A stretch of DNA of 64,000 bases, taken from NCBI GenBank assembly GCA_018267875.1, contig JAFDXP010000067.1, positions 1-64,000 of the forward strand, read 5' to 3'. A program made the translations under genes and the position numbers. Below are positions 1 through 64,000 of this stretch, piece after piece. This DNA is from Bacteroidota bacterium (GTDB lineage: Bacteria > Bacteroidota > Bacteroidia > Chitinophagales > Chitinophagaceae). How positions within the stretch are numbered: the first letter of the stretch is position 1; the number at the start of each line of letters is the position of its first letter. The notes below the pieces were generated by a model. The model saw nothing but the letters and a program-made list of their open reading frames with translations. It searched no databases and was not told the DNA's origin.

Positions 1-296
1 TCTGCCGGATTTTTAGAAATAACACCTTCTTTTAACAGTTGCTTAAAAAAAGATTGTAGTGTAGAAATCTTCCGATTGATCGTTCGAGCTGATTCACCTT
101 CTTCTTTTCTATATGCTAACCAGCTACGTAAGTGAAAAGGAGAAATGTCCAAAGGTTCTTCAATTTCATAATGTGCTTGCAGATAACTGATGGCTTGCAA
201 AAGGTCGGTGTGATAAGCCTTTACGGTAGGTGCTGCGTATCTTTTTTCGAAACGCAAGTAATGAATAAAGCTGTCAATCTGTTGCACCAATACCAT
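1..296 (-). CDS. Tyrosine recombinase XerC/XerD-like, N-terminal part (cut by window edge)
   Basis: The minus-strand frame opens at ATG 296 and runs off the window. It begins MVLVQQIDSFIHYLRFEKRY and continues with an HTDLLQ segment, 'AYRKEEGESARTINRKIS' and 'FFKQLLKEGVISKNPA'. This is the usual N-terminal SAM-like core-binding domain of XerC/XerD integrases, including the 'S.RTINRK.S.L..F...L' signature. The catalytic R-H-R-Y domain lies outside the window, so activity cannot be judged. Such proteins resolve chromosome dimers at dif or move integrative elements; the chromosomal setting next to rpsU fits a housekeeping XerC. It lies 9 nt downstream of a hairpin terminator that follows rpsU, so it is probably transcribed separately or by read-through. 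Confidence 0.85.
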   Translation of the reverse strand, partial: MVLVQQIDSFIHYLRFEKRYAAPTVKAYHTDLLQAISYLQAHYEIEEPLDISPFHLRSWLAYRKEEGESARTINRKISTLQSFFKQLLKEGVISKNPA

Positions 297-304
297 AACA
301 AAAA

Positions 305-342
305 GCCTGTACTTGTAAATATAAGCATTTACAAGTACAGGC
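305..342 (-). terminator. Intrinsic terminator between rpsU and the recombinase gene
   Basis: A perfect 16-bp inverted repeat (305-320 with 327-342) encloses a 6-nt loop and is followed on the minus strand by TTTT. It lies 24 nt after the rpsU stop and ends 9 nt before the recombinase ATG, so it would end the rpsU transcript or attenuate read-through into the recombinase gene. Confidence 0.8.
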
Positions 343-365
343 GCAATTTATTACGTTAATAAATC

Positions 366-563
366 CTAAATCTCGATTATTCCTGCCTGAATTTGTTGGC
401 GATAAACCGCTTTAAGAACTTCAGTACGACGACGAACTGAAGGTTTTGTGAAAGCCTGACGTGCACGAAGTTGGTTCAGTGTGCGTGATTTTTCGTACTT
501 CTTTTTGTACTTCTTCAGCGCCTTGTCTATGTTTTCGCAATCTTTAGAATCAATTATAAGCAT
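366..563 (-). CDS. rpsU: 30S ribosomal protein bS21
   Basis: The 65-residue basic protein starts MLIIDSKDCENIDKALKKYK and contains KYEKSRTLNQLRARQAFTKPS followed by a VRRR stretch, the standard bS21 layout and length. The open frame extends 23 codons further upstream, but ATG 563 is chosen because a strong Shine-Dalgarno sequence lies 9 nt before it. In Bacteroidota bS21 binds near the 3' end of 16S rRNA and helps hide the anti-Shine-Dalgarno sequence. A strong Shine-Dalgarno sequence on rpsU itself is the known basis for autoregulation in Flavobacterium. The gene has its own terminator, so it appears monocistronic. Confidence 0.95.
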   Translation of the reverse strand: MLIIDSKDCENIDKALKKYKKKYEKSRTLNQLRARQAFTKPSVRRRTEVLKAVYRQQIQAGIIEI

Positions 564-572
564 AGTTGTTAT

Positions 573-581
573 ACCCCCTTT
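573..581 (-). promoter_or_regulatory. Strong, variant Shine-Dalgarno sequence of rpsU
   Basis: On the minus strand AAAGGGGGT lies 9 nt before the rpsU ATG. It could form nine pairs with a standard 16S 3' tail (UUUCCUCCA read 3' to 5'), one of them a G-U wobble. I did not find a comparably strong motif at the other starts examined. The central G in place of A is unusual. Confidence 0.8.
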
Positions 582-668
582 ACGGTTCAAAATTTGGGAT
601 TGCAAAAGTAGTATTTCTTTATTTACAAACAAATTTTTTTCTCTTAGTGCCTGAAATATTGTCTTTCA

Positions 669-739
669 TCCGTACCAGCACGTATATAGAAATACCATTT
701 TATAGGTATTTAAAGGGCACAAATTTAAAATTAATTTTG
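669..739 (+). promoter_or_regulatory. Candidate promoter with two operator-like dyads upstream of the SUMF1/repeat-protein pair
   Basis: A TAATTTTG -7 element at 732-739 lies 19 nt after TTTA (709-712), close to the Bacteroidota TTTG/TAnnTTTG pattern. An inverted repeat AATACC-N8-GGTATT (691-710) overlaps the -33 position. A second near-palindrome, CGTACCAGCACG, lies at 671-682. The same elements recur at identical spacing at 14411-14481. The -7 element ends 20 nt before the ATG at 760. The region lies between divergent rpsU and the 760 gene, so an effect on rpsU is also possible. Confidence 0.65.
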
Positions 740-759
740 CATTAATAAAATCCACTTTT

Positions 760-2166
760 ATGAAGAAGTTATTATCTACATGTCTAATCCTTTTAGGATT
801 AAGCCCAACTCTAAGGGCAAACAACATTCAAGTAAACAATGTTACGCTGACCGGACAAAATGTTACGAGTCATTTTTCCATTGTCAATTTTGATGTAAAC
901 TGGGATCACAGTTGGCGAACTTCCAGCAACGAAGCAAACTATGACGGCGCATGGGTTTTCGTCAAGTATAGAAAAGCAAACAGTAGTTTATGGCAACATG
1001 CAACCATTAACTATGCTACGGGAGGCACTGCGGCTGCTTGTGGAAATACAGAGCCTACCGGTTCTACTTTACAAACTGCATCAGATGGAAAAGGTATATG
1101 GATATACAGAAATGCAAATGGATCAGGGAATGTAACCTTTAGTGGTGCAGGATTACGCTGGAATTATGGCACAGATGGTGTGTTAGATAATGATAGTGTT
1201 GAAGTGCGTGTATATGCCGTAGAATTGGTTTATTGTACGCAAGGGGCATTTTCTCTTGGAACAGGCGGAACTGAAAATTTTTATTTCCGTAATGGAAACA
1301 ATACAAGTCCTTTCCAAGTCACCTCAGAAAATGCCATTTCCATTGGTAGTGGATCCGGAAATCTTTATTATACAGGCGGTGCTGGCGATGGATTAGGACC
1401 CGTTCCTGCTGCCTTCCCAAAAGGATATAAAGCATTTTGGGTTATGAAACATGAGTTTAGCCAGCAACTATATGCTGATTTCTTAAACACATTAGATGCC
1501 ACCAGAGCTACAACAAGAAATATGGGAATTCCCGGCACTGCCAACAATTTCGTACCCACCAATCCTGAACGTGCATTAGGAAGCTTTAGCGGAACAGATT
1601 TTCTCGCTCTGCTTGACTGGATGGCTATGCGACCAATGACTGAATTGGAGTATGAAAAAGCTGCTCGTGGCTATAACATAGCACCGGTACCCAATGAATA
1701 CGCATGGGGTAATACCACAATTTCAAGCACCTACGCTGTTTTTAATGCAGGAACAGCCAACGAAACACCTCAACAAGGAAATGCAACTTACTATCTTTAT
1801 CCTACTTATTTGAATCGTCCTGCAAGGTGCGGCACATGGGCAAGAGATACATCTTTAACCCGTGAACATGCAGGAGCCAGTTACTATGGCGTACTGGAGC
1901 TTTCAGGAAATATTTCGGAATATTGTGTTACAGTGGGAAATACATTTGGAAGAGCCTATACCGGCTTGCATGGTGATGGAAATCTTGACAATAATGGTGA
2001 TGCCAATGTTACAAACTGGAGCGGTGGCTCTGTGGGTGTTCGTGGCGGCTCTTATGGCGATGCGTTCAATCAACTCATGGTTTCTGATCGTTATTATGCC
2101 AATGCAATTAATAACACCACGCGCTCGGCATCTTGTGGTGGACGAGGGGTTCGTACAGCAGAATAA
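760..2166 (+). CDS. Secreted SUMF1/C-type-lectin-fold protein (formylglycine-generating-enzyme-like, probably non-catalytic)
   Basis: The 468-residue protein has a signal peptide (MKKLLSTCLILLGLSPTLRA). Residues about 22-190 form an uncharacterised beta-rich region. Residues about 215-468 carry a SUMF1/FGE-sulfatase domain, recognised by 'FWVMKHEFSQQLYADFLN', 'RPMTELEYEKAARGY', 'YGVLELSGNISEYC' and 'GVRGGSYGD', ending 'GGRGVRTAE'. In true formylglycine-generating enzymes the segment after GGS(W/Y) carries two copper-binding cysteines. Here it reads GGSYGDAFNQLMVSDRYY with none, so sulfatase-activating chemistry is unlikely. No type IX sorting domain is visible at the C terminus. Residues 206-211 (GGAGDG) resemble the repeat motif of the protein encoded 23 nt downstream, suggesting a functional pair. 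Surface ligand binding is inference. Confidence 0.8.
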   Translation: MKKLLSTCLILLGLSPTLRANNIQVNNVTLTGQNVTSHFSIVNFDVNWDHSWRTSSNEANYDGAWVFVKYRKANSSLWQHATINYATGGTAAACGNTEPTGSTLQTASDGKGIWIYRNANGSGNVTFSGAGLRWNYGTDGVLDNDSVEVRVYAVELVYCTQGAFSLGTGGTENFYFRNGNNTSPFQVTSENAISIGSGSGNLYYTGGAGDGLGPVPAAFPKGYKAFWVMKHEFSQQLYADFLNTLDATRATTRNMGIPGTANNFVPTNPERALGSFSGTDFLALLDWMAMRPMTELEYEKAARGYNIAPVPNEYAWGNTTISSTYAVFNAGTANETPQQGNATYYLYPTYLNRPARCGTWARDTSLTREHAGASYYGVLELSGNISEYCVTVGNTFGRAYTGLHGDGNLDNNGDANVTNWSGGSVGVRGGSYGDAFNQLMVSDRYYANAINNTTRSASCGGRGVRTAE

Positions 2167-2189
2167 GTTCACCCTTAAACACAATTCAG

Positions 2190-3176
2190 ATGAAACGAAT
2201 ATTATTTGGGCTGATCCTTTTAACCATTGCTGGATTAGCCCGAGCTCAAAATAATCCCATTTTTTATGGTGGTCTCGCAGATGGGTTTGCAACCAAAAAT
2301 CTAAAGCAATCTATGACCAATAGTAAGGCTGGAGGCATAGCAGATGGCTGGGGAACAAACCGTTATCTTCAATCCATAGTTCATGGCAATGCGGGTGGTA
2401 TGGCTGATGGCTGGGCTACATCCAATTATCTCCCAAATATGACCAACGCCTTTGCCGGTGGATTTTCAGATGGCTGGACTTCGTCAAACTATTTGCAACC
2501 AATAACCAACAACAATGCCGGAGGTATGGCGGATGGCTGGGCTGCTCAAAGAACAATTCCTTATAAAAGTCCCACAAACAAAGGCGGAATGGGCGATGGC
2601 TGGGCGAGCAATTATCATGCTCTCTCACCATTACCAATCAATTTCTTGCGCTTTGAAGCCACGAAGGACAAACAAAGGGTTCGCATCAATTGGGAAATGG
2701 GTGACGAAGATGATGTGATGCAGTATGAAGTTCAACGAAGCGACAAGGCTGTTGTTTTTGATCCAATTGGTACGGTTGATCGAAATGATGTACTGAATAA
2801 ACACTATGTATTTTATGATGAAAAACCAATTTCGGGACACAACTATTATCGCTTACGAGTATGGAAAAAAGATGGCACTTCCGAATTTACGCCTACTCGA
2901 TTAGTGATTTTTGATAAGGTAATTGTAACAACCATGAACCTATATCCGAATCCGGCAAATGATAAGCTATTTGTTGAGCTGCCACAAGATTTTTCAGGCA
3001 CTCATGTGGTTTTCAACATTTATGATGCTGCAGGTAAAATGGTGTATCAGCAAAAAAATGTATTGCAAATAACACCAGTTGAATTAAATGTAGCTACGTT
3101 GGCAGCCGGTAATTATTTTGTGCATATCGGCACAGAAAATAATAGTGCTGTAGCCAAATTTGTCATAGTGAGATAG
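2190..3176 (+). CDS. Secreted protein with GGxxDGW repeats and type IX sorting domain
   Basis: The start is ATG 2190 (MKRILFGLILLTIAGLARAQ), a clear signal peptide; the frame stays open upstream but overlaps the previous gene. Residues 27-146 hold six copies of a 21-residue repeat starting GG-x-x-DG-(W/F). Residues about 150-250 look like a fibronectin/Ig-type beta domain ('LRFEATKDKQRVRINWEM', 'YYRLRVWKKDG'). The C-terminal 80 residues form a type A sorting domain ('LYPNPANDKLFVELPQ', 'YDAAGKMV', 'LAAGNYFVHI'), the export signal removed by PorU. It follows the SUMF1-fold gene by 23 nt and is probably co-transcribed. The repeats contain no cysteine. Their function is not known to me. Confidence 0.8.
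   Translation: MKRILFGLILLTIAGLARAQNNPIFYGGLADGFATKNLKQSMTNSKAGGIADGWGTNRYLQSIVHGNAGGMADGWATSNYLPNMTNAFAGGFSDGWTSSNYLQPITNNNAGGMADGWAAQRTIPYKSPTNKGGMGDGWASNYHALSPLPINFLRFEATKDKQRVRINWEMGDEDDVMQYEVQRSDKAVVFDPIGTVDRNDVLNKHYVFYDEKPISGHNYYRLRVWKKDGTSEFTPTRLVIFDKVIVTTMNLYPNPANDKLFVELPQDFSGTHVVFNIYDAAGKMVYQQKNVLQITPVELNVATLAAGNYFVHIGTENNSAVAKFVIVR
2268..2627 (+). repeat. Six tandem 63-bp coding repeats (GGxxDGW, 21 residues each)
   Basis: The repeat units begin with GGLADGF, GGIADGW, GGMADGW, GGFSDGW, GGMADGW and GGMGDGW, spaced exactly 21 residues apart; the last unit is shorter (about 15 residues). GG and DG are invariant, the aromatic is W in five of six units, and the last third of each unit varies. 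Confidence 0.9.
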
Positions 3177-3212
3177 GTTAGGAAATAATTTCATTTGCTT
3201 ATTTACACATTA

Positions 3213-3243
3213 AAAACAGCCGTTCTTATAGAGCGGCTGTTTT
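3213..3243. terminator. Bidirectional intrinsic terminator
   Basis: A 14-bp stem (3213-3226 with 3230-3243, one G-U pair, 3-nt loop) has A-rich and T-rich flanks. It lies between the convergent genes ending at 3176 (+) and 3271 (-), so it can end both transcripts. Confidence 0.85.
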
Positions 3244-3270
3244 CTTAGTTTTGAATAGTACAAAAGTTAA

Positions 3271-3840
3271 TTATTGCTGAGTAGCAGTATATACTACATC
3301 GGTAGAATATACACCGGCAGGATAAGCAAAACCGGGAGTTGCTTTATACTTAACAGTAAAGTTTTGGTTGCCGCCATAAGTAGCACCTGTGATTAGGTTT
3401 GCTGCAGTTGCGCCTAAAGCATTGTATGCTGATGCAGAGAAACCTGTTCCTAAGTTACCACCTGTGTTGTTGGCTGTTACAACCAATCCAAGAACTGATG
3501 CAGGCATAGATGAAGCTGTGGTAACACCACCGTTGGTTACGTTGAAGTTTGCAGTGCTGGTTTTTACGGTTACGCCAAATGCTTTGTTGGAGCGTACTTT
3601 GATTTGTTGCGTGCTGCTTTCTACACCATTTTGGTAGTCGTCGGCAGTAGTGAATGGAATGCTTACGGTTGATCCCGTTGCTGAGTTGTTGGCTACGAAG
3701 GTGATTTCAAGCGCGTTGCTCAAAGCAAGTTGAACAGTTTGTGTAGCTGTTCCTGATGCGTTGGCGGTGCTGGGTGCTTGTGCGTTGGCTGCGGTTGCGA
3801 ATCCGATGATGGCTGCTGTTGCGATGATGATCTTTTTCAT
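3271..3840 (-). CDS. Small secreted beta-rich protein of unknown function
   Basis: The 189-residue protein has a signal peptide (MKKIIIATAAIIGFATAANA) and is rich in Ala, Thr, Ser, Val and Asn with no cysteine. The pattern 'TQTVQLALSNALEITF', 'IKVRSNKAFGVTVKTS' and a terminal 'YPAGVYSTDVVYTATQQ' suggests a pilin-like or WxL/DUF4402-type beta sandwich, as in many small Bacteroidota surface proteins; that family link is a guess from pattern only. No sorting domain is seen. The start codon lies inside a 32-bp direct repeat whose second copy lies in the 5' leader. The leader is rich in CAAA/AAAC repeats, typical of well-translated Bacteroidota mRNAs. It is transcribed alone, converging with the repeat-protein gene. 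Confidence 0.7.
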   Translation of the reverse strand: MKKIIIATAAIIGFATAANAQAPSTANASGTATQTVQLALSNALEITFVANNSATGSTVSIPFTTADDYQNGVESSTQQIKVRSNKAFGVTVKTSTANFNVTNGGVTTASSMPASVLGLVVTANNTGGNLGTGFSASAYNALGATAANLITGATYGGNQNFTVKYKATPGFAYPAGVYSTDVVYTATQQ

Positions 3841-3925
3841 GACTTGTTTGTTTTGTTTGTTTTTAAAGGTGTCATGTTCGTCGCTTCGCTCGGTTCATGA
3901 CTTGTTTGTTTTGTTTGTTTTTAAA
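3836..3925. repeat. 32-bp direct repeat spanning the start codon and leader of the secreted protein gene
   Basis: The segment at 3836-3867 recurs exactly at 3894-3925, 58 bp apart. Copy one contains the gene's ATG (minus strand, 3840-3838); copy two has the same ATG context upstream. The 26 bp between them are G/C-richer. The arrangement indicates a tandem duplication of the translation start region. Confidence 0.85.
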
Positions 3926-4168
3926 AAAGTTGGTTGTCGTTTGTTTTGTTTGACGATGCAAAAATTAGACGGCGGTTAAAATGCTGCAATCTTTAGCCCC
4001 CTGCTTAACGACAGCTTTGCAACCGCTTAACAAGTCGTTTACAAATTTCAATGCTGTAACATGATAGAATATACATTCTGGTTGAGTAGGAGAGTTCAAT
4101 AAATAATTCATTTAGATGGAACGGAGAGAAAACAAAATTTTTCTAGAACTTAGCGTGTTATTCTACTT
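3926..4168. other. Intergenic region between divergent secreted-protein and lipoprotein genes
   Basis: The only structure I see is a further T/G-rich, imperfect copy of the leader repeat near 3930-3955 and a short dyad AGAAT-ATAC-ATTCT near 4069-4082. No convincing -33/-7 pair or terminator was recognised. Confidence 0.4.
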
Positions 4169-4747
4169 ATGAAACGGGGATATTCCATTATTCTGTTTGC
4201 CGCTTTAGCAACCCTTGTCTTTTTTTCTTGTAAAAAATGGACAGATCCGGCTGCACCAAAAGACCCAAGACTCAATGATCACCACTATTGCAATGATCCA
4301 TTGGCTGTAAACTACAATTGGAATTTTCCGGGTGTTGCGGATAGCACTGTTTGCATCTATCCTTCGGATTTGTTTAAGGGCACTTATTCATTCACCGATT
4401 CCATTTATGATAACCAACAAAACTTAGATACAGTAAACCCCCGAAAAACTTATCTTTTATACTTTCTGCCGGTTACAAAATACAAGTTTCGGGTTGTAGG
4501 TTTTTGTGGGGCTACAGATTCATTGAAATTTACGGCAGAACGAAGTACTTATCGTGCCAATGCAGATACAACCATTTTCCAATTCGATACCATCAAAGTT
4601 TATGGTCAATATTTCTGTCGCCAATTAGATACCATGACGGGCTATTTCCAAAAAAACAGAAATGACTCTACCTTAATGAACATTCAATTTCAGGTAGTGA
4701 GCGATACAGGTACATATTTTCACAAAGGCACTGCTGTAAAGAATTAG
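4169..4747 (+). CDS. Lipoprotein of unknown function
   Basis: The 192-residue protein has a lipoprotein signal peptide with a cysteine at residue 21 (LVFFSC followed by KKW), so it should be lipidated. The mature part is polar, with 'HHYCNDPLAVNYNWNFPGVADSTVCIYPSDLF', a pattern seen in Bacteroidota surface proteins that carry Ca-binding-like 'A.NYN..A...D.SC.Y' motifs, and later aromatic beta-strand segments. It ends 9 nt before the riboflavin synthase ATG and may be co-transcribed with it, but no functional link is apparent. I do not recognise a named family. Confidence 0.75.
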   Translation: MKRGYSIILFAALATLVFFSCKKWTDPAAPKDPRLNDHHYCNDPLAVNYNWNFPGVADSTVCIYPSDLFKGTYSFTDSIYDNQQNLDTVNPRKTYLLYFLPVTKYKFRVVGFCGATDSLKFTAERSTYRANADTTIFQFDTIKVYGQYFCRQLDTMTGYFQKNRNDSTLMNIQFQVVSDTGTYFHKGTAVKN

Positions 4748-4756
4748 TTTTGCTGC

Positions 4757-5347
4757 ATGTTTACAGGAATTGTAGAACAGATTGGCTTGATCTCAAGCAT
4801 TACACAGCATGGCGCTAATCTTGATTTCTGGATAGAAAGTCCTTTTACTGCTGAATTGAAAATTGATCAATCAGTAGCTCATAATGGCGTTTGCTTAACA
4901 GTGGTTGAAGTAAGCGATCAAAAATATAGGGTTACGGCCGTGGCTGAAACACTACAAAAAACAACGTTGAATCAGTGGAAACCTCAACAATTTGTCAATT
5001 TAGAACGGGCTATACAATTGGGAGCTCGATTAGATGGACATTTTGTGCAAGGACACGTGGACTCAACGGGCGTTTGCCTTTCCAGACAAGCATTAGAGGG
5101 TAGTTATCTATTTCGTTTTTCATTTCCGGAAACTTTTTCAGCATTCATTATTGAAAAGGGGTCAATTTGTATCAATGGTGTAAGCTTGACAGCCTTTCAA
5201 CTGGGTCGTACAGATTTTATGGTAACCATTATTCCTTATACTTTCCAGCATACAAATTTTCAATGGTTGAAAGAAGGAGATTTTGTAAATTTAGAATTTG
5301 ATGTTTTGGGGAAATATTTGCTTCGGGCTAAAGAAATAGGTATTTGA
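4757..5347 (+). CDS. ribE: Riboflavin synthase, alpha subunit
   Basis: The 196-residue protein begins with the family signature MFTGIVEQIG and has the two tandem lumazine-binding domains. 'SVAHNGVCLTVVEV' marks the first and 'KGSICINGVSLTAFQL' the second; 'LDGHFVQGHVDSTG' lies between them. The enzyme dismutates two 6,7-dimethyl-8-ribityllumazine molecules to riboflavin in the cytosol. Length and motifs are normal. It lies between a lipoprotein gene (9-nt gap) and a CrtI-like oxidoreductase (39-nt gap), not with other rib genes. No FMN riboswitch was recognised upstream. Confidence 0.95.
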   Translation: MFTGIVEQIGLISSITQHGANLDFWIESPFTAELKIDQSVAHNGVCLTVVEVSDQKYRVTAVAETLQKTTLNQWKPQQFVNLERAIQLGARLDGHFVQGHVDSTGVCLSRQALEGSYLFRFSFPETFSAFIIEKGSICINGVSLTAFQLGRTDFMVTIIPYTFQHTNFQWLKEGDFVNLEFDVLGKYLLRAKEIGI

Positions 5348-5386
5348 CACTTGCTATCAGTATCTTGCACGAATTACCCCCCCTTT

Positions 5387-7105
5387 ATGCAAAAAATTGA
5401 ACTTAAGCAAAGTTACGATGTAGTGATTATTGGTGCCGGCGTTGGCGGGCTAACTGCAGCAGCCTTATTAAGCAAAGCTGGTTTTTCTGTTTGTGTTTTA
5501 GAGCGTGAACCCCACGTTGGCGGCTATCTTGCAGGTTTTCGTAGAAAACATTTCAGGTTCGATACGGCTATCCATTGGCTCAACCAATGTATGCCAGGTG
5601 GCATGGCTGCCAATATTTTTGATATTCTTGGTAGCGATCATCCTTGGGCTATTCCGCAAAAAAAAATTAAACGATACAAAGGGGATGACTATGAATATTT
5701 ACTTACCGATAACCCCGATGACTTAAAAAAGCAATGGCAACAAGAGTTTCCGGAAGATAAAAAAGGAATTGAACGATTTTTCAAAGATGCCAAAATACTC
5801 GGTCGTGCTTTTGCTAACTTCGGTCATATTTTTCGTAGTGAAGAAACGATGAGCTTTTTTGAAAAGCTACATAATAAAAGAAACCTGTTGAAGTTTGGTT
5901 TGCCTTTCATAAAACATCTTCGATTTTCAGGCGAAGAAGGAATTAAAAAAGGACTAAGGAAATATTTCAAAAACGAAAAACTACAACGGGTTTTCAGTGC
6001 TGATACCGAATTGCTTTCTTGTTTAGTGCCAATTGGTTGGGCGTATTATGGCGACTATCAAAGTCCGCCTAAGGGCGGTGGGCAAGTTATTCCGGAATGG
6101 ATGCAACACATTGTAGAGTTTTATGGTAATCATGTTTTTTTCCGTTGCTCGGTAGATAAAATTTTGCTGGAAGGCGACAAAGCTAAAGGTGTAAAATTTA
6201 ATTGTAGAGGCACCAATTTTGAAGTGCAAAGCCGCTATGTTATTGCTGCTTGTGATGTAGAAATGCTTTACGATAAAATGCTCCCATTAAACACCATCAG
6301 CGAAAAATTCAGATCAAAATTATCTGATGCTGAATTATACAGCTCTTCCGTAACCGTGGCTGTCGCCTTAGATTGCCCTGCTGAAGATTTGGGATTTGGA
6401 GAAGAGTTTATACATATTTCCAGTGAAAAAGTTTCTCGTGCAGACCATACAGGCGGCGATCCATGGAAAAGTGAAATTTCAATTTTGGCACCTTCATTAA
6501 GAGATAAATCATTAGCACCAGAGGGCTGTGGTACCTTGACCTTATTTATGCCCGCCTATATGAATTTTAAAAACAATTGGCTTACCGAGCAAGATGCAGA
6601 AGGTAATTATCTGCGCAATGATGCATATAAGGAATTGAAAAATCAAATTGCCGAAGCTTTGATCGAACGAGTAGAAAAGATTTTAGCTCCTGATTTACGA
6701 AAGCATATTTTGTTTTATGACGTTGCTACACCTGTAACACATTGGCGATATACTGGAAATAAAAATGGAACTATGATGGGTGCAAAACCGGGCAGAAAAA
6801 ATATGCAAGGAAAAGTAGCCCATTACAAAACACCCATTCAAAATTTATACTTAGGCGGACATTGGGCAGAGCTGGGTGGAGGTGTACCAATTGCCGTAAA
6901 AGCAGGCGCAAATGCCGTTTTATTGATTCTAAAAAAAGAAAAGCCCGATACCTTTAAGGCACTCTCAAAATATATGGATGGTAAAATTTCAGTCGAAGCC
7001 TTATTAACAAGCGGTGTTTTCCTTCCATACGACAATTCATGGAAGCAAGCACTGACACCAGCTCAAAAGTTGTCTTTGCGAAAGGAAGATACCAAGGAAA
7101 ATTAA
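5387..7105 (+). CDS. CrtI/carotenoid isomerase-like FAD-dependent oxidoreductase
   Basis: ATG 5387 gives 572 residues. The frame could start at TTG 5351, but the extra residues (SCTNYPPF) look non-coding. An N-terminal dinucleotide-binding motif 'YDVVIIGAGVGGLTAAALLSK' (GxGxxG) with 'VLEREPHVGGYLAGFR' is followed by 'FDTAIHWLNQC', as in phytoene desaturase, CrtISO and retinol saturase-like proteins. The C-terminal 'NLYLGGHWAELGGGVPIAVKAG' is the second FAD-contact motif of this family. It probably reduces, desaturates or isomerises a polyene or retinoid-like lipid; the substrate cannot be read from sequence. No other carotenoid gene is next to it, which weakens a pure carotenoid assignment. 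Confidence 0.8.
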   Translation: MQKIELKQSYDVVIIGAGVGGLTAAALLSKAGFSVCVLEREPHVGGYLAGFRRKHFRFDTAIHWLNQCMPGGMAANIFDILGSDHPWAIPQKKIKRYKGDDYEYLLTDNPDDLKKQWQQEFPEDKKGIERFFKDAKILGRAFANFGHIFRSEETMSFFEKLHNKRNLLKFGLPFIKHLRFSGEEGIKKGLRKYFKNEKLQRVFSADTELLSCLVPIGWAYYGDYQSPPKGGGQVIPEWMQHIVEFYGNHVFFRCSVDKILLEGDKAKGVKFNCRGTNFEVQSRYVIAACDVEMLYDKMLPLNTISEKFRSKLSDAELYSSSVTVAVALDCPAEDLGFGEEFIHISSEKVSRADHTGGDPWKSEISILAPSLRDKSLAPEGCGTLTLFMPAYMNFKNNWLTEQDAEGNYLRNDAYKELKNQIAEALIERVEKILAPDLRKHILFYDVATPVTHWRYTGNKNGTMMGAKPGRKNMQGKVAHYKTPIQNLYLGGHWAELGGGVPIAVKAGANAVLLILKKEKPDTFKALSKYMDGKISVEALLTSGVFLPYDNSWKQALTPAQKLSLRKEDTKEN

Positions 7106-7204
7106 TTTTCTTCATTGTTGTCAGAACACTGACCAACGACATTTTTTTCATTTTGAGGGAAACACTTATTTTTGCACACCCAAAATGAAACCTGATAGGT
7201 GGTA

Positions 7205-7714
7205 ATGAGAAATTTTGTGTTGGCGATAATTGATTTTTTTCATCGTCCTTTTGCGCGGTGGATTGATCAACAAACCTTTAGATATCTTGCTTGCGGCGGC
7301 TCTAATACCGTTTTAGATATTTTCATTTACTTTATCAGCTATCATTTCATTTTACACAAGTTACCCGTTCATGTAGCTGGCATCACCATTGCGCCGCACA
7401 TTTTTGCTTTCATGATGTCTTTTAGTGTAAGCTTTCCTATGGGTTTTGCCTTGTCTAAATACGTTGTTTTTACAGAATCCAATTTAAAAGGCAGGATACA
7501 GCTTTTCCGATATGCTTTGCTGGTAGGCATGTGCATTTTGTTGAACTATGTATTCTTGAAACTTTTTGTTGAGTATTGCCATATTTTTCCTACACCGTCA
7601 AAGATTATCACAACAGCAATAGTGGCTGTTTTTAGCTACTTTTCTCAACGTAATTTCACCTTTAAGGTAAAAGAAGCCTATGCCGAACAACCCAATCCGC
7701 AAGGAATTCAGTAA
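7205..7714 (+). CDS. GtrA-like membrane protein
   Basis: About 169 residues with four predicted membrane segments. Recognisable GtrA (PF04138) features are 'FRYLACGGSNTVLDIFIYF' in the first helix, 'FSVSFPMGFALSKYVVF' in the middle and 'AVFSYFSQRNFTFK' at the end. Family members are small flippase-like proteins that help move polyprenyl-linked sugars. ATG 7205 is chosen over GTG 7199. A six-codon micro-ORF (ATG 7184) overlaps the start region. No glycosyltransferase lies next to it, so the sugar pathway is unknown. Confidence 0.8.
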   Translation: MRNFVLAIIDFFHRPFARWIDQQTFRYLACGGSNTVLDIFIYFISYHFILHKLPVHVAGITIAPHIFAFMMSFSVSFPMGFALSKYVVFTESNLKGRIQLFRYALLVGMCILLNYVFLKLFVEYCHIFPTPSKIITTAIVAVFSYFSQRNFTFKVKEAYAEQPNPQGIQ

Positions 7715-7716
7715 CC

Positions 7717-8238
7717 TTATTTTATAAACAAGGCTCTTAGTTCTCCGGCTTCCTCCGGCTTCATTTTCCCACCTAAAATTAGGCGCAACTGCCTCCGGCG
7801 AAGTGCTCCATCATACATTTTCTTTTCTTCGTCTGTTACAGGTACCAAATTGGGCACTTTTCTTGGGCGGCCATTCGGGTCTAATGCTACAAAAGTGAGA
7901 TAAGCTTCGTTGGTCAGATATTTATATTGGGCAGCCAGATCTTCGCCCCACACTCGAAGATAGATCTCCATTGAAGTGTTAAAAGCACGAGTAACCTTAC
8001 TTTCAATGGTCAGCAAATTGCCCAGCTTGATAGCATTGGCAAAAGATACGTTATCTACTGATGCCGTTACCACCGGACAATTACAATGTTTCATAGCTGA
8101 AATAGCGGCGGCAATATCCATCATGTGCATCAGCCTGCCACCCATAAGGTTGCCAAGGGTATTGGTGTCATTTGGCAAAACGAGTTCGCTCATGATGTTT
8201 TCAGTATCGTGTGGATGTTTGGTAGTAATCACTATCAA
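7717..8238 (-). CDS. Acyl-CoA thioesterase, hot-dog fold (YciA-like)
   Basis: The 173-residue protein contains the cytosolic acyl-CoA hydrolase motif 'LVLPNDTNTLGNLMGGRLMHMMDIAAAISAMKH', with the catalytic Asn/Asp region, and 'VTASVDNVSFANAIKLGNLLTIESKV' and 'EAYLTFVALDPNGRPR'. It hydrolyses acyl-CoA to fatty acid and CoA. No ATG is available at the expected position: the frame starts at TTG 8238 or GTG 8232, with ATG 8193 the first alternative. The N-terminal stretch before MSELVLP occurs in relatives, so a non-ATG start is likely. It ends 2 nt from the stop of the convergent gtrA-like gene. Confidence 0.85.
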   Translation of the reverse strand: MIVITTKHPHDTENIMSELVLPNDTNTLGNLMGGRLMHMMDIAAAISAMKHCNCPVVTASVDNVSFANAIKLGNLLTIESKVTRAFNTSMEIYLRVWGEDLAAQYKYLTNEAYLTFVALDPNGRPRKVPNLVPVTDEEKKMYDGALRRRQLRLILGGKMKPEEAGELRALFIK

Positions 8239-8357
8239 TTAGTTTTAAAAATCGCGGCAAAGGTAGGGGTGTGGAATTTGAACACAAAAGAAAAGCGAAA
8301 AGACTAACGACAAAATCAGACTACCACAATCAGCAATTCCGGTAAAAGTTTGAAACG

Positions 8358-8385
8358 AAAAAAATCCCACCCAAAATTGGGCAGG
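8358..8385 (-). terminator. Intrinsic terminator after nusG
   Basis: A 9-bp stem (8366-8374 with 8377-8385, including G-U pairs) is followed on the minus strand by a run of seven T (8358-8364 complement, after one A). It lies 30 nt past the nusG stop and separates secE-nusG from the thioesterase gene. Confidence 0.75.
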
Positions 8386-8415
8386 ATTAGTTGAAATATA
8401 ATTTAATCTATAAAC

Positions 8416-8988
8416 TTAGACTATCTTTTCAATTTGACTATAGTTGAGTTCTACAGGTGTTGCTCGACCAAAGATTTTCACCACTACTTTCAGCTTTTTC
8501 TTCTCTTCATTTACTTCTTCTACAGTACCATTAAAGTCGTTGAAGGGCCCGTCAATAATTTTAACGGTTTCGCCAACAATATATGGCTCAGCAAAACCAA
8601 TTCCTTGTTCACTAACTTCATCCATCTTGCCAAACATTTTATTGACTTCCGACTTGCGTAAGGATGTAGGATTATCTTTTCCTAAGAAATGAATAACACC
8701 AGATACATTCTTTATCGTTTGGATCATTTCGTCGTTTAGTTTCCCATCCTGAGCTTCCAACATGAGATAACCTGGAAACATGATTTTTTCGCGAGTTTGT
8801 TTTTTGCCGCTTACTACTTTATATACTTTTTCTACCGGACACAAAACTTGTAACAGAGCATTGCCCCAGCCGTATATTTTGATCTCCTTATCGAGATATT
8901 CTTTTGCTTTTTTTTCCTTTCCACTGACTACGCGCAGCACATACCATTTGGTTTCCTGCGTAGCGGAAGTTTCGCTTGTTGCTGTCAT
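8416..8988 (-). CDS. nusG: Transcription termination/antitermination protein NusG
   Basis: The 190-residue protein has the NGN domain ('[19 protein letters not shown]', '[12 protein letters not shown]', 'GVIHFLG') and a C-terminal KOW domain ('[52 protein letters not shown]'). It binds RNA polymerase and affects pausing, Rho termination and coupling to translation. It lies 9 nt after secE, the classical secE-nusG pair. In most bacteria rplK follows; here a terminator follows instead, so the ribosomal protein and rpoBC genes must be elsewhere. Confidence 0.97.
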
Positions 8989-8997
8989 AAAATATGA

Positions 8998-9195
8998 TTA
9001 CTTGCCTAACAGATCATAAACCGTACTCAACACCTTTTCGCTGGCAATGTCCATACCGAAAACGACTAATGTGGTGATGGCTAATGCCACAAGGACAATG
9101 ATGGTTGTTTGTTGCAACTCATCCCAAGAAGGCCAACTTACCTTATGAATCAGCTCATCATAAGCCTCCTGAACGTATGTTCCTATTTTTGCCAT
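8998..9195 (-). CDS. secE: Preprotein translocase subunit SecE
   Basis: The 65-residue protein starts at ATG 9195 (MAKIGTYVQEAYDELIHKVSWPSWDELQQTT) and has one transmembrane helix (about residues 33-53). The 'ELIHKVSWPSWDEL' segment is the amphipathic helix and hinge that define SecE. It clamps SecY in the inner membrane. The frame extends 10 codons upstream but the ATG given fits the family length. Upstream on the same strand is tRNA-Trp, the usual tRNA-secE-nusG order. Confidence 0.95.
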   Translation of the reverse strand: MAKIGTYVQEAYDELIHKVSWPSWDELQQTTIIVLVALAITTLVVFGMDIASEKVLSTVYDLLGK

Positions 9196-9265
9196 AAATT
9201 TTACAAATAAAAAAACAAGGTACAAAAGCCGGTATTGATAGGTTTTTGTTCCTTTATTTTAGTTG

Positions 9266-9336
9266 CACGGGCACCCGGATTCGAACCAGGATCAAAGGTT
9301 TTGGAGACCTCTATTCTACCATTGAACTATGCCCGT
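9266..9336 (-). tRNA. tRNA-Trp (anticodon CCA)
   Basis: The minus strand folds as a tRNA. The 7-bp acceptor stem is ACGGGCA (9336-9330) with TGCCCGT (9273-9267). The anticodon loop CTCCAAA is closed by GAGGT/ACCTT, and the T arm contains GGTTCGAATCC. The discriminator base is G and CCA is not encoded. The loop gives anticodon CCA, tryptophan. Its position upstream of secE-nusG is the common bacterial arrangement. Confidence 0.95.
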
Positions 9337-9487
9337 AAGACTTTTGAATCAATACGTTTTATTGCATCAATTCCGCAAATTAAAAAGCCAAAAGATAATC
9401 TTTTGACTTTTTGTGGAGGGCAAAGATACGTCAAAGTTTTAGATGAACGAACTTTTTTTTTCAACCCACTAACACCAAAAAAAATGC

Positions 9488-9519
9488 TTTGACCGGCTCC
9501 TCAACTTCTCTTAGTTTTG
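9488..9519 (+). promoter_or_regulatory. Bacteroidota-type promoter of mfd
   Basis: TTTG (9488-9491), a 20-nt spacer and TAGTTTTG (9512-9519) match the TTTG-N19..21-TAnnTTTG consensus. The -7 element ends only 7 nt before the mfd GTG, so the transcript is probably leaderless or nearly so. Confidence 0.8.
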
Positions 9520-9526
9520 CCGCCTC

Positions 9527-12500
9527 GTGAAGCTGCAAGTGTTGTTGGGATTATATCAAAATGACAACCGCTTAAAAAAATTAGCGGGCGATATTTCTTT
9601 GCCTCAAGCCCGCCTACGAGTTAAACTTGAACACTTGCGAGGTGCTGCAATTTCTTTTTTAGCTACTGCCATTTGGCAACAAAGCGATGTTAACCACGTT
9701 TTTATTCTTGACGACAAAGAAGAAGCCGCATACTTTCACAATGATCTTGAGCAATTAACTCGTGCCTTAGATATTTGCTATTTCCCCGACAGCTTTAAAC
9801 GCACAGGACTATTTGCTGAGCTCAACAGTAGTCATGTAATGCTTCGAACAGAGGCACTGACAAAATTTAGTGGCACAAAAACAAACAAAAAAGCATTAGT
9901 AACTTATCCCGAAGCCTTATTTGAAAAAGTAGTGAATCCCACTACCCTTTCTGGCAACATGATTGGCATCAAGGTAAATGAAACACTGGAAGTAGATAAG
10001 CTATTAGAACAATTTATAGAGCTTGGATTCAAACGAGAAGACTTTGTTTATGAGCCCGGTCAATTTGCCATGCGTGGCGGCATTCTTGATATCTATTCAT
10101 TCGGAAATGAACACCCCTATCGAATTGAACTGTTTGGAAACGAAGTAGATAGCATCCGCATCTTTAATCCCGAAACCCAATTGTCTGAGCGAAAGCTGCT
10201 TCAGGTAACCATTTTACCGAATGTAGAAACTAAATTTGATACCAACGAGAAAATTTCTCTTCTGGATTTTTTACCTAAAAACACAATTTTTTGGATCAAG
10301 GATCTGGCTTTCACTTTTGGCAAACTGCAAAAAATGCAAGATGAGCTGCCAGAAAAATTGAAAGTTGGGATAGTGTCCGTAGATAGAGAAGAAGAATGGC
10401 TGAAATCAATCACAGCAGATGATTTTGAAACCACTTCTACTTGGGAAAACAACTTAGCTAATCACCATTTATTGACATGGAACGATTTTCCCAAAGGCTT
10501 TTCAGCAGAAACCCAATGCTTGTCATTTTCTACCGAAACTCAACCTGCCTTCAACCGACAATTTAATTTGCTGATTGATGATTTAAAAAAAAGAAGTGGT
10601 CTTGGATATGCTCCTTTCATCTTTGCAGAAAACCCTAAACAATTAGAGCGTTTACGCAGTATTTTTGAAGACCTGAATGCCGAAATAAACTTTACCCCCA
10701 TTCCTGTTGCTATATCACAAGGCTTTATAGACCATGAAAAAAAAGTGGTTTGCTATACTGACCATCAAATTTTTCAACGGTATCATAAATACAAAGTAAA
10801 GCAGGCTTACAGCAAGGGAAAAGCACTCACCATTCGGGCATTGAAAGAACTACAACCGGGCGATTTTGTTACGCACATAGATCATGGTGTAGGCGTGTAT
10901 AGCGGCTTGCAAAAAATAGAAGTAAACGGAAATTTACAAGAAGCTATTCGCATTATTTATCGCGACAACGATGTACTGTATGTCAACATCAATTCGCTAC
11001 ATAAAATCAGCAAATACACCGGCAAAGAAGGCTCACCACCCCGAGTTAACAAGTTGGGCAGTGATGCTTGGGAAAAACTGAAAAACAAAACCAAAAAGCA
11101 TGTCAAAGACATTGCTGCCGATTTGATAAAATTGTATGCCAAACGAAAGGCTTCTCAAGGATTTTCATTTTCTCCTGACAGTTATTTGCAAACCGAATTG
11201 GAAGCTTCCTTTTTCTATGAAGACACACCCGACCAAAGCAAATCTACAACAGACGTAAAACACGATATGGAACAGCCCTCACCTATGGACAGATTGGTGT
11301 GTGGCGATGTGGGGTTTGGAAAGACAGAAGTAGCTATCCGCGCAGCTTTCAAGGCAGTTTGTGACAGTAAGCAAGTTGCTATTTTAGTACCTACAACCAT
11401 ACTTGCTTTTCAACATTATCAAACGTTTAAAGAACGATTGAAGGATTTTCCAGCAACGGTTGACTACATCAATCGCTTTAAGTCTGCCAAGGAAAAAAAG
11501 GATACATTTAAACGATTAGAAGAAGGGAAAATTGACATTATTATTGGCACTCACGCCATCCTTAATAAAGATGTAAAATTTAAAGACATTGGGCTGTTGA
11601 TTATTGATGAGGAACAAAAATTCGGCGTTGCTGCAAAGGAAAAACTTCGTACTCTTCGTGCGAATGTAGATACGCTCACACTTACGGCCACACCGATTCC
11701 ACGCACGTTGCAATTTTCCCTTATGAATGCACGAGACCTTAGTATTATGAACACGCCGCCCCCCAATCGACAACCCGTTCACACAGAGGTTTTAGGCTTT
11801 GATGAGCAAGTGATTCGTGATGCTATTTATTATGAAACAGAACGCGGTGGGCAAGTATATTTCATCCATAATAGAGTTCAGAGCCTGCCCGATATGGTTA
11901 CGCTTTTGAAAAATCTTTGTCCGGACGTTGCAATCGGCATGGCACATGGTCAAATGGAGGGGCATAAATTGGAAGATGCGCTTATTAATTTTATTGAGCA
12001 AAAATTTGATGTGCTTTGCTGCACCAACATTGTTGAAAGCGGCGTAGATATACCTAATGCAAACACTATCATCATCAATAATGCACATCAATTTGGACTA
12101 AGTGATTTGCATCAACTTCGCGGTAGAGTTGGGCGAAGCAATAAAAAGGCATTTTGCTATTTATTGGCTCCATCTATGATCACATTGCCCAATGATAGCC
12201 GCAAACGATTACAAACCTTAGAACAGTTTAATGAATTGGGTAGCGGTTTCCAAATTGCTATGCGCGATTTAGACATTAGAGGTGCTGGCAATTTATTGGG
12301 CGGAGAACAGAGTGGATTCATTGCTGAGATTGGGTTTGAGATGTATCAGAAAATTTTGAACGAAGCCATTCGAGAATTAAAAACAACCGATTTTAAAGAC
12401 GTTTTCAAAGAAGAATATGAGCGCAAAAAGGATTTTGTAAACGATTGTACCATTGATACCGATCTTGAAATTCTTATTCCCGACAGCTATGTAGAAAACA

Positions 12501-12901
12501 TTACTGAACGACTTTCGCTTTATACCCAATTGGACGATGTGTCAACCGAAGAAGAGCTACAACTCTTTACAGTTGAGCTTAAAGACCGCTTTGGACCTAT
12601 TCCCGAACAAGTAGAAAACCTTTTCATTACGCTCCGTTGTCGTTGGGCTGCTCGGCTTCTGGGTTTTGAAAAACTAATATTGAAAAACGGTCAACTACGG
12701 TTGTATTTTATCAGCAATCCCGATTCTCCTTATTTTGAATCACCAACTTTCAACCACATCATGCAGTACATTCAGCGACAAACCAATTTTGCTCGCTTAA
12801 AACAGGTTGGAAAGAATTTTATGCTCATTGCTGACAATCTGATTACAATGAAGGAAGTCTATCTCTTTTTGACATCCATGGTCAAGACAATTGACTCATA
12901 A
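9527..12901 (+). CDS. mfd: Transcription-repair coupling factor Mfd
   Basis: The 1124-residue protein has the full Mfd layout. The N-terminal UvrB-homology region includes 'YEPGQFAMRGGILDIYSF'. A CarD/RNA-polymerase-interaction domain follows near residue 446 ('PGDFVTHIDHGVGVY'). The superfamily 2 helicase core has Walker A GDVGFGKT near residue 595, DEEQ near 694, 'TATPIPRTLQFSLM', and C-terminal helicase motifs 'TNIVESGVDIPNANTIII' and 'QLRGRVGRS'. A C-terminal TRCF domain ends it. It removes stalled RNA polymerase at lesions and recruits UvrA. The start is GTG 9527; no Met codon follows for about 100 residues, and the N-terminal 'LLGLYQNDNRLKKLA' matches the family, supporting this start. 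Confidence 0.97.
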   Translation: MKLQVLLGLYQNDNRLKKLAGDISLPQARLRVKLEHLRGAAISFLATAIWQQSDVNHVFILDDKEEAAYFHNDLEQLTRALDICYFPDSFKRTGLFAELNSSHVMLRTEALTKFSGTKTNKKALVTYPEALFEKVVNPTTLSGNMIGIKVNETLEVDKLLEQFIELGFKREDFVYEPGQFAMRGGILDIYSFGNEHPYRIELFGNEVDSIRIFNPETQLSERKLLQVTILPNVETKFDTNEKISLLDFLPKNTIFWIKDLAFTFGKLQKMQDELPEKLKVGIVSVDREEEWLKSITADDFETTSTWENNLANHHLLTWNDFPKGFSAETQCLSFSTETQPAFNRQFNLLIDDLKKRSGLGYAPFIFAENPKQLERLRSIFEDLNAEINFTPIPVAISQGFIDHEKKVVCYTDHQIFQRYHKYKVKQAYSKGKALTIRALKELQPGDFVTHIDHGVGVYSGLQKIEVNGNLQEAIRIIYRDNDVLYVNINSLHKISKYTGKEGSPPRVNKLGSDAWEKLKNKTKKHVKDIAADLIKLYAKRKASQGFSFSPDSYLQTELEASFFYEDTPDQSKSTTDVKHDMEQPSPMDRLVCGDVGFGKTEVAIRAAFKAVCDSKQVAILVPTTILAFQHYQTFKERLKDFPATVDYINRFKSAKEKKDTFKRLEEGKIDIIIGTHAILNKDVKFKDIGLLIIDEEQKFGVAAKEKLRTLRANVDTLTLTATPIPRTLQFSLMNARDLSIMNTPPPNRQPVHTEVLGFDEQVIRDAIYYETERGGQVYFIHNRVQSLPDMVTLLKNLCPDVAIGMAHGQMEGHKLEDALINFIEQKFDVLCCTNIVESGVDIPNANTIIINNAHQFGLSDLHQLRGRVGRSNKKAFCYLLAPSMITLPNDSRKRLQTLEQFNELGSGFQIAMRDLDIRGAGNLLGGEQSGFIAEIGFEMYQKILNEAIRELKTTDFKDVFKEEYERKKDFVNDCTIDTDLEILIPDSYVENITERLSLYTQLDDVSTEEELQLFTVELKDRFGPIPEQVENLFITLRCRWAARLLGFEKLILKNGQLRLYFISNPDSPYFESPTFNHIMQYIQRQTNFARLKQVGKNFMLIADNLITMKEVYLFLTSMVKTIDS

Positions 12902-12985
12902 AGGGTGTTTTTTCTCTATGCCACGTTTTTATTGTAACTTAAACCGGTGAAAGAGTAATATCAATCATCCCCCTAACTATATTTT

Positions 12986-13630
12986 ATGGATAAGATTCGC
13001 ATAGCTATTGCAGACGACCATCACTTACTGTTGGATGGATTAAGGGCTTTGATGCAAAAGCAAAAAGAAATTGAAATTGTTGGTCTGTATGATAATGGAC
13101 GTTCCTTGTTTGAAGCATTGCCCATTATTGTACCACAAATTGCTTTGGTAGATATCAACATGCCAGAAATGAATGGTGAAGAACTTACCAGAAAAATTAA
13201 AGAAAAATATCCCACCGTTTCCGTTATTGCCTTATCTATGTATGACGATGCAGGACACATCATGGAAATGATAGAAGCCGGCGTGTCGGGCTATATACTC
13301 AAAAACGTAACCGACAAAGAACTGCTGGAAGCAGTGCGAACCGTTGCTAATGGTAGAATGTATTTTTCCAATGAAGTAGCTGATAAAATCACAAGCATTG
13401 CGCTACAACAACAAAAGCGGACTGAAGGCGTAGAAGAATTGAAACTGACCGAACGTGAAATGGAAATATTGAAACTGATAGCCGAAGAAATGAGCAATGC
13501 CCAAATAGCAGAAACGCTTTTTATCAGCGAGCGAACGGTGGAAACACATCGAAAAAATATGTTGCGAAAAACCAATAACAAGACAATTGTCGGACTCCTG
13601 AAATATGCTTTTGAAAACCGAATCATTTAA
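12986..13630 (+). CDS. NarL/FixJ-family response regulator (LuxR-type HTH)
   Basis: The 214-residue protein has an N-terminal receiver domain: acidic pair 'ADDHHLLLDGL', phospho-acceptor Asp in 'IALVDINMPEMNGEEL', Ser/Thr in 'VIALSMYDD', Lys in 'YILKNVTDKELLEA'. The C-terminal LuxR HTH reads 'LTEREMEILKLIAEEMSNAQIAETLFISERTVETHRKNMLRK'. It is a DNA-binding regulator activated by phosphorylation. No sensor kinase is adjacent, so the partner is unknown. It lies 84 nt after mfd on the same strand with no terminator recognised between. Confidence 0.93.
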   Translation: MDKIRIAIADDHHLLLDGLRALMQKQKEIEIVGLYDNGRSLFEALPIIVPQIALVDINMPEMNGEELTRKIKEKYPTVSVIALSMYDDAGHIMEMIEAGVSGYILKNVTDKELLEAVRTVANGRMYFSNEVADKITSIALQQQKRTEGVEELKLTEREMEILKLIAEEMSNAQIAETLFISERTVETHRKNMLRKTNNKTIVGLLKYAFENRII

Positions 13631-13694
13631 GCCATCTATTGTAAGACGATAGCCCCCCCTTACCCACAAAATTGCCTTTATATTAAAAAATTAT

Positions 13695-13728
13695 TTTGTA
13701 ATTTTTAAAATATATTTTAATAACTTTG
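13695..13728 (+). promoter_or_regulatory. Candidate promoter upstream of the broken type IX substrate gene
   Basis: TTTG (13695-13698), a 22-nt spacer and TAACTTTG (13721-13728) fit the phylum consensus. It could be the surviving promoter of the truncated gene at 13782. The AT-rich surroundings lower its weight. Confidence 0.5.
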
Positions 13729-13781
13729 CTTTACCCTTTTTGACACATTAAGCATACCACCCACGCACTGAACATAATATC

Positions 13782-14321
13782 ATGCCGGACAGCTTAGGTC
13801 CAGACAACTGGCTGGTTCACACCCGTGGCTGGTTTATGACCCTGAGTGCAAACGGAGATAGTCTAAACGAACGCATATATTATAGTGTAAATACTTGTAG
13901 TGATAAGAACCTACTCTATGATGCTCAGCAAACAGATGATGGTGGATTTATTTTGTGCGGAGAGGCAACAGAAAGGTGTAGCGGGTTTACCCCTCCTTCC
14001 CAACGTGGTTGGTTGGTCAAGGTGGATAGCAATGGCTGTCTTGGACCGGGTGAACCGCAATGCTGACCAACGGCTGTACCGGCCACTCCTAAAACATCTT
14101 CGTTTTTCACATACCCCAATCCCGTTAACGATGAATGGAACATTGCCAATCCGCAAAACTACGCACTCCGCCTCACTATCACAGACCTGACCGGAAGAAC
14201 CCTTCTTGAAACCCATTCGGCAGCTACAACCATCCGCCTGTCGCTGGCAAACCTCGCTTCCGGAATCTATCTCTACCAAATAAAAACAAACAACGGAACG
14301 ACAACACAAGGAAATATATGA
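13782..14321 (+). pseudogene. Remnant of a type IX-secreted protein, 5' truncated and split by an in-frame stop
   Basis: The frame from ATG 13782 encodes 'MPDSLGPDNWLVHTRGWF', 'AQQTDDGGFILCGEAT' and 'RGWLVKVDSNGCLGPGEPQC', typical of the beta-propeller-like end of large Bacteroidota surface proteins. It stops at TGA 14064-14066. The same frame then continues without another stop for 84 codons and encodes a type A sorting domain ('TYPNPVNDEWNIANPQN', 'ITDLTGRTLLE', 'LANLASGIYLYQIKTNNG') to TGA 14321. There is no signal peptide, and an in-frame TAA lies at 13749. So the 5' part is lost and a nonsense codon separates the domain from its sorting signal. The base composition is richer in G and C than the flanks. 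Confidence 0.8.
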
Positions 14322-14410
14322 AATAAATGAACTGTACCAAACAATAACCAAAGCCTACTCCTTTTTCACTCAAAAACATTGGGGAAAAATTCTTAAAAAA
14401 AATGCGAATA

Positions 14411-14481
14411 TCCGTGCTGGTACGGAAAAATAAATACCACATTTGTGGTATTGTCCACCTTGTTTGAAGGCTATACTTTTG
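14411..14481 (+). promoter_or_regulatory. Second copy of the dual-dyad promoter
   Basis: CGTGCTGGTACG (14413-14424) is followed by the perfect dyad AATACCACA-TT-TGTGGTATT (14433-14452). TTG lies at 14451-14453 and TACTTTTG at 14474-14481 (20-nt spacer). Spacings between TCCGT, AATACC, GGTATT and the -7 element (22, 14 and 27 nt start to start) equal those at 669-739. Confidence 0.65.
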
Positions 14482-14487
14482 CCTTCG

Positions 14488-14612
14488 TATTTCCATTTAC
14501 CCCTGTGGGAACTCATTTTTCCTCTCGCGGGAATAAAAAATACACGTTAGAGGGTGGATTTTTAATAATCCAGGCAGCGAAACCTTTCGTCGGTTTTGCT
14601 GCTTTATTTTAT
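14488..14612 (+). ncRNA. Candidate small RNA (promoter and terminator, no reading frame)
   Basis: Transcription from the TACTTTTG element would start near 14488 and end at the intrinsic terminator at 14574-14612, giving about 125 nt. Internal pairing is possible between ATTTACCC near the 5' end and GGGTGGAT before the terminator (two G-U pairs), enclosing a CCTCT/AGAGG stem. No known RNA family was recognised; the length is short for Bacteroidota 6S RNA. It could instead be a promoter left over after gene loss. Confidence 0.4.
14574..14612 (+). terminator. Intrinsic terminator in the gene-poor stretch
   Basis: An 11-bp stem (14574-14584 with 14592-14602, one G-U pair) with a 7-nt loop is followed by TTTATTTTATA. 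It is a good terminator with no protein gene in front of it. Confidence 0.75.
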
Positions 14613-15546
14613 ATACCCAAATTTTGCAGTAGGATTATCGTATTGGTTTGTGTGTCGGGTGTTTTAATTTTTTTAAAAATGGAGTAAGAATTATTATGAA
14701 ATTCTCCCTGCGTTGGAACAGGCACACTATTACCGTTTTTGTTTCATGTTTATAAATTTCATAACCTTCTTTGGTATGGTAGCAAAAAAATGCTCTTTTG
14801 GTTTTGCGAAGGGTTGTTCTCGGTTGTTTTCGGAATGTAGAGTAAAACCAAATCCCGAAAAACCAGAAAAAGTTGTGCCATTTGCGGGTCGGCATAGCTT
14901 TTTGTAAATACATACGTTGTTTTTATTTCATGATGATATAATAGTTTATAAACTAACTACATATCTGTTCCTACTTCATGCAAATGGGGTTCACAGCTAT
15001 AACACAAATTGGAGAGTTTTGCCCATTAAAATATTTATAATCTTTAAAGCTTATTTCAATCGTAGCATAGTGTTTTTAACTTATAATGTATCTGAAAGTC
15101 AAGAAATGTATTTTTAATTTTCTTAAATATCATTTTTTTATTTTGCAAATTTAATCTTAATAATATTATTTAATTTTAATTTTATTTCATATTAAATTAT
15201 GCACATCTTTAATTATCAAACTAATATACCTTAAACATATACTATGAGCTCAAGTTAGATGGTTTTTCAAAATAAACTGGCAATGAAAAATTTGAATTTG
15301 CTCGTAGTCTTAATTTGATTTCAAAAAAGAAAGCTGTCAACGCCCAACGTCAGAGTTCATATTCTCGTCTTATTACTCTTACCGACTTTATTCAAGTCGA
15401 AAAAATAAAATTTGGCACATTGATGTTTTTTAACTTTTTTGCAGCCTTCTAATAAGAAATCACAAAACGCATCTTTTATAGCACATTTCTACCTTACTTA
15501 AACTTAGTGAATGACGTAGAACTATACGTTAAAAACAAAGTAGAAA

Positions 15547-16137
15547 ATGATGCTATCAACTCAACTCCATCTTAGTGATTCTGAATTGATCCATGCTTAT
15601 TTGCAGGGGAATTGTAAATGTTTTGAGACGCTGATGATGCGGTACAAAGACAAGGTTTACACGACCATTTTCATGCTCGTAAAAGACTCTTTTTTGGCTG
15701 AGGATATTTTTCAAGAAACCTTCATCAAAATTATTAATACCATTCGAAAAGGGAAATATGCAGAGCAAGGGAAATTTTTGCAATGGGCATTGCGGGTAGC
15801 TCATAATTTGTGCATGGATCATTTTCGACGCATTCGTAGAAATCTTCCCATTACTACTGAAGACGGAAGAGAAATATCTTTTTTGCTTCAGCTTGATAAC
15901 AACCATGCAGAAACGGATCTCGAACGTCGGCAAACACATCAAAGTGTACGCAAACTAATAGAATTGCTGCCTGATGAACAACGTGAAGTGATTGTATTAA
16001 GAATATATGCGGACTTGAGTTTTAAAGAAATTGCTAACCTGACCCAAGTAAGCATCAATACAGCTTTAGGCAGAATGCGTTATGGTCTAATCAACCTTCG
16101 CAAAATGATTACCGATCAACAATTGGTATTGCGTTAA
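15547..16137 (+). CDS. ECF-type sigma-70 family RNA polymerase sigma factor
   Basis: The 196-residue protein has sigma region 2 ('FETLMMRYKDKVYTTIFMLVKDSFLAEDIFQETFIKI', 'FLQWALRVAHNLCMDHFRR') and region 4 ('IELLPDEQREVIVLRIYADLSFKEIANLTQVSINTALGRMRYGL'). Only these two domains are present, as in ECF factors. No anti-sigma gene (FecR or zinc-finger type) is adjacent, and the downstream neighbour is on the other strand. Its regulon therefore cannot be guessed. The tight ATG-ATG start leaves one codon of uncertainty. Confidence 0.92.
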   Translation: MMLSTQLHLSDSELIHAYLQGNCKCFETLMMRYKDKVYTTIFMLVKDSFLAEDIFQETFIKIINTIRKGKYAEQGKFLQWALRVAHNLCMDHFRRIRRNLPITTEDGREISFLLQLDNNHAETDLERRQTHQSVRKLIELLPDEQREVIVLRIYADLSFKEIANLTQVSINTALGRMRYGLINLRKMITDQQLVLR

Positions 16138-16170
16138 TCAAAAAAACTGAAGAAAAAAAGGAGAACGACC

Positions 16171-17229
16171 CTAATTAATCAGCTTAGTAATTTGTACTTC
16201 TAAATCGGGCTTCACTTGCATCATGCCGGTAGTAACAATCGTATCGCCGATTGCTAATCCATCTGTAACAAGAACCTTATCAACTGTTCTTGCACCTAAT
16301 TGTACAGTAGTCATCAAGATTTTTCCGTTTTTCACAACGGCTACTTTCTTATCTCTTGATGTGGGGATAACAGATTGTGTAGGAATCAGCAAGGCATTAT
16401 TGATTCGTTCATTGTTAATGTGCACGTGGGCAAAGGTTCCTGCAGTCAATTTGCTTGAAGGATTTGGAACAATTGCTCTTACTTTAATGGTGCGTGTAGC
16501 GGCATCTGCAGCTGGTTCAACCGCTATGATTTTCCCGTTCAAACGATTTGTATCTCCATCAGATTTATACTGAACAGTTTTGCCGATAGACAACGCTTTT
16601 GCATAACGATCGGGCACACTGAAATCTATTTTTAAGGGATCCAATTGTTGCAAGCTGGCGATGATTGAAGTGGGCGAAATAATTGCCCCAACGCTTACTT
16701 GTCGAATTCCAATTTTTCCGTCAAAAGGCGCAACTATCTTTGTTTTGCGCAATTGCGCCTGTTGATATTCTATATCAGCCGATAGTGATGCAATTTGTGT
16801 TTCGGTAGCATCATAGTCTTGTTGGCTCACACCACCGATTGTCAACAAATCTTTTTGACGTTGTGCTAATTTTTCTTGTAAGGCTTTTTGTGCTTCCAGT
16901 TTTTTGATGGTTGCAATTATGTCGTTGTCATACAAGATGACAAGTGTTTGTCCTTTTTTTACAAAGGTGCCTTCCTTAAATAAAATGCTTGTAATCCTTC
17001 CATTAATTTCAGGATGTACATCTACCTCTTCATTGGCCAAAAGAGAGCCACTAGCATCAATATCTTCATCAAATTCTTGTGGATTGACTATATATCCTTG
17101 TGCTTTTAAACCTTTGGGTTTGGTATTCGGGTTACCGGCATCGCCCTTCTTATTCTTACACTGTGAAAAAGAAATCAGTATTACTGCTGCAAAAAATACA
17201 GATAAAATGTTTGATAAACTTTGTTGCAT
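16171..17229 (-). CDS. RND efflux periplasmic adaptor (HlyD/MFP family), lipoprotein
   Basis: The 352-residue protein has a lipoprotein signal with Cys at residue 24 ('ILISFSQC'). Features in order are the lipoyl-like half motif 'LLANEEVDVHPEINGRITSILFKEGTFVKKGQTLVILYD', a helical hairpin (about 105-165), the second lipoyl half 'KTKIVAPFDGKIGIRQVSVGAIISPTSIIASL', then beta-barrel and membrane-proximal domains. It should link an inner-membrane RND pump to an outer-membrane channel. No RND pump or TolC gene lies next to it, so it is an orphan adaptor or works with distant subunits. Confidence 0.88.
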   Translation of the reverse strand: MQQSLSNILSVFFAAVILISFSQCKNKKGDAGNPNTKPKGLKAQGYIVNPQEFDEDIDASGSLLANEEVDVHPEINGRITSILFKEGTFVKKGQTLVILYDNDIIATIKKLEAQKALQEKLAQRQKDLLTIGGVSQQDYDATETQIASLSADIEYQQAQLRKTKIVAPFDGKIGIRQVSVGAIISPTSIIASLQQLDPLKIDFSVPDRYAKALSIGKTVQYKSDGDTNRLNGKIIAVEPAADAATRTIKVRAIVPNPSSKLTAGTFAHVHINNERINNALLIPTQSVIPTSRDKKVAVVKNGKILMTTVQLGARTVDKVLVTDGLAIGDTIVTTGMMQVKPDLEVQITKLIN

Positions 17230-17314
17230 TACGGTGAGGAAGGTGTAATTTTAGAATGTGCAAAGATACCGGATTTATTACGGTCAAAGGCTATCATTTG
17301 CAGTGTGAGAACTG

Positions 17315-18391
17315 ATGCGGTATAAAAGAAAACTCATCCTTATTGTATTTTTAACAACCTCCCTTACGGCTATTCAATTTCTATTGCCGGAAAACTCTAA
17401 AGTTGTCTCCTACTATAATATTTTCATTTTTCATCCCTTTCAATCACTTCGAAATATTGTCTTTAGTATTGTCCCGTTTAGTGTAGGTGATATCCTGTAT
17501 CTGATAGCCCTAATTTTTCTTCTTTATTTTGTGTGGAAATGTTTGCGGTATATAATCCAATTTCAAAAGTACCGACATCAATTAGGCAATATCCTGCTTC
17601 GGTCATTAGTCGTATTGCTCATAATATACACTTGTTTTATTTTAGGGTGGGGAGGAAATTATTACAAGCCATCTTTAGCAAGCTATTGGCAACTGGATCA
17701 AAGGACATGGGATAAGGACAGCCTATTGGTACCCTTTGATATATACCTTATCAAAAAACTCAACGATTATGAAGCGGGGTATCAAAACCGAACATTTAAA
17801 ACGATTGACAAGCAAGCACAAAACTATTACCGAGAATATACCGATAGCAGAACACGTAAATATGGTGTGAAAGTGAAAGCATCGCTATTAGGAAATGCGT
17901 TGCAATACTTCGGAATTCAAGGATATTTCAATCCGTGGACAGGCGAGGCACAAGTCAATAAAAACTTGCCGAGCTTTATGTTGCCTTTTGTTATTTGCCA
18001 TGAAATGGCACACCAATCGGGCATTGCAGCAGAAGACGATGCCAATCTTTTATCTTATGCCATCAGCACCTTGGTTCCGGACAGTGTTTTTCGGTATTCT
18101 GCCTATTTCAACATTTGGCTTTATACACACGCAAAGGTCAGAATGCAAGATTCTTCATTAGCTCGAACGCTAAAAGCATCTCTTAATCAGGTAACATTAG
18201 CCCAACTTGACACCCTAAAAAGTATTCGTAAACGATACGAAAGTGATATCAGCGATTACAGCGGATTGTTGTATGATGGCTATTTGAAATTACATCATCA
18301 AAAAGATGGCATTGGCAGCTATAATAAAGTAACAATTTCCGCATGGGAATTGGAACAAAAGCCCCGTGGTCGTTTCATTGAAATACCCTGA
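17315..18391 (+). CDS. DUF3810 membrane protein, putative zinc metallopeptidase
   Basis: The 358-residue protein has about three N-terminal membrane helices (residues about 7-22, 48-72, 90-110) followed by 'LGWGGNYYKPSLASYWQLD', characteristic of DUF3810. A soluble domain carries HEMAHQ (H229, E230, H233), a metzincin/gluzincin-like HExxH motif, followed by 'SGIAAEDDANLLSY', where an acidic residue could be the third zinc ligand. Substrate and role are unknown; the active site would probably lie on the periplasmic side. It is divergent from the adaptor gene. Confidence 0.8.
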   Translation: MRYKRKLILIVFLTTSLTAIQFLLPENSKVVSYYNIFIFHPFQSLRNIVFSIVPFSVGDILYLIALIFLLYFVWKCLRYIIQFQKYRHQLGNILLRSLVVLLIIYTCFILGWGGNYYKPSLASYWQLDQRTWDKDSLLVPFDIYLIKKLNDYEAGYQNRTFKTIDKQAQNYYREYTDSRTRKYGVKVKASLLGNALQYFGIQGYFNPWTGEAQVNKNLPSFMLPFVICHEMAHQSGIAAEDDANLLSYAISTLVPDSVFRYSAYFNIWLYTHAKVRMQDSSLARTLKASLNQVTLAQLDTLKSIRKRYESDISDYSGLLYDGYLKLHHQKDGIGSYNKVTISAWELEQKPRGRFIEIP

Positions 18392-18457
18392 TAACAATCA
18401 GTGTTTCCTTTGACAGTATAATGACAGTTTTCGATCATACTCAAAATAGTAACTAAC

Positions 18458-18465
18458 TAACTTTG
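18458..18465 (+). promoter_or_regulatory. Candidate -7 element of the TolB-like gene
   Basis: TAACTTTG matches TAnnTTTG and lies 25 nt before the TTG start at 18491. A clear TTTG at -33 was not found, so only the -7 part is supported. Confidence 0.45.
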
Positions 18466-18490
18466 CCGCGCATCAAAAAAAGTAAAAGCC

Positions 18491-19558
18491 TTGAAAGCAT
18501 TATTATGTTGTGTAGCCATTGCGGCATCCTTCATTTCAAAAGCACAAACTGCTCCTGACAAATTAGTTTATCCGGATGAAAAGCATTTTAAAAACCTGCG
18601 TCAATTGACTTTTGGTGGTGATAATGCGGAAGCCTATTTTGGATTTGACAATGAGCACATAGTTTTCCAAAGGACAGCTCCAAAAGATGGCATTCCTTGC
18701 GATCAAATTTTCTATTCAAAGCTGCCAAAAAATGCCAAACAGCCTTTTAAATATGATCGAGTAAGCAGTGGAGAAGGGCGAACTACATGTGCTTATCTGA
18801 TGCCCGACATGAAACATGTGCTGTATGCGTCCACACACTTAGATTCTAAAGATTGTCCACCAGTACCAGACAAAGAAAAAATGAAAAAGTACGTTTGGCC
18901 AATTTATGATAGCTACGACATTTTTGTTGCAGACTTAAAGGGTAATATCACACAACAACTCACTCACGAACCGGGCTATGATGCAGAAGCAACCATCTCG
19001 CCTAAAGGTGACAAAATAATTTTTACCTCTATGCGCAATGGCGATCTTGATCTTTATGTGATGGATATAGACGGCAAGAACGTAAAACAAATTACACACG
19101 ATTTAGGGTATGATGGTGGTGCTTGGTTTTCAAAAGATGGGAAAAAGATAGTTTGGCGTGCCTCTCGCCCTAAAAGCGATGAAGAAGTAAAAGAATATAA
19201 AGACTTGTTGGCAAAAGGATTAGTGATGCCTACCAACATGGAAGTATTTGTAGCAAATGCCGATGGTAGCAATGTGTATCAAGTAACCAAATTGGGGCAA
19301 GCTAATTGGGCACCTAATTTCATGCCTGATGGCAAGCGTATCATCTTTGCCTCCAATCATGAATATGCACGCGGTTTCCCATTCAACATGTACATCGTCA
19401 ATATTGATGGGACTGGTCTTCATAAAGTTTCGCACGATGGTGGATTTGATGCTTTTCCCATGTTTTCTCCGGATGGGAAAAAACTCATCTTCAGCTCGAA
19501 TAGAAACAATGGCGGCACCCACGATACAAACTTATTTATTTGTGATTGGGTAGAATAA
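18491..19558 (+). CDS. Secreted TolB/PD40-type beta-propeller protein
   Basis: The 355-residue protein has a signal peptide (MKALLCCVAIAASFISKAQ). It contains several WD40-like PD40 repeats: 'NITQQLTHEPGYDAEATISPKGDKIIFTS', 'DGKNVKQITHDLGYDGGAWFSKDGKKIVWRA', 'SNVYQVTKLGQANWAPNFMPDGKRIIFAS' and 'GLHKVSHDGGFDAFPMFSPDGKKLIFSS'. Such propellers occur in TolB and in periplasmic peptidase-associated proteins. It lacks a TolB N-terminal domain and a sorting domain. The start is TTG 18491, since the signal peptide begins there and no ATG is available. Binding or scaffold role is inference. Confidence 0.82.
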   Translation: MKALLCCVAIAASFISKAQTAPDKLVYPDEKHFKNLRQLTFGGDNAEAYFGFDNEHIVFQRTAPKDGIPCDQIFYSKLPKNAKQPFKYDRVSSGEGRTTCAYLMPDMKHVLYASTHLDSKDCPPVPDKEKMKKYVWPIYDSYDIFVADLKGNITQQLTHEPGYDAEATISPKGDKIIFTSMRNGDLDLYVMDIDGKNVKQITHDLGYDGGAWFSKDGKKIVWRASRPKSDEEVKEYKDLLAKGLVMPTNMEVFVANADGSNVYQVTKLGQANWAPNFMPDGKRIIFASNHEYARGFPFNMYIVNIDGTGLHKVSHDGGFDAFPMFSPDGKKLIFSSNRNNGGTHDTNLFICDWVE

Positions 19559-19678
19559 GTTATGGAACACAAGGCGTTGTGATGTTTGAAGATATCAAAT
19601 TACTGACTTCTTAAAAACATCATTTTGTGTTCTGAATTTTTTTTCTATTTTTCAACAAAATTGAAAATTTTTAAACTC

Positions 19679-20200
19679 ATGGCAGACAAGCGCTATATTT
19701 TTTTGGTAGATGACGAACCCATCCAAAATGAAATGCTAAAAGATTATCTCACGGAGCGTTTCGTTTATGAAATCAAGACGTTTGAAAACGGTGAGGACAT
19801 GCTTCAAAACATGGCACTCAACCCTGAAATAGTGGTTCTAGACTATCATCTTAGCGCGCAAAAGCCCAATGCAAAAAATGGGGTTGAAATTCTCAAAATA
19901 TTGAAAGATCGCCATCCCGATGTTCAAGTAATTATGCTTTCGGGTCAAGACAAAATTGATGTCGCTATTGACAGCATGAAATATGGAGCATACGACTATG
20001 TGGTGAAAGGTGAAACAGCTTTTTCTCGCACAGAAAATATCCTAAATAATATCAGTGAACTGCACAAAGTGAAAACCATCAATGCAGCTTATAAAAAGAC
20101 TATTACTTTACTTGGTGTTGTGATAGCCGCCATAGTTACACTCAGTGTGTATCTCTATTTTTTCACCGATGCTTTTTCACATGCCTACACAAAACCATAA
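19679..20200 (+). CDS. Receiver-domain protein with a C-terminal membrane anchor
   Basis: ATG 19679 gives 173 residues. Residues about 4-125 form a CheY-like receiver: acidic pair in 'FLVDDEP', phospho-acceptor Asp in 'VVLDYHLS', Ser in 'IMLSGQD', Lys in 'YDYVVKGETAF'. There is no DNA-binding or enzymatic output domain. Instead a hydrophobic helix of about 20 residues (about 141-162, 'LLGVVIAAIVTLSVYLYFF') is followed by a short tail. A receiver tethered by a C-terminal membrane segment is unusual. It could be a phosphate sink or a membrane-localised signalling partner. No kinase gene lies nearby. It is terminated by a hairpin at 20227-20260. Confidence 0.88.
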   Translation: MADKRYIFLVDDEPIQNEMLKDYLTERFVYEIKTFENGEDMLQNMALNPEIVVLDYHLSAQKPNAKNGVEILKILKDRHPDVQVIMLSGQDKIDVAIDSMKYGAYDYVVKGETAFSRTENILNNISELHKVKTINAAYKKTITLLGVVIAAIVTLSVYLYFFTDAFSHAYTKP

Positions 20201-20226
20201 AACATTTTCAGCTTTCTATATTGAAT

Positions 20227-20260
20227 AAGCAGCACTTCTTTAGATTTGCTGCTTCTTATT
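20227..20260 (+). terminator. Probable intrinsic terminator
   Basis: An 8-bp stem AAGCAGCA/TGCTGCTT (20227-20234 with 20247-20254), 12-nt loop, is followed by the T-rich CTTATTTTATT. It lies 27 nt after the receiver gene. Confidence 0.55.
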
Positions 20261-20285
20261 TTATTACTGAATAATTATAGCCAAA

Positions 20286-21476
20286 ATGAAATTAGCATCC
20301 CGCCTGAATCGAATTCAAGAACCACAGACTATTCGTATGGCTAAACTGGCTCGCGAATTGAAAGCACAAGGTGCCAATATTGTTGATTTAAGTCTGGGAG
20401 AGCCCGATTTTATCACGCCGAAACACATTTGTGAAGCTGCTACAGAGGCTATGGTACAAGGCTATACGAAATATACACCCGTAGCAGGTATGCCTGAATT
20501 GCGTCAAGCCATTTGCCAAAAGCTAAAACGTGATAATAACCTCGATTATATTCCCGAAGAAGTCATTGTTTCAACCGGAGCTAAACAATCTTTAGCTAAT
20601 GCTATCCTTTCTTTGATTGATCCGGGCGATGAAGTAATTATTCCTACACCTTATTGGGTTACTTATAGTGCGCTTGTGGATTTAGCAGAAGGCATCAATA
20701 AATTTATTCCTTGTTCCATAGATGCTGATTTCAAATTGACTGCTCAACAATTAGAAGAAGCCATAACCCCCAAAACCAAACTCTTTATTTTTTCTTCGCC
20801 CTGCAATCCATCGGGCAGTGTTTACACCAAAGCAGAATTGGCTGCATTAGCCGAAGTTTTTGCACGTCATCCACAGATTTTTATTTTGAGCGATGAAATT
20901 TATGAGTATATTAATTATGCCGGTAAGCATGAAAGTATTGCTCAATTTGCCCCTATTAAAAACAGGGTACTTTTAGTGAACGGCATGTCTAAAGGCTTTG
21001 CTATGACTGGATGGCGTGTTGGCTATCTGGCTGCCTCAAAAGAAATTGTACAAGCTTGCGAAAAACTGCAAGGACAATTTACTTCTGGTACTAATTCTAT
21101 TGCACAACGCGCTTCAATAGTGGCTCTCACCACAGACCTACAGCCAACGAAGGAAATGACGAAAGCATTTCATGAACGTAGAAATTTCGTGTTGGATGCC
21201 CTGAGCAACATGCCACATGTAAAAGTAAATGACCCCAAAGGTGCATTTTATGCGTTCCCGGATATCAGTGCTTTCTTTGGCAAAACAGATGGGGAAATGC
21301 TCATCAAAAACGATGAGGATTTATCCATGTACTTACTACATAAAGCGAATGTAAGCACCGTAAATGGCGAGGCATTTGGAAGTCCACAGTGCATACGACT
21401 TTCTTTTGCTACTTCATTAGACAATTTAAAAGAAGCCATGAAGCGTATTGCACATGCTTTAGCTCAGTTAAAATAG
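20286..21476 (+). CDS. Pyridoxal-phosphate aminotransferase, aspartate aminotransferase-like (class I)
   Basis: The 396-residue protein follows the aspartate aminotransferase Ib pattern: 'NIVDLSLGEPDFITPKHI', 'YTPVAGMPELRQAI', 'SPCNPSGSVY', 'LSDEIYEYINY', Schiff-base lysine in 'LVNGMSKGFAMTGWRVGYLA', and the substrate-carboxylate Arg in 'CIRLSFATS'. It probably interconverts aspartate and oxaloacetate with glutamate/2-oxoglutarate. Length is normal. It is transcribed alone between a terminator and a convergent gene. Confidence 0.92.
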   Translation: MKLASRLNRIQEPQTIRMAKLARELKAQGANIVDLSLGEPDFITPKHICEAATEAMVQGYTKYTPVAGMPELRQAICQKLKRDNNLDYIPEEVIVSTGAKQSLANAILSLIDPGDEVIIPTPYWVTYSALVDLAEGINKFIPCSIDADFKLTAQQLEEAITPKTKLFIFSSPCNPSGSVYTKAELAALAEVFARHPQIFILSDEIYEYINYAGKHESIAQFAPIKNRVLLVNGMSKGFAMTGWRVGYLAASKEIVQACEKLQGQFTSGTNSIAQRASIVALTTDLQPTKEMTKAFHERRNFVLDALSNMPHVKVNDPKGAFYAFPDISAFFGKTDGEMLIKNDEDLSMYLLHKANVSTVNGEAFGSPQCIRLSFATSLDNLKEAMKRIAHALAQLK

Positions 21477-21487
21477 TTTTAAGCAAA

Positions 21488-22255
21488 TTATTTCCCGAAA
21501 CAAAAAGAAAAGCCAGCACCTACATTCCATAAATAAGGGCGCTGAGAGGCGGTATAATCCTTTGCCGGCGCAGCTCCTGATGATAGTGTTATGGTGCCGC
21601 TCAGTTCAGGTGCTGGCGTAAATTGTGCCGATGCACTTAGGTCAAAATATAAAGCACGGATCAGTTTTACACTGCTTTGAACATGTAATGCTGTTCCCCA
21701 CTTTTTATAGTTCCAATCGCTTTGCCAGTTTACAACAGAATTATAATATCCGTTTCCCGATACACCATTTGTACTGGAACTTTCTTGAGCCCACAAATAG
21801 GCATAAAAAACAGATGGTGCAATTCTGATTTGCCAATTTTGCGTTGCATTAAAGGCGGCTCCCACCATCAAATCCATCATTCCAACATCATTGATACAAC
21901 GATCTATAACACGAACACCACCTTCAGCATATTGAAACTTCATTCCCTGCCTTGATGAGCAAACCTGTAAGCCTCCAAACACTTCCGTAAAATCACTGAT
22001 AGGGCGAAAAACTAAACCACTCACACATGGTGAAACCGCTGCTGCATAAGAGAAATAGCCATTTTCATCGTTAATATTTTTATGATAAGGCATAGCATAT
22101 CTTGCTGCCATTTGAATGCTTCCATAGGTTTTAGGTAGTGGCATATTGCGCACGGAACGTTTGCTTGGTTGCTCACAACGCAATTGACGAGTAACAGCCA
22201 TCTGACAACTACATAAACAAAGCAAAAGGAAAACTTGTATGGCTACTTTAATCAT
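21488..22255 (-). CDS. Putative outer-membrane-associated lipoprotein, unknown function
   Basis: The 255-residue protein has a lipoprotein signal with Cys near residue 17 ('LLLCLCSC'). The mature part has alternating aromatic strands ('GSIQMAARYAMPY', 'WQIRIAPSVFYAYLWA', 'ALYFDLSASAQFTP') and ends 'LWNVGAGFSFCFGK', a terminal aromatic strand as in small outer-membrane beta barrels. Five or more cysteines are present. I do not recognise a named family. It lies 46 nt downstream of parE on the same strand. Confidence 0.7.
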   Translation of the reverse strand: MIKVAIQVFLLLCLCSCQMAVTRQLRCEQPSKRSVRNMPLPKTYGSIQMAARYAMPYHKNINDENGYFSYAAAVSPCVSGLVFRPISDFTEVFGGLQVCSSRQGMKFQYAEGGVRVIDRCINDVGMMDLMVGAAFNATQNWQIRIAPSVFYAYLWAQESSSTNGVSGNGYYNSVVNWQSDWNYKKWGTALHVQSSVKLIRALYFDLSASAQFTPAPELSGTITLSSGAAPAKDYTASQRPYLWNVGAGFSFCFGK

Positions 22256-22301
22256 ACTGAAGATTTTGTCTAAAACGCTTTTAAAAGCATTTCCGTATAT
22301 C

Positions 22302-24185
22302 CTAAGCTACCTCTTCAACAAAATCTTTTTCGACTCTTAAATTATCAATGATAAAAACTTGCCGTTGGGGCGTATTCTTGCCCATATAATATTCTAACAG
22401 TTTTTGGATATGTTCTTCTTGACTAATAAGAACCGGCTCTTTCCGCATATCCTCGCCAATAAACATGGCAAATTCTTCCGGCGAAATTTCACCCAATCCT
22501 TTAAATCGAGTTATCTCCGGTTTATTACCTAATTCTTTGACAGCTTGCTTTTTTTCTACTTCATCATAACAATAAATAGTTTTTTGCTTGTTCCGCACCC
22601 TAAACAAAGGTGTCTCGAGAATATAGACATGTCCATTGCGAACTAAATCTGGAAAAAATTGCAAGAAAAAAGTCATCAACAAAAGGCGAATGTGCATTCC
22701 ATCTACATCGGCATCGGTTGCAATTACAATATTGTTGTAGCGCAAATCTTCTAACCCTTCTTCTATGTTTAAGGCATGTTGTAGCAAGTTGAACTCTTCA
22801 TTTTCATACACCACTTTTTTGGTCAGTCCGTAACAGTTTAAAGGTTTTCCCCTTAGAGAAAAAACAGCCTGTGATTCTACATTTCTACTCTTTGTAATGG
22901 AGCCACTTGCCGAATCTCCCTCTGTGATAAAAATCGTGGACTCCTTTTGCTTTTGAAAAAAATCTTCTTTACTTTTTGAAGGGGGCACTTCATTTAGATG
23001 AATTCTACAATCACGAAGTTTTTTGTTGTGGAGGTTAGCTTTTTTTGCCCTTTCGTTGGCTAATTTTCTAATTCCTGAAAGTTCTTTTCTTTCTCGTTCA
23101 CTTTGTTCAATTCGCTTCTTTAAAGCCTCAGCAACAGCGCTGTTCTTATGCAAGAAATTATCTAGTTCTTTAGCTAAAAAATCATGTACAAAGGTTCGCA
23201 TACTCGGACCGTGTTCCCATACATTTTGAGATCCAAGTTTGGTTTTGGTTTGCGATTCAAAAACAGGTTCTTGCACACGTACCGACACAGCAGCACATAT
23301 ACTTTGGCGCACATCTGCTGCATCATAATCCTTCTTAAAAAAATCGCGAATCACTTTTACGAAAGCTTCGCGAAAAGCAGCTTGGTGTGTGCCGCCTTGC
23401 GTAGTATGTTGCCCATTGACAAAAGAATATAAATCCTCTCCATAGTCGCCGGTGTGGGTGATGGCTACTTCAATATCATTTCCTTTTAAGTGCACAATTG
23501 GATAACGCATAGTTTCCGGATTGGTCTTTCTGGTAAGCAAATCAAGCAATCCGTTTTTAGAAAGAAAATTCCGTCCATTGTAATTGATAGTCAAGCCTGC
23601 ATTGAGAAAACAGTAGTTCCAAATTTGATTTTCTACATATTCACTGATAAAATGATAGTGCTTAAAAACTGAGTCGTCCGGTCTAAAAACTACTAATGTT
23701 CCATTAGCCTGACTTGTTTCTGCTTCTTTGTGCTCTTTAACCAAAACACCTTTTTCAAATTCAGCAATTTTTGACTTTCCTTCTCTATAAGATTCTACTT
23801 TGAAGCTACTGCTCAAGGCATTTACCGCTTTTGTTCCTACACCATTTAACCCAACAGACTTTTGGAAAGCCTTGCTATCATATTTAGCTCCTGTATTGAT
23901 TTTTGAAACCACATCCACCACTTTTCCTAATGGAATTCCACGCCCAAAATCACGAATGGAAACTTGCCCATCAGCAATTTTTATATCCACCCTTTTTCCA
24001 AAGCCCATGGTATATTCATCAATACAATTGTCCACCACTTCTTTCACCAAAATATAAATCCCATCGTCCATGCTGGAACCATCTCCCAGCTTACCGATAT
24101 ACATTCCTGGACGCAACCGGATATGCTCTCGCCAATCGAGTGAGCGAATACTATCCTCATTATATTGGTTGTTCTGATCTGCCAT
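22302..24185 (-). CDS. parE: DNA topoisomerase IV subunit B
   Basis: ATG 24185 gives 627 residues, a normal ParE length. It has a GHKL ATPase domain ('RPGMYIG', '[20 protein letters not shown]', '[11 protein letters not shown]', '[14 protein letters not shown]'), a transducer domain with '[15 protein letters not shown]', and a TOPRIM domain ('[11 protein letters not shown]', 'LPLRGK'-equivalent '[10 protein letters not shown]', '[15 protein letters not shown]'). With ParC it decatenates chromosomes using ATP. ParE is preferred over GyrB because of length and the '[26 protein letters not shown]' region seen in Bacteroidota ParE. parC is not adjacent. The frame extends to TTG 24209. Confidence 0.92.
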
Positions 24186-24304
24186 CTCCCGAATCTTTGA
24201 TTTTTGCAAAGATGCACATTTGCAGCTTGGTGAGTACCAATTTCAAAGTAGAATTCTTAAGGTTAATTAACAGCATGGGATGTAACTTTAACCCTTTCAA
24301 AAAA

Positions 24305-27163
24305 ATGAAGCATTTTGATATGAAGCGAATTGCAATTTGCATAGCAGCAGTAGTGGTTACATTACCATTTATGGTTCTTGCACAAGCAAAACTTGTCGGG
24401 AAGGTGTCTAAAAATGGACACGAGCTTGTGATCCCTTATGAACAATATAAATTTCCGAATGGATTGACTTTAATAGTTCATGAAGATCATTCAGATCCTG
24501 TGGTTCATGTTGACGTAACCTATCATGTAGGTTCAGCACGAGAAGAGATTGGTAAATCAGGGTTTGCCCATTTCTTTGAACACATGATGTTTCAAGGTTC
24601 AGACAATGTGGCGGATGAACAACACTTTAAAATCATCACTGAAGCCGGTGGAACGTTAAACGGCACAACCAATTTAGATCGTACTAATTATTTTGAAACA
24701 GTACCGAGCAATCAATTAGAAAAGATGCTGTGGTTGGAAGCGGATAGAATGGGTTTTTTGCTGGATGCCGTTACGCAACAAAAGTTTGAAGTGCAACGTG
24801 CTACCGTAAAGAATGAACGCGGACAACGATATGACAATGTACCCTATGGTTTAGTTCGCGAAGTGACAGCAAAAAATTTATATCCTTATGGGCATCCATA
24901 TTCTTGGCTGACTATTGGCTACATCGAAGATTTAAACCGAGTTAATGTCAATGATCTTAAAAACTTTTTCCTTCGTTGGTATGGTCCAAATAATGCTGTT
25001 CTAACAATTGGTGGTGATGTGAATACGAAAGAAGTAGTTAAAATGGTAGAAAAATATTTTTCATCCATTCTAAAATGTCCGGACGTAAAGCCCATGCACC
25101 TTCCAATGCCATTGTTAACCAGCGATCGCTATGTTTCTATGATGGACAACTATGCAAAATTACCCCAACTCAGAATGACTTATCCGGTTCCGCCTTCTTT
25201 TAGTAAAGATGAACCGGCACTGGATTGCCTGGCTGAAATTTTAGGACAAGGGAAAAATTCAATCTTTTATAAAAACTTTGTAAAGACACAAAAAGCAGTA
25301 AATGCAACTTCTTACAATGGCACCAATGAATTAGCCGGCGAATTTACCATTACCATTACGCCTTTCCCCGGACAAAAACTTAGCGATATGGAGCAATTGG
25401 TGCGTGAATCTTTTGTAGAATTTGAAAAACGAGGTGTGACAGATGACGATATTGAAAAATTCAAATCGCAGCACGATGCACAAACCATAAAAGGGCTGGA
25501 AACCGTGAGTGGCAAAGTGTCTCAATTAGCAGCTTATTACACCTTTACGGGAAATGCTAATCAAATTGGCAATGAACTCAAAAGGTATGATGCGGTAACT
25601 AAAGCCGATGTATTGCGTGTGTACAATCAATTTATCAAAGGTAAATATGCTGTTGTGCTTAGTGTATTGACGAAAGGAAATGAAACCAACAAAGCCGGAA
25701 ACGATAATTATACTGTTTCTAATGCAGAATATAAAGCTCCTGATTATGGTTATCAGAGTTTGAAATACGTGAAAGCTAAAGACAATTTCGATCGTAGTAA
25801 AATGCCCGGAACTGGACTCAATCCGGTGGTTAAAGTGCCTGCTTTTTGGAAAGAAAACATCTCAGGAAACATTGAAGCCATTGGCACAAAGACAGCTGAA
25901 ATTCCGATGGTTACCATGCAATTAAAATTTAAAGGAGGTAAAATGATGGATGCTCTGACACCATCAAAAGCAGGCACAGCTAACCTTTTCGCAGCCATGA
26001 TGGATGAAGACACCAAAAACTTTTCTGCCGAAGAATTTAGTACAGCTTTAGACAAGTTGGGTAGTAGTATAGATGTTTATTCTGCTGAAGATGCCACTGT
26101 CATTAATGTACAATCGCTCCAAAAAAACTTTGATAAAACATTGGCTTTATTAGAAGAAAGAATTCTTCAACCAAAGTTTACAGAAGCAGCGTTTGAAATG
26201 AATAAAAAGCGATTAATAGAGCAACTAAAAAATGCCATGAACAGACCGAACTATGTAGCTTCAACGGTTTATCCGAAAATCCTGTATGGCTCCGACAACG
26301 TGTTAGGATGGGCTTCTTCCGGTTCCATTCAAACGATTACCAACATTACGCTTAAAGATGTTGAAGAATATTTTCTTCATAATTTTTCCAAAAATGAGGC
26401 TAAGATTATTGTTGTTGGTGATGTAAGCAAAGAAGCCTTGCTCCCCAAACTTGCCTTTTTACAAAAAATGAGTAGTGCATCGGTTAAACTTCCTGAACTA
26501 AAACCAATACCCTCAATTCCTAAGACTAAAGTATATTTTGTCAATGTACCTAATGCTGCACAAACTGAATTTAGAATAGGATACATAACCGGATTGAAAT
26601 ATGATGCTATAGGAGATTATTTCAAAGTAGGGGTCATGAATTATACATTAGGCGGAGCTTTCAACAGTAGGCTCAATTTATTCTTACGTGAAGACAAGGG
26701 TTGGACGTATGGTGCACGCGGAAATTTTAATGGTGATCTATATTCCGGGAACTATACTTTTAGTGCAGGTATCAAAGCCGATGCAACAGACAGTGCTCTT
26801 ACAGATGTATTACGCATACTGACTGATTTCCGAAATAACGGTTTGAGTACCGATGAGTTGCATTTTACCCAAAAATCAATGGGACAAAGTGATGCACGCA
26901 AATATGAAGCCGCCTTTCAAAAAGCAGGGTTTTTAAGTAGGATATTGGACTATAACTTACCGTCAACCTACACGCAAGAACAAAACAAAATTCTTGAACA
27001 CCTTACCACGACTGAACTTAACACCTTAGCTAAACGGTATGTGCCTAACTCTCAACAAGTAAATATCGTGTTGGTTGGCGACAAAGAAAAATTGTGGAAT
27101 CGAGTGAAAAAATTAGGCTACGATATGGTTGAATTAGATAAAGAAGGAAATGCTATTCAATAA
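24305..27163 (+). CDS. Secreted M16-family (pitrilysin/insulinase-like) zinc peptidase, two-domain
   Basis: ATG 24305 gives 952 residues with a signal peptide (IAICIAAVVVTLPFMVLAQA); ATG 24320 is an equally possible start. The first M16 domain has the inverted zinc motif HFFEH (H89, E92, H93) with the downstream acidic ligand region ('ERGQRYDNVPYG'). The second half ('EIPMVTMQLKFKGGKMMDA', 'TEFRIGYITGLKYDAIGDYFKVGVMNYTLGG', 'RLNLFLREDKGWTYGARGNF') is the usual inactive partner domain with the R/Y substrate-binding motif. It should degrade small peptides in the periplasm or at the surface. It is divergent from parE. Confidence 0.93.
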   Translation: MKHFDMKRIAICIAAVVVTLPFMVLAQAKLVGKVSKNGHELVIPYEQYKFPNGLTLIVHEDHSDPVVHVDVTYHVGSAREEIGKSGFAHFFEHMMFQGSDNVADEQHFKIITEAGGTLNGTTNLDRTNYFETVPSNQLEKMLWLEADRMGFLLDAVTQQKFEVQRATVKNERGQRYDNVPYGLVREVTAKNLYPYGHPYSWLTIGYIEDLNRVNVNDLKNFFLRWYGPNNAVLTIGGDVNTKEVVKMVEKYFSSILKCPDVKPMHLPMPLLTSDRYVSMMDNYAKLPQLRMTYPVPPSFSKDEPALDCLAEILGQGKNSIFYKNFVKTQKAVNATSYNGTNELAGEFTITITPFPGQKLSDMEQLVRESFVEFEKRGVTDDDIEKFKSQHDAQTIKGLETVSGKVSQLAAYYTFTGNANQIGNELKRYDAVTKADVLRVYNQFIKGKYAVVLSVLTKGNETNKAGNDNYTVSNAEYKAPDYGYQSLKYVKAKDNFDRSKMPGTGLNPVVKVPAFWKENISGNIEAIGTKTAEIPMVTMQLKFKGGKMMDALTPSKAGTANLFAAMMDEDTKNFSAEEFSTALDKLGSSIDVYSAEDATVINVQSLQKNFDKTLALLEERILQPKFTEAAFEMNKKRLIEQLKNAMNRPNYVASTVYPKILYGSDNVLGWASSGSIQTITNITLKDVEEYFLHNFSKNEAKIIVVGDVSKEALLPKLAFLQKMSSASVKLPELKPIPSIPKTKVYFVNVPNAAQTEFRIGYITGLKYDAIGDYFKVGVMNYTLGGAFNSRLNLFLREDKGWTYGARGNFNGDLYSGNYTFSAGIKADATDSALTDVLRILTDFRNNGLSTDELHFTQKSMGQSDARKYEAAFQKAGFLSRILDYNLPSTYTQEQNKILEHLTTTELNTLAKRYVPNSQQVNIVLVGDKEKLWNRVKKLGYDMVELDKEGNAIQ

Positions 27164-27596
27164 TGAGATTTCTACTTTTGTTTGAAACAAAAGCACTAAA
27201 TATCCTTTGATACAAAAGCCGGTTTGAATGTTGGAAGATATTGTCAAGGTTTGAGCAATTGGGAAATCAGATAACTTGGTGATTTTTCCAATTTTTTAAT
27301 GCTAAAAAGCAATTCAATTTTTTACCCTAATTCTTGAGGAGCTTGAGGGGGGCATTTTTTTATGCAATATCATAAAGATGCCTCTCTCAATACTTTCCAA
27401 CCATTTTCTACTTTTTTTAATACCAATGGCAATTGCATTTTTCTATCATTTTGCCGTGGTTGCGTTTGGCGGATTGTGTTGTTAGATCCTTATATTTTCA
27501 TCAGGTGAAAAGCGAATAATAAGGCATGTTTTGTATTTTACTCTTCTCAGGCTCTTCAAAAATTCATTTGCTCATCTCTTCTTTCCTCTACAAAAC
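27164..27596. other. Intergenic region with two inverted repeats
   Basis: This 433-bp stretch contains a 9-bp inverted repeat at 27175-27193 just after the M16 stop and a longer imperfect hairpin at 27343-27390. Neither is followed by a T-run. No gene or promoter was recognised apart from a possible TTG extension (27531) of the next gene. Confidence 0.5.
27343..27390. repeat. Long imperfect hairpin in intergenic DNA
   Basis: Arms 27343-27355 and 27378-27390 pair over 13 bp, with two G-U pairs when transcribed on the plus strand. An inner stem TTTATG/CATAAA (27359-27364 with 27371-27376) extends it. It has no terminal T-run on the plus strand. Confidence 0.55.
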
Positions 27597-29075
27597 ATGA
27601 ACGATCGAACACGATATAAGATAGGCTGTCAATGGTTCGCTTTGATTATCTTATGTGGAGGTGTAGCCATTCGATTTGTTGAATGGTTTCATTGTAGAGA
27701 TTTAATGATGGATGAGGTGAATGTTGTTCGTAATATCTTTGAAAGACCTTATGGTGGCTTATTTCGTCCCTTAGTCTATGAGCAATTTGCGCCACCGCTC
27801 TTCCTATCCATGATCAAATTATCAAGTTCTCTTTGGGGTTTTGGAGAGATGTCCTTACGCATATTTCCCATCCTTTGTTCCGTCCTTTCTCTGTTTGTTT
27901 TCTATCGTTTAGTTCTTTTGTTTGCCAGCAAACGTTCATTATGGTATCCGCTGGCAATTTTTTCTTTTGCTGAAATATACATTCAGTATGCAAACGATGT
28001 GAAGCAATATTCATCAGACATATTGGTATCACTGTTGCTGGTGTTCTTAGCCGTAAAAAGAGATTTATTTGCAAGTAGCAGGTTTCGATTTTTCATACAA
28101 TGGTCGCTGATTGGCATGATAACCGTTTGGCTTTCCATGCCTGCTATATTTATTCTGACCGGTGTTGGCTTCAGTCTATTTATTCAAGCCTATAACGCCA
28201 GACAAATACGCTATCTTTTACCCCTTATCGGTGCTGGTATATTGTGGATGTTATCCTTTTCAGGTTACTATTGGCTTTTGCTCCGACATCAGATCGCCTC
28301 TGAGTATTTACAGGCATTTCATGCACCTTATTTTCTCAACCTATCTAATGGGAAAGACTTGATTGACAGCCACAACATCGAATTGATGACTGCTTTTTTT
28401 TCATCAGCAATAGGTTCTGGTAGGCACTTTCCATTCTTTTTGAATTTAATCTTTTTAATTGTAGGCTTTTATAGTATTTTCCGAAACAATGTAACTAAGG
28501 GGCTTGTTCTCTTGATTCCAATCTTTTGCTTCGTGGCTGCAGTTGCCTTGCATCGGTTTACGCTTCTGCCGCGAGTTGGACTGTTTGTCATGCCTCTCCT
28601 TTTAATCGTTATTGGGGTTGGGCTGGATACCTTATTGACAATGCGTGTTTGGCTTCAATGTCTAACGATTGCCGCTTGTGTGATAAGTGCAGGCTATGCG
28701 CAACAGTTGCGCTTGTTTACCAGCCGAATTGAAATTGATGAGCTTACTAAAGAAATTGCTTTTGCACGAAAAAATAAGGTAGCTTATCATCAAATTTTCC
28801 TACCGGAACTCTACGAACCCAGTCTGATTTATTATAAAAGAATCCACCCGAATAAAACTCGCGCCAAGAGCTATGACAGCATACAGATTTTGAAGTGGAA
28901 AACGAATTATAGTGCTTTACGATCAGGCATTGTGAATAGATCTGCTTTCCTCTATTTTTGGATGGATGACGGCACCATGCAACGCCATCGAGATTCTATT
29001 TTCTCCTTTTTTCAACCCATAGATTCGTTTGTGCAACCAAGCTATAAGGTTTTTGTCTTTGACCAATATAAATAG
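27597..29075 (+). CDS. Polytopic membrane protein, glycosyltransferase family 39 (ArnT/PMT)-like
   Basis: ATG 27597 gives 492 residues. There are about 10-12 predicted membrane helices, with the first periplasmic loop carrying an acidic pair, 'CRDLMMDEVNVVRNIF', as in ArnT/PMT-type transferases that use polyprenyl-linked sugars. 'EMSLRIFPILCSVLSLFVFYRLV' and 'QYANDVKQYSSDILVSLLLV' match the usual helices 2-4. A soluble C-terminal part of about 110 residues follows. Sugar and acceptor are unknown. The frame could start at TTG 27531, but those residues add no family feature. Confidence 0.75.
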   Translation: MNDRTRYKIGCQWFALIILCGGVAIRFVEWFHCRDLMMDEVNVVRNIFERPYGGLFRPLVYEQFAPPLFLSMIKLSSSLWGFGEMSLRIFPILCSVLSLFVFYRLVLLFASKRSLWYPLAIFSFAEIYIQYANDVKQYSSDILVSLLLVFLAVKRDLFASSRFRFFIQWSLIGMITVWLSMPAIFILTGVGFSLFIQAYNARQIRYLLPLIGAGILWMLSFSGYYWLLLRHQIASEYLQAFHAPYFLNLSNGKDLIDSHNIELMTAFFSSAIGSGRHFPFFLNLIFLIVGFYSIFRNNVTKGLVLLIPIFCFVAAVALHRFTLLPRVGLFVMPLLLIVIGVGLDTLLTMRVWLQCLTIAACVISAGYAQQLRLFTSRIEIDELTKEIAFARKNKVAYHQIFLPELYEPSLIYYKRIHPNKTRAKSYDSIQILKWKTNYSALRSGIVNRSAFLYFWMDDGTMQRHRDSIFSFFQPIDSFVQPSYKVFVFDQYK

Positions 29076-29170
29076 TCCGAGAAACCTTGTCATTCATACG
29101 GCTGTCTTTTAAAAATCCACTCCGATGATTTAGACATTTGACAACAGGCATTTTCAAAAACTAATTCTTC

Positions 29171-29845
29171 TCATTTTGTAGTCTGCCCCATTTTTTTCAA
29201 GGGTCCTTGCCCGAGAATAAACGGTTGAAGTTCCTTGTAGGTCAAAAGAACGTCTGTAGGATAATTTTGGTAAGTATAAATTACTTTAATGCCCTCATCG
29301 TTTATGTTGAACTTATCAGATCGAATACTTTGATTCAATTCAAGAGAATCCATCGCATCAAAGAGTCTTTCCCGCGTTGCATTATACAGAATCATTGAGT
29401 CTATACTTGAGATTTTTGAACTATCAAACAATGATATAAATGTTAATTCTTTTCCGGTTTCCAAACTAAAATTCATGGTTTGAAATTCCGTCCAAGGATG
29501 AGGAGTATCTTTTAAATATAGTGACTTTGACAGAGCCAAACTGGCTATACTGTTGTTTAAATAAATAATTTCAAACTTAAAGGTGTAATCCATTTCCTTT
29601 TTGCAAAATAAATGAGCGTTCTCACCCCTAAGTTGATAGGAATTTACTCGCTTTCTAATGGTAGAATTTATTTTATTTTCAATTGCTTTGTTTTTAAGAA
29701 TAATGGCATCCCATTCCAAAAAATCGTAGCAAGTTTTAGTCAAGTAATATTTTTCCTTTTTGTGTTTAATATGAATGGTGACTATGGGCTTACCGTGCAC
29801 TGAAAATATTGTCAGAGAAATTAAAGTAGTTAGAAGTAGTTTCAT
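29171..29845 (-). CDS. DUF3298-like secreted protein
   Basis: ATG 29845 gives 224 residues with a signal peptide (MKLLLTTLISLTIFSVHG); six more codons are possible upstream. The middle 'YLNNSIASLALSKSLYLKDTPHPWTEFQTMNFSLETGKELTFISLFD' and the end 'DEGIKVIYTYQNYPTDVLLTYKELQPFI' match the layout of DUF3298/RsiV-type extracytoplasmic domains. Those bind ligands such as lysozyme in RsiV; here the role is unknown. It has no adjacent sigma factor, so a regulatory role is not supported by context. Confidence 0.65.
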   Translation of the reverse strand: MKLLLTTLISLTIFSVHGKPIVTIHIKHKKEKYYLTKTCYDFLEWDAIILKNKAIENKINSTIRKRVNSYQLRGENAHLFCKKEMDYTFKFEIIYLNNSIASLALSKSLYLKDTPHPWTEFQTMNFSLETGKELTFISLFDSSKISSIDSMILYNATRERLFDAMDSLELNQSIRSDKFNINDEGIKVIYTYQNYPTDVLLTYKELQPFILGQGPLKKMGQTTK

Positions 29846-30056
29846 TTTTTCATTCTTCATCATGATAATTAAAGCTAAACTGAAGCAATAAAGGTAACAT
29901 AGGGTAAACGTTGTAATTCAGCTCATCATTTTTAATATCCACCACAATAAGTGGTTATAATCGCACCTAAAAAAGTAAGGCGTTTCTTACAATTTATGAA
30001 ATAAGTGCCTTCACAAAATATACCTGCAACCCAATACAGATTGATGTTATATGCAA

Positions 30057-31427
30057 TCATTTAACAATTTTATAGGTGCTTGTTGAGTCTGAAAATTTGA
30101 AATAATTTGAGGGTAATTCTTTGTATGGAAAGGCTCCCCAATTGCTTAACCATTCGTTTCCTTTATGCGTTCCCCATTCTAAGGCATTGGCATCGTTAGT
30201 AATGATTAGCGAAGCTGTTTGTCCATTTTCAATAGTTGAAAGAAGCCAAAATTCATAAGAAGAACCCCAAAGTAACACTAGCATTTTGGTTGGAACCTGT
30301 GATTTGTCAAGCAATAATTTTTCTTTCCTATGCTCCTGTAAAAATGTTCGTAGCCAAACTAACCTTTCCTTATAAAACTGGTATGAATTAATCCGTATAA
30401 TACCACTAATGATAATTGCAGCAACTATTATTCCATTCAGTATTTTAGATTGAATTGCAGGCATCACATCAAACACAAATGGGATTCCGATAATAATGGC
30501 TAAGGGGCTGTAAAGATTCTCCCAATAAACGTCTGGAGTTGCATTTGTAGGAAAGGAAATATTGATCAACATGATGAAACCAATCGCATAGCATCCAAAC
30601 AAAATCAACTTCCACCATGCTTTTTGACGAAAATATAAAACCACATTAGCTAAGCCAAGTACTGGAATCCAATAGTATTTATGAATCCAATTTTTTACGA
30701 AATTTTTTTGCGAAAACTGAGTAAAATAATTCGGAAAAAGAGAAATGAAATTCTTTAAACCACCATAAGCACCTTGGTCGTATTCGTCTGTAAAAAAAAG
30801 GCGTTTGACCACTGAAGCTAATACATACACTACGAGCGCCATGTATAGCGTTTGTTTGGCAATAGGTTGCTGTTTACTTAGCAAGAAAAACAATACCGTA
30901 AAGCTAAAAGCAATCAAAATCATAGGATGTGCCCACACCAACACGGGGATGAAAAATAGTGATGCAAGAATAGAACGTAACCCTAATTGATTGAACTTTG
31001 GCTTGTACAACAAAGCAAAAAAGACAACCAGCAAAGTCAAGCCCAAAAGCAATTCTGAGATCATCCAATAAAAAACATCCGTAACAAAAAGTAAGTTGAG
31101 AAAGAGAATGAGTAAGGCAAAATCATATCGTTTGAATAAGGATCCGCACATGATATACGCAACCCAATTAAAAATTATTACGCCCACCGAATAACTCAAG
31201 GCAACAACCCACAAAGGATAGGACGCTTTCACGGCAAGCAAGGGAAAAATTTCTGTAAAAGCAGCTATAAAACGACCATGAAAAAAGATAAAGTTGCCGT
31301 TTTTAACTATTTGGAATAAGTAGAAGGCCATGTCGCTAAACATTGTTCGCTCCTTATAGTAAACTATAGACATTGCCAATAAGGCTGCAAAAGCTAAAAA
31401 TCCAAAATAATAGGCTTTTCTATTCAT
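30057..31427 (-). CDS. Polytopic membrane protein of unknown function
   Basis: The 456-residue protein has about ten predicted membrane helices and a soluble C-terminal tail of about 110 residues ('LVLLWGSSYEFWLLSTIENG'). The plan (first loop 'RTMFSDMAFYLFQIVKNGNFIFFHGRF', later helices, periplasmic tail) resembles GT-C glycosyltransferases, but no clear family motif is seen. It is divergent from pyrH. Its base composition is AT-rich like the rest. Confidence 0.65.
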   Translation of the reverse strand: MNRKAYYFGFLAFAALLAMSIVYYKERTMFSDMAFYLFQIVKNGNFIFFHGRFIAAFTEIFPLLAVKASYPLWVVALSYSVGVIIFNWVAYIMCGSLFKRYDFALLILFLNLLFVTDVFYWMISELLLGLTLLVVFFALLYKPKFNQLGLRSILASLFFIPVLVWAHPMILIAFSFTVLFFLLSKQQPIAKQTLYMALVVYVLASVVKRLFFTDEYDQGAYGGLKNFISLFPNYFTQFSQKNFVKNWIHKYYWIPVLGLANVVLYFRQKAWWKLILFGCYAIGFIMLINISFPTNATPDVYWENLYSPLAIIIGIPFVFDVMPAIQSKILNGIIVAAIIISGIIRINSYQFYKERLVWLRTFLQEHRKEKLLLDKSQVPTKMLVLLWGSSYEFWLLSTIENGQTASLIITNDANALEWGTHKGNEWLSNWGAFPYKELPSNYFKFSDSTSTYKIVK

Positions 31428-31585
31428 GATTAAACCTTGGTGATTGATGAAGAAGAACCCTTAATAACCCATCAGAAGAACCCATTGAGCTATTCAGTAC
31501 CGAAAATCCGCTAACTTTTTCTTTCTTTGCAGCCAAAAATAGACCTTAGCTATTTTCTAAACTATTTTTTTCAAACTCCAATCAG

Positions 31586-32296
31586 ATGCTTCCAAAATAC
31601 AATCGTGTTCTCTTAAAACTTTCAGGTGAATCGCTTATGGGCGATCGCAATTTTGGTTTAGACCCTAAAATGTTGGAAGCCTATGCAACCGACATCAAAG
31701 CCATCACCGACATAGGTGTTCAAGTAGCAGTGGTGATTGGTGGCGGGAATATTTATCGAGGCATGAATGAAGCTGAAACCGGGATTGAGCGTGCACAAGG
31801 CGACTACATGGGCATGTTGGCTACGGTTATTAATGGCATGGCTCTTCAAGCAGCTTTAGAAAAAATTGGCGTAAAAACAAGGTTGCAAAGTGCTATCAAA
31901 ATGGAGCAAGTGGCAGAACCATACATACGCCGTCGTGCCATGCGACATTTAGAAAAAGGGCGTGTCGTAATTTTTGGAGCAGGTACCGGAAATCCTTATT
32001 TTACAACGGATACCGCCGGTTCACTTAGAGCAATAGAAATCAATGCTGCTGTAATTTTGAAAGGAACTCGCGTTGATGGTATTTATTCTGCCGATCCGGA
32101 AAAAGATCCTACTGCTACCCGATTTGAAAACCTGAGTTTCAGTGAAGTCATATCTAAAGGGTTGAAAGTAATGGATATGACGGCTTTCACTTTGTGTCAA
32201 GAAAATAACTTACCCATTATCGTGTTTGATATGCACCGCCCTGGCAATTTGCTGGATGTAGTGAGCGGTAAGAAGGTTGGCACTATTGTTCAATAA
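31586..32296 (+). CDS. pyrH: Uridylate kinase (UMP kinase)
   Basis: The 236-residue protein contains '[16 protein letters not shown]', '[17 protein letters not shown]', '[21 protein letters not shown]', '[38 protein letters not shown]' and '[19 protein letters not shown]', the full bacterial UMP kinase pattern of the amino-acid-kinase fold. It phosphorylates UMP to UDP, is hexameric and is typically GTP-activated and UTP-inhibited. tsf and frr, its common neighbours, are not adjacent here; a small lipoprotein gene follows after 16 nt. Confidence 0.97.
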
Positions 32297-32312
32297 TGAT
32301 TACTTTTATTAA

Positions 32313-32717
32313 ATGAAGTATTTAAGATTACTATGCATTTCTGTGCTTGTTTTAGGCTGTTCAAAACAAAAAAGCTTTTACCCCAAGAGCATTACATACC
32401 AATATCAAGCTTGGGATAGTCAATATCTTTTCTACACTACTTATCCAACCACTATCATTAATCAAAATGAACACTATCCCAGTTCACGAACCTTTGTCGT
32501 AACCTTAGACACTATTACCAAAATTGCCATTTTAAACAACGATACCTTTAATCAAAGTGGCTCTCGCTATATTAAGATTGGGCGAATGGGTATTCCGCTT
32601 GATGATGCTCATTTTCTAAGTTTCAAAGGTGATACAATGATCCTACAACACGTGGCACTTAGAAACACCACTAAACAAGAAGCGATTATTTCAGCCTATC
32701 GAATATCTTCCCTATGA
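32313..32717 (+). CDS. Small lipoprotein of unknown function
   Basis: The 134-residue protein has a lipoprotein signal (MKYLRLLCISVLVLGC, Cys16). The mature part is beta-strand rich ('SRTFVVTLDTITKIAIL', 'GDTMILQHVALRN'). No family was recognised. It is 16 nt downstream of pyrH and probably rides on its transcript. The following 232 bp to the next start hold no gene or terminator I can support. Confidence 0.7.
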   Translation: MKYLRLLCISVLVLGCSKQKSFYPKSITYQYQAWDSQYLFYTTYPTTIINQNEHYPSSRTFVVTLDTITKIAILNNDTFNQSGSRYIKIGRMGIPLDDAHFLSFKGDTMILQHVALRNTTKQEAIISAYRISSL

Positions 32718-32949
32718 AGAGATTCAAAAAGAGGATAGATTCTTAAAAGCGTTGAATACGCTAAAACAACTTTGAAGCTGCCTACATCAGATATGTTGCA
32801 AAACAAGCAACGAATCTTTTTGATGAAACTCTACCTTTTCTTTTTTTGTAAGAAAGCAGCTTTTTAATTCCATACTATATCCAGTATATTTTCTGTGAGT
32901 TTGCCTATATCTATCTTAGTTTTACTTGATTATTTCAAATAAAAGAACA

Positions 32950-34893
32950 ATGAATCATCTTGCTCGCATTTTTATCCTGCTTTTCATGGGTGTTATTGGC
33001 AGTCATGCTCAGACCATCAACCCTGAAATATGCAAAGGATATCCCCTTCAAAAAGCAGCAGCAAAAACTACAGTAGCAGATCCCGCAGAAGATAATTATG
33101 ATATAAAATGGGTGAAGTTCGATCTGAAAATGACCAATTTAAACACTTCTATCAGTGGAAGTGTAATGACCAAAGCAACAGTTACTAATGGTCCTTTATC
33201 ATCTTATGTATTTGAACTAAACGCCCTATACACCGTTGATTCGGTACTAATCAATGGCATAAATTGTGCTTTTCAAAACACTGGAGATGTTTGGACAGTG
33301 TCTCTTCCCAATTCAATTCCCCAAAACTTATTTTTCGTTGCACAAGTCTTTTATCATGGTGCTATTTCAAGTGGCTCTGCCTTTTTTAGTACCGGCATAC
33401 GCACTCAATCTTCACCCTCTTGGGGAAACATGGTAACATACACCATGAGCGAACCATACGAAGCAAAAGACTGGTGGCCAACGAAGCAATCCTTAACAGA
33501 CAAAATAGACTCGGCAGACATTTGGATAACCGTTCCTTCTTCATTGAAAGCAGGCAGCAACGGGCGTTTACAAGCCATTACCACATTGTCCGGAAGCCTA
33601 TCTCGATATGAATGGGAGACAAAATACCCCATTGATTATTATCTGCTTTCGGTAGCTGTTTCAAACTACACAGAATATTCTTTCTATGTTCCATTTACTG
33701 GGACGAATGATTCGATGCTTGTTCAAAATTACATTTATAACAACCCCCAATTTCTTTCTACTTATAAAAGTAAAATTGACTCGGTTGGAATCATGCTTCA
33801 ATATTTATCAAAGCTATTTGGTCGTTATCCTTTTTGGAAAGAAAAATATGGACATTGTGTAGCCCCGTTGAATGGAGGAATGGAGCATCAAACGATGACT
33901 ACTTTAGGAAATTTTGGCACCACTCTTTCTGTTCATGAATTAGGGCATCAATGGTTTGGTGATAACGTTACTTGTGGTAGTTGGCAAGATATATGGCTAA
34001 ATGAAGGTTTTGCTTCCTATATCGAATATCTGTTCGTAGAAAAATTTTGGAATGTTGGATTGGGCTTACAATACATGACTAACAAACACAACAACATTCT
34101 TCTTTTTGATACTTCTACTGTTTATGTAGCTGACACCACCAATGAAAGCCGGATTTTTGATAGCCGTTTTACTTATGACAAAGGAGCTTCAGCCCTACAT
34201 ACGCTCAGATTTGTTTTTAATAATGATAGCTTATTCTTTGCCGGCTTACGTATCTATCAAAATCAATTTTCAGGAAAAACGGCTGTCACTGCAGATTTCA
34301 AAGCTGTTATGCAACAAACTCTCGGACAAAATTTAGATACTTTTTTCACTCAATGGATTTACCGTAAAGGGCATCCAGTTTTTAATATTCAGTGGAATCA
34401 AGTAGGCAAAACAGTTATGTTTCGTATAAACCAAACCACATCTGACCCTTCTGTAAACTATTTTACTACACCCGTTGAGGTGATGTTTCATTCACCGCAA
34501 GGTGATACATTGGTGCGCATATATCAAAACCAAAACCCACAAGTATTCAAATTCAACTGGAACAAATCATCTACTGGGCTTACTGTTGACCCAAACGATT
34601 GGTTGCTTGATGCACCTGGAAGCATAACTTTTGATGCAACGCTGAGTATAGATCAAGCCATCAACAAACAGCTAACGATCTATCCAAATCCTACTTCTAC
34701 TTTATGGCAAATAGATCCAGTGAAAGTCGGTACTACAGCCTCATTCACTGACTTGTCAGGGCATGAAATATGGAGCAAAAAAATGCAATCTACACAACTG
34801 ATAATACCGGCACAGCATTTACCGGCAGGAATTTATTTTTTGAAACTAAATGACAATAACCAAATTACAACATGGAAACTCATCAAACAATAA
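32950..34893 (+). CDS. Secreted M1-family aminopeptidase with type IX sorting domain (copy 1)
   Basis: ATG 32950 gives 647 residues with a signal peptide ending at SHAQ. An N-terminal M1 beta domain is followed by the exopeptidase motif 'GGMEHQTM' (His where GxMEN has Asn). The zinc site is HELGH (H329, E330, H333) with E352 in 'WLNEGFASY', the correct 18-residue spacing, and 'FTYDKGASALHTLRF' supplies the catalytic Tyr region. The last 80 residues form a sorting domain ('TIYPNPTSTLWQI', 'LPAGIYFLKLND'). It should remove N-terminal residues from peptides outside the cell. Its stop overlaps the next, paralogous gene by 22 nt, so the two are translationally linked. Confidence 0.92.
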   Translation: MNHLARIFILLFMGVIGSHAQTINPEICKGYPLQKAAAKTTVADPAEDNYDIKWVKFDLKMTNLNTSISGSVMTKATVTNGPLSSYVFELNALYTVDSVLINGINCAFQNTGDVWTVSLPNSIPQNLFFVAQVFYHGAISSGSAFFSTGIRTQSSPSWGNMVTYTMSEPYEAKDWWPTKQSLTDKIDSADIWITVPSSLKAGSNGRLQAITTLSGSLSRYEWETKYPIDYYLLSVAVSNYTEYSFYVPFTGTNDSMLVQNYIYNNPQFLSTYKSKIDSVGIMLQYLSKLFGRYPFWKEKYGHCVAPLNGGMEHQTMTTLGNFGTTLSVHELGHQWFGDNVTCGSWQDIWLNEGFASYIEYLFVEKFWNVGLGLQYMTNKHNNILLFDTSTVYVADTTNESRIFDSRFTYDKGASALHTLRFVFNNDSLFFAGLRIYQNQFSGKTAVTADFKAVMQQTLGQNLDTFFTQWIYRKGHPVFNIQWNQVGKTVMFRINQTTSDPSVNYFTTPVEVMFHSPQGDTLVRIYQNQNPQVFKFNWNKSSTGLTVDPNDWLLDAPGSITFDATLSIDQAINKQLTIYPNPTSTLWQIDPVKVGTTASFTDLSGHEIWSKKMQSTQLIIPAQHLPAGIYFLKLNDNNQITTWKLIKQ

Positions 34894-36833
34894 ATCGTGC
34901 TTTAGGATTGCTGCTTTATACTTTGTTTTCTTTCACTGTAATGATTTCAAAGGCACAAACCAATTGCAACAAGGTGCAGCAACAAATAAGCTATGCAAAG
35001 ACAACAGTTGCCAATTTGCAAGAAGACGATTATGATGTGCAATACGTAAAATTGGATTTGAAGGTATCCAATGTATCTACTGCCATTGCAGGATCAGCCA
35101 CTACCATAGCCAAAGTAGTTGCCCCATTTCTTATGGATTACTTTTTTGAATTGAGCAATCAATTGACAATAGATTCTGCTCTGGTAAATGGACAAAAGTT
35201 GATGGCCGTATCAGTAGCACCTTATGTTTGGAGGGTTTCTTTACCTACCGGACTTACACAGAATTCAATTTTTTACGTTAACATCTATTATCATGGTTCG
35301 CCTTCAGGTGGAACCGGCTTTTTCACGAATGGGTTGTTACAACAAACCGATGGAATCTATGGTGTTTCTGTAACACACACGGTAAGTGCAGCCATACATA
35401 GTCGAGATTGGTGGCCTTGCAAACAATCGCTTACCGACAAAATAGACTCTGCTGACATTTGGATAACAGTGCCTAACGGGCTTAAAGTAGCAGGTAATGG
35501 CTTGTTGAAAAATATTACAGCTCAACCTACCGGAAACCGCTATGAATGGGCATCTCGATATCCAGCTGATTATTATTTATTATCGTTTGCAGTTGCCCCT
35601 TATACGGAATACAATTATCAAATGCACTTTTCAGGGAGCACAGATTCGATGTTGATTCAAAATTATCTGTACAATGTGCCATCCATTTTACAACAACATC
35701 AAGGGCAATTAGATTCTCTTGCTCAGTTGATCAATTATTTTTCAAGCCTATTTGGAAGATATCCCTTTTACAAAGAGAAATTTGGTGTTTGCATGACTCC
35801 TTTAGCCGGTGGAATGGAAAACCAAACAATGGTTTCGTTAGGTTCACTAGATATTCAATTGATGGCACATGAACTTTCGCATCAATGGTGGGGGGACAAT
35901 GTAACTTGTCAATCGTTAGCTGACATGTGGCTAAACGAAGGCTGGGCAACCTATTGTGAACAACTTTTCTTAGAACATTTTAGAGGAGCAGTAGCAGCAA
36001 AAGCACAACGAACATCCGTATTTAATGATATTTTGCTTACAAACATTGGCTCCGTTTATGTAGATGACACTACTCAAGAAGGTCGAATTTATAGTTCTCG
36101 ATTTACTTACAACAAAGGTGCAGCAGTTGCACACATGCTTCGTTATGTAGTGAATAACGATGCCCTATATTTTCTGGGTCTAAAGAACTATCATCAACAA
36201 TTCAAGTTTTCAACTGCCACTACAAACGATCTGAAAAATGTTATGAATCAGGCTACAGGCTTGAGTCTTGATACCTTTTTTCAACAATGGATTTTTGGCG
36301 AGGGATTTCCTAAACACAACATCAGTTGGGCGCAAAGTGGAAATAATGTAGTGGTAAAATTGGATCAATTTGGTAGCAAGCCATCATCTGTTTCGGTATT
36401 CAAAATGCCGATTGACATACAGCTCAAATCCGCATCGGGCGACACTTTGATTCGAGTGATGAATGATCGTGCAACACAGTATTATGTTTTCCAATGGAAT
36501 CCACAAATGAACGGAATTGTATTAGACCCAAACGATCAAATTTTGAATAAAGTGCTTTCTATTTCTAACGACAATAGCATTTTAGACATCCAGGCAATCA
36601 ACGAGCTACCCATTCAAATATTCCCAAACCCAAGCTTAGACTACTGGACTGTTCAACATATAAAACCCGGCACTTTGCTTAAATTGTTTGACGTAACAGG
36701 AAAATTGCTTTTTCAGAAAACTGCCCAAAGCGATAGCTACAATATTCCTTCAAAATCCTTGCTTGGAGGAGTTTACACACTTCAAGTATGGGTTAACAAC
36801 ACACTTAGGAGTTATCAACTGATTAGGCAATAA
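34872..36833 (+). CDS. Secreted M1-family aminopeptidase with type IX sorting domain (copy 2)
   Basis: The 653-residue protein is clearly a paralogue of the preceding one along its whole length ('DWWPCKQSLTDKIDSADIWITVP' is nearly identical). The signal peptide ends near 'MISKAQ'. The zinc site is HELSH (H333, E334, H337) with E356 in 'WLNEGWATY'. The motif 'GGMENQTM' keeps the canonical Asn. The C-terminal sorting domain reads 'QIFPNPSLDYWTVQ' and 'LLGGVYTLQVWVN'. The start lies inside the upstream gene (ATG 34872, out of frame with it). Both copies keep all zinc and catalytic residues, so both are probably active with different preferences. Confidence 0.92.
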   Translation: METHQTINRALGLLLYTLFSFTVMISKAQTNCNKVQQQISYAKTTVANLQEDDYDVQYVKLDLKVSNVSTAIAGSATTIAKVVAPFLMDYFFELSNQLTIDSALVNGQKLMAVSVAPYVWRVSLPTGLTQNSIFYVNIYYHGSPSGGTGFFTNGLLQQTDGIYGVSVTHTVSAAIHSRDWWPCKQSLTDKIDSADIWITVPNGLKVAGNGLLKNITAQPTGNRYEWASRYPADYYLLSFAVAPYTEYNYQMHFSGSTDSMLIQNYLYNVPSILQQHQGQLDSLAQLINYFSSLFGRYPFYKEKFGVCMTPLAGGMENQTMVSLGSLDIQLMAHELSHQWWGDNVTCQSLADMWLNEGWATYCEQLFLEHFRGAVAAKAQRTSVFNDILLTNIGSVYVDDTTQEGRIYSSRFTYNKGAAVAHMLRYVVNNDALYFLGLKNYHQQFKFSTATTNDLKNVMNQATGLSLDTFFQQWIFGEGFPKHNISWAQSGNNVVVKLDQFGSKPSSVSVFKMPIDIQLKSASGDTLIRVMNDRATQYYVFQWNPQMNGIVLDPNDQILNKVLSISNDNSILDIQAINELPIQIFPNPSLDYWTVQHIKPGTLLKLFDVTGKLLFQKTAQSDSYNIPSKSLLGGVYTLQVWVNNTLRSYQLIRQ

Positions 36834-36870
36834 CAAACCTAAAAGGGGAAAAGAAAAACGACCTACAAGC

Positions 36871-37737
36871 ATGGTATTAGAGCATTTTGACGCACTCGTT
36901 CGACAAATATCCCATCAGCCTTGGGCATCGCTAACAATTGTACTCAATTTGATTCTGATAGAAAGCTTACTATCGGTTGATAACGCGGCTGTATTAGCCA
37001 CCATGGTGTTGGATTTGCCAAAAGATCAAAGAAAAAAAGCCTTAAAGTACGGCATTTTAGGTGCTTATTTATTTAGAGGAATTTGTTTGCTTTTTGCTGC
37101 GTTATTGATTGAAATTTGGTGGTTTAAGCCAATAGGAGGAATTTATTTGTTGGTACTTTCATTTCGATATTTTTTTTATAAAAGGCAAGAAGAAGTACAC
37201 ACCATAGAAGAAGAATTGGAGCTAAAACACAAGAGCAAATTATATAGAAAAACACTGGGTTTATTTGGGCAATTTTGGGCAACGGTCATTTTAGTAGAGC
37301 TGATGGATCTTGCTTTTTCAATAGACAATGTAATAGCCGCTAATGCCTATTCTAAAAACATCATTCTCATTTGGGTTGGTGTGTTCATCGGTATTTTAGC
37401 AATGAGATTTGTAGCTACTGGATTTGTCAAATTGATGGAACGATATGCCTTTCTAAATACTTGTGCCTATTTGGTCATTGCCTTGTTAGGAATCAAGTTG
37501 ACGACTTCATTATTTACACATTTTTACCCTTGTTCTTCCTTTTCCTTGTTTCTTGAAGGACCTCAAGCTTGTTTGTTATCCAGAGGAAAAGACTTGGCAA
37601 TAGGTGAACATCCTCGCATTTGGGGCGACCTGATAACTTCTTTTTTATCAATTGCCATTTTTGTTGTGCCGGTACTTACTTCAATCTTATTCAACTTTCC
37701 ACATCATCAAACTGCTACTGAAAAAGAAGAAAAATAG
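36871..37737 (+). CDS. TerC-family integral membrane protein
   Basis: The 288-residue protein has about seven to eight predicted membrane helices. The two conserved TerC (PF03741) motifs with membrane Asp residues are 'LLSVDNAAVLATMVLDLP' and 'LAFSIDNVIAANAYSKN'. The family is linked to metal-ion (notably manganese) export and to loading secreted metalloenzymes with Mn. It lies 37 nt after the second M1 peptidase on the same strand, but a functional link is only speculation. The tail after the last helix is short and charged. Confidence 0.88.
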   Translation: MVLEHFDALVRQISHQPWASLTIVLNLILIESLLSVDNAAVLATMVLDLPKDQRKKALKYGILGAYLFRGICLLFAALLIEIWWFKPIGGIYLLVLSFRYFFYKRQEEVHTIEEELELKHKSKLYRKTLGLFGQFWATVILVELMDLAFSIDNVIAANAYSKNIILIWVGVFIGILAMRFVATGFVKLMERYAFLNTCAYLVIALLGIKLTTSLFTHFYPCSSFSLFLEGPQACLLSRGKDLAIGEHPRIWGDLITSFLSIAIFVVPVLTSILFNFPHHQTATEKEEK

Positions 37738-37746
37738 AGCAGTGTT

Positions 37747-38031
37747 TTATGCCTGATCAGAACCCTTACTAACAGGCTTTTTCATGATAGCATACACTTC
37801 AATAGCAAAACCAATCATCATCAGAATGGGTGCCAATGTGATTCGACGAAAACTATAAATCTCATCATAGTTAAACTTGTGCGGATCAGGGCTTTTACCT
37901 CCAGGCATTAAGGCCAGTCCGATAAATATCAACACGACACCGGCAATCATCAAAGTATAATTGCTTTTGTCAAAAAGAAAACTTTGGTTTCCCTTTGGTG
38001 CTTCCGATTGTTTGGTTTTTTTAGTAGCCAT
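37747..38031 (-). CDS. DUF3098 small membrane protein
   Basis: The 94-residue protein has two membrane helices ('LMIAGVVLIFIGLALMPGG' and 'ITLAPILMMIGFAIEVYAIM') joined by 'DPHKFNYDEIYSFRR', the signature of DUF3098. In Bacteroidota this gene commonly follows ftsX, as it does here (22-nt gap, same strand), suggesting a role near FtsX in envelope or division. The exact role is unknown. Confidence 0.88.
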   Translation of the reverse strand: MATKKTKQSEAPKGNQSFLFDKSNYTLMIAGVVLIFIGLALMPGGKSPDPHKFNYDEIYSFRRITLAPILMMIGFAIEVYAIMKKPVSKGSDQA

Positions 38032-38053
38032 TAATTGTAGTTAAAAGTAGTTT

Positions 38054-38911
38054 TTAATAAAGATCGTCAACGTGAAGTTTTAAATACTTAACAACAGAAC
38101 GATGGGTGCTTAACACTGAAATAATAATGCCCAAAATAATCATTCCCAACATCAGGGAAGTCAAGAGAGCTGGTTCATGCAAGGCTCGTAGAGATGGTAA
38201 TTGATTTTCAGCAAAGGAGATGACCATCCATAAACCCAAAACAGCAAGGAGTCCGCTGATAAAGCCATTGAGTACAGCTCGCTTGTCAAAAGGTCGGGTT
38301 ATAAACCATTGTGTTGCACCCACCATTTGCATGGTTTTGATTAGAAAGCGATTGCTAAACATAGCCAATCGAACCGTATTGTCTATGAGGATAACGACAA
38401 CGATAAACAACAAGAGTGAAATAGCTCCAAGAATGATTCCGATTTTTCTGAAATTTGCATTCATCTTTTCAACCACACCTGTAGGATAGCTCACCTCTCG
38501 AACAATGTTACTCTGTTTCACAAACTGTTCTATTCGCAAAAGACTATCAGGGTTTACATAATCTGAATAAAGCTTAAGGTTGATGGAAGAATACAAGGGA
38601 TTGAAATCTAACAATTGAGTAAAGTCCTCGCCCCATTCCTTTTCAAAATCTTTGGCGGCTTCTTCTTTTGTGGTAAGCGAAACCTCTCTTGCAAATGGTT
38701 GACCTACTAACACTTGTTTTAGTTTGTCGGCCATTTCTGGGCGAACATTATCATGCAAAACAACTTGCACTTCAATATCTTCTTTGAAAGTGCGCGTTAA
38801 GGCACGACCATTAATAACTAACCAACCCAACGTTCCTAATAAGAACAACACCAGCGACACGCCAATAATTGCATAAACATAAGATGGTTTTGATTTTTGT
38901 CCAGTTGTCAT
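38054..38911 (-). CDS. ftsX: Cell division protein FtsX
   Basis: The 285-residue protein has the FtsX topology: an N-terminal helix ('YVYAIIGVSLVLFLLGTLGWLVI'), a large periplasmic loop ('EVQVVLHDNVRPEMADKL', 'REVSYPTGVVEKMNANF') and three C-terminal helices containing 'VRLAMFSNRFLIKTMQMVGATQWFITRPF'. FtsX works with the ATPase FtsE to activate peptidoglycan hydrolases at division. ftsE is not next to it. The DUF3098 gene follows, the usual partner in this phylum. Confidence 0.92.
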   Translation of the reverse strand: MTTGQKSKPSYVYAIIGVSLVLFLLGTLGWLVINGRALTRTFKEDIEVQVVLHDNVRPEMADKLKQVLVGQPFAREVSLTTKEEAAKDFEKEWGEDFTQLLDFNPLYSSINLKLYSDYVNPDSLLRIEQFVKQSNIVREVSYPTGVVEKMNANFRKIGIILGAISLLLFIVVVILIDNTVRLAMFSNRFLIKTMQMVGATQWFITRPFDKRAVLNGFISGLLAVLGLWMVISFAENQLPSLRALHEPALLTSLMLGMIILGIIISVLSTHRSVVKYLKLHVDDLY

Positions 38912-39079
38912 TTCACACCGTAAGGTTATCGGTCAAAAATAGAAAAAAATAAGTACGCCATTCAAGCACCATTAGGAAAAATCTGATTATTCTCTTCCGC
39001 ACTTCTATTTTTAACATACTCATAGTAGCAAAACAAGCTCTATTATTTATCAATCTAAAATTCTCTTTACTTTTAGCCG

Positions 39080-40213
39080 ATGCTGGATTTACGACCATTT
39101 TTTGAAGATCGCCATTTTTTAAATGATCAACCTGAGGGTACTTATCAACCGTTTCAATGGGGTGCACAAATGCCCTACGCTACTTCTCACAATTTCGACT
39201 GGCAAGAAGCAGATATCATTATTGTTGGTTGTGGTGAAGTGCGAGGTTATTCGCCAGATGCTGAGTTTTCCTATGCGCCGGATGCTATTCGAGAACAACT
39301 TTATCAACTCTACAATTGGCACCCTGCCGTAAAAATTGTAGATGCCGGCAACATTCGAGAAGGGCTTACCATCGGCGATACTCGTGCTGCTCTTCGAACG
39401 GTTTTAGCAGCCTTGCACGAAGCCGGAAAGATGGTGATCGTACTTGGTGGTAGTCATGATTTGACGATGCAGCAATATGAAGCTTTTAAAAAAAGTAAGA
39501 CCATAATCAATGCCTCTGTGGTGGATATGTTGGTAGATCTTGATGATTCTGAAACGCTGACTGCACGCAGCTTTTTATTAGAAATGCTTTCATCGCACCC
39601 TAACTATATCCGTCACTTTAATCATATCGGTTTTCAAAGCTACTATGTTCAACCACGCATGTTAGAAACCTTAGACAAACTCCGATTTGATTTTTTTAGA
39701 TTAGGCAGAGTTCGGGAACATTTTGACGACATGGAGCCTGTATTACGCAATACCGACCTGTTTAGTTTCGACATTTCTGCTGTACGATATAGCGATGCAC
39801 CGGTCAATTCTGAAGGATCACCCAATGGCTTTACAGGTGATGAAGCTTGTATTCTTACTCGATTTGCCGGCATGAGCGAGCAACTTTCTTCTTTTGGTAT
39901 TTATGGTTATGAACCCAGAAAAGATCGTTATCGCATGACTGCAAAACTTATTGCACAAATGATTTGGTATTATTTTGATGGTTATCTGATCAGAAAAAAT
40001 GAAGCCAAACTGACCGATCACGAAGAGTTTATGGAATTCCATATAACCTTCAGCAGCAACGATACCACTTTTGTAAAAAGCAAGCGCACGAATCGTTGGT
40101 GGATGAAATTGCCAAATGGCATGTTTACTCCTTGTTCTTACAACGACTATTTGTTAGCCAGCAAAGATGAAATACCGGAGCGTTGGTTGCGAGAACAAGA
40201 ACGATTGGTATAG
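39080..40213 (+). CDS. Arginase/agmatinase-fold (ureohydrolase) protein with an altered metal site
   Basis: The 377-residue protein has the ureohydrolase core. GGSHD gives H126, the equivalent of arginase H101. The DAHxD motif reads DMLVD (D149, L151, D153), so its His is replaced by Leu. The SFDxD motif reads SFDIS (D231, S233), so its second Asp is Ser. In arginase terms the Mn-A ligands (H101, D124, D128, D232) are kept and the Mn-B ligands H126 and D234 are lost. Relatives in Bacteroidota are often annotated formimidoylglutamase; ordinary two-metal hydrolysis is doubtful here. It is followed by a strong terminator. Confidence 0.82.
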   Translation: MLDLRPFFEDRHFLNDQPEGTYQPFQWGAQMPYATSHNFDWQEADIIIVGCGEVRGYSPDAEFSYAPDAIREQLYQLYNWHPAVKIVDAGNIREGLTIGDTRAALRTVLAALHEAGKMVIVLGGSHDLTMQQYEAFKKSKTIINASVVDMLVDLDDSETLTARSFLLEMLSSHPNYIRHFNHIGFQSYYVQPRMLETLDKLRFDFFRLGRVREHFDDMEPVLRNTDLFSFDISAVRYSDAPVNSEGSPNGFTGDEACILTRFAGMSEQLSSFGIYGYEPRKDRYRMTAKLIAQMIWYYFDGYLIRKNEAKLTDHEEFMEFHITFSSNDTTFVKSKRTNRWWMKLPNGMFTPCSYNDYLLASKDEIPERWLREQERLV

Positions 40214-40633
40214 CAGAAAATGGGTTGTAATCCTAAAGAATCGTCAACAGACAATATTAACCGTTGACGATTCTTTTTATTTTTAAAAATGGATGTATTT
40301 TTAGTTCGATAGTTCTTTGTATTTAATATTTAGTACACTGTATTCTCAGTTTGCCATATCAATTATTCCAAAACTCAAATGTTTTTTTACCTATTTTATT
40401 GAAAGCTCTGTTGGCTAAATGGAGCTTAATAGAGTTTACCAAAAATGCGATTTACCCTCACACAATCCGGCTTATCTGATCCATACCAAAACGCTGTAAA
40501 TAAATAAATTAATTGCATTGTTTAGTATAAATATGTACATAGACACACTCTACCCGACCTCGAAACAGTCAAAAAGATAGAAATATACAAAACCATACTG
40601 CTGAAACTATCTATATTCTATTTCTCAAAGGTA
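40214..40633. other. Intergenic region, terminator only
   Basis: Apart from the hairpin at 40235-40276 near its left end, this AT-rich 420-bp stretch between convergent genes shows no gene, promoter or repeat that I can support. Confidence 0.55.
40235..40278 (+). terminator. Intrinsic terminator after the arginase-fold gene
   Basis: A perfect 14-bp stem AAAGAATCGTCAAC/GTTGACGATTCTTT (40235-40248 with 40263-40276) with a 14-nt loop ends in a T-run. It starts 22 nt after the stop. Confidence 0.8.
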
Positions 40634-42310
40634 TTACCATTGCTCACCTAATTTATGTAGATTTACTTGTGACCACCAATCACCATGTTGAAATAAAATG
40701 ACCATATTTTTAGGATGTTTTTTAAGGTGAAGGATATACTCGTGACCCACATCTATTATCTCTACCCTAAATAAATTATTTTCGTAACTCTTTGCCCCAT
40801 GATAGTTAAACATCCACCAACTTCCCCATTGATTTAGAGTGACCTTTAAAGTGTTACTATCCAAAATAGTTATATGAGCACCATCATAGGATGTATTCAT
40901 GTTGTAAGAAGAAATCGTGAAGACTTTTCCTTTGTTTTTAGGGTATCCAAAAAAGTTCTGTTGGTCTATAAATTCATTGTCTTCACTTGCTGGTATAATT
41001 CTAACTCCATTTAAATAGGTTGGAACATTCAACAATAAAACCGGATCATTTTGTTGCCAATGAAAATTTCTTAGTAAGCCAAATTGTATTTTTGCCGCAG
41101 CTCGCCATCTAAAAATCATTTTTTCTAATAAAAATATATTTATTGTTATATAAATAAGCGATACAACTAATGCCAATTGTCTTTTTTTAACTGTAAAAAG
41201 TAACAATGCAATTATCATGTATAGAAAAATTCCAGTTTGATAGCTTCTTCTACTATTGTAAAGTGGAAAAGTTGGATCAAATGGAATGGTAACGACTAAA
41301 GTTAGGCTACCAAATAAGATGGCTAATAGAAACAAAAATATTTGAGAACGTGAAGATAATTTTTTAAAATAAATAACCCCGAAAAATATCACCATAGAAA
41401 TAATCGTAAAGATTCCGTAGGCAATAAATGGTTTTGATAAAAAATCAAATATTAATACCCTATATTTTTCTGGTAAAAATCCTGCATCTAAACCAATATA
41501 CATAAAGTATTTTCCATATCCAGCTAAAATTTCTTGTGGCAACCAAACAAATTCATTTGTAGTTCCATAATGTGCAATCCATGTACCATAAATTATTCTG
41601 AATAATAGGAGGTGTATTAAAAATAAAAGCAGTTGAGGTATATATGCCATCCAAAATATTCGCTCACTTTGCTTTGCGGAAATCAGTTGTCGCCAACGAT
41701 AACCCATAATTAAAAACAAGGTGATAAAGGGTGTAACGTAAAATATTTCTAATGTAAAAATGCTAATTGCAAATAGGATGGATGCATAAATCGCATATTT
41801 AATTTTTTCTGTTTGTAGCAAACGTTGTACCCAAAGAATTATGCATAATTGCATCAATACTCCTATGAGATAATGATCTGTAGCCTTCCAGACAGTAATT
41901 TCAGTTATGTTGGGACTAATGAAAAAGAAAATTGCGCCTACAAATGCAGTTATAGAAGCACTTTTTAACTCAAAATCTTGAAAAAGGTTTGAAAAAAAGC
42001 GAAAAATTAGTGTAGTATTCAGTGCATGTAATCCTGTAACAAAAAGGAACCAAAACCAAGGATTGACGAAAAAAAGTTTGAAAAATAAATATCGTAGTAA
42101 CTGTGTTATTTGATACAGACTTTTCACATAGGTGTCTTCCCGATTAAGGAATGATTTAAAAGTACCGTGTAAATAGCTTTGAAGATAATTGATAAATTCT
42201 GCTACATAACCGGAATAAAATGACGGGCTATAGATGAGCATTGCAGCCACCCATAACGAAATAAATAGCCATCCATTGGTTTTTACTTTTTCTATTTTCA
42301 TTTCATGCAT
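40634..42310 (-). CDS. Polytopic membrane protein of a polysaccharide cluster, GT-C-like
   Basis: The 558-residue protein (ATG 42310, alternative ATG 42301) has about 10-11 membrane helices followed by a periplasmic tail of about 150 residues. 'LNREDTYVKSLYQITQLLRYLFFKLFFVNPWFWFLFVTGLHALNTTLIF' resembles O-mannosyltransferase-like and glycan polymerase proteins that occur with GT4 genes in this phylum. No catalytic motif can be named. It follows the GT4 gene by 58 nt on the same strand. Its AT content is higher than that of its neighbours, which may point to transfer. Confidence 0.65.
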   Translation of the reverse strand: MHEMKIEKVKTNGWLFISLWVAAMLIYSPSFYSGYVAEFINYLQSYLHGTFKSFLNREDTYVKSLYQITQLLRYLFFKLFFVNPWFWFLFVTGLHALNTTLIFRFFSNLFQDFELKSASITAFVGAIFFFISPNITEITVWKATDHYLIGVLMQLCIILWVQRLLQTEKIKYAIYASILFAISIFTLEIFYVTPFITLFLIMGYRWRQLISAKQSERIFWMAYIPQLLLFLIHLLLFRIIYGTWIAHYGTTNEFVWLPQEILAGYGKYFMYIGLDAGFLPEKYRVLIFDFLSKPFIAYGIFTIISMVIFFGVIYFKKLSSRSQIFLFLLAILFGSLTLVVTIPFDPTFPLYNSRRSYQTGIFLYMIIALLLFTVKKRQLALVVSLIYITINIFLLEKMIFRWRAAAKIQFGLLRNFHWQQNDPVLLLNVPTYLNGVRIIPASEDNEFIDQQNFFGYPKNKGKVFTISSYNMNTSYDGAHITILDSNTLKVTLNQWGSWWMFNYHGAKSYENNLFRVEIIDVGHEYILHLKKHPKNMVILFQHGDWWSQVNLHKLGEQW

Positions 42311-42367
42311 CAGGATTGCATAATTATTTACTTTTTTGAACTTTATGGATTTTATAAAATTGCAATT

Positions 42368-43489
42368 CTATAAACAGCTCATCATACTCTGCCAAAGAAC
42401 GGCAGCCGTCTGATCCCAATTGAATTTTGCAACTTGGGTTGGTGCCGCCGAAATCAGTTGAGCTCTCAGGTTTTCATCTTTATATATCTGCTCCATCTTA
42501 GCTGCAATGTCATCTACATCATTGGGATTTACCATCAAAGCAGCTTCGCCGCCCACTTCCGGCATAGAAGAAGTATTGCTGATGATGACCGGCACATGAC
42601 ATTGTAAGGCTTCCAAAATAGGAATACCAAAGCCTTCGAAAAATGAAACATAAGTCAGAGCATAAGCTCCCCCCATTACTTTTGCCAATTCAGCCACATT
42701 CAAATATCCAGTCCATTTTACATCGTCTTTAAATGGCATTGTTTCGCGCATTTCTTCTATTTCTTCAAACTTCCATGCCAGCCTTCCTACCAGCACCAAT
42801 TTCATGTTGCTACGCTGTCTTTTTTTAAAGGAAATAAAGGCTTTAAGAAGATTGAGAATATTCTTACGAGGATGCAAGGAGCCGGCATACATAAAATATT
42901 CACAGCCATCTGCATATTGACGCTTTACATCTTCTCTTTCGTCCCAAGTCAATGGTTTGTATTCTGAATGTGCACCATTGTAAGATACATCAATTTTTTC
43001 GGGCGATACGTTGTATCGCTGTGCAATGTCTGCTTTTGAAAAAGCTGACACCGTCACTATTCGTTTTGCTTTTTGAGCGTATAAGGGTGAAAATTTTCGA
43101 TAAAAAAACTTGTGGCTTGATTTGATATGGTCAGAAAAATGTTCGAATGCCAAATCATGCATAACCAAGCAGGTAGGTACTTTGGTGCGCAACGACATCA
43201 TACCATCTTGCGAAAGAAAGATATCTACTTTGTATTTACGCAACAATAAAGGAAGACTTATTTCAAACCAAGTATAAAACAAAATGGGGTGTCGAGCCTG
43301 AGGGCCAACTATGACCGGACGAACATTTGGTGCAAAAATGAAAGAAGGATCAAACGGACGATCAAAAAAAAAGATAAACTCGTGTTCGGGGTGTTGGCTA
43401 ACAATTCGCTTGAGCGTTTCGTGGGTGTACCAACCTATCCCTTCCAGTTTGCCTTTCAGCAGTAATCTTGTATTGACAGCAATGCGCAT
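42368..43489 (-). CDS. Glycosyltransferase family 4 (GT-B)
   Basis: ATG 43489 gives 373 residues (MRIAVNTRLLLKGKLEGIGWYTHE). The frame extends 17 codons upstream, but this start matches relatives. N-terminal acceptor domain 'CLVMHDLAFEHF' and 'RIVTVSAFSKADIAQRYNVSPEKIDVSYNGA' lead to the C-terminal nucleotide-sugar domain with 'YFMYAGSLHPRKNILNLLKAF', 'LVLVGRLAWK' and the EX7E motif in 'SFFEGFGIPILEALQCHVPVI'. It transfers a sugar from an NDP-sugar to a growing glycan. It is divergent from the flippase gene; the two starts are 57 nt apart. Confidence 0.92.
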   Translation of the reverse strand: MRIAVNTRLLLKGKLEGIGWYTHETLKRIVSQHPEHEFIFFFDRPFDPSFIFAPNVRPVIVGPQARHPILFYTWFEISLPLLLRKYKVDIFLSQDGMMSLRTKVPTCLVMHDLAFEHFSDHIKSSHKFFYRKFSPLYAQKAKRIVTVSAFSKADIAQRYNVSPEKIDVSYNGAHSEYKPLTWDEREDVKRQYADGCEYFMYAGSLHPRKNILNLLKAFISFKKRQRSNMKLVLVGRLAWKFEEIEEMRETMPFKDDVKWTGYLNVAELAKVMGGAYALTYVSFFEGFGIPILEALQCHVPVIISNTSSMPEVGGEAALMVNPNDVDDIAAKMEQIYKDENLRAQLISAAPTQVAKFNWDQTAAVLWQSMMSCL

Positions 43490-43545
43490 TGGCGTACAAA
43501 AATATACTTTTACATCGTACTGGCTTTCCCAAACTTTCACGGAAC

Positions 43546-44982
43546 ATGCGTCGCTTTTTTGCTAAAAATTTATTGTTTATCATTTCACTCAATCTACTCA
43601 TAAAACCTTTATGGATTTTTATGATAGACCGGACGGTTCAAAACAAAGTGGGGCACGCATCTTACGGCATGTATCAAGCATTGATGAACTTGGGATTAGT
43701 ATTTCAAATTCTATTAGATTTTGGCATTAGCAATTATAATAGTACGGCATTAGCACAGAATCCTCGTCGTTTAAGGATTCTTTTTCCGGCCATGTTGAGT
43801 GCTAGAGTAATTTTAAGTTTGCTTTACTTTTCTATAGTTTTCTGTATTGGATTTATATTAGGGTATCGCGATTGGCAATTGGCCCTATTGTTAGGCGTTT
43901 TGACTATTCAAGCTTTGGCATCTTTGATGCTGTTTGTTAGAAGCAATGCCTCCGGTTTACATCGCTTTAAAGTAGATGGTTTGTTGTCTATTTCAGATCG
44001 GTTGTTAATGATTATTCTTTGCGGTTTTTTGCTTTGGTATCCCACCACGGCTGCTCATTTCAAAATTGAATGGTTTATCGGTGCTCAGATAATTTGTTAT
44101 TCGCTTGCTATTTTGTTGGGTTTGATTTTATTGAAACGAATTTCTGATGTTCGCTTGCATTTTACTTTCGATAGGAAACGAATTATTTCCATTATCCGCA
44201 CCACTTTGCCTTATGCTACTTTGATATTTTTAATGTCTGTTTATACTCGTGCAGACACCTTGTTGATAGAAAGGCTAACGAATGATGAACAAGCAGGAAT
44301 TTATGCTGCTGCTTATCGCTTATTGGATGTAGGAAACATGTTTGGGTTAATGTTTGCAGGAATGTTACTTCCCATTTTTGGAAGAATGTTAGCTGAAAAA
44401 AAATCGGTTCAACCCATTGTACAAATGTGTGTCAATTTATTACTTCCCGTTTCCTTGTTGGTTTCAATTGTTGCAATCTATTTCTGTAAGGATATTATGC
44501 ACTTGCTTTATAGAAACGCAACCGGCGATAGTATAGTTGTTTTTGTATTTCTGATGATTGCATTTCCTGCTTATAGCTTGTCAAATGTCTATTCCACTTT
44601 ATTAACAGCCAATGGCAACCTAAAGCTTTTGAATCGTATTGCACTTTTGGGTGTGGTTGTAAATCTTTCACTTAACTTTTGGCTTATTCCTTTGCTTGCA
44701 GCTATAGGCGCGGCTTTTGCAGCATTCATTACCCAATCAGTCTTAGCTTTGTGTTTCATTATTTTTGCGACAAGACAAACACAACTTCGTAGAAATCTAC
44801 GTTGGACTCTTTCCTTTTTGTTTTTTGCTTTATTGTTGATTGCTTTTGGCTATGGTGTGAAAATCTTACCTTGGCCTTGGTTGGTTCAGTTGTGTGTTCT
44901 GTTGGCAATGGGTATCAGCACTATTTTTCTATTTCGGTTTGTATCCTTTTCTTCAGTGCAAAAATTGATTTCAAAAGACTAA
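43546..44982 (+). CDS. Polysaccharide/oligosaccharide flippase (Wzx/MOP superfamily)
   Basis: ATG 43546 gives 478 residues with about 14 membrane helices. 'FIISLNLLIKPLWIFMIDRTVQNKVGHASYGMYQALMNLGLVFQILLDFGISNYNST', 'YTRADTLLIERLTNDEQAGIYAAAYRLLDV' and 'FPAYSLSNVYSTLLTANGNLKLLN' are typical of Bacteroidota Wzx-like exporters, which move lipid-linked glycan units across the inner membrane. The frame starts 19 codons earlier but that part overlaps the divergent GT4 start. With the GT4 and GT-C-like genes it forms a small surface-glycan locus. Confidence 0.9.
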   Translation: MRRFFAKNLLFIISLNLLIKPLWIFMIDRTVQNKVGHASYGMYQALMNLGLVFQILLDFGISNYNSTALAQNPRRLRILFPAMLSARVILSLLYFSIVFCIGFILGYRDWQLALLLGVLTIQALASLMLFVRSNASGLHRFKVDGLLSISDRLLMIILCGFLLWYPTTAAHFKIEWFIGAQIICYSLAILLGLILLKRISDVRLHFTFDRKRIISIIRTTLPYATLIFLMSVYTRADTLLIERLTNDEQAGIYAAAYRLLDVGNMFGLMFAGMLLPIFGRMLAEKKSVQPIVQMCVNLLLPVSLLVSIVAIYFCKDIMHLLYRNATGDSIVVFVFLMIAFPAYSLSNVYSTLLTANGNLKLLNRIALLGVVVNLSLNFWLIPLLAAIGAAFAAFITQSVLALCFIIFATRQTQLRRNLRWTLSFLFFALLLIAFGYGVKILPWPWLVQLCVLLAMGISTIFLFRFVSFSSVQKLISKD

Positions 44983-45070
44983 CTGTAGAAAAAGCCATAG
45001 TTATTTCTCATAAAACAATTTTATCCTATTTACTAACGTTATACTCATCTTTATTTTTTGATATTTCACT

Positions 45071-45103
45071 AAAAAAAGCGTTCGAAATCTGTCCGAACGC
45101 TTT
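45071..45103 (-). terminator. Intrinsic terminator between flippase and porV
   Basis: A perfect 10-bp stem AAAGCGTTCG/CGAACGCTTT (45075-45084 with 45094-45103), 9-nt loop, is followed on the minus strand by seven T. It ends the porU-porV transcript and may also act on the convergent flippase transcript. Confidence 0.85.
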
Positions 45104-45127
45104 ACTATAAATTGATCTTAGCAAGAA

Positions 45128-46306
45128 TTAATCCCCACTATCCGATTTTTTAAATTCATTAAAATCAAACAATAAGGAGAAACGGAAAGTGTTAGATAAG
45201 GGATTGCGATTGATGCCACTACCTGATGGAATTAAATAAGCTCCATTCAGTGTAAAGACATTCAATTTTACGCCCAAGCCAACGGTAAGATATTTACGAT
45301 CTCCTTTAGTTTTATCTTCATAAAAATACCCTGCACGTAAAGCAAATTGGTTTTGATACCAATATTCTGCACCGACAGAAATTTGAATTTCGCGTAGCTC
45401 TTCGCTAAAAGGTGCATCTACAAAAGATCCTAACATTCCTGAGACAACAGACTTGTCAGGAATATAATACTTAGGTGTACCGGTTGAACTTGTATCTTTT
45501 GGCGTAGGCACCAACAATTTATTAAAGTCCAAGCCGATAGTTACCTTGTTATATTCATCTAACGATTTAGTATAAGCAACACCCAAACCAAGATTTATGG
45601 GGATGAAATCACGTCGAGTAGAGGTATAATATATCTTCGACCCTGCATTGCTTAATACGGCTCCAAAGCTGAAATTATCAGAACGGAATTCATCAATTTC
45701 TTTGTTTTTGGTATAGTAAACGCCTAGGTCGGCAGCAAAAGCATTACCTGGCTTCACATCAGAGTTGCCACTGTACCCTACGGCAAGGGCGGAGCGAATA
45801 TAGCGAAGGCTTAATCCAACAGATAAATTTTCTGAAAGCTTTCGAGAATATCCTAAGTCAAATGCAAATTCTCTAGGTTTTCCGGTACCTGTGGCATCAC
45901 CTACATCATTTGTAAAGCTGATGTCACCTAAAGAAAAGTAGCGCAGCGATGCACTGATGGCTTGTTCATCGTTTTGTCCAAACTTCATGTAGCCGGATAC
46001 ATATCCTAGCCAAATGTCGGGTACAAGATCCTTTAGCCATGGTGTGTAAGTAAATGACACACCAAATTTCTTAGGAGTAAAAGGCATTTTAGCTACGTTC
46101 CAATATTGTGCATTGGCATCGGGGGAAATTGCCAAACCTATATCGCCCATAGCTCCGGAACGAGCATCTGGTGAGATACGAAGAAAAGGAACTGCTGTAG
46201 TGATAGTATTGATGTTGGAGCCATTAACATTGGATTTTTGAGCCAATGCCTCGTTGGTTAGACCCGTTAATAATCCCAAACCAATAAGAGCAAAGTGTTT
46301 TGCCAT
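45128..46306 (-). CDS. porV: Type IX secretion outer-membrane protein PorV
   Basis: ATG 46306 gives 392 residues with a signal peptide ending near ALAQ. The hallmark 'PFLRISPDARSGAMGDIGLAISPDANAQYWNVAKMPF' sits at the N terminus of the mature FadL-like 14-strand barrel. The protein ends in a barrel strand ('FRFSLLFDFNEF') plus a short charged tail. PorV captures substrates leaving the SprA translocon and delivers them to the sortase PorU. It lies 105 nt downstream of porU on the same strand and precedes a strong terminator. Confidence 0.95.
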   Translation of the reverse strand: MAKHFALIGLGLLTGLTNEALAQKSNVNGSNINTITTAVPFLRISPDARSGAMGDIGLAISPDANAQYWNVAKMPFTPKKFGVSFTYTPWLKDLVPDIWLGYVSGYMKFGQNDEQAISASLRYFSLGDISFTNDVGDATGTGKPREFAFDLGYSRKLSENLSVGLSLRYIRSALAVGYSGNSDVKPGNAFAADLGVYYTKNKEIDEFRSDNFSFGAVLSNAGSKIYYTSTRRDFIPINLGLGVAYTKSLDEYNKVTIGLDFNKLLVPTPKDTSSTGTPKYYIPDKSVVSGMLGSFVDAPFSEELREIQISVGAEYWYQNQFALRAGYFYEDKTKGDRKYLTVGLGVKLNVFTLNGAYLIPSGSGINRNPLSNTFRFSLLFDFNEFKKSDSGD

Positions 46307-46411
46307 TCTGTATTCGTTTATTAAAAAGTTTTGCAAAGGTATTTAATTATTGTGCTGAATGAACACTTTGTTCCGGCAATATGCTAATCGGTTGCGTTCA
46401 TCAATAAGCAA

Positions 46412-49400
46412 CTAACGTATCAACACTAATTTTTGGTATGCAGTCGCTTGAATTCCTTGCTTGGTTGTGATAGATAATTTGTAAACATATAGGCCGGCAG
46501 GTGCTTGTGCACCATTATTGCTAGTGCCATCCCAAATAATTTCGTTACTACGACTACCGGAAGGCGTAAAGTCATCATCTAATGTTCGCACTAAATAGCC
46601 GGATGTACTATAAATATTTATTTGGACTTTTAGTTCTTCACCCGGATGGTTGTGTTCGAAAACGAAATGGGTTTTGTCATGAAAGGGATTTGGATATGAT
46701 ATCAAGTTGTTTATCTGAACAATTTGTCCATTGACAACTACAAAATTTACGGTTCCTTCACCAGAATTGTTGAACATATCCCAAGCTTTTACCAGCAGCG
46801 AGTGTTTGCCTTCGCTTAAACCGCTAATGGGAAAGTTGACATAACCGTGTTGATAATCATTTGGAGCAGTTTCATAATAGTCATTCAAAACATAAGGATT
46901 GGCAACATCGCCATCTAACACGGCGGTAAGATTATGTCCAATTCCATTTCCCGAAACATTGATACCGGATTGGTCAAATAATTTCACAAATAATGTGGTA
47001 TTGCTTCCGGTAATGCCTCCATCTTTAAACAAACTATCATTGATGAAAGGTTGTACAAGCGGACCATCTGTATCAACTACTACTACATCTGAAAATCCAC
47101 CTATATTCGTATTAGTATCAGCACCGGCAGCATCTGTTATTCCGTTTTCAGCATAATAGCTAATTTTTCCCTTCCCAAAATCATAATTTAAGTCTTTAGG
47201 AGCAATAAAGCTAAAAGAAAAGCGTCCATTCATAATAGTAGCCTTCCCTTTGTAAATGATGCTATTCTGTACTTGAAAATTACGCGGTGGGCCAGTGAGC
47301 GTACTGGCTATTCCAGGCTTATCATATATGGTGATGTATGCACGACCATTAAACGTTGTCATCACATTGCCATTATCGTCCTTTACACTTCCTGAAATGC
47401 TGTATTTGCCCAATGCTTTGATAGTATCTGTTTTGGTTGCGGAATATCCATTCAAAATTGAGTCTGTCGTTACATTATAGCGAGGGAATGAAGGCATAAG
47501 TGCAGGGTCGCCCAACAGAGCAAATTTTCTGTAGTTGTTTCGTGTAAACACATCCATGTTAGGAAAGATGTAGGTTGCATTTTTGCTCATTCTGAATGCA
47601 TCTCCGAATGTCAACCATGAACTGTTGTTCTTTTGGAAAAAAGTTGTGAGAAAGTTTACATTAAGTTGATGGTTTAAAAATTGATACACAAGCTGAGTAG
47701 TTGTGAGCAAGGCTATTGCTCCACCATCCGGTTTCACAACCAACAATTCGCCGGCAGAAGTCAGTGCCGGATCGTCATATTTACTGAATGTACAAGTAGC
47801 TGTAACCATTATGGGTAATTTGGTATCATTTTTCCAACTATTGAAATCATCTTGTGTCAAAATGCGTTTAGCGGATAATGTAGTTGGGCTTCCATGTCCG
47901 TTGTAGTTCATCAGAAAGGTTCCCTTAAATACTTGATCATTAATCAATTTATTGGCATCAGGACAACGTACACCACCGGGAGTTGATACGGTTGGCAAAG
48001 CAGAAATATAAACCTTTGTATCATTGTACAAGTCAGATTTCCCACTGATAGTTCCAGCCATTGCCTCACCATCATCAAAGTGAATATTATCATCGCCATT
48101 ATCCGCCATGATGGTAGTGGAAAGCCGCCATGGGCCTAATGAAACTGCACTGGCATACTTAATGATCTTGTCGGCAATTTTATTGGCTGCATCAGCAGAA
48201 GCTACCGGCAAACGCCCTACACTAATATCCATAGTATTTACAATGGCTATATTGCTGTTGGGTTGAACGCCTTCAATGTTTTCAAAATCATCTAAAAAGG
48301 CAAAAAAGTCGTCAGAGCAATAGCCGTTAATTGCATCGTCAGATTCTGCTGTTTCATAAGTAGGTACATAATTAGAATTGTTTGGAACTCTGTTTTTATA
48401 ATCATAAGAAGCATCACCTAAAAGCAATAAATGGCGAGGCATTTTAGTGGTATCAGAGCCTGCATTTTTATAAAGCATTTTGGCAAAATTTCTAATAGCA
48501 CCAATATCATTAGAACCGGAAGCAAATTCATTGTTTACTTGATCTGTGGTAGCAACGGTAACGCGCATTGCATCATGCTGACGATGAAAATCAGCCAACT
48601 TATTGGCACCATCCAAAAAGTCAGGATAAGTAACGATAATCAAATCCGTAACACCTGTTCCATGTAAATTTTGATTTGTTACTTTCTGAACAAAATCCGG
48701 CTTACTAAAATTAGAACCATCAAAAGCTACATATTGACGCAACTGGGAAGCATCTCGATTGAAATTGAAAACTGATCCTTGAAGGCTACCATTGACACGA
48801 ATTGGTGACAGCGGATTGGTGATGTCCCAAATATTTGTATTTCCATTGGCATTTTGAACAGTGAAAGCTGCCATATTCCCATTTGCTACACTATTCCAAT
48901 CCTGAAAAACAGTAAGTCCATTTATTAAAGCAAGGGGTCGTCTATTAATCACTTCAATATAGTCCAAATAACCACGAGCAGTAGATTCGCCCGGTGCATA
49001 AGTTAGTTGAACATTTGCTACACCGCCGATCGTTGGGGCACGAAATTCTCCATAATATGAAACAACGGCTATATCATTATTGGCTGCTCCATAAATAGAG
49101 GCATTTGCAATAGAGTTCCCATTTATAGAAATATTAAAACCATTGTTGTTAGCCTGGCTTTTTGAGCCTATTGAAATTCGAAATAAGGCAGTGTCATTAC
49201 TCATTGTGCTAAACGAAAAGGTACGCGTGGCCTGCCTTCCACCATCTACACCAAAATCTTCACCCCACCATTTTTTTCCAAATTTTCCTAAGTTGACTAA
49301 GTCCTTTTCATAAACCTGATAATCATCAAAGGTGCCTACACTGACATTAGATGATGGCAAGCTTGTTTCTGATTGTATTCGTTTACCTACACCATTATCG

Positions 49401-50164
49401 AATGAAATGAAATAATAGCTCTTGTCTTCATACAAATTTGTGCGGTGACGAAAAGTGTGTTGAGCCGTATCCATAGCCCATTCTAAAGGCCCATTTGCAT
49501 AAAAATTGATAAAATCATTCTGATCAAACTTGTTGTCACCGCCATCATGAACATCAATAGCATTTTCAACCAAATCATCGGGATAAGGCACTGCATTATT
49601 TTCATAAAGCATGGTGCCGCCATTTCCATACAGGCGGATATTACGGGTGTCAATGCTTGCAGGATCTATGCCTAATTTATTTTTCAAAAAATCATAGTCT
49701 AATTTATAAATGCCTCGATCTTTGACGGATATTTTATACCAAGTTCCCGTTGCTAACACGCTTTGTGCGGTAGTAGTAGTCTTTAATGCCACCTTAGAAG
49801 GTTGGTCTGATTCTGTAATCTCTAAAGAAAAAGATTGAAGTTGTTGAACACCATTGGTAGTCTTTAGGAAAACAGGGATTTTGACAAATAAAAATGGTCG
49901 TTTTCTATCCATCCCAAGTGCGCTTTCCATTTGATCGAATGAAGTCGCAACATTTTGTTTAGTTAAACTGATGGCATCAACTAAAAGTGGGTTAATAATT
50001 TTCATTGTGGGCAATTCAAAATTCTTCAACCAAATCCTTTCTACAACAAAGCCATTTTTTGTGTCAGCATTATTGACCTCAAAGGAATGAACGCTTACTT
50101 CTGCTCGGGCAAAAGCAGTACTTAGCAGCACGAATGAAAAGGATACAAGAAGTTTTGTCATCAT
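46412..50164 (-). CDS. porU: Type IX secretion sortase PorU (C25/gingipain-like peptidase)
   Basis: ATG 50164 gives 1250 residues with a signal peptide (LLVSFSFVLLSTAFARA); ATG 50161 is one codon away. An N-terminal prodomain-like region leads to the C25 caspase-like domain ('DLIIVTYPDFLDGANKLADFH', 'LLLLGDASYDYKN', 'ISVGRLPVASADAANKIADKI'). His757 in 'NYNGHGS' and Cys791 in 'TATCTFSKYDDP' form the catalytic dyad, about 34 residues apart as in gingipains. The C terminus has an FlgD-like/sorting-type domain ('SYPNPFHDKTHFVFEH'). It removes C-terminal sorting domains and attaches cargo to surface glycolipid. The open frame extends 36 codons upstream without a signal peptide, so the later start is chosen. 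Confidence 0.96.
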   Translation of the reverse strand: MMTKLLVSFSFVLLSTAFARAEVSVHSFEVNNADTKNGFVVERIWLKNFELPTMKIINPLLVDAISLTKQNVATSFDQMESALGMDRKRPFLFVKIPVFLKTTNGVQQLQSFSLEITESDQPSKVALKTTTTAQSVLATGTWYKISVKDRGIYKLDYDFLKNKLGIDPASIDTRNIRLYGNGGTMLYENNAVPYPDDLVENAIDVHDGGDNKFDQNDFINFYANGPLEWAMDTAQHTFRHRTNLYEDKSYYFISFDNGVGKRIQSETSLPSSNVSVGTFDDYQVYEKDLVNLGKFGKKWWGEDFGVDGGRQATRTFSFSTMSNDTALFRISIGSKSQANNNGFNISINGNSIANASIYGAANNDIAVVSYYGEFRAPTIGGVANVQLTYAPGESTARGYLDYIEVINRRPLALINGLTVFQDWNSVANGNMAAFTVQNANGNTNIWDITNPLSPIRVNGSLQGSVFNFNRDASQLRQYVAFDGSNFSKPDFVQKVTNQNLHGTGVTDLIIVTYPDFLDGANKLADFHRQHDAMRVTVATTDQVNNEFASGSNDIGAIRNFAKMLYKNAGSDTTKMPRHLLLLGDASYDYKNRVPNNSNYVPTYETAESDDAINGYCSDDFFAFLDDFENIEGVQPNSNIAIVNTMDISVGRLPVASADAANKIADKIIKYASAVSLGPWRLSTTIMADNGDDNIHFDDGEAMAGTISGKSDLYNDTKVYISALPTVSTPGGVRCPDANKLINDQVFKGTFLMNYNGHGSPTTLSAKRILTQDDFNSWKNDTKLPIMVTATCTFSKYDDPALTSAGELLVVKPDGGAIALLTTTQLVYQFLNHQLNVNFLTTFFQKNNSSWLTFGDAFRMSKNATYIFPNMDVFTRNNYRKFALLGDPALMPSFPRYNVTTDSILNGYSATKTDTIKALGKYSISGSVKDDNGNVMTTFNGRAYITIYDKPGIASTLTGPPRNFQVQNSIIYKGKATIMNGRFSFSFIAPKDLNYDFGKGKISYYAENGITDAAGADTNTNIGGFSDVVVVDTDGPLVQPFINDSLFKDGGITGSNTTLFVKLFDQSGINVSGNGIGHNLTAVLDGDVANPYVLNDYYETAPNDYQHGYVNFPISGLSEGKHSLLVKAWDMFNNSGEGTVNFVVVNGQIVQINNLISYPNPFHDKTHFVFEHNHPGEELKVQINIYSTSGYLVRTLDDDFTPSGSRSNEIIWDGTSNNGAQAPAGLYVYKLSITTKQGIQATAYQKLVLIR

Positions 50165-50420
50165 GTCTAATTTTGTTTTTAGGGTATAGCTCCAACCAAT
50201 CTTACCAAAATTACAGAAATAATGTAGGCAATGCTTATAGTTGGCATCTATAAAGGAGTAAACGCAATTCATAATAAATTATTATGGAATAGGCTGAAAA
50301 AAAACTTTTCACTTTTTTTTGGCACTGATTGGGCGAACGCTTGACTTTCTCAAAAGAATGCTCTAACATTGTAACACTTTTAAGATTATCAAACACGTTA
50401 GCTAATATTTTTCACTGATT

Positions 50421-51941
50421 ATGAAAAGAACTTTCATTGGCTTGAGCATGTTGTGTGTAGGCGCAGCAACCTTCTTTACAGCTTGCTCATCAAACAACAA
50501 ATCCATCGGCGTTTCGCGAGCGACAGGTTGGGATTATAACGACCCTCGTTTGGGTGGATACGATGTGCCAAATTATCCGGGTCAACAAACCGGTCCCGGA
50601 CTTACATTTGTTGAGGGTGGTCGCTTTACTATGGGACAAACTGAAGAAGATTTGACTACTGAAAGAAATGCACTTCCTCGTACTGTTTCTGTTTCTTCTT
50701 TTTATATGGACGAAACCGAAGTAGCCAATGTGCACTACCGCGAATATATTTATTGGTTGCAACGCGCTTATGGATCAGACTATCCGGAGCAAGTAAATAA
50801 AGCATTACCCGACACCACATCTTGGCGTCGCGCTCTTGCCTATAACGAGCCATTAGTGCAATATTATTTCCGCCATGCCGCCTACAATTACTATCCTGTT
50901 GTTGGTGTAAATTGGTATCAGGCAAACGAATTTGCTAAATGGCGTAGCGACCGTGTAAACGAACTTATTCTGATTAAAAACGGAAAGTTGAAGCGCAATC
51001 CAAACCAAGTAAACGAAGACGTTTACACTACTGATGCTTATGTAAGTGGTCAGTATGAAGGGGCTGCTGGTTTTGCCAAAAAACGTGATTTAGACCCTGC
51101 CGGTTCAAAGCGTCGTAACTTAAATTATGCAGATGGATATTTGCTACCCAACTATCGCCTTCCAACAGAAGCAGAGTGGGAATATGCCGCACTTGGCTTG
51201 ATTGGCAATAATCCTGAACCGGAAACTAAACGTCGCCGTGGTGAAGAGGTAATTACCGATCGTAACATTTTACCTTGGGGACCCAAACAAAATACCCGTT
51301 CAGGTATACGTAATTCTGAGCAAGGTGAATTTCTTGGAAACTTTAAACGTGGTGCTGGTGATGTAATGGGGGTTGCAGGAGGATTGAATGACAATGCAGA
51401 TATTCCTGCTCCTGTGTTCTCTTACAAACCCAATGCTTTTGGATTATACAACATGGCTGGCAACGTCAGTGAGTGGGTTTTAGATGTGTATCGTCCGCTT
51501 ACTTCTCAAGATGCTGCCGGTTTCCGTCCATTCCGCGGAAACGTTTTTGAAACTTATCGTCGCGTAGCTGAGGACAATACTTTGGAAGAAAAAGATAGCT
51601 TAGGACATCTTACTAAGCGCGAAATGACTCCTGAGGAAATAGCTGCTAAAAGAAATGAAAGTTTCTTAGTACACAATGCAGATGCTCGCAACTATATTGA
51701 TGGCGATTCAGCATTTGTTTACGATTATGGTCGTACTACGCTTATAAACAATGATTCTCGCGTGATTAAAGGTGGTAGCTGGAATGACCGTGCTTATTGG
51801 ATGTCCCCCGGAACACGCCGCTTCATGCAAGCAAACCAAGGTAGTTCTACAGTTGGCTTCCGTTTGGTAATGGATCGTATGGGTAGTGCTGATGGACGAA
51901 ATGATAAAGGTGCCGGAAATTATTTCGGACGTAGAAGATAA
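50421..51941 (+). CDS. gldJ: Gliding motility/type IX lipoprotein GldJ-like (SUMF1 fold)
   Basis: The 506-residue protein has a lipoprotein signal (Cys near residue 22, 'ATFFTAC'). A long SUMF1-type domain follows: 'GLTFVEGGRFTMGQ', 'VSSFYMDETEVANVHYREYIYWLQRAYG', 'YPVVGVNWYQANEFAKWRS', 'RLPTEAEWEYAALG', 'YNMAGNVSEWVLDVYR', 'IKGGSWNDRAYWMSPGTRRFMQANQGSSTVGFRLVMD'. No cysteines occur after GGSW, so it is not a formylglycine-generating enzyme. Its place divergent from porU and upstream of murF identifies it as GldJ, which stabilises the gliding and secretion motor; the similar GldK/PorK is less likely. It has its own terminator. Confidence 0.88.
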   Translation: MKRTFIGLSMLCVGAATFFTACSSNNKSIGVSRATGWDYNDPRLGGYDVPNYPGQQTGPGLTFVEGGRFTMGQTEEDLTTERNALPRTVSVSSFYMDETEVANVHYREYIYWLQRAYGSDYPEQVNKALPDTTSWRRALAYNEPLVQYYFRHAAYNYYPVVGVNWYQANEFAKWRSDRVNELILIKNGKLKRNPNQVNEDVYTTDAYVSGQYEGAAGFAKKRDLDPAGSKRRNLNYADGYLLPNYRLPTEAEWEYAALGLIGNNPEPETKRRRGEEVITDRNILPWGPKQNTRSGIRNSEQGEFLGNFKRGAGDVMGVAGGLNDNADIPAPVFSYKPNAFGLYNMAGNVSEWVLDVYRPLTSQDAAGFRPFRGNVFETYRRVAEDNTLEEKDSLGHLTKREMTPEEIAAKRNESFLVHNADARNYIDGDSAFVYDYGRTTLINNDSRVIKGGSWNDRAYWMSPGTRRFMQANQGSSTVGFRLVMDRMGSADGRNDKGAGNYFGRRR

Positions 51942-51968
51942 TCAAATTCTTGCTGCATTTGATCAAAT

Positions 51969-52001
51969 AGGCTATCCCAATCGGATAGCCTGTTTTTGTT
52001 T
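51969..52001 (+). terminator. Intrinsic terminator after gldJ
   Basis: A perfect 9-bp stem AGGCTATCC/GGATAGCCT (51969-51977 with 51983-51991), 5-nt loop, is followed by GTTTTTGTTT. Confidence 0.85.
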
Positions 52002-52042
52002 CATGACCTTCTAACTCGTTACCTTTTAATGGTGTAAGTATC

Positions 52043-52050
52043 TATCTTTG
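52043..52050 (+). promoter_or_regulatory. -7 element at the head of the metal efflux cassette
   Basis: TATCTTTG matches TAnnTTTG and ends 1-4 nt before the TTG (52052) or GTG (52055) start of the next gene, so the transcript would be leaderless. A TTTG at -33 is not present, which suggests dependence on an activator. Confidence 0.5.
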
Positions 52051-52051
52051 C

Positions 52052-52441
52052 TTGGTGAAAAAGACAATTGCTATCTTCTTTATTTCTGCTTATCTGTTTT
52101 CAACAACACAGATGGCTGAATTATTGAAGTTGCCTGTCCTCATTCAACATTTTATAGAACATCAAAAGGAAGATCACTCTATTTCTCTACTTGAGTTTTT
52201 AGAAATGCATTATGGTCAACCTCAACCACATGACAGCGATTATGCTCGTGATATGCAATTGCCCTTTAAGGTTCCGATTCATTCAGCTTTAGCGTACATG
52301 GCTTACACAGTGCCTAATCTTATTCCATTGTCCGTAAAATCAGTATTCTTTAAAGAAACAATAACTGTTGCTCTGCATCATTCAGGTGACTATTCTTTTA
52401 GATTCTTTTCGCTGATTTGGCAACCTCCTCGTTGTTGTTAG
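52052..52441 (+). CDS. Small exported protein at the head of the CusA/CusB cassette
   Basis: The 129-residue protein starts at TTG 52052 or GTG 52055. It has an N-terminal hydrophobic segment ('TIAIFFISAYLFSTTQ'), then 'ELLKLPVLIQHFIEHQKEDHSISLLEFLEMHYGQPQPHDSDYARDMQLPF', rich in His, Asp and Glu, and ends 'WQPPRCC'. Similar small proteins often precede CusA/CzcA-type pumps in Bacteroidota. The His-rich middle and terminal Cys pair suggest metal binding or sensing in the periplasm; this is inference. Confidence 0.75.
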   Translation: MVKKTIAIFFISAYLFSTTQMAELLKLPVLIQHFIEHQKEDHSISLLEFLEMHYGQPQPHDSDYARDMQLPFKVPIHSALAYMAYTVPNLIPLSVKSVFFKETITVALHHSGDYSFRFFSLIWQPPRCC

Positions 52442-52624
52442 ATATCTCATGCGGCTTAACCCACCTTTTTAAAGAAGGGAAAAATTGAAAATCAACACTA
52501 CTTCAGAGTTGTAGCACTTTTCATTGCAAGCCTCTTTTTCCATAGATTTTATTGAGCTGAAAAAGTTTCTCCATTTTAAATGAAGGCTTTTTTAGCCATT
52601 TAGTCATCATTATTTTATCTGACA

Positions 52625-55600
52625 ATGCTAAAAAAAATCATTGAGTTTTCGGTAAGAAATAAGCTCATTGTGGCCATGTTGGTAATAGCACTATTGGCAA
52701 CCGGACTATATCAAGCCACACAACTTCCCATAGATGCAGTACCCGATATTACCAACAATCAAGTGCAAATCATCACAACAGCCCCCTCATTCGGTGCAGC
52801 CGACATTGAAAGGTTGGTAACGTACCCAATTGAACAAGCAAACAGTAACATTTCGGGAATCAAAGAAATGAGAAGTTTTTCTCGTTTTGGCTTGTCATTG
52901 GTAACCATTGTATTTGAAGATAACGTGGACATATATTGGGCGCGACAACAAGTTAATGAACGTCTTCAACAAATTCAAGCAGATATTCCAACCAATATTG
53001 GTACGCCCGTTTTAGGTCCCATATCTACCGGATTAGGCGAGATATACCAATATGTAGTTCGCCCCCAAAAGGGGTTTGAGAAAAAATACACACTCACAGA
53101 CCTGAGAACTATTCAAGATTGGGTCGTTAGGAGGCAATTATTAGGTGTAAAAGGTGTAGCAGAAGTCAGCAGTTTTGGCGGAAAACTGAAACAATTTGAA
53201 GTAGCTATAATGCCTGATAGGCTAAATGCTTATGGAATCACACTTTCCGACTTGCTGAATGCGCTGCAACGAAACAACCAAAATACCGGCGGTGCCTATA
53301 TTGAGCGAGGTCCAACTACACTTTTTATTCGAACAGAAGGATTAGTAGGAACCGTAGCCGACATAGAAAATATTTCTATCGCAACTAAAAACAATGAAGC
53401 ACCCTTATTTGTTCGCGATGTTGCTAAGGTTAATATAGGCTATGCAACAAGGTTTGGAGCTATGACTTACAACGATGAAGGCGAAGTAGCCGGTGCTGTT
53501 GTGATGATGTTGAAAGGTGAAAATAGCAGTAAAGTCATAAAGAACGTCAAAAAGAGAATTGAAGAAATCAGTCACATGCTGCCTAAAGGAGTCGTCATTG
53601 AACCATTTCTCGATAGAACAAAAATGGTTAACAATGCCATTCATACGGTTGAAAAGAATTTACTGGAAGGTGCGCTTATCGTGGTTTTTGTACTAGTACT
53701 ATTTCTTGGAAACCTGCGAGCAGGCTTATTAGTGGCATCTGTTATCCCTCTGTCTATGCTCTTTGCCATCTGCATGATGAATTTGTTTGGAGTAAGTGGA
53801 AACTTGATGAGCTTAGGTGCTTTAGATTTTGGACTGATCATTGACGGAGCTGTTATAATTGTCGAAGCGGTCATGCACAGCCTTATGTACGATAAGCGAT
53901 TTATTTCTTCATACAGAATTAAAAAGGAGGAGATGAATACAACCGTTACTGAATCGGCAAGTAGAATGATGAGCAGTGCTGTGTTCGGACAAGTGATTAT
54001 TCTGGTTGTTTATCTTCCCATTTTGACTTTGCAAGGTATTGAAGGGAAGATGTTCAAGCCCATGGCTCAAACAGTTGCCTTTGCTTTGTTGGGGGCATTT
54101 TTACTATCACTTACTTATATACCTATGATGAGTGCTTTTATACTAAAACGACATTCAAATCAGGGTGTGTCAGCACAATTCATGAAGCGTATAGAGAGCG
54201 TATATAAAAATGCAATAGTTTACTTTATTAGACGATCAAAAGCAGTGTTGGCAAGCATTTTGGTGCTTTTTATAATTTCAATTTTTGTATTAACTCAATT
54301 AGGCGGAGAGTTTATCCCATCATTAGAAGAAGGAGATTTTGCCGTAGATACACGGGTCTTGACCGGAAGTAATCTAAATGTAACTATTGAACAGACGCAG
54401 AAAGCTGCTCATATCCTTAAATCCAGATTCCCGGAAGTTGAAAAGGTCGTTTCCAAAATTGGAAGTGGGGAAGTACCGACAGATCCCATGCCTATGGAAG
54501 CCAGCGACATGATGGTTATTCTTAAAGATAAAAGCCAATGGACAACTGCACATACTTTTCCAAAATTAGCAGACACAATGAGTCGCGCTTTGAATGACAT
54601 TGCCGGAATTACCACCAGTTTTCAGTATCCTGTACAAATGCGCTTCAATGAACTGATGACTGGCGCACGACAGGATATTGTACTAAAAATATTTGGTGAA
54701 GATTTAGACACCTTAGCTGCTTTAGCCGGTAGAATTGGAAGGATCGCCAATCGGGTGCAGGGTGCACAAAATATTTATGTAGAACCTATAATTGGAATGC
54801 CGCAAGTTGTTGTGCATTACAATCGCTCTGCCTTAGCTCAATTTCATATTTCAGTCGAAGAAGTGAACCATGTAATAAATGCAGCCTTTGCCGGAGCCTC
54901 TGCTGGGCTTGTGTTTGAAGGAGAAAAAAGATTTGATTTAATCTTAAGAATAGATACTACAGCCCGAAAATCAGTAGAAAATGTGCGTCAATTACTGATC
55001 CCTACACCTTTAGGTATTCAGATTCCCTTAGAGCAATTTGCAGATGTAAATATCATTCAAGGACCCAACCAAATTCAACGTGAAAATGCACATAGGCGCA
55101 TTATTATCGGGTTGAATGTTCATGGTAGGGATATGCAAAGTGTAGTGAATGACTTACGAAATATGGTGGATAAAGAAGTTGCTTTACCAACTGGATATTA
55201 CATGACCTATGGGGGATCATTTGAAAACCTACAACAAGCGAAGGGACGTTTAGCCATAGCAGTTCCCATAGCACTGTTGTTGATTTTTATTTTACTCTAT
55301 TTTGCCTTTCATTCAATTCGAGAAACACTGTTGATTTACACCACCATTCCTTTATCAATCATCGGTGGTGTGTTCTTTTTAGCATTACGTGGAATGCCTT
55401 TTAGCATTAGTGCCGGTGTCGGATTCATCGCGCTATTTGGTGTTGCTGTTTTAAATGGCATCGTGCTGGTTGCAGAGTTTAATCGGCTTCATAAATCAGG
55501 AATAAAATCTTTAGTGAAAGTAGTTGTTCAAGGAGCGAGATTGAGGCTTCGACCAGTCTTAATGACCGCATCAGTTGCTTCATTGGGTTTTTTACCTATG

Positions 55601-56956
55601 GCTTTGAGCAATGGAGCAGGTGCGGAAGTTCAACGCCCATTGGCAACCGTTGTGATTGGCGGGCTTGTGTTGGCTACATTACTGACACTATTTGTTATTC
55701 CTATTTTGTTTCTCCTTTTCAATAAGAAAAATTCGCCAAAAGCCTTAACTGTACTGATATTGACGATTTTCAGTTTGAGTTCTGCCTCACCAACACAAGC
55801 ACAACAAGCAATCACCTTAGATAGTGCTATTCATATTGCCTTAGAGAAAAATCAACAACTTCAAAGTGTCAGATTAAAGACCAATGCTGCAAAAGCACTT
55901 ATCAAATCGTCTTTAGACATCTCACCAACTTCTATCACCGCCGAATATGGACAAATAAATAGTGCCTATAACGATACACGGTTTGGCATATCACAATCCA
56001 TTTCAATGCCCAACGTATATCTAAGTCAGAAAAGACTGTTTACAGAAGAGTGGAAAAAGGCACAACTTTTCACATCACTAAATGAATGGGAATTGAAAAA
56101 AATAGTATCCGAAACTTTCTACCAATTAAAATATTGGGATCAAAAGGAAGCTCTTTTGAATAAAGCTGATAGTTTGTTTGACAACTTTCTGCAACGTGCC
56201 ACTATTCGATTACAAAAAGGGGAAAGCAACATTTTAGAAAAGACTACAGCAGAAGGGTATAAAGGCAATATCATAGTACAATTGGAACAATGCCGCCAAA
56301 GTCGTATAGCATTGCAATCAGCTCTTCGATTCTTGTTACATACTGAAGTGGACTTTGTGCCTTCCGGTGAGATGAATTTTAGAAACATTGAAATTCGTCT
56401 AACCTTATTAGCAACGCCGGCTTATCAATTAGCTACCCAACAACAAATCGTAAATGAACGGCAAATTGCTATTGAACAAACTAAGCGAACACCCTCAATT
56501 TTTATAGGCTATAGCAACAACAGCTTTATAGGAATGGGAGCTGATGATCGGATATATAACAGCCAACACCGCTTTCACTCAGCAATCCTTGGACTAAGTG
56601 TTCCAATATGGACAACAGCACAAACTGCAAGAATAAAGTCCGCAAAAATAAATGCACAAGCCTCAGGTATAGAAAAAGAATTTGTAGCTACTGCCCTTTC
56701 AACCAGAGAGACTGCATTAGAACAATTGTATCAATCGCAAATGACTATCGTTAATTTTTATGAACAATCCGCTATACCCAATTCTGCAACAATTTTCAAA
56801 ACAGCACAGAATCAATTTGCAGCCGGTGAAATAAATTATCTCAATTATGCCATTCTACTAAATCAGAGTATTGATATCCAACTGAAATACCTGGATGCCC
56901 TTCAAACCTTGCGTCAAACAGTAGTTGAACTCACTTATTTAACACCTAAATACTAA
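52625..56956 (+). CDS. Heavy-metal RND efflux pump fused to a TolC-type outer-membrane channel (CusA-CusC fusion)
   Basis: The 1443-residue protein has two parts. Residues 1-1035 form a complete HME-RND permease: 'IDAVPDITNNQVQIITTAPSFGAADIERLVTYPIEQANSNI', transmembrane motif 'GALDFGLIIDGAVIIVEAVM' with the proton-relay Asp pair, and C-terminal helices 'FGVAVLNGIVLVAEFNRL'. Residues about 1060-1443 form a TolC-like domain ('TLDSAIHIALEKNQQLQSVRL', 'AAGEINYLNYAILLNQSIDIQLKYLDAL'). A signal-peptide-like segment (1040-1059, ending T-Q-A) joins them, so cleavage could release the channel part. It exports Cu/Ag or Zn/Co/Cd; the metal cannot be told. The CusB gene follows after 3 nt. Confidence 0.93.
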   Translation: MLKKIIEFSVRNKLIVAMLVIALLATGLYQATQLPIDAVPDITNNQVQIITTAPSFGAADIERLVTYPIEQANSNISGIKEMRSFSRFGLSLVTIVFEDNVDIYWARQQVNERLQQIQADIPTNIGTPVLGPISTGLGEIYQYVVRPQKGFEKKYTLTDLRTIQDWVVRRQLLGVKGVAEVSSFGGKLKQFEVAIMPDRLNAYGITLSDLLNALQRNNQNTGGAYIERGPTTLFIRTEGLVGTVADIENISIATKNNEAPLFVRDVAKVNIGYATRFGAMTYNDEGEVAGAVVMMLKGENSSKVIKNVKKRIEEISHMLPKGVVIEPFLDRTKMVNNAIHTVEKNLLEGALIVVFVLVLFLGNLRAGLLVASVIPLSMLFAICMMNLFGVSGNLMSLGALDFGLIIDGAVIIVEAVMHSLMYDKRFISSYRIKKEEMNTTVTESASRMMSSAVFGQVIILVVYLPILTLQGIEGKMFKPMAQTVAFALLGAFLLSLTYIPMMSAFILKRHSNQGVSAQFMKRIESVYKNAIVYFIRRSKAVLASILVLFIISIFVLTQLGGEFIPSLEEGDFAVDTRVLTGSNLNVTIEQTQKAAHILKSRFPEVEKVVSKIGSGEVPTDPMPMEASDMMVILKDKSQWTTAHTFPKLADTMSRALNDIAGITTSFQYPVQMRFNELMTGARQDIVLKIFGEDLDTLAALAGRIGRIANRVQGAQNIYVEPIIGMPQVVVHYNRSALAQFHISVEEVNHVINAAFAGASAGLVFEGEKRFDLILRIDTTARKSVENVRQLLIPTPLGIQIPLEQFADVNIIQGPNQIQRENAHRRIIIGLNVHGRDMQSVVNDLRNMVDKEVALPTGYYMTYGGSFENLQQAKGRLAIAVPIALLLIFILLYFAFHSIRETLLIYTTIPLSIIGGVFFLALRGMPFSISAGVGFIALFGVAVLNGIVLVAEFNRLHKSGIKSLVKVVVQGARLRLRPVLMTASVASLGFLPMALSNGAGAEVQRPLATVVIGGLVLATLLTLFVIPILFLLFNKKNSPKALTVLILTIFSLSSASPTQAQQAITLDSAIHIALEKNQQLQSVRLKTNAAKALIKSSLDISPTSITAEYGQINSAYNDTRFGISQSISMPNVYLSQKRLFTEEWKKAQLFTSLNEWELKKIVSETFYQLKYWDQKEALLNKADSLFDNFLQRATIRLQKGESNILEKTTAEGYKGNIIVQLEQCRQSRIALQSALRFLLHTEVDFVPSGEMNFRNIEIRLTLLATPAYQLATQQQIVNERQIAIEQTKRTPSIFIGYSNNSFIGMGADDRIYNSQHRFHSAILGLSVPIWTTAQTARIKSAKINAQASGIEKEFVATALSTRETALEQLYQSQMTIVNFYEQSAIPNSATIFKTAQNQFAAGEINYLNYAILLNQSIDIQLKYLDALQTLRQTVVELTYLTPKY

Positions 56957-56959
56957 ACC

Positions 56960-58117
56960 ATGCAACATTCCAAGTTTAAAAATAGAATCTTAAATACAAT
57001 AGTCTTCTCAATAGTATCAATGTTGTTTTGGCAATGTAGCAATCAGCCTAAAGCAATGCCGGAAAGCGTTTCCACAAATGATTCGATATTGATGCTTACA
57101 TCTGCACAAGTGAAATATGCCTTCATTGAAACCGCCATTTTAAGGGATAAAAATATAGCGACAGTGATAAGACTAAACGGAAAAATTGATGTGCCTCCAC
57201 AAAGCTTAGTTTCAGTAAGTGTTCCATTAGGCGGGTATTTAAAAAGTACGCGATTATTGTCAGGAATGCACGTAAGTAAAGGAGAGGTAATTGCCGTATT
57301 GGAAGACCCTCAGTATGTGCGATTGCAACAAGAATATCTACAAACAAAATCCAAATTGCATTTTGCTGAATTAAACTTCCAACGACAAAAAGCATTAAAT
57401 GAAAGCCAAGCCAGTAGCGACAAAACAACACAGGAAGCACAAAGCGAAATGGAAAATCAGCGAATACTGTTGAGAGCATTAGCACAACAATTGAAGCTAA
57501 TAAGCGTGAACCCTGATAATTTAACCGAAGCAAATATCACGAAGAGTGTTCCTGTTTATTGCACAATCAATGGGTATGTAAGTAAGGTGAATGTAAACAT
57601 TGGTAAGTATGTTAATCCATCAGAAGTGCTATTTGAATTAATAGACCCAGCTGATATTCATCTCAATCTCAAAGCTTATGAAAAGGACGTAAACAAATTG
57701 CAAATCGGACAAAATCTGATTGCATTCAGCAATGCAAATCCTACTAAAAAATACGCCGGAAAGATTATTCTTATCAGCAAAGACATCAGCAACGAAGGTA
57801 TTTCTGAAATTCACTGCCACTTTGAACAATACGACAATTCACTACTTCCGGGCATGTACATGAATGCTGAAATCGAAACTCATTCTGCACTTTCTCAAGC
57901 TTTACCAGAAGAAAGCATAGTAAATTTTGAGGGTAAAGATTATGTTTTTGAAAGAAAAGACACACTTCAATTTGTAATGCTGTCAGTTCTAACAGGATTA
58001 AAAGAAAACGGCTATATTCAAATTCAAAATGGAAGCTACCTTTTAGGAAAAGATATTGTGGTAAAGAATGCTTATACCTTGTTGATGGCGTTGAAAAATA
58101 AAGTTACTGATGAATAA
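56960..58117 (+). CDS. Efflux RND periplasmic adaptor, CusB/CzcB-like, lipoprotein
   Basis: The 385-residue protein has a lipoprotein signal (Cys near residue 26, 'MLFWQC'). 'VSVSVPLGGYLKSTRLLSGMHVSKGEVIAVLEDPQYVRLQQEYLQTKSKL' is the lipoyl and hairpin start. 'YCTINGYVSKVNVNIGKYVNPSEVLFELIDPADIHLNLKAYEKDVNKLQIGQ' is the CzcB-type second half, followed by beta-barrel and membrane-proximal parts. It bridges the pump and channel of the preceding fusion protein. It lies 3 nt after that gene, so it is translated from the same mRNA. Confidence 0.92.
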   Translation: MQHSKFKNRILNTIVFSIVSMLFWQCSNQPKAMPESVSTNDSILMLTSAQVKYAFIETAILRDKNIATVIRLNGKIDVPPQSLVSVSVPLGGYLKSTRLLSGMHVSKGEVIAVLEDPQYVRLQQEYLQTKSKLHFAELNFQRQKALNESQASSDKTTQEAQSEMENQRILLRALAQQLKLISVNPDNLTEANITKSVPVYCTINGYVSKVNVNIGKYVNPSEVLFELIDPADIHLNLKAYEKDVNKLQIGQNLIAFSNANPTKKYAGKIILISKDISNEGISEIHCHFEQYDNSLLPGMYMNAEIETHSALSQALPEESIVNFEGKDYVFERKDTLQFVMLSVLTGLKENGYIQIQNGSYLLGKDIVVKNAYTLLMALKNKVTDE

Positions 58118-58179
58118 AATCGAAGTATCGCACAGTACTTTGTATGCGCTGTTATTGTTTTCCTATAAACAACTGTTTT

Positions 58180-58893
58180 ATGAACAAGCCTGACAACGAT
58201 CTTGAACATTATTTAGACAAGCATTATATCCATAAAAGCAATTGGCTTAGAGCAGCGGTGTTAGGTGCAAACGATGGAATCTTATCCGTTGCCAGTATTG
58301 CTATTGGTGTTACTACAGCAAATAATGACAGACATCCTATTATACTTGCTGCATTAGCCGGTTTAGTAGCAGGCGCATTGTCTATGGCTGCCGGAGAATA
58401 TGTTTCAGTCAGTTCTCAAACTGATTTAGAACAAGCTGATATTGAACGAGAAAAACAAGAGTTAGCGGAAATGCCTGAATTAGAGTTGCAATTTTTAACT
58501 GAAATCTATGAAAAGCGAGGATTGCAAAAAGAGACTGCTAAACAAGTAGCATTTGAATTAACAAAAAAAAATGCACTGCAAGCTCATTTAAGAGATGAAT
58601 TAGGACTAAACGAAATAACAAAAGCCAATCCTATACAGGCTGCTCTTGCTTCAGCAGCGGCGTTCACGTCCGGTGGTATGTTACCGGTGATTATTACTTT
58701 CTTGTTACCGCTTGATTTTTTAGAATACTACCTCTATGGTTTTTCTATCATTTTTCTAATCCTTTTAGGTGCCTTTGCTGCAAAGACAGGCGGTTCCAGC
58801 CCTAAAAAGGCAGTAATTAGAATTACCCTTTGGGGAACCATTGCTATGGTACTTACGGCATTTGTAGGATATTTGTTTGGTGTCAACCTATAA
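58180..58893 (+). CDS. VIT1/CCC1-family iron/manganese transporter
   Basis: ATG 58180 gives 237 residues; the frame extends 12 codons upstream but those residues (MRCYCFPINNCF) do not match the family. The N-terminal 'HYIHKSNWLRAAVLGANDGILSVASIAIGV' and 'GLVAGALSMAAGEYVSVSSQTDLEQADIEREKQEL' are the VIT1/CCC1 signatures, with the Gly/Met-rich helix and acidic metal-binding loop. 'ALASAAAFTSGGMLPVIITFL' is helix 3. It moves Fe or Mn out of the cytosol. It lies 62 nt after the CusB gene, forming the last gene of the metal cassette. Confidence 0.9.
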   Translation: MNKPDNDLEHYLDKHYIHKSNWLRAAVLGANDGILSVASIAIGVTTANNDRHPIILAALAGLVAGALSMAAGEYVSVSSQTDLEQADIEREKQELAEMPELELQFLTEIYEKRGLQKETAKQVAFELTKKNALQAHLRDELGLNEITKANPIQAALASAAAFTSGGMLPVIITFLLPLDFLEYYLYGFSIIFLILLGAFAAKTGGSSPKKAVIRITLWGTIAMVLTAFVGYLFGVNL

Positions 58894-58948
58894 GACAATG
58901 TTTTCCACTTCTTACCTTTATCAAATTAAAATCTAACAAATTACATTA

Positions 58949-60244
58949 GTGGACATAGCACAGCTTTATCAAATTTTCAATCAATATCCCTCAGTTCAAA
59001 CGGACACTAGGAAAATCAAAGAAGGTGATATTTTCTTTGCTTTAAAAGGACCTAATTTTAATGGTAATCTTTTTGCTCAAGCTGCTTTAGAAGCCGGTGC
59101 TGCATATGCAATTGTTGACGATCCTTTGGTTGCTAATCAAAGCAACATTTTCTTAGTTGAAGATGTTTTAAAAACTTTACAACAACTTGCCCTTCACCAT
59201 AGACAACAATTTTCCATTCCTTTTATTGCCATAACCGGATCTAATGGAAAGACAACAACCAAAGAATTAATCACAACTGTCCTGAGCTGCAAATTTAAAA
59301 CATACGCTACCGAAGGCAATCTGAACAATCATATAGGCGTACCACTCACTTTGCTGAAAATAAAGCCTGATGCAGAAATGGCTGTCATAGAAATGGGCGC
59401 AAATCATCAAAAGGAAATAGAAAGCTATTGCAAAATGGTACTACCTACGCATGGCATCATTACCAATTGCGGAAAGGCACACATTGAAGGTTTCGGTGGA
59501 GAAGAAGGAGTAAGGAAAGGGAAAGGCGAATTATATGACTTTCTGGCAAAATCAGATGGCTCCATTTTTAGAAACACGGATCTTTCATACTTAAAAGAAA
59601 TGTCAGTTTCAATAAAAAACCAAATTACTTATGGAAGCGCTGATGCTTATTTTGTAGGAAAGCCCTTAACTCAAGACGGAATATTTTTAGCGGTTGCTAT
59701 TCTTTCCCGAAATGCTGAAGTAAAAATAGTTACTCAATTAGTGGGTACATTCAATTTCCCTAACGTAATGGTAGCTGTAGCTGTCGGTATGCATTTTGGA
59801 ATTGGAATTGATGAAATAAAAGAAGCTATCGAACAATATCAACCTGATAATAGCCGATCTCAATTTATCCAAGTGAGGAATAATTCAGTGATTTTAGATG
59901 CCTATAATGCCAATCCTACCAGCATGAAAGTAGCCATAGAAAACTTTGCAACACTACCAGCTCACAAAAAAATATTATGGTTGGGCGGCATGAAAGAAAT
60001 GGGACAGGCAGAAGAAAAAGAACATCAAGCCTTAGTAGCATTGGTTGCAAAATGGACATGGGAGGATGTGGTTTTGGTTGGTAAAGAATTTAAAAACTGC
60101 ATCGGTCAATATCAATGGTTTGAGAACTCAGCTCAAGCCGCTGAAACCCTTGCCCTACACAAGCCTGATGAAGCTACAATATTAATTAAGGGGTCACGAG
60201 GAAGTAGAATGGAATTGTTGTTAGAAATGCTTCAAAAAACATAA
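58949..60244 (+). CDS. murF: UDP-N-acetylmuramoyl-tripeptide--D-alanyl-D-alanine ligase
   Basis: The 431-residue protein starts at GTG 58949. The Mur-ligase plan is clear: N-terminal 'VQTDTRKIKEGDIFFALKGPNFNGNLFAQAALEAGA', ATP P-loop 'FIAITGSNGKTTTKELI', 'LNNHIGVPLTLL', 'AVIEMGANHQKEIESYC', 'GIITNCGKAHIEGFGG', then 'VILDAYNANPTSMKVAIENF' and 'ILIKGSRGSRMELLLEML'. It adds D-Ala-D-Ala to the UDP-MurNAc tripeptide in peptidoglycan synthesis. In this phylum murF often follows gldJ; here the metal cassette separates them. Confidence 0.96.
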   Translation: MDIAQLYQIFNQYPSVQTDTRKIKEGDIFFALKGPNFNGNLFAQAALEAGAAYAIVDDPLVANQSNIFLVEDVLKTLQQLALHHRQQFSIPFIAITGSNGKTTTKELITTVLSCKFKTYATEGNLNNHIGVPLTLLKIKPDAEMAVIEMGANHQKEIESYCKMVLPTHGIITNCGKAHIEGFGGEEGVRKGKGELYDFLAKSDGSIFRNTDLSYLKEMSVSIKNQITYGSADAYFVGKPLTQDGIFLAVAILSRNAEVKIVTQLVGTFNFPNVMVAVAVGMHFGIGIDEIKEAIEQYQPDNSRSQFIQVRNNSVILDAYNANPTSMKVAIENFATLPAHKKILWLGGMKEMGQAEEKEHQALVALVAKWTWEDVVLVGKEFKNCIGQYQWFENSAQAAETLALHKPDEATILIKGSRGSRMELLLEMLQKT

Positions 60245-60255
60245 ACGACCAACTC

Positions 60256-60301
60256 ATTTTCACCATTCTATCAGAACAAAGTATTTTCACCATTTTATCA
60301 G
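60256..60301. repeat. Two 19-bp direct repeats in front of the paaG-like gene
   Basis: ATTTTCACCATTCTATCAG (60256-60274) and ATTTTCACCATTTTATCAG (60283-60301) differ at one base and are 27 bp apart, about 2.5 helical turns. The second ends 6 nt before the ATG at 60308. TTATCAGCATAA also occurs twice, around this ATG. It could be an operator or a small tandem duplication. Confidence 0.7.
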
Positions 60302-60307
60302 CATAAC

Positions 60308-61084
60308 ATGAATACAATTCTTATCAGCATAAAGGACAGCGTTGCTTATTTACAGCTCAATCGCACGGAAAAATTTAACAGCTTTAACCGTGAAATGTCG
60401 CTTGACTTACAACGCGCATTGAACGATTGTGAAAACAATGAGGATGTACGCTGTATCGTACTTTCAGGAGCGGGTAAGGCTTTTTGTGCTGGACAAGATT
60501 TGGCTGAGGCTACTGCACCGGACGGACCAGAATTAGAACGGATAGTTGAAGAACACTACAATCCTATCATCCAAAAGCTTCGTCAAATTGAAAAGCCCAT
60601 TATTGCAGCTGTAAATGGAGTTGCAGCCGGTGCTGGTGCCAATATTGCGTTGGCTTGCGATATCGTTGTAGCTTCAGAAAATGCTTCATTCATTCAAGCT
60701 TTCAGCAAAATTGGATTGATCCCGGATAGCGGTGGAACCTATTTTCTTCCACGCTTAATTGGTTTACAAAGAGCAACAGCCTTGATGTTTACCGCAGAAA
60801 AAGTTTCAGCCTATGATGCTTTGCAAATAGGCATGGTGTATAAAGTGTTTTCAGACGAATCCTTTCTATTAGAAACACAAAAGTTAGCAACAAACTTAGC
60901 TCAAATGCCCACAAAAGGAATTGGGCTTACCAAGCGTTTACTCAATGAATCGTTTAGCAATAATCTTACTCAACAATTAGAAAGAGAAAAACAAATGCAG
61001 GTGGAGGCCGGGCAAACACACGATTTTAATGAAGGAGTAGCTGCCTTCTTAGAAAAAAGAAATCCAGTTTTCAAAGGGGAATAA
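60308..61084 (+). CDS. Enoyl-CoA hydratase/isomerase, PaaG-like (1,2-epoxyphenylacetyl-CoA isomerase)
   Basis: The 258-residue crotonase-fold protein has the oxyanion-hole motif 'GAGKAFCAGQDLAEA' and 'AAVNGVAAGAGANIALACDIVVASENASF'. 'FSKIGLIPDSGGTYFLPRLIGLQRATALMFTAEKVSAYDA' matches PaaG, in which the Asp after IP is the catalytic residue. PaaG isomerises the ring epoxide to oxepin-CoA in phenylacetate degradation. No other paa gene is adjacent, so a different enoyl-CoA isomerisation is possible. A direct repeat lies just upstream. Confidence 0.85.
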   Translation: MNTILISIKDSVAYLQLNRTEKFNSFNREMSLDLQRALNDCENNEDVRCIVLSGAGKAFCAGQDLAEATAPDGPELERIVEEHYNPIIQKLRQIEKPIIAAVNGVAAGAGANIALACDIVVASENASFIQAFSKIGLIPDSGGTYFLPRLIGLQRATALMFTAEKVSAYDALQIGMVYKVFSDESFLLETQKLATNLAQMPTKGIGLTKRLLNESFSNNLTQQLEREKQMQVEAGQTHDFNEGVAAFLEKRNPVFKGE

Positions 61085-61092
61085 AAAAATCG

Positions 61093-62238
61093 TTAAATGC
61101 TTTTTAAAGCAGTCAACTTTTCTACGGCTCGAAGCAAGGTGTCTTCCTTTTTTGCAAAACAAAATCGAACCATATTGCTATCCTTTCTATTTGCATAAAA
61201 TGGACTTAGTGGGATGGTTGCAACACCATAATTTTGGGTAAGCCATTCTGCAAATTCAACATCAGGCAAGTTGCTAATCCGTTCATAACTCATGGTTTGA
61301 AAATAGCTCCCGGTGGACTTTTGGTGCATGGTAAATGGCAAATCTGCCATTAATGAAAGAAAGTAATCTCGTTTTGTTTGCATCCATTCGCCCACCTTCG
61401 GGCGACCCGAAATAGCCAAATACTTGGCAATGGCATATTGAGCCGGTGTGTTTACTGAAAAGGAAAGATATTGATGCAGTTTTCTAAACCCTTTAGTAAG
61501 AATTTCAGGCGCAATTACATAACCTACTTTCCAGCCGGTATTATTAAAGACTTTTCCAAAAGAAAAAATGGCAAAACTTCTGCTTCTTAGTTCTTCATGT
61601 TCCAACACTGAATAATGACGTGCTTGATCGAACACCAACTGTTCATAAACTTCATCAGACAAAACAATGATTGATGTATTGCGAACAATATTCGCTAACT
61701 CATTCCAATCTTCCTTTTGCCAAATAGACCCGGTCGGATTGTGAGGTGTATTAATAATGATGGCTCGAGTTTTCAAGGTAACTGCAGCCCTAACCTGTTG
61801 CCAATCTACCTGAAAAGATGGCTTAGATAATGAAATTGGAATTGGTTTGCAGCCTAAAGATTCAATATTAGGAATGTAGCTGTCATAAGCCGGTTCAAGA
61901 ACGATGACTTCATCATTGGGCTTTAAGAAGGAGGCAAAACAAGTATAGATTCCATAAGTTGCACCGGGCGTAATAGTAATCTCAACTTCAGGCTTGATGG
62001 TAACACTATATCGCATTTTAAAATCATCGGCTATCGCTTCTCTCAACATCGGCAAGCCGGACATAGGTGCATATTGATTAAAGTTTCCTTGTACAGCCTC
62101 ATAAAGCAGCGATGATAATCGTTCATCAATAGCAAAATCAGGAAAACCTTGTGCGAGGTTAATAGCATTGTATTGCACAGCCAATGCACTCATCACAGAA
62201 AATATGTTTGTCGCTTGAATAGCGTAGTTTTCTGACAT
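61093..62238 (-). CDS. Pyridoxal-phosphate aminotransferase, methionine aminotransferase-like (YbdL type)
   Basis: The 381-residue protein has 'NAINLAQGFPDFAIDERL', 'YAPMSGLPMLREAIADDF', 'TPGATYGIYTCFASFLKPNDEVIVLEPAYDSYIPNI', 'IINTPHNPTGSIW', 'LSDEVYEQLVFD' and the Schiff-base Lys in 'SFGKVFNNTGWKVGYVIAPE'. These fit the YbdL/kynurenine aminotransferase subgroup, which uses methionine, phenylalanine or kynurenine, rather than aspartate. Cytosolic. It is convergent with the paaG-like gene (8-nt gap) and 13 nt downstream of manC on the same strand. Confidence 0.9.
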   Translation of the reverse strand: MSENYAIQATNIFSVMSALAVQYNAINLAQGFPDFAIDERLSSLLYEAVQGNFNQYAPMSGLPMLREAIADDFKMRYSVTIKPEVEITITPGATYGIYTCFASFLKPNDEVIVLEPAYDSYIPNIESLGCKPIPISLSKPSFQVDWQQVRAAVTLKTRAIIINTPHNPTGSIWQKEDWNELANIVRNTSIIVLSDEVYEQLVFDQARHYSVLEHEELRSRSFAIFSFGKVFNNTGWKVGYVIAPEILTKGFRKLHQYLSFSVNTPAQYAIAKYLAISGRPKVGEWMQTKRDYFLSLMADLPFTMHQKSTGSYFQTMSYERISNLPDVEFAEWLTQNYGVATIPLSPFYANRKDSNMVRFCFAKKEDTLLRAVEKLTALKSI

Positions 62239-62251
62239 TACCTAATTGATT

Positions 62252-63334
62252 TTATAGATAGCGTTCGCCTTTTTGTCTTTTCACTTCAGCTACATATTCT
62301 TTGATTTGTTGCTCACGATTTCGTTCGCAAACTAATAACACATCCGGTGTGTCTATCACAATCATCTTTTCCAATCCTTGCAGTAAAACCAATTTGTCAT
62401 TATGCACTTTCACCATGCACTCCGTTGCATCAATAATCATTACATCATTTCCATAAACAGCATTGCCGAGATAATCTTTTTCTGAATTTTCATACGCACT
62501 TTCCCAAGTTCCTAAATCGCACCACCCAAAATAAGAAGGGATTACAAATACATTTTGTGCTTTTTCCATAATGCCATAATCAATAGAGATATTTGTGCAT
62601 TGTTGATAAAGTTCAGTGATGGCAGCTTGCTCCTGTGGCGTGTTGTAAGCACTTTTTGCTTGTGAAAAAACTTCGTACATTTCAGGAAGATAACGCTCAA
62701 TTGCATCCAGAATGGATTGTACATTCCAAACAAAAATGCCGGCATTCCAAAGAAAATCGCCACTCTTCAAGAAAGTTTGAGCTAATTCTAATGAAGGCTT
62801 TTCAGTAAAGGTCTTTACTCGAAAAACACTATTTGATTCATCACTATTTTCATACTGAATATAGCCATATCCGGTATCCGGTCTCGTTGGTTTGATTCCT
62901 AAAGTAAGTAATGCAGTATGGTCTGCAACATATCTGAGAGCTTCATGGGCAGTACGAACAAAGCCCGTTTCATCCATAATTAAATGGTCAGCCGGCGATA
63001 CAATGATGTTGGCATGGGGATTTATAGTTTGAATTTTATGGGCAAAATAAGCAATACAAGGAGCTGTGTTTTTTCTGCTGGGTTCGCTGATAATGTTTCC
63101 TGCAGCCACGTCCGGCAACTGTTGATGAAGGGTTTCAACATAAGCATGATTGGTGATGAAGTAAATATTTTCTGCCGGAACAATATTCCGAAATCGATGA
63201 AAAGTCCATTGTAATAATGATTTTCCAGTACCCAATAGGTCTAAAAATTGCTTGGGGTATGCCGTTCTACTTTCCGGCCAAAAACGGCTACCAATACCAC
63301 CGGCCATGATGAGAACGTAATCATTTTGGTTCAT
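62252..63334 (-). CDS. manC: Mannose-1-phosphate guanylyltransferase
   Basis: The 360-residue protein begins 'NDYVLIMAGGIGSRFWPESRTAYPKQFLDL', the nucleotidyltransferase GGxGxRxxP..PKQF motif. It has 'IIVSPADHLIMDE', 'RPDTGYGYIQYE', 'FTEKPSLELAQTFLKSGDFLWNAGIFVW' and 'DYGIMEKAQNVFVIPSYFGWCDLGTWESAYE'. It makes GDP-mannose from GTP and mannose-1-phosphate for glycan synthesis. It lacks the C-terminal isomerase domain of bifunctional ManC/AlgA. It is divergent from the adenylation-domain gene. Confidence 0.93.
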   Translation of the reverse strand: MNQNDYVLIMAGGIGSRFWPESRTAYPKQFLDLLGTGKSLLQWTFHRFRNIVPAENIYFITNHAYVETLHQQLPDVAAGNIISEPSRKNTAPCIAYFAHKIQTINPHANIIVSPADHLIMDETGFVRTAHEALRYVADHTALLTLGIKPTRPDTGYGYIQYENSDESNSVFRVKTFTEKPSLELAQTFLKSGDFLWNAGIFVWNVQSILDAIERYLPEMYEVFSQAKSAYNTPQEQAAITELYQQCTNISIDYGIMEKAQNVFVIPSYFGWCDLGTWESAYENSEKDYLGNAVYGNDVMIIDATECMVKVHNDKLVLLQGLEKMIVIDTPDVLLVCERNREQQIKEYVAEVKRQKGERYL

Positions 63335-63485
63335 GTTTCTTGAAATATCCGCTAAAATACTTCATTAATTTGGGGATAGATAAATTCCCTCACAATCTTT
63401 GCATTCGTTAATGTAATGCTATTGATACCAATATTTGTACAGTAAAAAAATCGGTAATAGTAGTTTTACCGCATAGTTTTTTGCC
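63335..63485. promoter_or_regulatory. Divergent control region of manC and the adenylation-domain gene
   Basis: TTTG (63434-63437), a 23-nt spacer and TAGTTTTA (63461-63468) form a weak plus-strand promoter candidate. A 6-bp dyad CGGTAA/TTACCG (63452-63457 with 63466-63471) overlaps its -7 element and could be an operator. Confidence 0.35.
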
Positions 63486-64000
63486 ATGATAAACAACCTA
63501 ACCATCCTAAAGGCTTTTGCAGAACAAGTTTCTCTTTATGGGAACCATTTGGCTGTTAAATACAAAGATTTTGAACTGAGCTATATTCAATTAGAGCTGC
63601 TTTCCAATCAAGTTGCAAACGCTCTGATCGAAAAAGGAATTCGACCAAATGACTTAGTGCCTATTTGTTTGCATGATCCACTCGATATGGTAATCGGAAT
63701 ATGGGGTATATTGAAAGCAGGAGCTGCTTTTGTGCCGATAGATCCATTATTCCCAACAGAAAGGATTCAGTTTATTATAAAAGATGCTGAATCAAAAATT
63801 ATCCTTTCTGCTCCCGATATATCTAATGAATTTGAAAACAATTCAAACACTCAATTTCTATTAACCAATAGTCATTGGGCAAACCTATCTGAATATACAG
63901 ATCAAGCACCCAAAATAGAGGTGACAGGATTGAATATTGCCTATGTCATCTACACTTCCGGCTCAACCGGTGCACCAAAAGGAGCCTTAATTTCGCATGG
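63486..64000 (+). CDS. Amino-acid adenylation-domain protein (NRPS-like), 5' part, cut by window edge
   Basis: ATG 63486 opens a frame that runs past the window (171 codons visible). 'ELSYIQLELLSNQVANALIEKGI' (A1), 'GIWGILKAGAAFVPIDPLFPTERIQFIIKDAESKIIL' (A2) and 'YVIYTSGSTGAPKGALISHG' (A3, the P-loop-like core) are the first adenylation motifs in correct order. There is no condensation domain before it, so it is either a loading module of a peptide synthetase or a stand-alone adenylating enzyme. The specificity residues lie beyond the window. Confidence 0.88.
   Translation, partial: MINNLTILKAFAEQVSLYGNHLAVKYKDFELSYIQLELLSNQVANALIEKGIRPNDLVPICLHDPLDMVIGIWGILKAGAAFVPIDPLFPTERIQFIIKDAESKIILSAPDISNEFENNSNTQFLLTNSHWANLSEYTDQAPKIEVTGLNIAYVIYTSGSTGAPKGALISH

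Follow-up and report, generated by a model that had tools for sequence, protein, structure and literature searches.

A composite promoter class in Bacteroidota, its probable NarL-type response regulator and a predicted small RNA

To our knowledge, response-regulator regulons in environmental Bacteroidota are hardly charted. The window analysed here, a stretch of 64 kb, contains two sites in which two dyads and a -7 element recur at identical spacing, and this raises the question of which protein reads these sites and what is expressed from them. The comparisons described below point to a regulon, likely real, of a NarL-type response regulator (RR); its operator is composite and its likely products include a small RNA. 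No description of the regulon was found in the literature searched. Its components are each of a known kind, and what is new is the way they are combined. Comparison of related sequences establishes the promoter architecture, its tie to the RR and the conservation of the RNA unit.

Two sites and their promoter class

Copy 1 consists of dyad 1 at positions 669-684 (TCCGTACCAGCACGTA, consensus TCCGTRCYRGYACGKA, centre 676.5), dyad 2 at 691-710 (AATACC-N8-GGTATT, centre 700.5, with the TACC-N8-GGTA of the NarL 7-2-7 geometry) and a -7 element at 732-739 (TAATTTTG) that follows the TAnnTTTG consensus of Bacteroidetes (PMC7366714). Copy 2, on the forward strand like copy 1, has dyad 1 at 14411-14426 (TCCGTGCTGGTACGGA, centre 14418.5), dyad 2 at 14433-14452 (AATACC-N8-GGTATT, centre 14442.5) and its -7 element at 14474-14481 (TACTTTTG). 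The original prediction had placed both sites correctly and described a gap-free alignment, which holds at an offset of 13,742, and a distance of 24 bp between the dyad centres, which is found in copy 1 and copy 2 alike. It had also argued against a recent duplication, and we agree, since the two copies resemble each other only in the boxes while intervening and flanking bases differ. Overlooked at that stage was that the dyad-1 cores of the two copies are an identical 13-mer, CCGTACCAGCACG, inverted relative to each other.

Both elements are rare. Across the genome, CCGTACCAGCACG with up to one mismatch is found only at copies 1 and 2, once per orientation, and such a core would arise by chance at any one position with a probability of about 5e-8; the 2.76-Mb genome contains AATACC-N8-GGTATT twice, both times in the window, with about 0.3 occurrences expected. 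A third, weaker composite site of the same genome (G000:C1:11745-11826, 47.8 bits) is located upstream of a 189-aa lipoprotein. Two palindromes per module and the inversion of the dyad-1 core would suit a repetitive or mobile element present in two copies (REP-like or an IS end), but this idea is ruled out by the unlike flanks and by the mere two exact genomic copies, and is further at odds with the likeness confined to the boxes, the constant distance to TAnnTTTG and the closeness of the sites to gene starts.

When 200 genomes of the family were searched with a 40-nt pattern that covered only the two dyads (up to three mismatches), a set of clear homologous sites was obtained, whereas a reversed control pattern returned almost none. 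Nearly every true site in this set continues into TAnnTTTG 20-21 nt downstream. All fetched loci pooled, there are 88 distinct composite sites; TAnnTTT, absent from the search pattern, is present 20-21 nt downstream in 66 of them and at exactly 21 nt in 60 (shuffles: 1.8). The consensus is TCCGTRCYRGYACGKA - N6 - WWTACC - N8 - GGTAT(T) - N21 - TAnnTTTG, with a constant spacing of 24 bp between the dyad centres throughout the sites from relatives. The TACC-N8-GGTA inverted repeat is exact in both window copies and strongly conserved across the 88 sites. The housekeeping promoter of Bacteroidetes has TAnnTTTG at -7 and TTTG at -33 (PMC7366714): the composite sites have the former, at constant distance, but no TTTG was found at -33 in the 88 sites, where GGTATT or TGTATT, the end of dyad 2, occupies the position. 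Genes downstream of the composite sites begin with signal-peptide or lipobox-like sequences, and their products look exported. The constant distance of the -7 element in relatives and the position of the matches upstream of such genes bear out the earlier proposal that selection acts on a promoter made up of two sites and a -7 element. Judged by these alignments, the composite sites are a promoter class.

Copy 1 precedes two genes. The first (760-2166, forward strand) encodes an exported protein that weakly resembles GldK/SUMF1 (E 4e-4) and has no Pfam match; the second (2190-3176, forward strand) encodes GGxxDGW repeats and a C-terminal sorting domain of type IX secretion. The related genome G192 has the same promoter ahead of the same gene. 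A separate set of exported proteins, starting with (I/L)RVNN...AA..GDTIYVEP and beta-helix-like by eye, was seen at loci L210, L115, L116 and L022; these proteins recur downstream of dyad-2 promoters, with or without dyad 1.

The candidate regulator

The window encodes a NarL/FixJ-type response regulator at 12986-13630 (forward strand), about 780 bp before copy 2. Its Response_reg and GerE domains are both above the Pfam cut-off (PF00072, 83.4 bits; PF00196, 63.3 bits) and the nearest solved structures are VraR and NarL. The nearest NCBIfam model is the MctR equivalog NF052445, which the protein does not reach (183.8 bits versus a curated cut-off of 300). No kinase gene adjoins it, a point against the assignment made below, and we treat it as an orphan regulator. 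Homologues outside the closest relative are 42-74% identical, and in a tree of RR homologues the family's orthologues of the window RR cluster together, with long branches that leave the deeper placing unsure. In many relatives the composite site lies a few bases past the stop codon of the RR orthologue.

Co-occurrence was assessed with an 84-nt, sequence-only covariance model built from sites in a first draw of 200 genomes; RR orthologues were called at E<=1e-55 and motif matches at E<=1e-5. Full-length matches are present in 23 of 25 genomes with the RR versus 4 of 374 without (Fisher p 4e-31), and in the second draw alone, unseen by the model, in 14 of 15 versus 3 of 184 (p 9e-18), values that overstate independence because the carriers of RR and motif belong to few genera. 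Within a genome, many sites are away from the regulator gene, which means that adjacency alone does not account for the link. A search for dyad 1 by itself found it in none of the 28 control genomes outside the genus, nor in the congener G021, which is without the regulator too. Exceptions run both ways: G223 and G101 have the RR and no motif match at E<=1e-5, while the congeners G281 and G313 (88% and 81% complete) have the motif with best RR homologues of 41% and 37% identity, and G099 has the motif with RR homologues of only 44-46%.

An unbiased scan of 84,980 species with an exact pattern yielded 45 stretches. Their records are labelled Bacteroidota, apart from two contigs of one metagenome-assembled genome labelled Azovibrio restrictus (JANLJF010000012.1, L128, and JANLJF010000103.1, L140); one of these contigs carries a Chitinophagales-like regulator and lipoprotein, and mis-binning is therefore likely. 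The fetched DNA includes an RR homologue in 25 of the 45 stretches, and in 21 of these 25, from Chitinophagales as well as Cytophagales, the motif starts 8-86 bp past the RR stop codon. Cyclobacteriaceae are included, where the RR homologue is just 42-45% identical. At four loci of that family (L124, L133, L144 and L162) two genes follow the composite site, the first of about 185 aa and PH-like by eye, the second the regulator gene, an arrangement that suggests autoregulation of the RR there.

Thus sequence alone ties an orphan NarL-type regulator to an operator, a promoter type and a set of targets, from Chitinophagales to Cytophagales. A dedicated regulator had been postulated from the two sites, and the near confinement of motif matches to genomes with one RR supports this; the same confinement, together with the position of the matches ahead of genes for apparently exported products, argues against random matches with no preference for starts. 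The further statement that this regulator was not identified in the window needs revision, as the prime candidate is the gene at 12986-13630: its product is probably the regulator of the composite sites.

We consider it quite probable that this RR controls a single regulon in which both sites serve as promoters that depend on an activator. A phosphorylated RR dimer would probably bind dyad 2 at TACC-N8-GGTA. With a transcription start expected 5-7 nt past TAnnTTTG, the centres of dyads 2 and 1 would fall near -43 and -67, respectively, so that dyad 2 would be in the place of a polymerase-contacting activator, with a second protein upstream; the RR would activate rather than repress. The RR on dyad 2 would recruit the housekeeping RNA polymerase of Bacteroidetes, which would read TAnnTTTG at a promoter with no good -33 element, while dyad 1, 24 bp upstream, may hold a second dimer or a partner and give the regulon its identity. 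Copy 1 would turn on the two-gene operon for exported proteins.

The predicted dyad-2 box has the 7-2-7 geometry of NarL-type response regulators, and promoters with boxes of this type also lie 72-77 bp downstream of two further, distinct genes for NarL-type regulators in the family. The E. coli NarL operator (for example TACCCCTAAAGGGGTA) is found at -40 to -49 in napF and at -38 to -47 in yeaR (PMC4549865); it is read by a NarL/GerE dimer, has the same TACC-N8-GGTA inverted repeat and is located approximately where dyad 2 is expected. Unlike there, a second, dissimilar dyad is present at a fixed 24 bp, the polymerase is of the Bacteroidetes type, and regulator, signal and targets are other ones. 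The window RR shares Response_reg and GerE domains with regulators of the NarL/VraR type, but differs in being an orphan with a conserved position beside a composite promoter.

A tentative alternative divides the work between two regulators: the window RR would read one dyad, most likely dyad 1, and a NarL-type paralogue common in the family would read dyad 2. Dyad-2-like promoters without this RR are frequent among other genomes of the family, and dyad 2 by itself does not indicate this RR; in these RR-less genomes they commonly lack dyad 1 (matches that cover model positions 18-83 only), and dyad 1 is the part that co-occurs with the RR. Against such a division, dyad 1 was seen apart from dyad 2 just once in genomes with the RR, within coding sequence, the 24-bp spacing is fixed in all sites, and TACC/GGTA-like half-sites are present in both dyads, so a single protein could read both. 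An ECF sigma factor gene is located at 15547-16137, about 1 kb past copy 2; no link between it and the motif was found.

The transcription unit at copy 2

The region ahead of copy 2 had been described as having no convincing gene. For proteins this is correct, but the region does contain a conserved short RNA unit with a terminator. The predicted stand-alone small RNA (14487-14612, forward strand, 5' end putative) has a fold z-score of -5.0, much of it due to the terminator. It includes a conserved core, TTAGAGGGTGGATTT (14547-14561), and ends in an intrinsic terminator (14572-14604) with a 13-pair stem and a U-rich tail. Copy 2 appears to turn on this small RNA, which would be about 115-125 nt long and end at the terminator, and not a protein. 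Rfam identified no family in the window other than a tRNA, and none in five related loci.

In most relatives (G120 and many genera) the promoter at the position of copy 2 drives a lipoprotein of about 260 aa. Pfam and NCBIfam gave nothing useful for this lipoprotein, and its AlphaFold model (pLDDT 81.7, fair) has no PDB match at E <1e-3, with TM-scores <0.3. In the other genera the core is found in the 3'UTR of the lipoprotein gene, past the stop codon and just before the terminator, and the third composite site of the window's own genome has a similar element, GAGGGTGGCTTT, past its lipoprotein gene. Window DNA at about 14533-14613 matches the DNA past the lipoprotein gene of G120 and the DNA directly past the promoter of G241. 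Four congeners (the window, G241, G281 and G313) have in common the promoter, a unit of 115-125 nt, the core and the terminator, with no ORF; their core is invariant, UUAGAGG(G/U)UGGAUUU, and the remaining transcript has diverged. The core is missing from four genomes with the RR (G139, G303, G354 and G376). Its short form GAGG(K)TGG(M)TTT, taken alone, is also present in most genomes without the RR and is too unspecific by itself. The copy-2 RNA may thus be the remnant of a lipoprotein transcription unit after loss of the ORF, and there is an apparent series of intermediates from an mRNA 3'UTR to a stand-alone small RNA gene: other genera have the lipoprotein together with the 3' element, and four species of one genus have the unit without the ORF.

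The same history would also allow a decaying promoter, with the lipoprotein gene lost and a leftover transcript without function. The lipoprotein ORF at the same spot in G120 and many genera agrees with this, as does the position of the window unit, 780 bp from the RR and behind a broken gene. However, copy 2 retains every promoter box intact (59.2 bits, the second-best score in its own genome), and three further congeners share with the window both the ORF-less unit and the 15-nt core despite an otherwise diverged transcript, which makes mere decay rather unlikely. The broken gene, a type-IX-secreted-protein sequence at 13782-14320 (forward strand) between regulator and copy 2, is missing at the corresponding spot in G120 and G241; relatives of it are present elsewhere in G192, G120 and G241. 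That the core is part of a small peptide gene is very unlikely, as the reading frame is not conserved: a GTG-started frame of 80 codons does span 14445-14687 and G281 has an ATG just ahead of the core, but in G241 a stop just upstream of the core closes the frame, and in other genera the core comes after the lipoprotein stop codon.

In many genera (loci L108-L111 and L166-L172), the lipoprotein gene is faced by a convergent gene whose sequence resembles RNase E/G; that this gene is close to a putative 3'UTR RNA could be coincidence.

Predicted pairing of the RNA core with the copy-1 genes

The RNA core of copy 2 is predicted to pair with both genes of copy 1: with AAAATCCACTTTT immediately upstream of the first gene's ATG (747-759, forward strand; 13 bp, -14.7 kcal/mol) and with AAGTTCACCCTT before the second (2165-2176, forward strand; 12 bp, -16.4 kcal/mol). 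When the start regions of 44 genes, all from the 64-kb window, were ranked as targets of the core, the two copy-1 genes came first and second; no probe out of 200 shuffled ones placed both at the top, the first target having been noticed before the formal ranking. The weaker of the two energies (-14.7 kcal/mol) is reached by about 1.4% of all 50-nt stretches. Both pairing sites are kept in G192, whose contig breaks at the position of its RNA and hides it from view. In relatives with the 3'UTR element GATTTATCC, the 5'UTR of the lipoprotein has GGATAAAT(C); of 16 lipoprotein 5'UTRs, 4 give predicted duplexes that are far stronger than in shuffled 5'UTRs and clearly significant.

The copy-2 RNA possibly tempers the genes that copy 1 turns on. 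As a tentative model, the regulon could contain an RNA feed-forward loop: one RR would turn on both the copy-1 operon and the RNA, and the core would pair with both gene starts and limit output. The RNA gene would have arisen by loss of the lipoprotein ORF between the promoter and a regulatory 3'UTR, turning a 3'UTR RNA into a stand-alone gene.

A close parallel among the known systems compared is OppZ/CarZ of Vibrio cholerae, autoregulatory small RNAs that are derived from 3'UTRs, share the operon terminator and are complementary to 5' regions of their own or related mRNAs (PMC7398697). The core in the genera related to the window's is likewise at an mRNA 3' end, with a shared terminator, and may pair with 5' regions. 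The differences are that the predicted RNA described here is from another phylum, with no role of Hfq or RNase E implied, and that the genus of the window has lost the ORF, leaving the former 3'UTR under its own promoter.

Follow-up and report, generated by a model that had tools for sequence, protein, structure and literature searches.

Among described systems, the DGR variable proteins, with their C-type-lectin/FGE fold, resemble one half of the gene pair reported here. DGRs diversify binding sites, most of their targets are without known function or partner, and in 71% of the sequences in the main DGR target clusters no domain can be recognised beyond the variable region (PMC8144416). The first protein of the pair, P0001, is full-length homologous to DGR targets of Omnitrophota, whose variable region is the corresponding C-terminal segment, but P0001 itself is fixed and has P0002 as a dedicated GGxGDG partner; no RVT_1 reverse transcriptase was found in its genome, and a DGR there was accordingly rejected. 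P0001 also shares its fold and sequence family with the formylglycine-generating enzyme (FGE/SUMF1, PF03781); unlike that enzyme, it lacks the copper cysteines, carries an extra N-terminal beta domain and was seen in no sulfatase context. The partner resembles T9SS type A cargo in having a Por_Secre_tail and an FN3-like domain, whereas its passenger consists mostly of GGxGDG repeats and is co-inherited with a head that has no such tail. A further comparison is with the Bacteroidota surface B12 capture proteins BtuG, BtuH and DUF4465/BtuJ (PMC10404256, PMC8941943, PMC12751083, PMC13398666). In one clade the pair is found in riboswitch operons with BtuB-like, DUF5074 and DUF4465 proteins; however, the pair has a different fold and export route, and the copy described here lies outside such an operon. 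The logic that we propose may also be likened to that of cohesin-dockerin and similar scaffolds, in that a surface scaffold with short, repeated docking sites would recruit a separately encoded protein, the likeness being one of proposed logic, with putative docking.

The pair was found in a 64,000-nucleotide stretch of Chitinophagaceae DNA, hereafter the window. It belongs to a genuine, widespread two-gene module that is apparently undescribed, with no published account of a SUMF1/GGxGDG pair found in the open-access literature. As a single surface-protein pair the module is ordinary; its interest is as a family, in which DGR-type binding heads meet T9SS display, B12 uptake and a partner with a minimal motif. 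Considering how few DGR targets have a known function or partner, a strict minimal-motif partner offers a handle on the surface delivery or retention of one head family.

Architecture of the locus

The original prediction of two adjacent exported proteins stands, with both open reading frames, the gap of 23 nt between them and an N-terminal signal sequence on each confirmed (Table 1). It had also credited the pair with an unusual promoter, which we withdraw: TAATTTTG fits the usual Bacteroidota -7 box, and its pattern is not enriched, being seen 71 times across the window against 89 expected by chance. PorV and the sortase PorU are both encoded within the window, so an export route is present in the host. 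Translations from the same window, inspected by eye, also include a tandem pair of adjacent M1-aminopeptidase-like T9SS substrates (32926-36833).

Table 1. Features of the locus and of the wider window (positions in the window)
Feature	Position	Strand
TAATTTTG, ordinary Bacteroidota -7-like box, by itself not significant	732..739	+
P0001, FGE/SUMF1-fold secreted protein without T9SS tail, 468 aa	760..2166	+
Sec signal peptide of P0001	760..819	+
N-terminal beta domain of P0001	820..1254	+
GGAGDG in P0001 linker (residues 206-211), coincidental, unconserved	1375..1392	+
FGE-like domain of P0001, without copper-binding cysteines	1417..2163	+
C-terminal P0001 segment (residues 426-468) aligned with the variable region of L053, L056, L057 and L062	2035..2163	+
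P0002, GGxGDG-repeat partner, T9SS type A substrate, 328 aa from ATG 2190	2190..3176	+
Six GGxxDG[WF] motifs of P0002, period 21 residues	2268..2603	+
Ig/FN3-like domain of P0002	2640..2903	+
T9SS type A sorting domain (Por_Secre_tail) of P0002	2940..3167	+
14-bp stem, probable terminator between convergent genes	3213..3243	+
T9SS PorV (45131-46336) and sortase PorU (46415-50272)	45131..50272	-

The mature form of P0001 starts with ANN, which is kept in 89% of its homologues, and the N-terminal beta domain of the family holds the invariant or near-invariant residues W48, D62, W65, F67, K69, H80 and G112. The linker that follows has the general form LYY...GD..GPIPA.FPKGY, and a GGxGDG occurs in it only in P0001 and an 85% relative, L039. 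The GGAGDG at this point had been read as a motif common to both proteins; it is a linker coincidence that homologues do not keep, and as a feature joining P0001 and P0002 it is ruled out. A Pfam search with P0001 itself gave no FGE match. Membership in the FGE/SUMF1 fold family is nonetheless established through its homologues, 38 of 40 aligned sequences matching PF03781, and through an AF2 model of the homologue L042, which matches FGE crystal structures (E about 7e-7) and has EgtB as a structural match too; additionally, the family profile matches human FGE (E 2.5e-12).

A functional formylglycine-generating enzyme has a pair of copper-binding cysteines in its C-terminal segment, and P0001 has no such pair. 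Among 63 homologues no column is conserved as cysteine above 60%, the best reaching 60% and being absent in P0001, and the Cys segment of FGE, which we take to hold the copper cysteines, aligns with the cysteine-free RGGSYGDAFNQ of P0001. Formylglycine chemistry by P0001 is therefore very unlikely on sequence grounds, as was originally proposed. A wider catalytic role can also be considered, in which the FGE-fold protein chemically modifies GGxGDG[WFY] in its partner and the repeats are modification sites, as relatives of FGE, EgtB and PvdO oxidise their substrates. The fold, the structural matches to FGE and EgtB, the one-to-one gene pairing and the short, strictly conserved motif would all suit such an enzyme-substrate pair; however, the FGE domain has no conserved catalytic Cys or His, the sole near-invariant His, H80, sits in the other domain, and the active-site segment is DGR-hypermutated in homologues, so that we regard this explanation as quite improbable.

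P0001 is also weakly similar to GldK (E 4e-4), at 19.8 bits against an NCBIfam cut-off of 350 for the GldJ/GldK T9SS ring proteins, and the family profile matches PorK at 6e-4. These scores might suggest that the SUMF1 protein is a component of the T9SS machinery, with its neighbour as ordinary cargo, but a GldJ-like protein and PorU/PorV are encoded elsewhere in the genome, homologues in Omnitrophota and Lentisphaerota have other kinds of partner, and the distribution of the family is patchy, one same-genus genome lacking it. We rejected this role as scarcely credible.

The second protein carries six GGxxDG[WF] motifs, starting at mature residues 9, 30, 51, 72, 93 and 114 and thus exactly 21 apart. 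The repeats are real, since 20,000 shuffles of the stretch gave two motifs at most. They had been described as six exact 21-residue repeats, which holds for their number and spacing but not for their sequence, the units being 29-57% identical to one another (mean 40%). With its signal peptide, its Por_Secre_tail (E 1.5e-15) and PorU/PorV in the host, P0002 is a type IX substrate, as had been predicted, and of type A, while P0001 is tail-less. RTX (haemolysin-type) calcium repeats were considered and rejected: compared with the GGxGxDxUx nonapeptides of that class, P0002 has a period of 21 and its D one position earlier, and there is no RTX Pfam match. Pfam PF23527 ("Apicomplexa microprotein") appears on the first repeat (window 2253-2303, E 1e-4, under the cut-off) and was disregarded.

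Conservation of the gene pair

Within the order, 48 of 249 genomes have homologues of P0001, and within the phylum 27 of 396; GTDB gave 37 loci, some of them in Omnitrophota, Lentisphaerota and Verrucomicrobiota. A search of the 249 genomes with a profile of the repeats found 19 repeat genes in 16 genomes, and all 19 adjoin a SUMF1 homologue (17 downstream of it, two upstream). An independent DNA scan for AQ[FY]xGGxGDG gave 14 matches, against none for the reversed control, with 10 directly downstream of a SUMF1 homologue. The other four do not adjoin one: two lie divergently in the same cluster (G111, G099), one has its SUMF1 gene on another contig (G129), and the last (G143) is on a short contig of a genome that is 68% complete. 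In G420 a repeat match that looked like an orphan (E 3.8e-5) was dismissed as chance, there being no motif in the ORF of that stretch. Both scans therefore answer the question of whether the repeat gene regularly occurs alone, and it does not.

Looked at from the other side, a partner gene is next downstream in 48 of the 69 SUMF1 homologues with room for one, against 18 of 585 background ORFs, a partner being recognised by GGx[GAYSNE][D/R/N..]G, typically right after the signal peptide. Several of the other homologues have a partner past a DGR cassette (L053, L062), come first in a tandem array, or have variant motifs. A visible partner was not found for one deep branch (L026, L032, L038) and its relatives (L128-L130, L133), and a phylum-wide sample adds about 15 further pair loci. 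The original view that the two proteins belong together is thus borne out: the pairing of head and partner across several bacterial phyla is real and strong.

Partners range in size from a giant Ig protein down to little more than a signal peptide, one motif and a T9SS tail. The smallest, of 118-142 aa, consist of a signal peptide, one YxGGxGDG motif and the sorting tail, while in Omnitrophota the GG motif opens large Ig-like proteins. The number of GGxGDG motifs per partner varies from one to eight, a single copy standing directly after the signal peptide. The tail PF18962 is present in 22 of 23 partners as against none of 40 SUMF1 proteins. What is common to all partners is the GGxGDG motif and a route to the surface, and because this is their common denominator the partner is read as a tether or scaffold.

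The pairing could also arise without direct contact, if both proteins were parts of a larger surface structure such as an adhesin, a biofilm matrix or an uptake complex, and GGxGDG were a structural or metal-binding repeat. The two genomes with the genes in divergent operons of one cluster, the large Ig-like proteins among the partners and the FN3-like domain in P0002 are consistent with this. It is harder to reconcile with minimal partners that are almost only motif and sorting tail, and with the recurrence of the motif at the mature N-termini of proteins that are unrelated in other respects but adjoin the same head family, and we consider it rather unlikely.

Diversified, riboswitch-linked and phage-borne relatives

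At five Omnitrophota loci (L053, L056, L057, L062, L065) a second copy of the SUMF1 gene's 3' end lies downstream, and the mismatches between the copies fall nearly all at template adenines (15/17, 14/15, 18/18, 16/16 and 20/21 TR/VR mismatches). These homologues are DGR targets, whereas P0001 is not one. In L053, the locus for which the cassette was checked with profiles, MutS_I, bAvd and RT genes are followed, 4 nt after the RT, by a GGSYDG Ig-protein partner. DGRs diversify binding sites (PMC8144416), and the SUMF1 family is therefore best read as one of binding proteins. The Omnitrophota loci with a DGR targeting this family and a GG-motif Ig-like giant downstream include L053 (5463-12989), L062 (2047-13548, from Velamenicoccus archaeovorus) and L065.

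The segment of P0001 that corresponds to the variable region is not hypervariable, being 88% identical to that of L039 against 85% overall. In the DGR copies this pocket segment is less conserved than the rest of the protein (52-64% vs 70-79%), and in the riboswitch-linked clade it is more conserved (88-100% vs 78-92%), which is what a ligand-determining segment should show. Separately, in L046, L047 and L048 (Ferruginibacter/Chitinophagaceae) the equivalent segment is 50-74% identical against 76-91% for the rest, with no template repeat found in the locus.

A cobalamin riboswitch (RF00174, E 1e-16 to 1e-25) lies upstream of the SUMF1 homologue, on the same strand, at 10 loci of one Bacteroidota clade; neither the window nor 35 loci from other clades yielded one. 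The clusters of this clade also hold a BtuB-like receptor (at L160, TonB-B12 model E 6.5e-32, under the curated cut-off), BtuG-like/DUF5074 proteins, the minimal GG partner, and T9SS-exported presumed beta-propeller or DUF4465 proteins. The riboswitch together with BtuB/BtuG identifies these 10 as B12 (BtuBG) uptake loci, and the window pair is outside this group. According to PMC13398666, DUF4465 proteins are B12 binders with a link to PF16819 propellers. From gene context we infer a B12 role for the SUMF1 protein of this clade, with corrinoids as a testable ligand class. The operons look like a T9SS-based B12 capture system, apparently one that PMC10404256, PMC8941943, PMC12751083 and PMC13398666 do not describe; neither SUMF1/formylglycine nor T9SS terms turned up in these four papers. 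Individual examples are L160, L161, L162, L170, L110, L154 and L155, where a riboswitch and the SUMF1-like/GG pair occur together with T9SS tails and with BtuB-like, DUF5074, DUF4465 or propeller proteins.

The pair has also been carried by a phage. A 68-kb viral contig (IMGVR_UViG_3300031772_000023, L076) encodes a SUMF1-like protein and a GGSADG partner at 3950-6194, between genes for terminase (2.2e-77) and portal (3.5e-93), which suggests host-surface modification. A second viral scan returned the same single contig, and INPHARED phages and PLSDB plasmids gave no relatives. DGR targeting, the B12 operons and the phage-borne pair all point to ligand binding; with the missing cysteines, the diversified homologues and the uptake operons also bear out the initial suggestion that binding is likelier than catalysis for the SUMF1 protein.

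A proposed surface capture module

With the pair conserved across phyla and its relatives hypermutated by DGRs or placed in B12 operons, it looks like a reusable surface ligand-capture device. The explanation that we favour, with moderate confidence, is a conserved two-protein module in which a non-catalytic head of FGE (C-type-lectin-like) fold captures a ligand and a GGxGDG protein serves as its tether or scaffold. Ligand specificity would be set by the C-terminal pocket of the head, the segment rewritten by DGRs in the Omnitrophota homologues. The partner would be a dedicated scaffold that most likely binds the head via its GGxGDG motifs, the near-invariant N-terminal domain of the head being a possible contact site. 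Having neither a T9SS tail nor a lipid anchor of its own, the head would be carried to or held at the cell surface by the partner, which in Bacteroidota has the T9SS sorting domain. Direct docking, surface exposure and ligand binding are what we infer from the conserved pairing and its contexts. Weighing against the proposal are the subfamily in which no partner was seen, the pocket segment of P0001, which shows no unusual variability, and the B12 context, which is that of a different clade.

Structure predictions bear on the state of the repeats. In a read-through chain of L042, where two same-frame genes are joined with the stop read as a residue, the head has the FGE fold and the repeats reach pLDDT of about 50-72 with a regular strand pattern, whereas the repeats of P0002 modelled alone have pLDDT of about 30-42 and are predicted to be disordered. 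The contrast between predicted order in L042 and predicted disorder in P0002 is suggestive but confounded, the two models differing in sequence and alignment and being single chains without coordinates or inter-domain errors, so that it is not a controlled comparison.

A broader form of the ligand-capture proposal, which we put forward more tentatively as a possibility short of probable, is that GGxGDG serves as a docking code of general use. A small protein with the motif, targeted to the T9SS or anchored in some other way, would bind the head in the periplasm and export or anchor it in trans. Bacteria would gain an exchangeable surface receptor, its pocket hypermutated by DGRs in one set of lineages and tuned to corrinoids in another, and phages would spread it. 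If docking is true, the module would amount to in-trans display by the T9SS, through which binding proteins of choice could be presented on Bacteroidota.

Other members of the family depart from the simple head. By eye, SUMF1-like proteins at L054 (5893-8847) and L060 (5848-9066) appear to carry further domains, FISUMP-like and Hint (self-splicing-like), and at L054 the next gene after the extended SUMF1-like gene encodes a GGxGRGD-motif protein.
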